From: a virus
IMG/VR virus record: IMGVR_UViG_3300042731_001703
Location: 1 to 32,401 of that record
Length of the DNA: 32,401 nt
Direction: 5' to 3' (one strand)
In this document: positions 1 through 32,401 of the stretch, in pieces
How positions within the stretch are numbered: the first letter of the stretch is position 1
How the letters are laid out: every line of letters starts with the position of its first letter
The notes under the pieces: model-generated
Databases searched by the model: none
Told to the model about the DNA's origin: nothing
The model's input: only the letters and a program-made list of their open reading frames with translations
Translations under genes and position numbers: made by a program

Positions 1-48
1 GAGCATATAAGTCATCTCATCAATTAACTCTTGTATTGGTGTTTTCAT
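1..48 (-). CDS. 5' end of an unknown protein (partial, runs off left edge)
   Basis: An ATG at position 48 on the minus strand opens a frame of 16 codons (MKTPIQELIDEMTYML) that continues past the left edge. It lies in the same direction as the genes to its right and follows a short non-coding gap. AGAGAG lies directly upstream of the start. Too little is visible to suggest a function. That it is a gene at all is inferred from position and orientation. Confidence 0.5.
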   Translation of the reverse strand, partial: MKTPIQELIDEMTYML

Positions 49-59
49 CTCTCTTTGGT

Positions 60-117
60 GTTAAAGGTTATGTAAGGTTATAGCCTTACCAAAATCAAAT
101 CCCGTGAGGTTATGCCC
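60..117. repeat. Short repeats and hairpin between two minus-strand genes
   Basis: The heptamer AGGTTAT occurs three times in this gap, at 65, 75 and 107. An inverted repeat GTAAGG / CCTTAC (72-77 and 84-89, six-base loop) sits across the second copy. No T-run follows on either strand, so it does not look like an intrinsic terminator. An operator or a leader structure for the gene starting at 48 is possible but unproven. Confidence 0.35.
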
Positions 118-465
118 TTACTTTTTAGTTTCTACTTCTTCTCTATGTTCTTCTATTGTCCACTTCAATTGAGCCAACTCAATAGTGGTCAAAGAGTTAA
201 TCATCTCTATCCGTTCTTGTAGAGCCGTGAACAGTTCACTTGTCTTTGGATCAGCATCAACTGTCCCCAAGGGCTTTCTGATCATGAACTCGATCTTCTT
301 TTCGAGGGTGTTCATCATCTTCTTAACATCATGCTTGTAAAGGGATGTACCCTTAAAATCATCCATAGCATCGAGTGATGCCTGGTAAAGGACTAGTAGT
401 TTGACTGCGTCCTGGAATACTTTGAATTCTTTTTCTCTTGACATAATTAATTGGTTAGCATTCAT
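118..465 (-). CDS. Small unknown protein, helical and charged
   Basis: This protein of about 115 residues has no recognised family. It is rich in Lys, Glu, Met and Leu and looks mostly helical. Its middle carries KKIEFMIRKPLG, which resembles EIRKP in the neighbouring gene at 640-930, so the two may be distant paralogues; that is only a visual match. Starts are possible at 465 (MNANQLIMSREKEF) or 444 (MSREKEF). I chose 465 because its ATG overlaps the stop of the upstream Cys-rich gene by 11 bases, like other joints in this cluster. The function is unknown; the position suggests an early accessory gene. Confidence 0.7.
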   Translation of the reverse strand: MNANQLIMSREKEFKVFQDAVKLLVLYQASLDAMDDFKGTSLYKHDVKKMMNTLEKKIEFMIRKPLGTVDADPKTSELFTALQERIEMINSLTTIELAQLKWTIEEHREEVETKK

Positions 466-604
466 TAGCACAAGCCTCTATACACGCTTCGCAGCAATCG
501 CACAAAGTCTCTATATCTTGCTCGTGTTTTTCTCTATATGGGCATGTGTGTTTGAAGTCCAAAGAACCACAACTACACATCCCCGTTGTTATCTTGTAAG
601 TCAT
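455..604 (-). CDS. 49-residue cysteine-rich protein, probable metal binder
   Basis: The ATG at 604 and TAA at 455-457 enclose 49 codons. Nine of the residues are cysteine: C10, C12, C21, C35, C37, C38, C41, C45 and C49. They fall in two groups, an N-terminal CSC and a C-terminal CDCCEAC followed by two more cysteines. There is no signal peptide or membrane segment, so a cytoplasmic zinc or other metal site is more likely than disulphides. The stop overlaps the start of the next gene, which supports a real gene in the minus-strand operon. No known family is recognised. The reading was checked codon by codon on the reverse strand. Confidence 0.6.
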   Translation of the reverse strand: MTYKITTGMCSCGSLDFKHTCPYREKHEQDIETLCDCCEACIEACANEC

Positions 605-639
605 AATCGTCCCAATATAGGAAGATGTATCGAGGGTCT

Positions 640-930
640 CTATTTAGAGAACCTTTCTGCGAATCCTCCTCCGTAATCTTTTTCTTCCGAGATTTCTCCA
701 CTGTTCTTCAAATCTTTTACCATCTGCTCTAGGCGTTGTCTTTCAATGATCAGTTCCTTACAATCCACCGCCGTTTGCTTTATAGATTGTAATTCGGCTT
801 TTCTTTGTGTACCACCAATCTCTGGGTCAATTGGTTTTCTGATCTCGCCAATCATATTTTCGATAGCCACCTCCATACTCTTCATGAGTTTCTCGGAAGC
901 CCCGATCGTGGTAAATTCCTTTTTAGCCAT
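640..930 (-). CDS. Small unknown protein, predicted coiled coil
   Basis: This 96-residue protein begins MAKKEFTTIG. Its middle is long, charged and probably helical, with heptad-like spacing from about residue 15 to 80. The tail (GGGFAERFSK) is Gly-rich. The start at 930 overlaps the end of the GroES-like gene (stop at 923-925) by eight bases, so the two are probably translationally coupled. No family is recognised. It shares an IRKP motif with the protein at 118-465. A small partner or regulator of the co-chaperonin is conceivable from position only. Confidence 0.7.
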   Translation of the reverse strand: MAKKEFTTIGASEKLMKSMEVAIENMIGEIRKPIDPEIGGTQRKAELQSIKQTAVDCKELIIERQRLEQMVKDLKNSGEISEEKDYGGGFAERFSK

Positions 931-1495
931 AGATCAGTTCTAGATCAGACATCTTCATTCGCCAATACTTCTTTCCATCGATCTCGATCTCGTAGTCCGA
1001 GTTTTTAGAAAAGCGTACCCGATCCCCCTTGCGGAGTCCGTTAACCTTCATCTCATCCGTTAGCATCGTAACGATACCATCGGTGTTTTGCTCCTCTTCA
1101 AAAGTCACAATCTCTAATACGTCACTCTTAAGTTTTGACTCGGCAACGATTGGCTCAAGCAAAACCCAATTACTCATAGGACGAATCTCTCCATCCTTAT
1201 CCTTGTAAGCAAATGCTTGGGACTGATATGGGTCTTCCGGGTGGTAACGCACCTGGTAAATATCATCCCCCTCATAAGAAAACCTTTGACTTTTCTCCAT
1301 CACGACATGATGATGGAAGTAGATAGTATCACCCTCCTCACATGGACAGTCATACTTTATTGGCGTTCTAACAACTTCGCCCTCCATGACTCGGTTACCA
1401 AACTCATCAAACTTGGTGATCAGTTTAAGCTCCTCGCCGTTCAATTTGAATGTATCCTTGAATCGCTTCGGTAAACGAATAAGGATAGTGGTCAT
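923..1495 (-). CDS. GroES-like co-chaperonin with two tandem GroES-type halves
   Basis: This protein of about 190 residues matches the Cpn10/GroES plan in its C-terminal half. WVLLEPI (about 109-115) stands where GroES has its first strand, followed by a loop region, GIVTML, GLRKGDRVRF (about 153-162), and IDGKKYWRMKMSDLELIYG at the end. These match the GroES 'VKVGDIVIF' and 'EEVLIMSESDILAIVE' segments. The N-terminal half repeats the scheme: ILIRLPKRF, then GEVVRTP and CEEGDTIYFHHHVV. Known phage co-chaperonins such as T4 Gp31 replace GroES so that GroEL can fold the capsid protein. A GTG at 1504 overlapping the upstream stop is an alternative start; I prefer the ATG at 1495. The GroES assignment of the C-terminal half is fairly sure; the N-terminal copy is inference. 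Confidence 0.72.
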   Translation of the reverse strand: MTTILIRLPKRFKDTFKLNGEELKLITKFDEFGNRVMEGEVVRTPIKYDCPCEEGDTIYFHHHVVMEKSQRFSYEGDDIYQVRYHPEDPYQSQAFAYKDKDGEIRPMSNWVLLEPIVAESKLKSDVLEIVTFEEEQNTDGIVTMLTDEMKVNGLRKGDRVRFSKNSDYEIEIDGKKYWRMKMSDLELIYG

Positions 1496-1503
1496 CGTTC
1501 TCA

Positions 1504-1731
1504 CTAGAAATTTAAATTATATTCAACTACGACGGGAAGTCCTTCTATGTTTTTCCATAACATAACTCCCTCATCTCCTGTTAAATATATTAAATATCTT
1601 CTAATATTATGTCTAACTAAATATTTTTCATCAACAATGATGCTGTCGATTTTCATTTTGCCTACTCGCATTCCTACATAGTAAGCCATAGCATCTTTTG
1701 GATTGATGCCTACAATAATCTTTCTGATCAT
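1504..1731 (-). CDS. Small unknown protein
   Basis: This 75-residue protein (MIRKIIVGINPKDAMAYYVG...) has alternating hydrophobic and charged residues typical of a small alpha/beta fold. No catalytic or binding motif is recognised. Its codons are A/T-rich compared with the GroES-like gene after it. The start context is AAATTGTATG, close to the TTGTCATG-type contexts seen elsewhere here. Its TAG stop touches a GTG and lies nine bases before the ATG of the co-chaperonin gene, so they are very likely co-transcribed. Confidence 0.65.
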   Translation of the reverse strand: MIRKIIVGINPKDAMAYYVGMRVGKMKIDSIIVDEKYLVRHNIRRYLIYLTGDEGVMLWKNIEGLPVVVEYNLNF

Positions 1732-1736
1732 ACAAT

Positions 1737-2036
1737 TTAATTTACCCTATTGATCCACCAATCAATAGTTCCCTCTTCCGGGTTTTCGTTTTCTTCGATC
1801 TCTTGACAAATCATCGTATCAAGAAAATCTAGTCCATTAATTAAAACTTCTTCATTAGGTGCTTGAGTATCATATATCGCTTCAACACGATTGGTTACTT
1901 CATTATAAAGACCAGCCATAGCAATAAAGACGACCTCGTCATCGAGCTCAAGTTCTTCCGCAACTACCCGCAATGTTCCCAAGACATCGTTGCATAGTGA
2001 TAAAAATTCCTCTCGCCTACTTTGATGGTCGTCCAT
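1737..2036 (-). CDS. Small acidic unknown protein, first gene of the minus-strand operon
   Basis: This 99-residue protein begins MDDHQSRREEFLSLC. It is strongly acidic, with many Glu and Asp and an ENENPEEG stretch near the end, and probably helical. It ends WWINRVN. No family is recognised. It is the promoter-proximal gene of the leftward cluster, with its ATG 40 bases from the divergent DnaA-like gene. Small acidic early phage proteins often bind host proteins or mimic DNA, but nothing here shows that directly. Confidence 0.68.
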   Translation of the reverse strand: MDDHQSRREEFLSLCNDVLGTLRVVAEELELDDEVVFIAMAGLYNEVTNRVEAIYDTQAPNEEVLINGLDFLDTMICQEIEENENPEEGTIDWWINRVN

Positions 2037-2076
2037 TTTCCCGTAGTTTAGTACCTAAAGCAAATATAATTTATTT
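2037..2076. promoter_or_regulatory. Divergent promoter region between the leftward and rightward early genes
   Basis: This 40-base A/T-rich gap separates two start codons facing away from each other, so it must hold or adjoin at least one promoter. On the minus strand it contains TATATTTG, an exact match to the Bacteroidota -7 consensus TAnnTTTG. No TTG is found about 20 bases upstream of it, so the -33 element is missing or weak. I see no equivalent motif for the plus direction. Confidence 0.45.
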
Positions 2077-2484
2077 ATGAATAAATCTCTAGAGGTTGCT
2101 TACGACTGGACCCTATATAAAGCAAAATATAAAATCACTAAAACCAGGGAGCGCAAGAATATTGTGTACAAGTATGCGTACATAAATGCACTCAAGCCTT
2201 TCCTAGGTTGTAGTGAAGTTGGAAGGATTATAGATTGCAACCACGCAACTGTTCTCCATGCTTGGCGTGTCCACGACACCAACCTAAAATGGTCGCAAGA
2301 CCGAAACCTATACGAGGACATGTACGATATATGTGTCGCTCGAATAAGTGAAGCGATCGGGGAACATTGTGACCCACTTCTTTTTCGTACTAAAGGAGAA
2401 CTGATCAAGATGATACGGGGTCTCCAACTTCAATTAAGCCTATATGCCGAAGAGCCATGTTTCACCCTCGAAGAAGTTTCGTGA
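2077..2484 (+). CDS. DnaA domain IV-like DNA-binding protein
   Basis: Residues 22-67 of this 135-residue protein resemble the C-terminal DNA-binding domain of the initiator DnaA. A basic stretch (TRERKNIVYKYAY) leads into a helix-turn-helix, and CNHATVLHAW (54-63) matches the DnaA signature in which 'DHTTV' precedes a conserved His. The AAA+ ATPase part of DnaA is absent, so it cannot act as a full initiator. It may bind DnaA boxes, or specific phage sites, to steer or block initiation or to regulate the divergent promoter beside it. It is the first gene of a rightward group of three and overlaps the next by 41 bases. Confidence 0.6.
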   Translation: MNKSLEVAYDWTLYKAKYKITKTRERKNIVYKYAYINALKPFLGCSEVGRIIDCNHATVLHAWRVHDTNLKWSQDRNLYEDMYDICVARISEAIGEHCDPLLFRTKGELIKMIRGLQLQLSLYAEEPCFTLEEVS

Positions 2485-2860
2485 CTTTAGTCACCAACCA
2501 GAGAGGTACATAAAGCAGAACCACCTGAAATCTATTTCCATAGTCTATCGGAAGTTTAAGGAGCAGTTTAACTTATCTCGACCAGAGATTGATTTTATGC
2601 TCTTCATATACGACCTAGAGTTTTTCACCATCGATTGGGTATGCGATCAGTACGATCAATCCAAAAAGCAACTGCCCGGAAAAATACTCTACCCACTTCT
2701 TAAAAGAGAATACATATACAAACACTTCGACAAGCTCACTCCGAAGAAGGATGTCCTTGGACAAATGTTTAGATCAGAGACGAAGTACAACTATCGTGTC
2801 CGTTATGCCCTTTCACAAAAAGGTAGACTAATGGTGCAAAGATTCTATAACGAGTTATGA
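2444..2860 (+). CDS. Basic winged-helix-like protein, possible transcription regulator
   Basis: This 138-residue protein has a basic N-terminus, then FNLSRPEIDFMLFIYDLEFF (about 42-61), a helical stretch, and a C-terminal part ending in YNYRVRYALSQKGRLMVQRFYNEL. That pattern (helix, turn, PLLKREYIYKH, then a strand pair and 'S..G' helix) is the look of MarR/PadR-type winged helices. No catalytic motif is present. It overlaps both neighbours (41 bases before, an ATGA overlap after), so all three are one transcription unit. The function is inferred from fold appearance only. Confidence 0.6.
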   Translation: MPKSHVSPSKKFRDFSHQPERYIKQNHLKSISIVYRKFKEQFNLSRPEIDFMLFIYDLEFFTIDWVCDQYDQSKKQLPGKILYPLLKREYIYKHFDKLTPKKDVLGQMFRSETKYNYRVRYALSQKGRLMVQRFYNEL

Positions 2861-3405
2861 CATCCCTAGAAATACCACAGTCCCTAAAAGACTTTTGTTG
2901 GGACATACTAAAAGAACACAACCTCGGAGAAAGACATTCTTTCAATGGGAGCAAAGAAGATCAGTACCTCGGTCTGCTAGGAGAATACATGACCGCTCTG
3001 ATCCTACAACTACCTGTGGAATTTAAACCTGGGTTTGACGGGGGTTACGACCTTCTATATAATGGGTACAAGATCGATGTCAAAACAATGGGGAGAACAG
3101 TAGACCCCAAACCACATTATGTAAACAACTTCCTAGGATATCAAGAAAAGCTCGAATGCGACCTCTTAATGTTTTGTTCTATAAATAAGAAGACTAGCGT
3201 GTACACACTATGTGGTTGGATATTTAAAACCGAGTTCCTAGAAGTAGCCGATTACTTCCCCATAGGAGAAAAAAGAAAAAGGGATGATGGATCAGTATTA
3301 ACTATCCAAGCCCCCCTTTACGAAATCAAGAACTCTCAATTAAGAACAGTTCATACAAACAAGATCAAGTCTCCTGACTCGACATCGTCCCAGAAGTCAC
3401 AATAA
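2857..3405 (+). CDS. PD-(D/E)XK superfamily nuclease
   Basis: This 182-residue protein carries GLLGEYMTALIL (E43) and then GYDLLYNGYKIDVKT, giving D65 and D74-V-K76. This is the core E...D...(D/E)xK metal site of PD-(D/E)XK nucleases. The C-terminal third is basic. The fold class is well supported; the substrate is not. Junction resolution, host DNA degradation and homing are all possible. Its ATG overlaps the stop of the preceding gene. Its 3' end is overlapped on the opposite strand by a possible 28-codon ORF. Confidence 0.7.
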   Translation: MTSLEIPQSLKDFCWDILKEHNLGERHSFNGSKEDQYLGLLGEYMTALILQLPVEFKPGFDGGYDLLYNGYKIDVKTMGRTVDPKPHYVNNFLGYQEKLECDLLMFCSINKKTSVYTLCGWIFKTEFLEVADYFPIGEKRKRDDGSVLTIQAPLYEIKNSQLRTVHTNKIKSPDSTSSQKSQ

Positions 3406-3437
3406 CATTGACCTCCTTCTTGTCCACACTCGCACAT
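3351..3437 (-). CDS. Possible 28-residue Cys-rich micro-ORF, antisense to a gene end
   Basis: ATG at 3437 and TGA at 3351-3353 enclose 28 codons beginning MCECGQEGGQCYCDFWDD. The CxC...CxC arrangement recalls small zinc-binding peptides and the 49-residue Cys-rich protein at 455-604. A good Bacteroidota-type promoter points this way from 3566-3596. Against it, the ORF is very short, it overlaps the end of the plus-strand nuclease gene, and another frame starting at 3447 is open for 27 codons. Treat it as a candidate only. Confidence 0.3.
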   Translation of the reverse strand: MCECGQEGGQCYCDFWDDVESGDLILFV

Positions 3438-4107
3438 ATTTCCCCCATTAAAAATTAGACATACTATCCCCTAATACAACTTCCTATACCAGGGTTCAAC
3501 CTACATACTTGATTTTGTCGGTGGCTCCCAAAAGCCATCCGCCATGCTTGTATAATTGAGTAAAACAAAGTTACAACTTATTTTTGATAAAGTCAAGTCC
3601 CAAATGAGACAAATGATACTTCTTGTCTGGCTTAACTGCCCTTAAAAAAAATACCCGATCACAGCCGATCAATTATTTCCCAGAGTCCTAAAGACCGGGG
3701 GGATTATACGCTACATGACGGCGTTCGGTCGTAGAACCCAAAACGATTATCCGAACCCACCCCCCAAGTGTGAGATTCCGAATCCGAAAAACATTTGGCG
3801 TTTTACCATCTAATGCGTTGTGGATCAGGCGTTTGTACCTCTTCACCTACACGATTACTTGAACTCATGTATGGTATCGTATTGCACCCAAGGACATTGC
3901 GAATCTAGGGCGCACACCCCTCCTTGGTTGACAATCACACCCCCCTCCCTAACTACTTCAAGAATATATCTTATTGGGTATCACATGCTTACCCCCCTTG
4001 TGGTAAATTATTGGTATAGGTGATTGGTGCTAACTACCTATAAAACAGTTTGTTCGAGACCAGGAATAAATTATCGGCGCGTACTATGATTTATATCCTA
4101 CATGAAC
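3438..4107. other. About 670-base region without a convincing gene
   Basis: Neither strand has an ORF I would call. A GTG-started plus-strand frame at 3820-4023 is rich in Thr, Pro and His and lacks gene-like composition. The minus strand has only 10 to 28-codon frames. Several C-runs of five or six (near 3760, 3940 and 3991) and one G-run (3698) are unusual for this A/T-leaning sequence. CCGATCA occurs twice close together (about 3655-3675), and ATTCCGAATCCG is a local repeat. The region could hold an origin, small RNAs or decayed genes. Confidence 0.5.
3566..3596 (-). promoter_or_regulatory. Bacteroidota-type promoter candidate, reading left
   Basis: On the minus strand TTG (3594-3596) is followed after exactly 20 bases by TAACTTTG (3566-3573). 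This matches the Bacteroidota sigma consensus TTG / N19-21 / TAnnTTTG. It would transcribe leftward into 3350-3560, opposite to the rightward operon that ends at 3405. A transcript from it would carry a hairpin at about 3518-3542, the possible Cys-rich micro-ORF, or act as an antisense RNA. Confidence 0.45.
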
Positions 4108-4210
4108 TATATTGTGGGTGTACCAATCGGTACGATGTTCTTTGACATATGGGCATTTTTCTAACCACCTATGGAGGGTTCTCCTTCATGGGCTAAATCT
4201 TTATTTTATT
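4108..4210 (+). promoter_or_regulatory. Structured leader 1: hairpin, rrn-like boxA, second hairpin
   Basis: In order: TATATTG (4108-4114), a -7-like element; a perfect inverted repeat GTACC-AATC-GGTAC (4120-4133); GTTCTTTGACAT (4137-4148), which fits the boxA motif of bacterial rRNA leaders; TCTAACC (4160-4166); an imperfect hairpin (4168-4191, core GGAG/CTCC); and TAAATCTTTATT (4194-4205) just before the ATG at 4211. The same order recurs at 5371-5464. Hairpin-then-boxA is the rrn antitermination order. A role in recruiting NusB/S10-type factors is inferred. Confidence 0.6.
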
Positions 4211-4867
4211 ATGAGACATTTCAATTTGTCATCGATGATTAATTCATCACTCGAAACCTACCAACAAGTCGTTGGTGAAATCGCAAAAGAGATTGTAAAA
4301 ACTAGGAAGTTATCCGACAAAGAATTCATCACCATTGATGACCTTGTTGTGAAGGAATTTAGCGAAGCATTCTATGTGGATTTAAATGAGCTTCAACGAG
4401 CGGAAGACATGTTGAATGAATTCCTGGTCGAAGCAAAAGGTCTTGATGAAGACCAAGTGCAAGGAGCAATTTCCGATAACGCAACCTTCTTTTGTGAGTT
4501 GGGTGAGAAATCAAATTACTTGATAAGAGTCTTTAAGAGATTGGAACATGCAATGCGACACAACCAATTGTTAGATATTGAGAATGCACCAACGATTATT
4601 GACTACGGATTACATCCATTAGATGCAAGGGAATTGCGTGAAGGAGGATTGGAACATGATGACCTTCATGACTTTCAATTATTCCAAGCCTTCATCAACT
4701 CGATTGAGTTGGGTAAGAATGTACATGACCTTGAAATCATGTTTGATGTACGACCAATGTCGGAGAAATTCGATGCGCTAGGCAATAGAGTTGAGTTCGA
4801 CATGGAGACCATGGGCATAGCCAATGACAAACTCACAAAAGAACTTAAAATGGGCATGGATTTATGA
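4211..4867 (+). CDS. Unknown acidic protein, first gene behind leader 1
   Basis: This 218-residue protein begins MRHFNLSSMINSSLETYQQ. I chose this start because the second leader copy also places its ATG directly after TAAATCTTTATT; the frame is open further upstream, but that would run through the leader. It is acidic and mainly helical, with HDDLHDFQLFQAFINSIELG near residue 150 and no transmembrane segment. No family is recognised. Leucine is often TTG, more so than in the replication genes, which may hint at separate acquisition. It heads a three-gene unit closed by a terminator, so it is probably expressed independently of its neighbours. Confidence 0.68.
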   Translation: MRHFNLSSMINSSLETYQQVVGEIAKEIVKTRKLSDKEFITIDDLVVKEFSEAFYVDLNELQRAEDMLNEFLVEAKGLDEDQVQGAISDNATFFCELGEKSNYLIRVFKRLEHAMRHNQLLDIENAPTIIDYGLHPLDARELREGGLEHDDLHDFQLFQAFINSIELGKNVHDLEIMFDVRPMSEKFDALGNRVEFDMETMGIANDKLTKELKMGMDL

Positions 4868-4947
4868 TGTGCTTGGTTCTGATCGTTATCCTCGTACCAA
4901 TCCTCATGGAATTGGGCGATGCAATTCAAATCTTTAAAAGAAAATAA
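4864..4947 (+). CDS. 27-residue hydrophobic peptide, single membrane segment
   Basis: ATG at 4864 overlaps the stop of the preceding gene in the ATGA arrangement, and TAA at 4945-4947 lies two bases before the next start. The peptide has an N-terminal hydrophobic run (LVLIVILVPILM) followed by a short basic tail (FKRK), as expected of a small inner-membrane peptide with its C-terminus inside. The coupling on both sides is the main support. Small phage membrane peptides can act in superinfection exclusion or as lysis helpers; no function can be assigned here. Confidence 0.5.
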   Translation: MMCLVLIVILVPILMELGDAIQIFKRK

Positions 4948-4949
4948 TC

Positions 4950-5216
4950 ATGACACAAGAAGAAAAAAATGCAATGTGGAGGTTCATTATGGTGAACCTT
5001 GATGAAGTGCTAGAAGATATCCTTCATGAAAAAGCAAGAAGGTACATGGATGACCTTGATGAAATCATCAAAGACAAACACCGAGTAAATGGAATGTACG
5101 ATTCCATGTTGAGTCTTGATGAATTCTTGGATTACTACCATGAGAAACTCACACTATCCCAATACAACGAAGGAATGGCTATCCTTGATGCGTTCGGAGT
5201 TGTACGGAGATACTAG
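4950..5216 (+). CDS. Small acidic unknown protein
   Basis: This 88-residue protein begins MTQEEKNAMWRFIMVNLDEV. It is acidic, probably all helical, and rich in Asp, Glu, Tyr and Met. A patch DDLDEIIKD near residue 36 echoes the acidic style of the first gene in this unit. The function is unknown. It starts two bases after the 27-residue peptide and ends seven bases before a strong terminator, making it the last gene of the unit. Confidence 0.65.
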   Translation: MTQEEKNAMWRFIMVNLDEVLEDILHEKARRYMDDLDEIIKDKHRVNGMYDSMLSLDEFLDYYHEKLTLSQYNEGMAILDAFGVVRRY

Positions 5217-5223
5217 GAACTAA

Positions 5224-5249
5224 CCCTCACCATCGGTGGGGGTTTTTTT
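5224..5249 (+). terminator. Intrinsic terminator closing unit 1
   Basis: Eight base pairs form between CCCTCACC (5224-5231) and GGTGGGGG (5235-5242), with one G-U pair and a three-base loop, followed by seven T. The tail GGTGGGGG-T7-ATGCCC is identical to that of the terminator at 6164-6194, which points to a shared origin of the two units. Confidence 0.9.
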
Positions 5250-5347
5250 ATGCCCTAAACCTTGGAATCAAACGATCATGTGCTTCACCCTAAAACCCCC
5301 ATAAACACTAGGTTTTATTCCGAGCTTTGCTCCTCTGGGCGGTCTTG

Positions 5348-5464
5348 TTGCATAATTCAATGGAAGGTGGTATATTGGGGTATCGCCACGGCGGTGATGT
5401 TCTTTGACATGTGGGCAACTAAATCTAACCGCTCCTCCTAGGAGGGGCATAAATCTTTATTGTT
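5348..5464 (+). promoter_or_regulatory. Structured leader 2: promoter, hairpin, rrn-like boxA, second hairpin
   Basis: TTG (5348-5350), 20 bases, then TATATTG (5371-5377) gives a plausible Bacteroidota promoter lacking one T in the -7 box. A hairpin ATCGCC/GGTGAT (5382-5398) follows, then the 22-base boxA block at 5396-5417, which matches 4134-4155 at 21 of 22 positions. After TCTAACC comes a near-palindrome GCTCCTCCTAGGAGGGGC (5431-5448), then TAAATCTTTATT (5450-5461) and the ATG at 5465. Hairpin sequences differ from leader 1 while their positions and pairing are kept, which argues for selected RNA structure. Confidence 0.65.
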
Positions 5465-6148
5465 ATGAAAACGATTAACGAATTGTTCACCTACTTGAAG
5501 GTGATGAACGCACAAGGCTTCAATGGTAAGAAAACAACCATGAAGATGATTGCAATCTTGAACGGCAAGAATGAAGAGAAGAAGGGGATGTTGAAAATAA
5601 AGATGCTAGGAAGTGGCGTACCTTTGGGTACTGTAAATTTCCTACACCACGACATCGCTAGAAACATGGCGGAATTGGAAGTAAAAGGTTTGCTCCCTAG
5701 ACTACCATCTAACATGAGCGGTCACTACGATACCAACTTCAAATCTTACAAGGATAGAGGACTCATCACCTACAATAGAGAAGGTGTGAAAATCACAAAA
5801 CTTGGTCTCCAATATTTGGATGAACCAAAGGAGTACAAGAAGGTAAGAAAGCAACAACTTGCTATCCAAAAAGCAAGATACGAAGGCTTCAAAGTTGCAA
5901 GGGAAAATATCAATCGCTCGAACTCAATTCAAGATGATTTTATCTTTGGAAGATTGCTAGAACGAATGGTTGCATTGGAGAAAAAATACAACCTATATTC
6001 TTGTGATATGGTGCATGACCAAGATGCACTATTTGAGATTCAAGAAGAACTTTTAGATATCATGATTGCAATGAGCAATCGGACAAAAAGAGTTCAACTT
6101 CACCGAGAATTGCCTTACTTATTCCAACGAGTTGGAGTACTCAAATAA
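5465..6148 (+). CDS. Winged-helix-like unknown protein, sole gene behind leader 2
   Basis: This 227-residue basic protein begins MKTINELFTYLKVMNAQGFN. Residues about 58-118 read as a winged helix: a helical part (FLHHDIARNMAELEVKGLLP), then GHYDTNFKSYKDRGLITYN, then GVKITKLGLQYLDEP. The GxYxxNxxxxxxxGLI...GxxxxTxLGxxY pattern also occurs in the 123-residue protein at 7803-8174. The C-terminal 110 residues are helical and of unknown role. It sits alone between its own leader and terminator, so it may be a DNA-binding regulator expressed at a separate time. The fold suggestion is by eye; targets are unknown. Confidence 0.65.
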   Translation: MKTINELFTYLKVMNAQGFNGKKTTMKMIAILNGKNEEKKGMLKIKMLGSGVPLGTVNFLHHDIARNMAELEVKGLLPRLPSNMSGHYDTNFKSYKDRGLITYNREGVKITKLGLQYLDEPKEYKKVRKQQLAIQKARYEGFKVARENINRSNSIQDDFIFGRLLERMVALEKKYNLYSCDMVHDQDALFEIQEELLDIMIAMSNRTKRVQLHRELPYLFQRVGVLK

Positions 6149-6163
6149 GAGTTCTAAACTAGA

Positions 6164-6194
6164 CCCTCATCGATATATCGGTGGGGGTTTTTTT
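6164..6194 (+). terminator. Intrinsic terminator closing unit 2
   Basis: CCCTCATCGATA (6164-6175) pairs along all 12 positions with TATCGGTGGGGG (6176-6187), two of them G-U pairs, followed by seven T. The central bases would form the loop. From GGTGGGGG onward it is identical to the terminator at 5224-5249 through ATGCCC. Confidence 0.9.
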
Positions 6195-6474
<280 letters not shown>

Positions 6475-6560
6475 CAAAACCTCAACCAACACTTTAACTA
6501 GAGAGCGTTAAAAGCCTGGTATTTAGGTGTTTTAGGCAACCCTAACTATATGTTTAGTGA

Positions 6561-6654
6561 TGTACCAATATGGTACACATATATATATAGAGAGAGAGTG
6601 GGAGGATATTTTTATCCCAAGTGTTGCATATTAAATATATCCTACTTACATTTA
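6561..6654 (+). promoter_or_regulatory. Palindrome, hairpin and promoter candidate ahead of the replication block
   Basis: TGTACC-AATAT-GGTACA (6561-6577) is a perfect inverted repeat closely related to the GTACC-AATC-GGTAC of leader 1. GGATA-TTTT-TATCC (6604-6617) can form a second hairpin. TTG (6624-6626), 20 bases, then TACATTTA (6647-6654) differs from the Bacteroidota promoter consensus at one position and lies 25 bases before the ATG at 6680. The first repeat could be an operator shared with leader 1. Confidence 0.5.
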
Positions 6655-6679
6655 CCTCACTAACTAAAATTTATTTGTC

Positions 6680-7447
6680 ATGTGTAATTCAAACCAGCCG
6701 ATACCAGTCGGCACAGTTGTCAAGTTCAAGATTTGGGACACCGAGAAAGATGGTCAAGGGATCGGGGTGATTCTAGAAAACCAACCTAGATTAGGTTACG
6801 AAACAAAGTACCGAGTTCACTTTAAAAGGTTCCCGGAACTAGTATACCAAAAGGGCGACCCTACCGAACTCACCATTTCTCAAAGCGATATTAAGGAAGT
6901 CCTAGAGACAGGAGCTCGCCTTTGTAGTGTAACGCACAAGCCCATGAGTGATGGCTACGTTTGGGATGGTGGTGTCCACTATTGTTGTGATGATGAAGAC
7001 ATCATGATTAGAGAGATAACGGAAGACCTAAATGTTCAAGACTCTTTTTGGAGCGAAGCGGATAAGGAACGCATCCTAGGTGCTGAAAATATCATTCACG
7101 AATACTTTGAAGTATGTGAAGAGAACGACCTTGAATTCTACTACACGGAATGGGATTTAGAAGAGTCCGTTCGTGAAGGTCAAGGATGGTTCTTGATGAA
7201 TGATGAAGCCGATGATAGAGATATCTTCGGAGTGTTTGATAGAGGACTTTTAGAAAAAGCCTTTGAGGAAATTGATGATGGGTCTGATCCTATGGGCTAC
7301 GATGATATGCTTACCTCGGAGCGCATGGAGGCAATCTCCGACACCGAGGGGGCGGAAGATATCGAGTGTGAAGGGTGCGGTCACATCAATACCCACGATA
7401 CTGAAGAGTTTGGATTTTGTGTAATGTGTTTAGAGCATATAGTATGA
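6680..7447 (+). CDS. Acidic zinc-binding protein, first gene of the replication block
   Basis: This 255-residue, very acidic protein has three visible parts. Residues 8-75 form a small beta-rich domain (VGTVVKFKIWD..., ...RVHFKRFPELVY). Residues about 84-110 read C-x-V-T-H-KPMSDGYVWDGGVHYCCDDE, a pattern I know from phage proteins with a 'CDITG..M..GY' module. The C-terminus has a rubredoxin-like zinc knuckle, CEGCGHINTHDTEEFGFCVMC. No catalytic site is recognised. A zinc-stabilised scaffold or DNA mimic are possibilities from composition only. The start is preceded by TTTATTTGTC and a promoter candidate; the next gene overlaps its stop (ATGA). Confidence 0.68.
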   Translation: MCNSNQPIPVGTVVKFKIWDTEKDGQGIGVILENQPRLGYETKYRVHFKRFPELVYQKGDPTELTISQSDIKEVLETGARLCSVTHKPMSDGYVWDGGVHYCCDDEDIMIREITEDLNVQDSFWSEADKERILGAENIIHEYFEVCEENDLEFYYTEWDLEESVREGQGWFLMNDEADDRDIFGVFDRGLLEKAFEEIDDGSDPMGYDDMLTSERMEAISDTEGAEDIECEGCGHINTHDTEEFGFCVMCLEHIV

Positions 7448-7653
7448 GTAGAGAGTATAGAGAAATAAGAACCGCTCACGCACATGTAGAAGCGGTCGTA
7501 AAGATTAAGGTGAAGGGTCGTGTTGACCTAGACCTTTTTGAAGCCGAGGAATTCCTCATTGATATGATGAGCATCGGCGAGTTTGAAGTATTGGAATACG
7601 GCGATGAGTTCGTTGAATTAACGGACGAGGATGTCGAAATTGATGAGTTTTGA
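7444..7653 (+). CDS. Small acidic unknown protein
   Basis: This 69-residue protein starts MSREYREIRTAHAHVEAVVK. A beta-rich first half (VEAVVKIKVKGRVDLDLFEAEEFL) is followed by an acidic tail ending EDVEIDEF. The ATG at 7444 overlaps the stop of the gene before in the ATGA style, which is why I prefer it to an upstream in-frame ATG at 7417. No family is recognised. It belongs to a chain of tightly overlapping small early genes. Confidence 0.62.
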   Translation: MSREYREIRTAHAHVEAVVKIKVKGRVDLDLFEAEEFLIDMMSIGEFEVLEYGDEFVELTDEDVEIDEF

Positions 7654-7813
7654 TATGACTGATCAAGAGCGTAAGGAATTGGAACAAGCGTTAGCCTATT
7701 TGGATGATGCTTGTTTCATGTTTTCCATGAGAGAGAATGCCCTTTACATCGATAAGATGAAAGCGGTGAAGCAAGTATTAATTAACTTAAAAGAGAGAGC
7801 GTATGGCGAGTAA
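7643..7813 (+). CDS. Small helical unknown protein
   Basis: This protein of about 56 residues (MSFDMTDQERKELEQALAYL...) is charged and helical. Starts at 7631, 7643 and 7655 are all possible. 7643 overlaps the preceding gene by 11 bases and 7655 lies just after its stop. It ends RAYGE and overlaps the start of the next gene by 11 bases. No function is recognised. Confidence 0.58.
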   Translation: MSFDMTDQERKELEQALAYLDDACFMFSMRENALYIDKMKAVKQVLINLKERAYGE

Positions 7814-8174
7814 AAACCTCACCCAAAAGATTCTTGAGTTTATCAAAACCGAGAAGCCTGAACAACTAATTCAAATACAATCCTATATACGAGCGGTCAA
7901 TGGTTCAGGCGTGACCAAGCTCAAGGGATACTACTCCTCCAACATATCAAGACTGGTGGACAACGGACTGTTAGACAAAAGGTCTCGTGGTGTATACGAG
8001 GTGACTGATCTAGGAGAACTATACATCGAAGATAGAAGAAAGGCTCAAAAGATTATTCGAGGCAATCGTGATTCAATTAGAATTCAAAGAGCCATTCAGA
8101 AGATTGATGAGATAAGAGAAGGTATTCTTCTTGGTGAGTTTCAAGAAGGAGATGAGATAACCATAAAGATGTAG
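7803..8174 (+). CDS. Winged-helix DNA-binding protein
   Basis: Residues 1-80 of this 123-residue protein read as a winged helix. LTQKILEFIKTEKPEQLIQIQSYI is followed by GYYSSNISRLVDNGLLDKR (recognition-helix region) and GVYEVTDLGELYIED (wing and closing helix). The C-terminal 40 residues are a helical, charged tail. It shares the GYYSSN...GLL...TDLG pattern with the 227-residue protein at 5465-6148, so the two may be related regulators. Operators are not known; palindromes at 4120 and 6561 are candidates by proximity only. Confidence 0.65.
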   Translation: MASKNLTQKILEFIKTEKPEQLIQIQSYIRAVNGSGVTKLKGYYSSNISRLVDNGLLDKRSRGVYEVTDLGELYIEDRRKAQKIIRGNRDSIRIQRAIQKIDEIREGILLGEFQEGDEITIKM

Positions 8175-8176
8175 TC

Positions 8177-8338
8177 ATGGATTTAAACGAGATCAATAGA
8201 CATCGTGAGAAGGTCGAAAAGGAACTTCACGCTAAACTAGTGAGAGCCGGGGATGAACAACTAAACTATTTGGTTTATAGTCTATCGGCTATCTCTAGGG
8301 AACTACAAAGACTTGCACAAGAGTCTGGATTAAAGTAA
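8177..8338 (+). CDS. 53-residue unknown helical protein
   Basis: ATG at 8177 lies two bases after the preceding stop and opens 53 codons to TAA at 8336-8338. The product (MDLNEINRHREKVEKELHAK...) is charged and helical, with a likely coiled coil over most of its length. Gene-like codon usage, the tight fit between neighbours and the absence of any other frame here support it. No function is recognised. Confidence 0.6.
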   Translation: MDLNEINRHREKVEKELHAKLVRAGDEQLNYLVYSLSAISRELQRLAQESGLK

Positions 8339-8365
8339 ATTGCATAATAATTAAATTTAATAACT

Positions 8366-8896
8366 ATGGTAAAGCACCAATTCAAAACCACGAACATTCG
8401 TGGTAAGGAGTATGTTGAAGTAAATCAGCGTATCCTTTATTTCCGCACCGCTCAAGAGTACAAAGGGTGGGCATTAGAAACCGAGATGGTTCACTTGGAC
8501 AACGATTCTTGTGTGATCAGAGCGGTTATCCGAAACGAGAACGGAGAGGCAGTCGCCACAGGCTTCGCTCAAGAAGACCGAACAAGTTCTCATATCAACA
8601 AGACTTCTTATGTAGAAAACTGCGAGACCTCGGCATGGGGTCGTGCCTTGGCTAACCTAGGCATCGGTATTGAGTCCTCTATTGCATCGAGTAATGAGGT
8701 GTCAATGGCTATTGCAAAACAAGAGAAATCCCCTAATAGTGAGAGCGCAACTCCAAAAAAGAATGTCTTCAAGGATGCCGTTGAGTACATCAAGAAATCT
8801 AAAGACAAGAGCGGAGCGTACGATCGGGTAATTGGTAAGTACGGAGAACAGTTTACTGAAAAGCAGGTTCAAGCCCTACAAAAATTCGTAGGCTAA
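8366..8896 (+). CDS. Putative single-strand DNA annealing (ERF/Rad52-like) protein
   Basis: This 176-residue protein has a beta-rich first half (YVEVNQRILYFR..., DSCVIRAVIRNENGEAVATGFAQED). The motif YVENCETSAWGRALANLGIG (about 81-100) follows, then IASSNEVSMAI. The 'ETSA.GRAL..LGIG' block is typical of phage recombination mediators and annealing proteins that I associate with the ERF/Rad52-like group. The last 60 residues are Lys-rich and probably flexible. The next gene is a RecE-like exonuclease and the one after an SSB-like protein, which is the classic recombination module. The family label is less certain than the role. Confidence 0.6.
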   Translation: MVKHQFKTTNIRGKEYVEVNQRILYFRTAQEYKGWALETEMVHLDNDSCVIRAVIRNENGEAVATGFAQEDRTSSHINKTSYVENCETSAWGRALANLGIGIESSIASSNEVSMAIAKQEKSPNSESATPKKNVFKDAVEYIKKSKDKSGAYDRVIGKYGEQFTEKQVQALQKFVG

Positions 8897-9663
8897 TGGA
8901 GTTCGCTAATCAACTAGTAGATAAAGTGGGGAAGGAATACCTTTCCTACTCATCAATAAAGTATGCCCTACAAGACATGCGCCTATGGGAGATGTATATG
9001 GCGGGTCAACTTAAGAAAGAGTCTCAAGCACTTTCTTTTGGATCAGTGTACGATTGTCTTTTGTTCGAGCCTGAAAAGTACGAGGAGCGGTTCGCTACTT
9101 TTGATGACCATGAAATCGTAGCCGAGATCGGAGGAGCCAAGCCACGCACTACCCTAAAGTATAAGAAGTGGAAGAAGGATATGGAGACTTTTGCCGATAC
9201 CAACAACTTACAACTCGTAAGTGAAGAGGACTTTGCTATGGCTATCGATATGATAAATAGGTTGGATGAGACTGGTCTCAAGGACTCGTATCTTACGGGT
9301 GAGGTACAAGTTGAATTCAACTCTTTTATTGGTGAGATACCTGTTCGTGGTTTCTTGGATGTAAAGGGTGATGGATTCATAACGGATAGTAAAAGTTGTA
9401 GATCAGTCAAGAGCTTTGGTCGAGACATATTCTCTTTTGGCTACGACATCCAAGCCTACATCTACACCTCGGTGTTTCCTGGTAATGATTACTATTGGGT
9501 TGCACAAGAGAAAAGTTATCCATATCTTCCAGCGTTAGTTAAGGCAACGCCTGAAACTATAGAGAGAGGAAAAGGTAAGTTCGAACTTGCTATCAATAGA
9601 ATTATGAGTTACCTTGATAGTGATGTTTCAACCGAAACTTTCTATGCAGAATTTGAAGTTTAA
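8896..9663 (+). CDS. RecE/RecB-type PD-(D/E)XK exonuclease
   Basis: This 255-residue protein begins with the typical YLSYSSIKYALQDMRLWEMY segment and a FGSVYDCLLFEPEKYEERF region seen in phage PDDEXK exonucleases (DUF3799/RecE type). The catalytic core is FLDVKGDGFITDSKS (about 152-167), giving the D...DxK metal site. The RecB-family helix motif QxxxY is in YDIQAYIY. Such enzymes resect double-stranded ends to give 3' tails for the annealing protein encoded just upstream. Its ATG overlaps the upstream stop by one base (TAATG), so the pair is probably co-translated. The assignment is firm at family level. Confidence 0.78.
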   Translation: MEFANQLVDKVGKEYLSYSSIKYALQDMRLWEMYMAGQLKKESQALSFGSVYDCLLFEPEKYEERFATFDDHEIVAEIGGAKPRTTLKYKKWKKDMETFADTNNLQLVSEEDFAMAIDMINRLDETGLKDSYLTGEVQVEFNSFIGEIPVRGFLDVKGDGFITDSKSCRSVKSFGRDIFSFGYDIQAYIYTSVFPGNDYYWVAQEKSYPYLPALVKATPETIERGKGKFELAINRIMSYLDSDVSTETFYAEFEV

Positions 9664-9680
9664 TTTAAATCTATATTGTC

Positions 9681-9959
9681 ATGTCAGAGAAAAAGTATGA
9701 TTCAGACTTGATCGGGTTTGTTGACGAACCCAAGCGTACCGAGAACGGCGACATTCGTTCTTGGCGTATTTCCTTAAGTGCAACCCACCTTGAAGACTTG
9801 CAAAAGTACAAGACCGAGAAGGGTTATGTTTACCTAACACTATTCTTTAGTCGTGCGGGTAAGCCAATGGCTAGTGTATACAATCCTCATAGCGAGGCTA
9901 CAAAAGAGTATACTAGCAACAACAAAAAAGAAGCGGTGGCGGATGACCTACCATTCTGA
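9681..9959 (+). CDS. Putative single-stranded DNA-binding protein
   Basis: This 92-residue protein has a compact beta-rich body (IRSWRISLSATHL..., GYVYLTLFFSRAGKPMASVYNP). A polar linker leads to the acidic tip ADDLPF. That tip closely copies the C-terminal tail of bacterial SSB (DDDIPF), which binds RecQ, PriA, RecO and other partners. It is shorter than the bacterial protein (about 170 residues) and I cannot align the OB fold by eye, so the call rests on the tail and on its place after the annealing protein and exonuclease. A hairpin resembling a terminator lies 47 bases downstream. Confidence 0.58.
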   Translation: MSEKKYDSDLIGFVDEPKRTENGDIRSWRISLSATHLEDLQKYKTEKGYVYLTLFFSRAGKPMASVYNPHSEATKEYTSNNKKEAVADDLPF

Positions 9960-10293
9960 TCTTAAGGAAAAGATTTTCCTTGTGATTGCTATGAGTTGGG
10001 GGTTGAGGGTCGATGATTCTTCGACCCCCTTTTTTCATACTACCAAGGATGATAAGAAGAACAGTTTTTGGATAGAGATACAAAATCATAGGGATTCGGA
10101 ACTCGATCTTGAGATACCCCAAGCGGATGTAGACTTTGGGATTGTAGTGATACCGAATAAAAGGGGAGACAATCTTATCCTCTTTAAATATCAGGAGTTA
10201 ATGGACTTGCCTGATCACACCTTTGAAACTCTCGCATCCAAGTTAATTTACAAAGAGAGGATTGATATTACCCATGAAGATAAATCAACTTGA
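9943..10293 (+). CDS. Unknown protein whose gene contains a terminator-like hairpin
   Basis: This 116-residue protein starts at ATG 9943 (MTYHSDLKEKIFLV), overlapping the SSB-like gene by 17 bases in another frame; the frame is also open upstream but only inside that gene. From residue 35 on it looks like a normal soluble protein (SFWIEIQNHRD..., DVDFGIVVIPNKRGDNLILF). No family is recognised. A stem with a T-run (10007-10035) lies inside the coding sequence around residues 22-31. Its stop overlaps the start of the methyltransferase gene by 20 bases. Confidence 0.58.
   Translation: MTYHSDLKEKIFLVIAMSWGLRVDDSSTPFFHTTKDDKKNSFWIEIQNHRDSELDLEIPQADVDFGIVVIPNKRGDNLILFKYQELMDLPDHTFETLASKLIYKERIDITHEDKST
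10007..10035 (+). terminator. Terminator-like hairpin inside a coding region
   Basis: GGGTCGA (10007-10013) and TCGACCC (10021-10027) form a seven-pair stem with a seven-base loop, followed by CC and six T. In form this is an intrinsic terminator, located just after the SSB-like gene but within the next ORF. It may be a partial terminator that lowers transcription of the methyltransferase and primase genes; translation through it could suppress it. Confidence 0.55.
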
Positions 10294-11335
10294 CTTGTTT
10301 AGTGGTATCGGTGGCTTCCATAAAGGATTTGAGAAAGCCGGGTACGAAGTGACAAGTTACTTTTCAGAGATAGATAAGTATGCCGTAGCGGTATACCAAC
10401 ACCAATTTAAATCATCAACTTATGTCGGATCAGTTACAGATGTTCGAGGAGAAGACCTCCCACGAATCGACCTCATCACTTTTGGAAGTCCATGCCAGGA
10501 CTTCAGCCTTGCTGGGAAGCGGAAAGGAATGGATGGGGAACGCTCAAGCCTTATACTTGAAGCAATACGGCTTATCAAACAATGCAGACCACGAGTTTTT
10601 ATTTGGGAGAATGTTAAAGGAACTTTCTCCTCAAATGCTGGGGCAGATTTTGCGGGAATCCTCCAAGAGTTTGCCGACCTTGGGATATATGACTGCGAAT
10701 GGAAATTGTGCAATAGCTCGTGGTTTTTACCCCAAAATCGTGAGAGACTGTACCTTGTCGGATATCTTGCAGAAACCCGAAGAGATTGGCGAGGAGTATT
10801 TCCTCTCGGAGAAACAAGTGGAGAGCATGTCGAGGTGGAATGCACAGGAAGACCCGTTAGCAAAACGCTTACGGCAAGAGGTCAAGCCACCCTCCACTCC
10901 GGGATGCAACTCGTAGAAATGGTAACGCCAAAGGTTAGTAACTACGCTCCAAGAGAAATAAGTTTTAAGGACGAGTCCCCAACACTACTCGCTCGTGATT
11001 ACAAAGACCCAAAGGTAGTGAGTTATAGTCGTGATCAGAAGGGAGAGATTGTAAATCGCAGCCTCAAGGACGAAGCCAATACTATTCACGGAAGTACCGG
11101 GAGCGGTGGTAACACTGATCAATACATTAAGTACGGAAAAATCCGTAGGCTTACTCCAATAGAGTGTGAAAGACTTCAAGGATTTCCAGACAACCATACC
11201 CAATACGGAGTCTTTGATGGTGAGGTAAAGGAGATAAGCAAGACACAACGATATAAACAGTGCGGTAATGCGGTGACTGTGGATGTAGTCCAAGCCATTG
11301 CAGAAAAACTTAAACCTTTATTCAATGGAATATAA
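10274..11335 (+). CDS. DNA (cytosine-5) methyltransferase
   Basis: All main C5-methyltransferase motifs are present in 353 residues. Motif I is LDLFSGIGGFHKGF (6-19), which binds AdoMet. Motif IV is GSPCQDFSLAGKRKG with catalytic C74, motif VI is WENVKG, and motif VIII is QNRERLYLVG. Motif IX is RRLTPIECERLQGFPD and motif X is QCGNAVTVDV near the end. The target-recognition part lies between VIII and IX; the recognised sequence cannot be read from it. The role is probably protection of phage DNA from host restriction. No matching restriction gene is seen. The start is ATG 10274, because an upstream TTG at 10262 would only add residues before motif I. Residues 50-214 are also covered by a second open frame. 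Confidence 0.92.
   Translation: MKINQLDLFSGIGGFHKGFEKAGYEVTSYFSEIDKYAVAVYQHQFKSSTYVGSVTDVRGEDLPRIDLITFGSPCQDFSLAGKRKGMDGERSSLILEAIRLIKQCRPRVFIWENVKGTFSSNAGADFAGILQEFADLGIYDCEWKLCNSSWFLPQNRERLYLVGYLAETRRDWRGVFPLGETSGEHVEVECTGRPVSKTLTARGQATLHSGMQLVEMVTPKVSNYAPREISFKDESPTLLARDYKDPKVVSYSRDQKGEIVNRSLKDEANTIHGSTGSGGNTDQYIKYGKIRRLTPIECERLQGFPDNHTQYGVFDGEVKEISKTQRYKQCGNAVTVDVVQAIAEKLKPLFNGI
10422..10916 (+). CDS. 164-codon ORF overprinted in the +1 frame of the methyltransferase
   Basis: ATG 10422 opens 164 codons wholly inside the methyltransferase gene, shifted by one base. The product begins MSDQLQMFEEKTSHESTSSL. Near its end it reads CTLSDILQKPEEIGEEYFLS. From memory, phages encode proteins with 'MSxQLxLFE', 'ARTSA' and 'SLSDILE...YFLS' segments beside or over C5 methyltransferases, so this frame may be a true second protein. 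Caution is needed: conserved methyltransferase motifs in one frame force similar residues in the other, and the antisense strand is also open here for 147 codons. No promoter or ribosome site of its own is visible. Confidence 0.42.
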   Translation: MSDQLQMFEEKTSHESTSSLLEVHARTSALLGSGKEWMGNAQALYLKQYGLSNNADHEFLFGRMLKELSPQMLGQILRESSKSLPTLGYMTANGNCAIARGFYPKIVRDCTLSDILQKPEEIGEEYFLSEKQVESMSRWNAQEDPLAKRLRQEVKPPSTPGCNS

Positions 11336-11675
11336 TTTAGAAGATGTGCCTTCATACTATATAGGGAAGCACAAGAAGATCGAAGCCATGGATGTTGTTC
11401 TAGACTTTCAACACGACAACTATAACCTTGGAACCGCTCTCACATATATCATGAGGGCAGGGAAAAAGGATGGGAATCCAATGAGCCAAGACATCACCAA
11501 GGCAATAGTACACCTGAAGAAAGAATTAAAACACCAACTATCTCTAGAACACAATGAAAGAAGTAACGATATACCAAAACATATACCAGAAGGATCAGCC
11601 ATTCCACAAGGATATTTCAGTAGCACTACAGCGAATACAAGAGGGGAAAAGCAAGGAACTAATCGAGAAGATTAG
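11325..11675 (+). CDS. DUF3310 family protein
   Basis: This 116-residue protein begins MEYNLEDVPSYYIGKHKKIE. The segment YYIGKHKKIEAMDVVLDFQHDNYNLGTALTYIMRAGKK is the DUF3310 signature ('Y......EaiDvi..f....N.G.A.kYi.RaGkK'), followed by DITKAIVHLKKEL. DUF3310 proteins are common in phages and are sometimes labelled nucleotide kinases, but they lack a Walker motif here and the biochemical role is unsettled. The ATG at 11325 overlaps the end of the methyltransferase; the last 122 bases overlap the primase gene in another frame, which is long for this genome. The core domain ends before that overlap. Confidence 0.72.
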   Translation: MEYNLEDVPSYYIGKHKKIEAMDVVLDFQHDNYNLGTALTYIMRAGKKDGNPMSQDITKAIVHLKKELKHQLSLEHNERSNDIPKHIPEGSAIPQGYFSSTTANTRGEKQGTNRED

Positions 11676-13407
11676 GGACACGAAGGATAGCAAGAAAAAG
11701 TCCGAGCTTAAAAACCAACTTCCATGTGTGTTGTGGAGCGGTGTATTTACTATACGAAAAGACAACGGATTGGTAGACCATAGTGGTTTTATATGTTTAG
11801 ACTTTGACCATATTGACATTCAAAAAAACAAGGGAGTTATTGCTACCGATCAGCATGTATATGCATGTTGGGTGTCTCCAAGTGGAGACGGAATCAAAGC
11901 CTTGGTAAGAGTCACTAATCCCGAAAGACATCGTGACCACTTCAATGCACTCGAAAAGTATTTCGATAAAACCTATGGGCTAGAGGTAGACCCAACAGGT
12001 AAGAATGAATCACGAGCTTGTTATGAAAGTTATGACCCGGACCTGATCATCAATACCGATTGCGTGAAGTTTGGTTCGTTCTATAGTGAGGAAGCCCTCA
12101 AAGAAAAGAAGAACGAGAAGCCTGTAGAAAGAAAACCTATAACGGACTATGTAAAGTTCAACCTTGTAGCAACAATGATTGCAAATGCTCTCGATGGCGA
12201 GAAGCATAATGTACTGCTTCGTGCATCACGATTGTGTGGTGGATACATCGCAGCAGGTCGGATGGAAGAGGATGAAGCAATACATGTTCTTGAAAGAGAG
12301 ATTAGCAAAAGAGACATCAATTCAATCGAATCGGCAAGAGAGACCATCCGCACCGGGATTGAATACGGAAAGGGGCTACCCATCAACGAGGTTATAGCCC
12401 TGGAGAAGATGTCCAAGCGCAAGTCTAATGTAGATGACGGCGACTATTCTTTCATCTCTTCGGATAGCGATGACTTCAAATGGATTAACTCTTACGCCGA
12501 AGGAAACATTGAGATCGGGTTATCTCTTGGTGATGATTACCTTGATGAATACTTTAGATACAAGAAAGAGTTTGTAATTCTAAATGGGCATAGTAATGTA
12601 GGGAAGACAACCTTTTGTTTGTTCCTCATGGTGAACAGTAGTATCCACCACGGATGGAAGTGGTGTGTGTATAGTTCCGAGAACACTACGGCTTCGGTTA
12701 AGATGAAGCTCATGGAATTCGCTATCGATAGACCTATCGGTGACATGAGTTATGCACAACGCAAACATGCATACGAGTGGGTCAAAGACCACTTCATTAT
12801 ATATGGTAACCGAGACATGTACTCTTACACCGACATACTTATATTCACCGAGAAGTGTATGAAGCAAGGGAGAGTTGATGCTTTGTTTATTGACCCATAC
12901 AATAGTCTTAAGATTCAAATAGGATCAGAGAACAAGATCGGTATACATGAGTACCACTACGAGGCAGCAAGTGAACTGCTCAACTTTGCAAACAACAATG
13001 AGATTGCGGTATGGTTGAACACTCACGCCGTAACCGAAGCCCAAAGGAGAAAGGATGCTATGGGGTTACCTATCGCTCCTTATGCAGAAGACAGTGAGCA
13101 TGGTGGTAAGTGGGTGAATCGTTGTTCAGGATTCTTGACAATACATAGAAAGGTACAAGCAGAAGACCCTATCACTCGGAGGACTACCGAACTACATGTT
13201 CGAAAGATTCGGGTGACGGAGACGGGGGGTCAGCCCACCCCCCTCTCTTCTCCTATTGAATTCGAAATCAACTCACAAAAAACTGGTTTCTATATTGTGC
13301 AAGGTGCGGAGCGAAGAAGAATGTTTGAACCAATATCACAACAATTCAAGGAATACAAGAAGTATGATGTTCCAAAGATGAATCTTGAAGATGGATTTGC
13401 ATTATGA
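11554..13407 (+). CDS. Primase-helicase (VirE-N/BT4734-like domain fused to RecA-type helicase)
   Basis: This 617-residue replication protein has three parts. Residues 1-185 resemble the VirE-N/BT4734 primase-like domain: ELIEKIRDTKDSKKKSELKNQ, HSGFICLDFDHID (acidic metal-binding residues), then VSPSGDGIKALVRV. Residues about 195-290 form a helical domain like PriCT. From about 310 a DnaB-like helicase core follows, with Walker A GHSNVGKTT (345-353), Walker B LFIDP (near 443), and WLNTHAVTEAQ with GGKWVNRCSGFLTIHR. It should unwind the fork and prime synthesis in one chain, like T7 gp4 but with a different primase type. The BT4734 domain is typical of Bacteroidota elements. The start at 11554 fits the start of the domain. 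Confidence 0.8.
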   Translation: MKEVTIYQNIYQKDQPFHKDISVALQRIQEGKSKELIEKIRDTKDSKKKSELKNQLPCVLWSGVFTIRKDNGLVDHSGFICLDFDHIDIQKNKGVIATDQHVYACWVSPSGDGIKALVRVTNPERHRDHFNALEKYFDKTYGLEVDPTGKNESRACYESYDPDLIINTDCVKFGSFYSEEALKEKKNEKPVERKPITDYVKFNLVATMIANALDGEKHNVLLRASRLCGGYIAAGRMEEDEAIHVLEREISKRDINSIESARETIRTGIEYGKGLPINEVIALEKMSKRKSNVDDGDYSFISSDSDDFKWINSYAEGNIEIGLSLGDDYLDEYFRYKKEFVILNGHSNVGKTTFCLFLMVNSSIHHGWKWCVYSSENTTASVKMKLMEFAIDRPIGDMSYAQRKHAYEWVKDHFIIYGNRDMYSYTDILIFTEKCMKQGRVDALFIDPYNSLKIQIGSENKIGIHEYHYEAASELLNFANNNEIAVWLNTHAVTEAQRRKDAMGLPIAPYAEDSEHGGKWVNRCSGFLTIHRKVQAEDPITRRTTELHVRKIRVTETGGQPTPLSSPIEFEINSQKTGFYIVQGAERRRMFEPISQQFKEYKKYDVPKMNLEDGFAL

Positions 13408-13844
13408 GAAAGAAGAAAAGAGGAGCAGTCAATAGTAAGAAGAGTGTATACAATGGTATCACCTTCCAATCAAAACTAGAGTTGTACTGCTACAAGAAAC
13501 TCAAAGAAGCAGGCATAGACTTTCAATATGAAGAGAACACCTACGAGATATTCCCTGGCTTCAAACATAAGGGGAGGTATGGTAAGAAGGCTTCACGAGG
13601 ATTTGGTATCAAAGAGAACCGAGTGATCAGAGCGGTAACATACACTCCCGATTTTGTGAGCGACACCCATAAGTTTATTATTGAAACCAAGGGGTATGTG
13701 CCTAGCCAACATAGTTTCCCTTTAAGGTTTAAGATGTTCCTGCACTATTGTCAACAAAATGGGATGAGCGATTACGCCATCTACATACCTAGTAATCAAG
13801 CACAAGTAGACCAAGTCGTTCAAGATATTGTTAATAACTCCTAG
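13404..13844 (+). CDS. DUF1064/endonuclease I-type PD-(D/E)XK nuclease
   Basis: This 146-residue protein has a basic N-terminus (MRKKKRGAVNSKK), then ITFQSKLELYCYKKL (E26), YTPDF (D83) and IIETKGYV (E94-T-K96), which together form a PD-(D/E)XK metal site. The 'F.S..E...Y..L' plus 'Y.PDF...E.KG' layout is that of DUF1064 phage nucleases, related to T7 endonuclease I and often thought to cut junctions or branched DNA. Its place just after the primase-helicase fits a recombination or replication role. The start overlaps the stop of the previous gene (ATGA). Confidence 0.75.
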   Translation: MRKKKRGAVNSKKSVYNGITFQSKLELYCYKKLKEAGIDFQYEENTYEIFPGFKHKGRYGKKASRGFGIKENRVIRAVTYTPDFVSDTHKFIIETKGYVPSQHSFPLRFKMFLHYCQQNGMSDYAIYIPSNQAQVDQVVQDIVNNS

Positions 13845-13898
13845 TCTACACAATTTAGATTGTCATAGTAGTTGACTATTTTTTATATATCAACTGCC

Positions 13899-14114
13899 AT
13901 GGATTCTAAAGAACTAGGAAAATACTACCATCTTGCTTGTGAGAATGCTCACCAAGAACTTGATGCGCTATATGAAAAGCTCTTTGATAACAACGGCAAT
14001 CCAGTTGAGAGTCAAGAGAAGATAGTGTCGATATTGCAATCGACCACTCAAAGGATAAGGCTCGAACTGGAGATAATCAAATCTTCTCTTCAAGAGTTTA
14101 ATGAGTCTTCATAG
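13899..14114 (+). CDS. Small unknown helical protein
   Basis: This 71-residue protein begins MDSKELGKYYHLACENAH and is helical throughout, probably a small coiled coil or dimer. I prefer the ATG at 13899 to a TTG at 13872. The 50-base gap before it holds an inverted repeat AGTTGA / TCAACT (13870-13875 and 13890-13895) and the motif ATTTAGATTGTCAT seen before other starts. Its end overlaps the next gene by 14 bases. No function is recognised. Confidence 0.6.
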   Translation: MDSKELGKYYHLACENAHQELDALYEKLFDNNGNPVESQEKIVSILQSTTQRIRLELEIIKSSLQEFNESS

Positions 14115-14433
14115 ATGTAGTAAATGCACCAAGAATAAACCTGCCGATCAGTTTCATAGAAGCAACACACGACCGCAAGGTGTACAAAGATATTGTAAGG
14201 AGTGTAAGAAGAAGATCGACACCACTCGTAAGAAACTGTATTATGTATACTACCTACCTAGAGAACGCTATGTAGGTATGACCAAGCATGTTACCAAGCG
14301 GATGCAAAGACATCGTGAGCGTGGTAAAGATACTAGAGGATATCGAATTATGCTGTCGACAAAGAATGTGAAGGCAGCCCATTTGTTTGAAAGCCTCCTC
14401 CACTTATTCGGATTTAAGGGGTTTAGATACTAA
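14101..14433 (+). CDS. Zinc-ribbon plus GIY-YIG nuclease-like protein
   Basis: The N-terminus of this 110-residue protein is a zinc ribbon (C6, C9, C32, C35) with the 'CSKC..NKP..QFH......G.Q.YCKEC' style common in phage homing enzymes. It is followed by a compact GIY-YIG domain: LYYVYYLP (47-53), RYVGMT (56-61), R67, H71, and a C-terminal acidic residue E97 in AHLFESLLHLF. These match the tyrosine, arginine and glutamate positions of the family. It could be a free-standing homing endonuclease or a repair nuclease. It is the last plus-strand gene; its stop abuts the stop of the opposing gene with no spacer. Confidence 0.7.
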   Translation: MSLHRCSKCTKNKPADQFHRSNTRPQGVQRYCKECKKKIDTTRKKLYYVYYLPRERYVGMTKHVTKRMQRHRERGKDTRGYRIMLSTKNVKAAHLFESLLHLFGFKGFRY

Positions 14434-15528
14434 CTACTTATTGAGTTTATGTAGCAACTCTTGTGTCCACATCCGATAGTATTGACCATCTTCCCCAAGT
14501 CGATACATATTGAAGTTCGACAAGTCATTGTATTCAGGTTTTAGAACACCTGTGTTTCCTTGACTAAAATTGGGACGATACTGGTCACGATACCTTGGTA
14601 TCAAAGCATCATCTGCTATCTTATTCTTACTCACAAACAAATAGTCTACTCCCGATTTAGCAGTTTTACCTGATCCCTTGGTAAAAGTGGTTGGGAAAAA
14701 AGTTTTATCTCTATTAAAGAACGGAGCGGTTACAGGTTTAGTTAGGTTAAATCCTTTTTCAGGTTTACCTAGTAGTTGTTTTGCTGCATCATCGGCGTAA
14801 CTAAAGTCAGGGTTGTTTAGCAAGAATTCTTTTTGACCTTTACTAAAAATCTTACCCTCTTTTAGAGCGTGTTCAAATCCTTCTGGACCTACTTGTCTAT
14901 AAACCTTACCAAGTTCCGCACCTCTATATCTCAACAAACTCTTTACGCCTCTAGCGGACAAATTAAATGCACGACCTATTAAAGGAGCGATTTCTGAAAG
15001 TACCACAACAGTATCACCAAATTGTTGCGCTTCTTTCTCGGTAATATCCACATTCACGAAACTACTCGCCATAGGGTTAGTACCAAGCAAGGCTTTCTCA
15101 ACTGTTCTACCTGCACCCGCTAGAGTTTTGCCGGGGCGAGTTCCAAACCTACGGACACTGTCCATTCCTGTGATTGCTTCTAGTTCTCTCAAGGTATACC
15201 TTGCAGCCTGATCAAATTCACCCATCATATCCGCAGCCTTCTCCTTACCTAGACGGGCTTTCCTTCTCACACCTTCACCGATTACACTAGCATCTGTAAA
15301 GAACTCTTGTTCTTCGGAAGTGAGTTCACTATAGAAAGGATACTGATCTCTAAACTTTTGACTTGTATTACTTACAGCAACGGGTTTGTTTGCACCTTGA
15401 TCGACCACCTCTATAGTATCAAGCATACCATAGTAAAGAGGTTCTTCATTGCCCTTGACCTTATCTGTTTTGCCCCCGCCTTTATAGCGGACACTCATGC
15501 CTTTCTTTTTTTTCTTGCTAGTCTTCAT
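14434..15528 (-). CDS. Unknown protein at the end of the late block
   Basis: This 364-residue protein has a very basic start (MKTSKKKKKGMSVRYKGGGK). A helical middle includes LREL and GRTVEKALLGTN, a hydrophobic helix (VVVLSEIAPLIGRAF, about 185-199) follows, and a long C-terminal region is rich in aromatic and basic residues (DQYRPNFSQ, NFNMYRLGEDGQYYRMW). The architecture, with helices followed by a compact C-terminal domain, resembles polymorphic-toxin or injected effector proteins, but no active-site motif is recognised. It lies after the lysis genes and overlaps the DUF5675 gene by 11 bases. An ATG at 15543 is an alternative start. Confidence 0.65.
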   Translation of the reverse strand: MKTSKKKKKGMSVRYKGGGKTDKVKGNEEPLYYGMLDTIEVVDQGANKPVAVSNTSQKFRDQYPFYSELTSEEQEFFTDASVIGEGVRRKARLGKEKAADMMGEFDQAARYTLRELEAITGMDSVRRFGTRPGKTLAGAGRTVEKALLGTNPMASSFVNVDITEKEAQQFGDTVVVLSEIAPLIGRAFNLSARGVKSLLRYRGAELGKVYRQVGPEGFEHALKEGKIFSKGQKEFLLNNPDFSYADDAAKQLLGKPEKGFNLTKPVTAPFFNRDKTFFPTTFTKGSGKTAKSGVDYLFVSKNKIADDALIPRYRDQYRPNFSQGNTGVLKPEYNDLSNFNMYRLGEDGQYYRMWTQELLHKLNK

Positions 15529-15994
15529 GGTCAAAGTCAACATATGTGATGGTCACCTCTTCCCCATCCTCAAGAGCTTTAGCAATCGGAGGGTAGATTC
15601 TTTTATACGCCGCAGTAGAAGAGCCAACGAATCCATCACTATCACCAAAGTTGATTTTTTGAGTATCACCAACAAGGAGACACCCAGCAGTATGTTCATC
15701 AGTATTACCAGTGTGAATAAGAATCCACTTAAAGTTAGGTACTTCACGAACCCATAACATTCCTTTGTGCATCTCCCCATACCTCTTTGTGTATTTAGCA
15801 TGATGCCCACCTGTGGTTCGTAGAGTAATCTTGTAGGTTCCCGCCGGGACTCTTGTCTCGGACATCACCTTTACATCTCTATGCTCGTCCTCTAAAGTAT
15901 AGCAAAGAAATTTGCGTTGACCATCGGTAACATCAAACAATAATCCGTTAGTGCTATCCGCTTCACTACTAAATCGTAATACTTCTAATTCCAT
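15518..15994 (-). CDS. DUF5675 family protein, lysis-associated
   Basis: This 158-residue protein matches the DUF5675 pattern from start to end: LCYTLEDEHRDVKV, ETRVPAGTYKI, HKGMLWVREVPNFKWILIHTGNT and HTAGCLLVG. His, Asp and the late Cys are conserved in the family and recall L,D-transpeptidase-type active sites, so a cell-wall role is a reasonable guess. It has no signal peptide. It follows the holin-like gene directly (TAATG overlap), the usual place for an endolysin, and no other lysozyme candidate is visible in this window. The family is firm; the wall-degrading role is inferred. Confidence 0.72.
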   Translation of the reverse strand: MELEVLRFSSEADSTNGLLFDVTDGQRKFLCYTLEDEHRDVKVMSETRVPAGTYKITLRTTGGHHAKYTKRYGEMHKGMLWVREVPNFKWILIHTGNTDEHTAGCLLVGDTQKINFGDSDGFVGSSTAAYKRIYPPIAKALEDGEEVTITYVDFDHED

Positions 15995-16443
15995 TATTTC
16001 TCTTCTCTAATTGCTGATCCAAAATAATATCCGAAGATAGACAAGGCTACACCTTCAACGATACCTATAAGGTGAATGAATATCTCCTTGTTCTCTTCAG
16101 GTACATGTAAAAATACGATAGAACAAACAAGAAAAGAGAAGGCTCCTAGACCCACCAAACCTGTAACATTGAATAACCAATCTTTAGCACCCGCCTTAAC
16201 CATCTCGGCTTGACGAGTTCGTGCGCTATCACGATCAGCAACTTCGAGTTTGTACATGTCCATTACTTGAGTGTTGAGTTCCTTCTTCTCATCCGCACTC
16301 ATGGGTACGGCTGGGTCATCGATCAATCGTTTAACTACACCCAACGCACCTTGATCCGGGAGAAGGTCTCCTACAATATCTAAAACTTGAGGTGCTTTTT
16401 CCTTAAGCAACTTCCCAATCTTTGTGTCTTTTATCTTTTTCAT
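15994..16443 (-). CDS. Holin-like membrane protein
   Basis: This 149-residue protein has a charged helical N-terminal part with LEVADRDSARTRQAEMVKAG (about 68-87), a pattern common in a class of phage holins. Two hydrophobic segments follow, at about 89-113 (LFNVTGLVGLGAFSFLVCSIVF) and 119-143 (FIHLIGIVEGVALSIFGYYFG). The short basic end reads REEK. It would sit in the inner membrane and release or trigger the endolysin. Its ATG overlaps the stop of the giant gene by four bases (ATGA) and its own stop overlaps the DUF5675 start, giving a compact lysis cassette. Confidence 0.75.
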   Translation of the reverse strand: MKKIKDTKIGKLLKEKAPQVLDIVGDLLPDQGALGVVKRLIDDPAVPMSADEKKELNTQVMDMYKLEVADRDSARTRQAEMVKAGAKDWLFNVTGLVGLGAFSFLVCSIVFLHVPEENKEIFIHLIGIVEGVALSIFGYYFGSAIREEK

Positions 16444-19400
16444 TCTAATCTTAACACTTTAACAGATTCTCTATTATTAATAATCTCTTGTCTCATACGA
16501 TACCAATCAAATATTTGACGAGTACCATCCTCACGAGTCATATAACCTTTTGAATATCTATTGTTTATCTTTTTAACAATATTTATTTTGGCTTCATCCG
16601 TCAACCTATCCCAAGAGGCAGCACCCACTACAGTTCTTAATTGGGCAGTTCTTTGTTGACCCAACAACATTAGCATCTCGTTTACTTCGTTGGTAGTAAA
16701 CTCTACCTTCTCTGATCCACGATTAATTTTATATTCCTTATTAAGTATGAGGCTTGGTATAGAAGGCAATGCATTCTCATCGCCAGTTCTACGATATAGG
16801 CTATATAGTTCTACCTTAAGAGGGTCATCCGTAGCGAGGCGTGTACCTGTAGGGTCTAGGAATTCATAGAACACAGGGTCGGTTCCAGGAGGAGTCTGAT
16901 TAATCTTCTCACCCCAAACATTTATTCGAGCAGGTGCTGGGTTGTCACCTCTACCAAATGCTCCAAAGGTTCTATCATAGATTACATTCTTGAATCTATT
17001 GGTAAACCCTTCATCACGATAGTCTAACAAGAACTCACGCTCCGCTCTAAAGAATGAGGTGTATATGTTTGGTAACGGAACCGATACCATAGCACGACTT
17101 AACTGCTCGAAGTATTTTGAAACCACATCCATGTCCTCGGTGTTTTGCAACATCTTGGTTAAGTTCTCCATACCTGTCAAGAACGACTGATCCATCAATG
17201 CGCCCAATGTACCGAGGGTGATACCGAAGGAACGCTCAAGGAAAGTACTTACCGCATCCTGCTCTTCAAGACCATATACTTTAAGCTCTTCCTCTTTTGA
17301 GAAGTTTTGGTCTCTATCAATAACTTGGAATGCTTTAATATACGCTGCCATCACCGCACCCGGTAAACCTAGTTTAGAGAAACCTACTCTGCGATCAGAC
17401 GGAAGGAATGGTTCGCCTTGCTCACGACCCATAGCCGATACATTGATAGTAAATGGTGGCTCTACTTCATAGGCTACACTACGAGCTTTCGGACTCAACT
17501 CATCAACTGCCCCACTAGCAACTCCTTGGTCGTAAAGTCTACGAGCAAATAAGAATAGCATGTACCCCATAAGAGCGGTTGCTAGTTTCTCTGATCTATC
17601 TCGTGCCTTCATCCCCGGTACAAATGCTTGAGCAAATGTAAGTGGGAACAATGTCAACTCTAGTGATTGTGATAGGATGTTAAATGGAGTCTTAACAAAA
17701 GGGAAGTTAGACTTCACCATAAACTTCATAGCGTTACCAAAGACTCTTGTCAAAGCACTATCACTTGCAGCACCAATGCTTCCCGCTTTGTTGAACCATG
17801 ACTGTACCTTTTCGGTAGTTAAAAGTCCTAGCAATACTGTCGAGTCGTTTTCTTGGAAGGTTAACTTAAGACCCTTTTGACGAGCAATATTCATATGCTC
17901 TTCGGTAGGATACTTTAAGAATTGTTTTAGCGACTCTCCTTCAAGACCTAGTTTCTTACCCTGTTGATACAACTCGTATCCTTCCATACCTCTATAGAAT
18001 GGTCGGTCACCAAGCACAAGAAGTTTGAAGTTACCAGCAGCGGTCAAACCAAAGATACCCTCGAATAACTTTTTAGTCTTGTAGTTCATAAAGTCTAGTT
18101 GACCATGGAACTCTTGCGGTAGGTTTTCTTTTCCTCTACCAAAGACTGTGGCTAGTGCTACTAGTGGTCGGAGTTGATATCCTGCGGTGTATTCAAAATC
18201 CCCTGGAGCCTTGCCCGTCTTGATGCTCTTGTATGCTTCCTTCAATCCGTACCACGATCTTTGCGCTCCATAAATCATAGCCCCAAACGAAGGACGAATT
18301 TCACGACCTTTAGGGTCTAGCATAAAGTTGATAGGTGCTGCAATAAGTTGCTCCCCTAATCGTAGTGGTAAGGTAAATGCGTTCGCAATGACGTTCGTTG
18401 TAATAGAACGAAGAGTAAGAAGGTTACCTTGCATGATGGTAGACAATAGTGTCCCCCATGATGGAGCATTGAACTTTTGGAATTCGTTGATACCACCTAT
18501 TGCTTTCTCCAATCTATCTTGCGCCTCTTGAACTTTTTTATCAAGGGTGTCAAAGTTATTAGGATCAGTTTCTAATACCTCGGATACAACCTTGTCGTAC
18601 TCGTTCTTTGCGGACATGTACTCGTCAACAATTTGAGTAAGTTCTTGTAGTGATTCATCTTTTAGTGGAGTGCCTTTTTGCTCGTACTCATTCGCAATAA
18701 TCGAAACCATACCATCAACAGTCTTGCCTTTGATTTCTCCAAACTGACGGAGCAGTTGACCAAAGGTTGTACCCATCTTGGTAAGTTTCGCAAGTTCCAC
18801 CTTGTACGCATTCATGTTGCCTTGCTTTCTCAAACGCTCTAGGTACTCGACTTGTGCAAGTACTAGTATGTTACCATCGGTTGAGAAGTCCGTTCCTCTA
18901 GAATCATCGGATATCATTCGCAAGATGTCCGTATCTAATAAGGATACAATCTCCGCCGTAGTCATCCCCATCAACTGCTCTCTTGAAGCATTGATACTTT
19001 GAGGCTTGTAGAAGAAGTCCGCTCCCTCATCTTTAGAACGAAGCGTTCCTTTGGCTGCTCTTCTCTTTGCTTTAAGAATAGTTTCGGAAAACGCAATCTC
19101 TTGAGGTGTTCCTGTCTTAAGCATGTCCACGAACTTCCTCGTGGCTTGGCGCATTTTTAGGTTAGCTCGCCCGGTATCGTTGCTAGTATTTCCGGGTGTA
19201 CTTCCTGGGGTACTTGTTCCGCTAGGTAAATCTCCTCCAGCCAAGTCTCCTTCGTTAGTGGTTTCCCCTTGCGTAGTATTTCCTTCGCTACTAGAAGGTC
19301 GGTGCCAGAAAGGGTGCTTAATATTTGTTCCCCTTGGAGTTTCTGTGTCTGTGTCTTTTTCATCGAAGTATTTTTTAATTTCATTTTGTACATCTTCAAT

Positions 19401-22400
19401 CGCCTCTCCTTGATAGTCCTTGTAGATTTGAGCAATGTCTGATCTACTAGATTCATCACGAAGAGTTGACGGCATTAATAATCGAATTACCTCCCATGTG
19501 ATAGACTGCATTTCACGAGGTAGTATTCCTCGTTGATTTGCTGCCTCGGTATATGCATCAAGGTATGCCCAATAGTTTCCAGATAATCCATTCACCTTTT
19601 GGTTCATGATACCTGATCCAAAGTTCTCGTTTACCGCTGCACTCTTTTGACCATAAGGCATAAGTTCAGCCGCAGCAACCGCATGGGTATCCATAGTCAC
19701 ATCACCATCGGTAGCATCTGGGTTAGCGATGTTGTTGTAGAAGTGTCTGATCTTGTGACTACCACCGAGCAGTTCGCTAATCATTGCAACGTCATTGTTC
19801 TCAAACATCGTGATTGCTTTAGCCATATTGCTAAAACTTTGAGTCACAACCTTTCTAGCATTACCATCCTTTGTTGTATAGATACCAAGATCGTCCCCAA
19901 CAGGATTGTACGCTTGAATAGTAGAAGGCATGTATACCTCTCTAAAGTATCTTACAAACTTCGCTTTCTCTAGAGCATCCATACTAGAAAGTGTTCTTCC
20001 TCGTAGGTTGTCCATAGACTCTTTGAATGAGTTGAAACTATCTCTATCCTTCTTCAATAGTTTCGATGCAGTCATCTTCTTGCCTTTGGCTTTCTTCTTG
20101 TATGTGCTACTATTGACACCCGTTTGTCTATACGACTCGAGCTTTCTTTCAATAGCGGTGTTGTACATCACATCATCAAAAGTAGAGTTTTGTTGATTGT
20201 ATAAAACCTCAACAATGTTATATGCATTTTGAATATTGATAAACCAATCCGCACCTGGTGACAATGCAGCGAGGATACCCGCCGACTGCTCAATGCTTAT
20301 ATCGTACTTACCCGACATGTCCTTCGCAATCTTGTTAGCACCATCGTACCATCTACGCATGTACTCACGAATCTCTGGATCAGCGAGGTCATGTAGGTAT
20401 AGAAGGTTAGAAACAACACGCTCTTTAAATGTAGCGTATATTCCATCTGCCCATTCTTTTTGGCTTTGTAGTTTCATAGAGCCATTGTCGATTGCTGATT
20501 TTGGATTTAAGACAACCATGTTCTCTACAGTGCGTGGGCTTTTAGTTTGGTCTGCCTGCTGATCTACAAAAGACACCGCATCAAAACCCGCCGACTCAAG
20601 AGCAGCAAAATATTTCTTACGCTCTCTAGGATTAAGTATAAATGGAATATCCTCTAAAGAAAAATTTCTAGCCTCCATACCCTCTATGTCTATTAACATA
20701 AAGAACATAGCATCTCCAGTCGCATCATACTGCGCCATCTTTGAAGGGAACAGTTGTCTTGCTATCTCTAGTGCTTGGTCTTGAGAAGCAACCTTTGATT
20801 CCAATACATAAACAGGGTTGACTAGTTTAGGATTAGATTTTTCCTCGGCATCTTGAAGGCGTTGGTAATCTGCGGCTTCACTTTCTTCGGGAGATATGTA
20901 TAGTGGTCTATCGTTAGAGATTTCTTCTAGACCGAAACCACCATGATATAGAGTGACCATACCTTCTCTAGAGTAGTCCTCTTTCGGCATGTTATCAATA
21001 AAAGGTGGAACCTCTTGATCGACCATTAGCGGATGGCGTTCCGTACTTGTCAACGCTATTGCGTGTTCTACATAGATAGGTTTCTTGTTTTTATTTGGAG
21101 CAGCCAATGAGCGTACAGTTGCCGCAGTCATGTCCATGATATCGGTTGACTTGCCTTTGCTTACCGCAATACCTTGACCAACTCTTTGCGCTGCAACGAT
21201 GCCTTCTTTTAGTGCCTTAATAGATTCGGCATTCAATGCAGCACGACCTCCAAGGATTTCGTTTCTTGCTTTATCAACCTTGTCCTTAACCTTTTGTTGG
21301 AAGCCTAGAGTGTATGCTTTAGTATAGTCACCATCTTCCATCATGATGGTATGGTTCTCCATCCATGATAAGTATTCAAGGCGTTTGTATGGGTCGCTAA
21401 TATTATCGGCATCGTTAACCAACTGATCCATCGTACCCGGAACTTGATCAGGGCTAGTCAAATACCATGACACATCACCCATCTTGCTAGTGTAGAAACT
21501 ATACTCTTTTTGGCGTGTCTCTTCTAGTTTACCCTCACCTACCATATCTTCATGGAAACGCTTCATTCTCTCGTAGTTAGGCGTATTGATAGGACGGATT
21601 TGTTGAAGCACAGGGTTTGGGAAGTCGTTGGTAGTACCTGCTTCAAAGGCAAGAGAATATGAACTTATGTCCGTACTTGGGGCTCCAAGGTCTACAAGTT
21701 CTATCAACATATTTTTCATGCCTCGTGTGAACACACCAAAGCCCTCGACATCAATCATGTCAAATACGCTGTAGTTCTTTTCGAACATATCGTTGAACCC
21801 TGCCTTGAATGCTAACCTTGTATCGGTAAACTCTCGACCTTCCGCATAGACTCTATTAAACATGTTATTAATAAAGCCATCCATGTCGGCAATAGTCACA
21901 TCGATATATGCCTTTGCAGTTTCTTTTGCTTTTTCTTCTATCTCAATTCTTTCCGAAGGTGGTGTATTATCAAAAGCACTACCTAGAACATAGTCATGAA
22001 GTTTTTTAGCGTTGCCGTATATGTTTGCGTAGAAGTTTTTACTTGGGTCAAAGGCAAGTTTTCCCATCACTCTTTCTACCTCATCACGATAGAACTCTGG
22101 ATTATCTTCCATTGTCCCAAAATCCTTTTCATTGATTTTGACCGCCGACATAGAAAGCATGGCTTGTTGCATTGGTCCAGCAGCAATCATATTGTACATG
22201 TCCTCCATAAGTTCTGAAACTTCTGGGTACAACATGCTCATATCATATGGTTGACCATTAATAGCGAGCTTTGTCTTTTCTCCCGGTAGCGGAGACAACT
22301 TAAATAGTCTTGGACGAAGTCGGCTTCCAGGGTCAAGGGCAGTCATTTTTTTATCTCGTGCCTCAAACCCAAATCCAAACTGCTCTTCAAATTGCTCTCT

Positions 22401-25400
22401 TGTTTCTGGTAAGAAGAAGTTACCTGCTACGATTGGGACACGAACATTTCTTGGCTTGACCAATAGACCCTTGGTAGATACGTCAATGTCGTTTTTGTAT
22501 TGATAGAAATCTAAATAGAATTCCAACATATAGTCTTTAGCACCATCAAGGCTTTGAGAAGCAAGATCGAACACCTCGGTCATAAACGCCGGGGTAAATG
22601 TACTTGGGTCATCAATATCCATAGAAGCAATATCGCCTTCGGTAGGTTCAATCACAGGTCTATTCATGAAAGACTCGGCTTGTACAATAAATGCTTCTTG
22701 ACGAGCTCCTGCAACTTGCTTGATGGTTTTTGCATTTAGACCTAATGCTTTTGTAAGCATGTTGATATTAGCACGACCACCATCAGGAACAGGCTTGGTT
22801 CTAAATGGTGTTGATACATCTTGCTTAATTGCTCTACCTTGTCGAGAAGCGAATGCAAATGTTTCGGCTAGTCTATCTAAAGAAGTATCATCGGTAATCG
22901 TTAGGTCTTTAAATCCAATAGCAGATAAAGCACGATTAATAATTCTTCTGATCTTGGCTTTTATTGAAGAATCAATTTGATTCATGTTCTCGCTATAAGA
23001 AGTAAGTACACGAATAACCGCTTCTTCTTGAACCATAGCCTCAATACCTTCAGGGGTCATTCCTAGTCGCTTACCCTCTGCTTGATATGCGCTAATAAAC
23101 GCATCCATATCAGGAGCAAGTGCTGGGTTCTTTTTAACAAGGTCTAATACTTCTTGATATAATCGAGTACGAACCTTGTCGTCCGACATAATACCACCAA
23201 GACCCGCGTGTGCAAACTCTTCTCGAATTACCGCATCGCTAGAGTCGACAGTAATGTTGATGGTATTGTTATTGAAGTTGTAATACGCATCATAACCTTG
23301 AGTGTTGTTTGCTCTATTCAAGTCTTCGGTATTATTCCAAATAACTATACGAACATCACTACCAATATTTTCTCGTAAGGCTTTTACAAGGTTGTTTACT
23401 GTTTGGGCTACACGCTCACTAACACCACCTCTTGGAGTAATGGTATTTATTCCGCTTGTTAGAGCAGGTTTTGGAGCAGGTGCTTCAGGTTCACTAGGTG
23501 CTTCTTCTACAGGCTCTTCTGGAAGTGGGGGAGTTTCCTCGCTAGGAATAACAACCTGATCACCTTCCTCTGTCTCTTCTGTAGTAGGTTCCGTACTAGT
23601 CTCGGTCTCTTCTACTGGACCACCCATTTCCGCTTCAATAAAGTCGCCAATAACATCGTTTAAAGAACGAGTATCCTTGTTGTTGGTTTGTGGTTGGCTA
23701 AAGTAATATGCAATCTCTTGCGCCACCTCTCCTCGGAAAGTTCTATTGCGCCCCTTGGAATCTTTTAAGGTTACACTTACAACCTCACCATCTTCATTTA
23801 AATTAATAGACCTCTTACCACGAGGAGCAGTATACTCTTTACCTCTAATAGTAAACGATCCGTCTTCGTTTAGGTTAGAAACAAAAGAACCAAACCCTGC
23901 CTCTTCAATAGTCTGTCCTTCTAGTTCAGAGATGTTGCCTAGTTCAACAACACTACCATCGGCTTCTGTCACAGAAACCTTACCGCCTTCGTCAATCGTT
24001 AATAATCCACGAGCGATTTGACCCGTAGGCAACTTAACTACAGTTTGTTCGCCATTAAGTTGTTCAATGGTAGGTGTCGGCTCTTCTTGTACAATAGGCG
24101 CACCTGGTGCAGGTTCAACACTTGATTCAACACCTGGAATAATCTCTGCTTGTACAGTCCCCGGTCTTGCCTCTTGAGGGTTTATAATGTTTTGTATATC
24201 ACCATATAGTTTACCAATCTCACGAATAACCGCTTTACGACCCGGATCAGATTTCTTAAAACGCTTAAGTTCAACCATCATATCGTTCATCTGTCTCGTC
24301 TTTTCGCCTACGGCTTTACGATCAGCGACCGATAGATTTTGTAGTGTTTCTATGTTTCTATTTAGCGTTTCATACTTTTGATTCTGTAGGGTTCTTACAT
24401 TCTGTCTATGCGTTGCACGAGCCTCCTTGCTTTTCGCTTTACGAGCAGCCTGTCTTTCTTCTTTGATACGCTGATCAATAGAACGAACTTCATTGTAATT
24501 CATTGCGGAAGCCACAGTCGTAAGTTCATGTGAGTCGTTATTGAGAATAGCAAATCGCATGTACTGCTTTTCTGCGGCACTCATCTCTTTACCCTTGACT
24601 GCATTGAAGGCTTTCATTGGAGCAGTTTGTACTGTTTGACCGATGAACTCTAATGCAATACCCTTCACATCGTAAATCTCTCCTGTCTCAACAACTTGAC
24701 CTAGAGCCTCACCCGCTGCCCCCATAGTGGCTTCGGTCAACTCTCGATATGCGGCAGATTTCAAGAAAGAAGCACCGCCCTTCATAAGGCGTTTGTATAT
24801 AGCACTTGCCGTACCATAACTCATCATATCGACAATAGCAATAGGAATACCTTTAGCCAAACCTCTAGTACGAGCTTCACTCATCGCCTCTGGATTTTCA
24901 AAGGCTTTTGCTAACTCTTGTGGATTGGTAGTGTCGTAACCAAGTTCTTGGAAAACCTCTAGTACTTTAGAAGAATACTCAAGGGCAAGACCTTCCTTAC
25001 CATATAGCATTTTGATTGCGGTAGAAATCCCCGCCCCTTCAGTTACAGCACCAACACCCGCGATAAAAGAAAGGTTATAAGCATCCGCAAAAACACCTGT
25101 CGTCAAGGCAACGGCAGATTCAAAAATAGGAGAAATAACACTAGATATTACAGTGTCAAGACCAGTGAGGAAAGCATTATCTGTGTCCCAACCTACTTGC
25201 TGGTTATCACGCATCAACTTTTGATAGTATGCTAAACGCTCATAATCGATCTCATGCAAAAAACTAGAGATTGGGTCAAGCATATCTGACTGCATTCTAC
25301 TAATGATAGCACGATTGTAAAAGCGCACTAAATCTTTGCCGACCCCTGTCTCATCGCCGGGAGCGTTCTCTTCGTCAATAAGCCAAAAAGAAAAGTAGTC

Positions 25401-26351
25401 CTCACCTGGTGTAAGGAAGTCCTCGTGAAACGCATTATGACTATGTAGTTTTACTCCGAGTTCTTCGGCTGCACTATACATCTCGTCTTCAGTTAAACCT
25501 TTGTCTAACCAATTTGCAACAAAAAGACCTTCTTGCTTGGCTGCTTGAAATGACATAGGAGAAGTATAAAACCTCTCTCTATTTTCTATCGTCATATTAT
25601 CACCAAACTGTGCAACCCGATCTCTATCAAAACCCTGAATAAACAAGTTGTCGGTGTAGGCATTGATAGTCATGCCTTTTTCTCTAGCATCTTTTATAAT
25701 ACTACCCGCTGCGTTTTGAGATGCCTCTTCTGAATACCCGTAATATTGATAAAGGTCAACTAATTGTTTGGCAGATATATCCTCAACACTTTCATAAACA
25801 CCAAGTTCATCCATTCGCTGATTTTCAGCAAATGCTTCCGCTTCTCTGTCTTCTGCGTATATAGTTTCGGGGAACGGATTGTCCGCCGTTAGTTGTTCAA
25901 AAAGTAATGGGTTGCTTCTTTGAAGTTCTAGTGGGTTGGCTCGATACTTACTATTCCAATCGTCAAACCATTGTTGTTGAGCATTAGAGGTTGCTTCTTC
26001 ATCGATAACCCCTGGACTATACTGCCCACTATAGTTAAACCCTAGACCTCCAGCATATGGTGAGTCTTCCGAGTTTGAATTGGAAAAATCTAGAGGTTGA
26101 AAGTTCCCGTCCGCATCCGTGTAACCCCGACCCCTTGCAGCAATGGCAGATGCTTCCTCGTCTTTTTTTTTTTGGATCAGTTCATTACGAATTTCGCCCA
26201 TTGCACTTCTTAATTGTACAAGGTCGAATCCTTGGCTTAAACCACCACGAAGGATATTGTTTTCATATTCTTGAAGTTGACCTTGGTCTTCAAGGTCGAA
26301 GTAGTCATCACCAAATTGACTTCTTAAATATTCTAGAATTTCTTCGTCCAT
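16440..26351 (-). CDS. Giant 3303-residue multidomain (polyvalent) virion or ejection protein
   Basis: One open frame of almost 10 kb. Visible segments: a hydrophobic helix region at about 397-447; an acidic/proline linker at about 910-965; a degenerate zincin-like helix REEFAHAG near 1040-1050, lacking the first His of HExxH; an ADP-ribosyltransferase-like stretch at about 1795-1955 (LYHGGFGLEEI..., PLYISPEESEAADYQ..., GFDAVSFVD, ENMVVLNPKSAI); a helical region at 2010-2300 with ILAALSPGADWFINIQNA and GGSHKIRHFYNNIANP, resembling helix-hairpin-helix glycosylase-like phage domains; a Ser/Thr/Gly linker at 2337-2400; and hydrophobic stretches at 2630-2680 and near 2925. Such proteins are usually packaged and injected. 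It lies between the internal virion genes and the holin. Confidence 0.8.
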   Translation of the reverse strand: MDEEILEYLRSQFGDDYFDLEDQGQLQEYENNILRGGLSQGFDLVQLRSAMGEIRNELIQKKKDEEASAIAARGRGYTDADGNFQPLDFSNSNSEDSPYAGGLGFNYSGQYSPGVIDEEATSNAQQQWFDDWNSKYRANPLELQRSNPLLFEQLTADNPFPETIYAEDREAEAFAENQRMDELGVYESVEDISAKQLVDLYQYYGYSEEASQNAAGSIIKDAREKGMTINAYTDNLFIQGFDRDRVAQFGDNMTIENRERFYTSPMSFQAAKQEGLFVANWLDKGLTEDEMYSAAEELGVKLHSHNAFHEDFLTPGEDYFSFWLIDEENAPGDETGVGKDLVRFYNRAIISRMQSDMLDPISSFLHEIDYERLAYYQKLMRDNQQVGWDTDNAFLTGLDTVISSVISPIFESAVALTTGVFADAYNLSFIAGVGAVTEGAGISTAIKMLYGKEGLALEYSSKVLEVFQELGYDTTNPQELAKAFENPEAMSEARTRGLAKGIPIAIVDMMSYGTASAIYKRLMKGGASFLKSAAYRELTEATMGAAGEALGQVVETGEIYDVKGIALEFIGQTVQTAPMKAFNAVKGKEMSAAEKQYMRFAILNNDSHELTTVASAMNYNEVRSIDQRIKEERQAARKAKSKEARATHRQNVRTLQNQKYETLNRNIETLQNLSVADRKAVGEKTRQMNDMMVELKRFKKSDPGRKAVIREIGKLYGDIQNIINPQEARPGTVQAEIIPGVESSVEPAPGAPIVQEEPTPTIEQLNGEQTVVKLPTGQIARGLLTIDEGGKVSVTEADGSVVELGNISELEGQTIEEAGFGSFVSNLNEDGSFTIRGKEYTAPRGKRSINLNEDGEVVSVTLKDSKGRNRTFRGEVAQEIAYYFSQPQTNNKDTRSLNDVIGDFIEAEMGGPVEETETSTEPTTEETEEGDQVVIPSEETPPLPEEPVEEAPSEPEAPAPKPALTSGINTITPRGGVSERVAQTVNNLVKALRENIGSDVRIVIWNNTEDLNRANNTQGYDAYYNFNNNTINITVDSSDAVIREEFAHAGLGGIMSDDKVRTRLYQEVLDLVKKNPALAPDMDAFISAYQAEGKRLGMTPEGIEAMVQEEAVIRVLTSYSENMNQIDSSIKAKIRRIINRALSAIGFKDLTITDDTSLDRLAETFAFASRQGRAIKQDVSTPFRTKPVPDGGRANINMLTKALGLNAKTIKQVAGARQEAFIVQAESFMNRPVIEPTEGDIASMDIDDPSTFTPAFMTEVFDLASQSLDGAKDYMLEFYLDFYQYKNDIDVSTKGLLVKPRNVRVPIVAGNFFLPETREQFEEQFGFGFEARDKKMTALDPGSRLRPRLFKLSPLPGEKTKLAINGQPYDMSMLYPEVSELMEDMYNMIAAGPMQQAMLSMSAVKINEKDFGTMEDNPEFYRDEVERVMGKLAFDPSKNFYANIYGNAKKLHDYVLGSAFDNTPPSERIEIEEKAKETAKAYIDVTIADMDGFINNMFNRVYAEGREFTDTRLAFKAGFNDMFEKNYSVFDMIDVEGFGVFTRGMKNMLIELVDLGAPSTDISSYSLAFEAGTTNDFPNPVLQQIRPINTPNYERMKRFHEDMVGEGKLEETRQKEYSFYTSKMGDVSWYLTSPDQVPGTMDQLVNDADNISDPYKRLEYLSWMENHTIMMEDGDYTKAYTLGFQQKVKDKVDKARNEILGGRAALNAESIKALKEGIVAAQRVGQGIAVSKGKSTDIMDMTAATVRSLAAPNKNKKPIYVEHAIALTSTERHPLMVDQEVPPFIDNMPKEDYSREGMVTLYHGGFGLEEISNDRPLYISPEESEAADYQRLQDAEEKSNPKLVNPVYVLESKVASQDQALEIARQLFPSKMAQYDATGDAMFFMLIDIEGMEARNFSLEDIPFILNPRERKKYFAALESAGFDAVSFVDQQADQTKSPRTVENMVVLNPKSAIDNGSMKLQSQKEWADGIYATFKERVVSNLLYLHDLADPEIREYMRRWYDGANKIAKDMSGKYDISIEQSAGILAALSPGADWFINIQNAYNIVEVLYNQQNSTFDDVMYNTAIERKLESYRQTGVNSSTYKKKAKGKKMTASKLLKKDRDSFNSFKESMDNLRGRTLSSMDALEKAKFVRYFREVYMPSTIQAYNPVGDDLGIYTTKDGNARKVVTQSFSNMAKAITMFENNDVAMISELLGGSHKIRHFYNNIANPDATDGDVTMDTHAVAAAELMPYGQKSAAVNENFGSGIMNQKVNGLSGNYWAYLDAYTEAANQRGILPREMQSITWEVIRLLMPSTLRDESSRSDIAQIYKDYQGEAIEDVQNEIKKYFDEKDTDTETPRGTNIKHPFWHRPSSSEGNTTQGETTNEGDLAGGDLPSGTSTPGSTPGNTSNDTGRANLKMRQATRKFVDMLKTGTPQEIAFSETILKAKRRAAKGTLRSKDEGADFFYKPQSINASREQLMGMTTAEIVSLLDTDILRMISDDSRGTDFSTDGNILVLAQVEYLERLRKQGNMNAYKVELAKLTKMGTTFGQLLRQFGEIKGKTVDGMVSIIANEYEQKGTPLKDESLQELTQIVDEYMSAKNEYDKVVSEVLETDPNNFDTLDKKVQEAQDRLEKAIGGINEFQKFNAPSWGTLLSTIMQGNLLTLRSITTNVIANAFTLPLRLGEQLIAAPINFMLDPKGREIRPSFGAMIYGAQRSWYGLKEAYKSIKTGKAPGDFEYTAGYQLRPLVALATVFGRGKENLPQEFHGQLDFMNYKTKKLFEGIFGLTAAGNFKLLVLGDRPFYRGMEGYELYQQGKKLGLEGESLKQFLKYPTEEHMNIARQKGLKLTFQENDSTVLLGLLTTEKVQSWFNKAGSIGAASDSALTRVFGNAMKFMVKSNFPFVKTPFNILSQSLELTLFPLTFAQAFVPGMKARDRSEKLATALMGYMLFLFARRLYDQGVASGAVDELSPKARSVAYEVEPPFTINVSAMGREQGEPFLPSDRRVGFSKLGLPGAVMAAYIKAFQVIDRDQNFSKEEELKVYGLEEQDAVSTFLERSFGITLGTLGALMDQSFLTGMENLTKMLQNTEDMDVVSKYFEQLSRAMVSVPLPNIYTSFFRAEREFLLDYRDEGFTNRFKNVIYDRTFGAFGRGDNPAPARINVWGEKINQTPPGTDPVFYEFLDPTGTRLATDDPLKVELYSLYRRTGDENALPSIPSLILNKEYKINRGSEKVEFTTNEVNEMLMLLGQQRTAQLRTVVGAASWDRLTDEAKINIVKKINNRYSKGYMTREDGTRQIFDWYRMRQEIINNRESVKVLRLE

Positions 26352-26355
26352 GCCT

Positions 26356-27654
26356 TTACTTTACTAGGTTTCCAAGTTGTCTGATGTAAGAATCAAATTC
26401 ATCTACATCAGTAATTTGTTTTGTAACTCCACGCTCCTCGGTCTTAACTTGATAACTAATACCTCTATTGTTGGAATTATTTGTTTGAATGTCTTGTATT
26501 GCTTCTTTATACTCTTCGCTGTTAGGAGATAAAGGCATACCACTCATGTCTGTAATTTGAGTTGTTTTTTCTTGAAGGTCAACCACTAGTGTTCCTGCCT
26601 TATGATAAAAACCCGTAACCCTTACAGTCTCTATTGGTCTTGAACCATTTACTTCCGCACCCTCTATCTTGAGTGTCATAGGTGAAGCAAGTTGTTTCAT
26701 TTCATAGTTTGTCCCATCAAGAGTCTGGGTGTATGTACCTGAAAATTTATTGGTTCTACTTCTAGAAACAGCCTCTGCTCGTCTTCTGTCATCTTCTGCT
26801 TTCATACCTACCATTGTCCCATTAGAAATTTCTAGGTATTCTTCTTTAGCAAGTTCCAAAAGTTTTGGGTTAGACCTTACTTCCTCTGGTGACATTTCAT
26901 GGTTTGCAGCGTAAGACTCAACAACACTTCTTCCAAGACCCTTTGGATCAGCCTGTACTTGTAAGTCAAAGAAGTCTCCAAACTCGCTCATCTTACCCGC
27001 GCTAATAAATGCACGACCCGTTCTTGCGCCAAAAGCTTGAGGTGTTTCAAAACGATAAGAGTCTACTGGGCTAAATACTAGAGCAGTTTCTTGGCTCGGT
27101 TTATATCTTCCACTAAACACCGAAGAGTAGTTGCTAACTCCGTTTTGAGAGTCGATTATCTCAACCTGCATGGTTTCCTCGTTGTAACGAACATCGTCTA
27201 ATGTACCCCACTTGTTATCAAAGCGTTCTTGCATTTGATCAGGGGTTTCTTGAAAGTTGCTTGAGTTGGCTTGACTTCTAATCAATGTTTGGTTATCAGA
27301 GGTGTATCCTCCACGAGCCACATCAAGGAACTGTTTACCTTGAGCAACAATAACATTTAGTCGATTGAGATTGTCTTGACTCGGATCGTTTGACCAATTT
27401 TCTAGCTCTGTTTCATAGGCTTTCATAAAACCCTCTTGGAAGACACGCTTACTTTCGTCATCAAGGTTCATCATGTTACCTTGCATAGAAGCAAACTGCC
27501 CCTCAATACGAGATACAATCTGATCACGGCGTTTCTTCTCTTGTTGGAGCAACGCCATGTTTTGTTGTTGTGCTTGAATATTACCACGAATACCCTCTAT
27601 AGTGGCTTTAGAAGTAGCAGAAGAATAATCAAGTGGTTTTGTAACTAAACTCAT
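26356..27654 (-). CDS. Internal virion-type protein
   Basis: This 432-residue protein opens with a long Gln-rich coiled coil (about 20-60, QAQQQNMALLQQEKKRRDQI), then a helical segment with VFQEGFMKAYETELENW. A mixed region follows, and a beta-rich C-terminal part (about 310-420). There are no membrane segments or catalytic motifs. By position between the tail protein and the giant protein it corresponds to internal core proteins such as T7 gp15, but the similarity is positional, not in sequence. It ends four bases before the giant gene starts and overlaps the upstream gene by four bases. Confidence 0.65.
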   Translation of the reverse strand: MSLVTKPLDYSSATSKATIEGIRGNIQAQQQNMALLQQEKKRRDQIVSRIEGQFASMQGNMMNLDDESKRVFQEGFMKAYETELENWSNDPSQDNLNRLNVIVAQGKQFLDVARGGYTSDNQTLIRSQANSSNFQETPDQMQERFDNKWGTLDDVRYNEETMQVEIIDSQNGVSNYSSVFSGRYKPSQETALVFSPVDSYRFETPQAFGARTGRAFISAGKMSEFGDFFDLQVQADPKGLGRSVVESYAANHEMSPEEVRSNPKLLELAKEEYLEISNGTMVGMKAEDDRRRAEAVSRSRTNKFSGTYTQTLDGTNYEMKQLASPMTLKIEGAEVNGSRPIETVRVTGFYHKAGTLVVDLQEKTTQITDMSGMPLSPNSEEYKEAIQDIQTNNSNNRGISYQVKTEERGVTKQITDVDEFDSYIRQLGNLVK

Positions 27655-28505
27655 CTGCGTCTTGCTTCTTTATCAAATCGGTTGAGCAGTCCTATTACAT
27701 ATCTAGAAAGTGGAGACTTTTCTTTCTCGGCTAGTTCTCTAATCTTATCCGATTGTTCTGGGTTAAAAATATATTCACCACCTGTAGCCTCACCAACTTT
27801 CTTGCCGTCTTGAACTAGGTCTATAGGATTCTCTTCATGGCTAAACTCACCGGGAGTCTTCATACCATCTTCGCCGAATTGGATTTCAGCAATCTCTCTA
27901 GCGTTTTTCATTTGCGCCTCTGCTAAAAGCCCTTGAGCAGCGGTTGCGCCAAAATTACTAATCGCACCTGCTTGCATTTGTTTGCCTGCGTTGAAGGAAG
28001 CATCCGCTTGAGCAAGGTCGCTAAAGAACAAGTTGGCTTCGTTACCCACATTAAACTGTTCGGTACGGAATTCGGCATCCCCTAGTATTTTAAGAGCATC
28101 TTGTACATTCTTACCCTTTTGTGCTTCAAGCCCATAGATGTCGGCAGTGTTTTGTCTTGCGGAAGTATTAAGACCACCTATAAGACCACGAGAACCACCA
28201 CCCTGTGACAATGTATCTACTGTTGTAGCAAAGTTGCTTTTAGCATTTTCAATAGCGAGGTTTTCCGCTTGATTTTCTTTGGCTAATTCAAACAGGTCAA
28301 AGTACGCCTCTGGGGTTTCCATTTTTGGAATACCCGTTTTTCTTAATTCTTCTGATCTTTTTTCTGCATCTTTAGCAATACCCCTACCTTGAACATATTG
28401 TGCTATAGATGTTCCCGCTGATATTCCTAGTGCAGCAAGTGTAAATGGATCCATACCTATTCCTGTTTTACTTGTTGATGTTGTATTTGGTGTGGGCGCA
28501 AACAT
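27651..28505 (-). CDS. Internal virion-type protein (T7 gp14-like position)
   Basis: This 284-residue protein starts with a Ser/Thr-rich stretch, then the hydrophobic, Gly/Ala-rich segment MDPFTLAALGISAGTSIAQY (18-37), a long Ala/Gln/Asn-rich helical region, and a C-terminal module VQDGKKVGEATGGEYIFNPEQSDKI. That module recurs in Bacteroidota podovirus proteins as I remember them. The N-terminal hydrophobic segment followed by a coiled region is typical of gp14-like core proteins that build the DNA channel. Either M1 (28505) or M18 could be the true start. I kept M1 because AGGAAGG, one of the few Shine-Dalgarno-like sites here, lies four bases before it. Confidence 0.68.
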   Translation of the reverse strand: MFAPTPNTTSTSKTGIGMDPFTLAALGISAGTSIAQYVQGRGIAKDAEKRSEELRKTGIPKMETPEAYFDLFELAKENQAENLAIENAKSNFATTVDTLSQGGGSRGLIGGLNTSARQNTADIYGLEAQKGKNVQDALKILGDAEFRTEQFNVGNEANLFFSDLAQADASFNAGKQMQAGAISNFGATAAQGLLAEAQMKNAREIAEIQFGEDGMKTPGEFSHEENPIDLVQDGKKVGEATGGEYIFNPEQSDKIRELAEKEKSPLSRYVIGLLNRFDKEARRR

Positions 28506-28507
28506 TA

Positions 28508-28528
28508 CCTTCCTAATTTACAAAGTTA
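28508..28528 (-). promoter_or_regulatory. Ribosome site and possible -7 element before the internal virion gene
   Basis: On the minus strand TAACTTTG (28521-28528) matches the Bacteroidota -7 box, and AGGAAGG (28508-28514) precedes the ATG at 28505. No TTG lies 19-21 bases upstream of the -7 match, so promoter activity is doubtful. The SD-like site is notable because most starts in this window have none. Confidence 0.35.
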
Positions 28529-28529
28529 A

Positions 28530-31500
28530 TTATTTCTTTGCAACACTTGGTCGCCCTAAACTGCTGTGAAGACTTTCATTATTAAAGTGCATATTCACGG
28601 CAAATAATTCTACTTTTGAGGAGTAGTGATCAGATTCAAAATCCATCTTACAGAAATTGTCTCTCAACTGATCGCCCTCATCTTTAGCGGTGAGCTTAAG
28701 CACTACCACATCATCTTCCGAAAGTGCAGAAACATTCCCACTAGCAGTGAGTTTTTTTGAGGAGTCTACACTTGATAATGTTTGCGATAGGCTTGTAAGT
28801 GTACCGCTATTGTCATAATACAAATCCGCACCGATCGGGAGCGGTTGTGTATTTATTCTATTCTTAAATGTTACACCCGTATTCGCCGAGTCAACAGAGT
28901 CTACTGTACCAACTACAATATAGTTAGCCGTAGAGTTTTGCGTATCTCTAGGCACGAATGCTACAAACTCTCGCTCACGCTCATCATAGTCCGCAGTAGC
29001 AATGGTGGTTTGCTGATCCGTAGTAGACAAGGTAGCCGACCAAGACTTGTTACCCTCTAGGCTAATAGCATCATATGATTTTACAGAACTAGGGTCAATG
29101 TTAGCAACTACCGAGAACTTTGCTGGGAAGTTTGTCCCATAGAAGTTACCATAACTAGAGTTAGTACCATGTTCCCACAACACCTCTTGGTATGCACCAC
29201 TTGTACCTCCACCATTAAACGACAAGAACTTATCGTTGATGTTTGCATATAGATCAGGCTTGAAGGAATAGAACGATGTCCACACCCCTCTTTTATGGTC
29301 ATATGCTATGGTAAACGAAGTGAACGACCCACGGCTTTTTATTGTAAGAATGTACTCGTCATTATCGGGGTCATACCCTGCAACGATGTCGTATTCCGTC
29401 TTACCTGTTTGTGCAAGATAAGAGGACAGTTCTTTATCAAAGAAAGCATCCATGCTCTTATCACTAATCGGAGTAATACCATCACGAGATATGCGAATTA
29501 CCTTTTGCGCCTTTACATCTACATAGTACATGATACCGAACCGCTCAACGATTCCACCAGGGTATCCACTCGAACCAAAATTACCTGCGTAATAAGATGC
29601 CGAACCCAGTACATTGTTACTAACAACAACATTGTTGTCTGAAAGGGTTTGTAAGAGGTTTCTATTGATAGGCGCAAATCCTACCTTGTGTTCTTGGAAG
29701 ATGTACAGTCTATCGGTCTGATCAATTAACTTGTCGATCTTCCCATGACGAACATCGTAGTCCATAAAGTTTGCCGTAGAAGGATTGAAGGACGAAAGCG
29801 TAAGCACACTACTATCCATTACATATGGATCAGAATAAGTAATGCTTGACCTACGGCGTACTTCACGAGCATCCTCTAATATAGCATGAGGTCTACCCTT
29901 ACTTGTATAGTCCGAATCTAGGAAGTCACTATATGAATCTGACTCTACATAGAGAGTATCATACTCAAAGTTAGCGTAGTTGTCTTCATCGTACTCGGAG
30001 TTTGCGCTGTCATATGGTGCTAGTAGTATTTCTCTAGGTTTAAAGTAAACATCGCCTTGAATTAGTTCTACCACAGGATATCCTCCATCGGTACTATCTC
30101 CTACATGCGCCCCACTTGTAATATCATACGATTCACCTATCTCGTAGTATACAGTATCATTCTCAACTGTTTTTGGCGACACTATTTCTACAATAACTCG
30201 TTGACCCCAAATGTCATTACCCGTCTTTACATCGTCAAGGTTGAAGTCGTCAAGAGATTTTGTACCATAGTCTTCGTCTCGTATTACCACAAAGGTTGAT
30301 GCTCGGTTTGGGCTAACATCGGTATCGGTAGTAACAACTTCTTTTCTAATAACACCAAAGGTATATCCGTCTACATATTGTCGGTTTTGGCTACTATCAT
30401 AATAAGAGATAACACGAAGGACATCTCCTTCTTTAAAGGTGTATTCTAAATCACTCTTTTTTTCTTTGTTATAGCTCTTATCTTTTCCTTCAAGAGGGAA
30501 TAAATCAAGGTATATAAGATTGCCTTTGTAATGCGCCCCGGCTACACTATACTGTATAAAGTCTGAATACGTTTGATTACCTCCGTATACAACTTGATAC
30601 TTCTTCGCCCACGATGGTGGGTTGTGTTTAATCTTAAGATTTACTTGTACAGCACCCTTGTTACTACCACGAGCAGTCTCTCCGTACCCAGCGACATACA
30701 CGCCATCAATCTTTTGTACAAATGAAGACCTTCCCTTTTCATCGTAGTATACAATACCAAAGTTGTGTATTGCACTTGATTTAAAAGAGGTAACACCCGC
30801 CTCGTATGCATAATTAAATGTAGTAGGTAAAGTAAATCCTGTTTTGCTAACATGATAAATATTGGCTACTGCAATAGATTGTGCTTGTGGCGTTCTCGTA
30901 TCATATCCCGAAGCGTTACCTCCGTTATATTGAATAACTCTTCTGCTTTGAGCATCTACACTAACCTTGGCTTGAAGTGTTGTTATGTCTAGGTCGATCT
31001 TTCTTTTCCCACTTACACTATAAGAAGTGTCTTCGTCAAACTCAATTACTACGCTAGGGAAGTCTAATCCAATTTCAATTGCATCGCCAACTTCAATTGA
31101 AGAAGGACTAGTGTCGGTTGTGACAGCGGTGATTACTGCATCTCTCCCAACAATTGATTCCGTATGAGAATAGGTGATATCATCGGTAGATTCAAATTGA
31201 CTTGCAAGGTCATCTAAAATTTCATCCTTTGTCATCGTACTACCTAGAAGTATAGATGCATCTAGAGTAATAGACTTACTAGCAAAAGGAACATCTATTG
31301 GGTAGTTAGCATCATTGTACTTACCAATACCAAAATCAAAGTTTATATTAGAATTTACAAAGTCATCGGTAAATAGATATCCCGAAGAATTTTTACGCAC
31401 CCTAATACTACCACCTGCGCTAGATGTCAATACAACACGAATAGCAATAACTGCTCCTGCATCATACGAGCTTTCCATTGATGTACCATCAAGTAAGATG

Positions 31501-32401
31501 TGTACTGGACCACCTGAAGAAGGGTTCTCAATACTAGCAGTAATAACCCCTGGGTCTTCTACATCCCTGTATACTACTGAAGATTCTACATCGACCGATA
31601 TATTGTCAAACCCCTCAATGTAGTCGCCATACATAAGGCGGTTGCCTGATATAGATTGGGCGTGTGCCTTGAGTGGAACATTGTCATATATTTTATCGAC
31701 TTGGAGGTTTGATACGGCAGGGTAGGAACCATCGTTTCTAAATACAAATGTACCTGTAGATGTAGACGGGTTATCCACTTCTCCAAGTTTATAGAATGTA
31801 ACTGATCCCCCTTGTCGTGCAAGTATACGCACCTTCTCAACCTCCGAGTCCCCACTCGTAAAAGTCAAGGTAATCTTATTGTTGAAGATTACGAAGTTAG
31901 AATTGACAATCCCCTCCCCATATGTGTTGGGGTTGATTGCTAGTTTAGAATAAGTGGATATAGCACTTACCTCTCCGTCTTTATAAATGTATTGATAAGC
32001 AAATTGGAAAGACTTCTTGTCAACATTGTTTTGCTTGTAGTCCGAGTCGGTAGAGTAATTAAATGTAATAGGCACTAGCGGTGGTGATTTACATACCTCC
32101 AAAAACTCCTTACGCTCGTCATCGGTGTAATAGTTAGCACCATCCGAATCACTCCATATATCGCTCTTGTTAGCGATAACCCGATCTATATTTATTTTTC
32201 GTGGTGGATTGTGACCATCGGTAAAATATACAAGGGTTTCGTCTTGGTCGTTAAATGTAACATCCGCTTCGATCAGCGTGTCCGCTTGGAAGTTAAGTAC
32301 ACTGCTTCTAAAGAGCAGTTCGTAGTTTGCGCTTTCTACATTGTAACGATAAATACTATCGACACCTCCGTTTGTGTTTGGAGTCTTTGCACGAACAAAG
32401 T
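28530..32401 (-). CDS. Large tail (stabilisation-type) protein, N-terminus beyond the window
   Basis: The frame stays open from the right edge to the TAA at 28530, giving 1289 visible residues; the start lies outside. The TTG at 32102 is internal, since upstream codons continue the same domain, including VYFTDGHNPPRKINIDR. Further on come FQFAYQYIYKDGEVSAIS (near 115) and YDNVPLKAHAQSISGNRLMYGDY (about 235). These motifs are typical of the large tail stabilisation protein of crAss-like and related Bacteroidota podoviruses. The rest is beta-rich with many Ser, Thr, Asp and Tyr, and YADYDERERE-type segments near the end. It would form part of the tail or tail-hub collar of the particle. Confidence 0.75.
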   Translation of the reverse strand, partial: FVRAKTPNTNGGVDSIYRYNVESANYELLFRSSVLNFQADTLIEADVTFNDQDETLVYFTDGHNPPRKINIDRVIANKSDIWSDSDGANYYTDDERKEFLEVCKSPPLVPITFNYSTDSDYKQNNVDKKSFQFAYQYIYKDGEVSAISTYSKLAINPNTYGEGIVNSNFVIFNNKITLTFTSGDSEVEKVRILARQGGSVTFYKLGEVDNPSTSTGTFVFRNDGSYPAVSNLQVDKIYDNVPLKAHAQSISGNRLMYGDYIEGFDNISVDVESSVVYRDVEDPGVITASIENPSSGGPVHILLDGTSMESSYDAGAVIAIRVVLTSSAGGSIRVRKNSSGYLFTDDFVNSNINFDFGIGKYNDANYPIDVPFASKSITLDASILLGSTMTKDEILDDLASQFESTDDITYSHTESIVGRDAVITAVTTDTSPSSIEVGDAIEIGLDFPSVVIEFDEDTSYSVSGKRKIDLDITTLQAKVSVDAQSRRVIQYNGGNASGYDTRTPQAQSIAVANIYHVSKTGFTLPTTFNYAYEAGVTSFKSSAIHNFGIVYYDEKGRSSFVQKIDGVYVAGYGETARGSNKGAVQVNLKIKHNPPSWAKKYQVVYGGNQTYSDFIQYSVAGAHYKGNLIYLDLFPLEGKDKSYNKEKKSDLEYTFKEGDVLRVISYYDSSQNRQYVDGYTFGVIRKEVVTTDTDVSPNRASTFVVIRDEDYGTKSLDDFNLDDVKTGNDIWGQRVIVEIVSPKTVENDTVYYEIGESYDITSGAHVGDSTDGGYPVVELIQGDVYFKPREILLAPYDSANSEYDEDNYANFEYDTLYVESDSYSDFLDSDYTSKGRPHAILEDAREVRRRSSITYSDPYVMDSSVLTLSSFNPSTANFMDYDVRHGKIDKLIDQTDRLYIFQEHKVGFAPINRNLLQTLSDNNVVVSNNVLGSASYYAGNFGSSGYPGGIVERFGIMYYVDVKAQKVIRISRDGITPISDKSMDAFFDKELSSYLAQTGKTEYDIVAGYDPDNDEYILTIKSRGSFTSFTIAYDHKRGVWTSFYSFKPDLYANINDKFLSFNGGGTSGAYQEVLWEHGTNSSYGNFYGTNFPAKFSVVANIDPSSVKSYDAISLEGNKSWSATLSTTDQQTTIATADYDEREREFVAFVPRDTQNSTANYIVVGTVDSVDSANTGVTFKNRINTQPLPIGADLYYDNSGTLTSLSQTLSSVDSSKKLTASGNVSALSEDDVVVLKLTAKDEGDQLRDNFCKMDFESDHYSSKVELFAVNMHFNNESLHSSLGRPSVAKK

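Follow-up and report, generated by a model that had tools for sequence, protein, structure and literature searches.

Two transcript leaders of a Bacteroidota phage carry a copy of the host rRNA boxA, suggesting that the host Nus machinery is borrowed

The window analysed here is the whole stretch of 32,401 nt from IMG/VR virus record IMGVR_UViG_3300042731_001703 (positions 1 to 32,401). Two short gene units lie in it, unit A at approximately 4120–5249 and unit B at approximately 5383–6194 (Table 1). The leaders of the two units share one order of elements: a -7-like TATATTG, hairpin 1, 3 nt, the boxA GTTCTTTGACAT, RTGGGCA, a spacer, TCTAACC, hairpin 2, TAAATCTTTATT, and ATG. The boxA sequence has exactly two exact copies in the whole window, those of units A and B, and its end is separated from the start codon by 54–62 nt. 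An earlier note on this DNA, made from the sequence alone, had described a 22-base repeat with one difference, followed each time by TCTAACC, a second hairpin, TAAATCTTTATT, and a start codon, and had assigned twin intrinsic terminators to the units. All of these elements were located in both units, and the terminators share an exact 24-base end (5232–5255 and 6177–6200). The description of two gene units with duplicated leaders also held, with the refinement that unit A contains two ORFs, not one.

Table 1. Positions of the leader elements, ORFs, and terminators of units A and B in the window, and of extended boxA blocks heading tRNA arrays in other phages.
Feature	Record	Position	Strand	Basis or remark
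Unit A -7-like promoter element TATATTGT	window	4108–4115	+	putative; conserved CTAT.TT in alignment; TATCTTAA in some relatives
Unit A hairpin 1 (boxB-like), GTACC-AATC-GGTAC	window	4120–4133	+	folding and pairing across leaders
Unit A boxA GTTCTTTGACAT	window	4137–4148	+	within repeat block 4134–4155, tail TATGGGCA
Unit A TCTAACC	window	4160–4166	+	
Unit A hairpin 2, 10 bp	window	4168–4192	+	folding
Unit A TAAATCTTTATT, ahead of start codon	window	4194–4205	+	repeat
ORF A1, 218 aa, without known family	window	4211–4867	+	
ORF A2, 88 aa	window	4950–5216	+	
Unit A intrinsic terminator	window	5222–5249	+	folding
Unit B possible -33 TTG	window	5348–5350	+	putative; conserved GTTGC
Unit B -7-like element TATATTGG	window	5371–5378	+	putative
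Unit B hairpin 1, ATCGC-CACG-GCGGT	window	5382–5395	+	UUCG loop in relatives
Unit B boxA GTTCTTTGACAT	window	5399–5410	+	within repeat block 5396–5417, tail TGTGGGCA
Unit B TCTAACC	window	5424–5430	+	
Unit B hairpin 2, 7 bp	window	5431–5448	+	folding
Unit B TAAATCTTTATT	window	5450–5461	+	repeat
ORF B, 227 aa, without known family	window	5465–6148	+	
Unit B intrinsic terminator	window	6161–6194	+	folding
Extended boxA GTTCTTTGACATRTGG heading tRNA array	L233	1737–1752	+	
Extended boxA GTTCTTTGACATRTGG heading tRNA array	L276	280–295	+	
Extended boxA GTTCTTTGACATRTGG heading tRNA array	L243	3508–3523	-	
Extended boxA GTTCTTTGACATRTGG heading tRNA array	L268	12837–12852	-	
Extended boxA GTTCTTTGACATRTGG heading tRNA array	L275	4469–4484	-	
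Extended boxA GTTCTTTGACATRTGG heading tRNA array	L253	1519–1534	-	

Hairpins fold on both sides of each boxA, and the terminators fold strongly in both units (z-scores of -3.8 and -5.2). Hairpin 1 consists of 5 bp and a 4-nt loop in units A and B alike. Between A and B, three of the five pairs have changed on both sides, and 35 of 35 cells are paired across seven distinct leaders; this supports the structure but is not strong covariation, because it is essentially one comparison of two paralogous leaders. Four pairs of the unit A hairpin 2 vary across relatives, on one side each and with no pair broken, and in the unit A terminator of one relative (L011) an A-T pair is swapped for G-C. Pairing of the boxA region itself, as given by RNAfold, was dropped since by inspection it was not kept in all relatives. 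An Rfam search gave no match.

The proteins encoded by A1 and B are unrelated to each other (BLASTP E-value 0.94), and the duplicated part is thus leader and terminator only. No relatives of A1 and B were found among annotated phages, a family search with both yielded nothing above chance, and no solved relative of protein B was found. Fold models of A1 and B were poor (mean pLDDT 36 and 41, respectively).

Relatives of ORF B were found in nine contigs, and relatives of the leader in ten contigs and the part-covered contig L182, all of them in IMG/VR only. No more relatives came from an alignment search, and DNA searches with the region, and with the leader alone, returned nothing relevant among annotated phages. 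The recurrence of the leader in related phages, which had been proposed as a check, was found in all ten relatives covering the region. The two leaders stand in the same order in every relative covering both units, and no third copy was present at up to three mismatches in the relative records searched whole. The boxA core has few variants across relatives (GTTCTTTGACAT, GCTCTTTGACAT, GCTCTTTGACTT, and GTTATTTGACAT), and few parts of the region are as well conserved as the leader, whose identity is 0.85–1.0 per 60 bases vs. approximately 0.4–0.9 in the upstream intergenic DNA.

The block was compared to the rRNA leaders of 119 Bacteroidota contigs (L022–L140) that were picked by their 16S start, blind to boxA. 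At up to two mismatches, the phage 12-mer was detected in 66 of 110 rRNA leaders vs. one of 110 shuffled leaders, and in three leaders the match was exact. In a de novo motif run, most starts converged on the rRNA promoter TACCTTTGCACCCGCT; boxA came from another start. The motif seeded by this de novo consensus was refined on 106 rRNA leaders with the phage excluded and reads G[TA]TC[TA]TTGA[AC]A, which, as a by-product, serves as a consensus of boxA in the rRNA leaders of Bacteroidota. When both strands of the window were scored with the 11-base core of the motif, positions 4137 and 5399 were jointly top (17.49 bits; the next site scored 15.04). The core sequence GTTCTTTGACA is the second-best of all 4^11 (4.2 million) words under the rRNA motif, with 0.05 occurrences expected in the window. 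The similarity to Bacteroidota rRNA leaders that the earlier note had proposed to look for was thus found with a motif built without the phage. Under the full 16-nt motif, which adds the five preceding bases, the phage sites score 13.7 and 13.0 and rank only second and fourth, and so the A-rich host flank before boxA is not copied by the phage. In a further phylum-wide rRNA sample (L152–L181), which is not wholly independent because L169 stems from a genome already in the first set, 23 of the 28 loci with leader sequence scored at least 12; two of the five misses had only approximately 120 nt of leader. The Bacteroidota boxA lies approximately 120–280 nt ahead of 16S, and many Flavobacteriaceae extend it by ATTGAATTGACAG; the Flavobacteriaceae rRNA form GTTCATTGACATATTGAATTGACAG was absent from the viral contigs.

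Host rRNA leaders also have a recurrent order: the promoter TANNTTTG, in most of them approximately 18–47 nt, with a hairpin, and then boxA (the full range of the -7-to-boxA distance is 18–161 nt). A perfect stem of at least 5 bp stands between promoter and boxA in 40% of the leaders vs. 10% of shuffled ones, and suitable hairpins arise by chance at approximately 15% of positions. In the phage units, 20–21 nt separate the conserved -7-like element from boxA. This element is imperfect, reading TATATTG or TATCTTA vs. TAHHTTTG. A spacing rule with T at -12 and G at -5 applies to Bacteroidota promoters (PMC6847099). By this rule, transcription is predicted to start at approximately 4120 in unit A and 5383 in unit B, on the first or second base of hairpin 1, which would give 5' untranslated regions of approximately 82–91 nt.

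The antitermination leader of bacterial rRNA operons has the order boxB-boxA-boxC. The phage leaders resemble it in having a hairpin and then boxA at the predicted start of the transcript, and the phage core is one of the words that score highest under the Bacteroidota rRNA motif; two features of rrn-type leaders, the match to the boxA of the host group and the boxB-like hairpin upstream, are present. The gammaproteobacterial boxA consensus GYTCTTTAANA differs from the phage sequence at one position (PMC5725501), at which 88% of Bacteroidota rRNA leaders carry G. Unlike rrn leaders, those of the phage precede protein-coding units and continue with a second hairpin and a start codon. They also differ in the tail, as boxC of rrn lies 18–19 nt downstream of boxA (PMC10250234), whereas in the phage TGGGCA is fused directly to boxA. 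The phage RTGGGCA resembles E. coli boxC UCUGUGUGGG, yet it directly adjoins boxA, and host rRNA leaders lack it: no counterpart of TGGGCA after boxA was seen in those examined, the 17-base form with TGGGC occurs in none of 395 Bacteroidota genomes, and the form with TGG was found once in 247 Bacteroidota genomes, which is about chance. The proposal of the earlier note that the phage borrowed an rrn-like leader is partly supported: it stands for boxA and for the layout with a hairpin before boxA, and it does not extend to the TGGGCA tail, which is phage-specific.

The extended block GTTCTTTGACATNTGG, while nearly absent from host genomes, recurs in other phages. Its 16-base form was found in 90 stretches of IMG/VR, approximately ten of them from this clade, which is hardly above the 74 of the reversed control; enrichment is limited to matches that are intergenic or linked to tRNA genes or promoters. 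Of the 72 matches outside the clade, 17 were intergenic, vs. five of 74 control matches (p-value 0.005). A tRNA gene followed 8–13 nt downstream on the same strand at six phage sites vs. 0 of 74 controls (p-value 0.013), and TAHHTTTG stood at most 40 nt upstream of seven matches vs. none in the controls (p-value 0.006). These p-values are descriptive because the tests were devised after the first intergenic matches had been seen. The tRNA arrays headed by the extended boxA (Table 1) comprise up to 25 tRNAs, and in four of the phages (L233, L243, L268, and L275) the order is TAHHTTTG, 4 nt, boxA, and the tRNA array. Because boxA follows the -7 element after 4 nt there, the transcript of the array would begin with boxA itself. 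These sites share the extended block GTTCTTTGACATRTGG with the two units and, in the four cases, its position behind a host-type -7 element; they differ in that boxA coincides with the predicted +1, the tRNA genes begin within 13 nt, and no hairpin leads. The papers that we found do not describe phage tRNA arrays headed by boxA.

In a distant relative, the annotated phage ctfjg026 (MW202828), the primase-helicase matches 27% of the query at 44% identity. This phage carries GTTCTTTGACATATGG at position 43604; the first plus-strand ORF of an early-looking block starts approximately 260 nt further on. An TACCTTTG element precedes GTTCTTTGACATATGG and a CACATGG/CCATGTG hairpin follows it; the extended block probably heads the early block of this phage. 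Among 11 reference phages, a loose boxA pattern was no commoner than its control (four vs. seven matches). Cores resembling the rRNA boxA lie near the left ends of Tenacibaculum phage Gundel_1 (L203, 679–690) and Maribacter phage Panino (L151, 528–539), and they may be due to chance because the control pattern was equally common overall. Tentatively, and with somewhat more doubt than belief, we propose a wider use, in which Bacteroidota phages carry their own extended boxA of the stable-RNA type, GTTCTTTGACATRTGGG, and employ host Nus factors without a phage N at the 5' ends of early or untranslated transcripts (tRNA arrays, starts of early blocks, and the two mRNAs of this clade); such blocks may also titrate NusB-S10 from host rRNA synthesis.

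NusB-S10 binds boxA in E. coli, and this element is key to the assembly of the antitermination complex on rRNA (PMC10250234, PMC6614801). The leaders described here probably act in a comparable way, with the boxA of the transcript recruiting host NusB/S10 to the host RNA polymerase, most likely for rrn-type protection from Rho that stops at intrinsic terminators. Units A and B would then be short operons read by the host RNA polymerase from a sigma-ABfr-type promoter, and their leader would mimic the front of a Bacteroidota rRNA transcript, with a 5'-terminal hairpin and then boxA. On emerging, boxA would be bound by host NusB-S10, which would join NusA and NusG on the polymerase. The likeliest effect would be processive antitermination of the rrn type, i.e., faster, Rho-resistant elongation across the unit, until the strong intrinsic terminator ends transcription. 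Given how short the units are, and that an intrinsic terminator closes each of them, processive antitermination has little room here. Such terminators should be respected better by an rrn-type complex than by the N complex of lambda.

That Nus factors are recruited has better support than any particular outcome of this, and the leader could protect or repress. The main functional rival to Rho protection, one that we regard as unlikely though well ahead of the others, is that the boxA leader recruits Nus factors and represses expression, with an RNA loop between boxA and polymerase hindering ribosomes as for suhB and lambda N, so that expression would sense free Nus factors. Boxes of this kind are present in the mRNA leaders of E. 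coli suhB and of a Citrobacter koseri ParE-like toxin; that of suhB represses translation and promotes Rho termination, and it still represses when as many as 100 nt of spacer are inserted (PMC5725501). The two phage leaders likewise place boxA within the 5' untranslated region of protein-coding genes, at a distance from the start codon that hairpin 2 would shorten. They differ from suhB in this distance, in the hairpins on both sides, in belonging to a phage genome, and in having Bacteroidota hosts, which are described as being without Shine-Dalgarno sequences (PMC6847099). We favour Rho protection for three reasons: in other phages this block stands ahead of tRNA arrays, which are untranslated, so that translational repression would be senseless there; the layout of the leader copies that of rRNA leaders; and strong intrinsic terminators close each unit.

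Two further readings are disfavoured. It is improbable that a phage repressor uses hairpin 1 as its DNA operator at the start site and that the rest is a plain untranslated leader. The palindrome GTACC-N-GGTAC does recur at 6562, before a third unit, and elsewhere in relatives, but the unit B hairpin differs in sequence, and boxA and hairpin 2 are left unexplained. Slightly more improbable still is that the 22-base block and its hairpin form the promoter of a phage-encoded RNA polymerase. Phage N4 uses hairpin promoters, the block with its hairpin is repeated and strongly conserved near gene starts, and a giant protein of 3303 aa exists in the structural region. However, this protein is without a polymerase domain or a catalytic DxDxD/G motif, no polymerase family was found among the scanned proteins of a 57-kb relative (a PF00940 scan was silent, although also in controls, and a divergent polymerase could have escaped), other phages have the block behind host-type -7 elements, and the match to the host rRNA boxA would be coincidence. 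The idea raised by the earlier note that related mobile modules were inserted twice was rejected as the repeated leader and terminator end are its sole attraction, while the cargo genes are unrelated, no boundary repeats were seen, place and order are fixed in all relatives covering both units, and no further copies were found in the records searched whole.

The proposed recruitment of Nus factors resembles lambda-type nut sites in that a phage leader combines boxA with a nearby hairpin and presumably has host Nus factors as partners; it differs in that the hairpin lies upstream of boxA, as in rrn, and intrinsic terminators follow at once. No N family was found among the proteins scanned. To our knowledge, it is mainly for the lambdoid phages, with their additional protein N, that Nus-dependent antitermination by a phage has been described. 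Signals of the boxA type, their use by lambdoid phages, and their presence in mRNA leaders are already known, and we found no paper on boxA in Bacteroidota or their phages in the open-licence literature. If Nus recruitment holds, a phage of another phylum using a bare rRNA signal would represent a simpler, N-free route, the leaders would provide a sequence from which to study Nus function in Bacteroidota, and they would point to a way for long phage tRNA arrays to evade Rho.

Some further features of the window were observed. DUF7178 (PF23802) is the sole recognised domain of the 3303-aa protein, which is encoded amid structural genes at 16440–26351 on the minus strand. The approximately 700 bases before unit A (3406–4107) contain no convincing gene and gave no Rfam match, and they are moderately conserved in relatives. 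The palindrome GTACCAATATGGTAC at 6562–6576, upstream of the third unit (ORF 6680–7447), is like the unit A hairpin 1 without a boxA; it is also present in two relatives (L005 and L007) and may be an operator or a 5' hairpin. A long GA dinucleotide run occupies 6420–6472 within a 500-base non-coding stretch, with another at 6590–6599, and in the relatives a short GA run likewise follows the palindrome.
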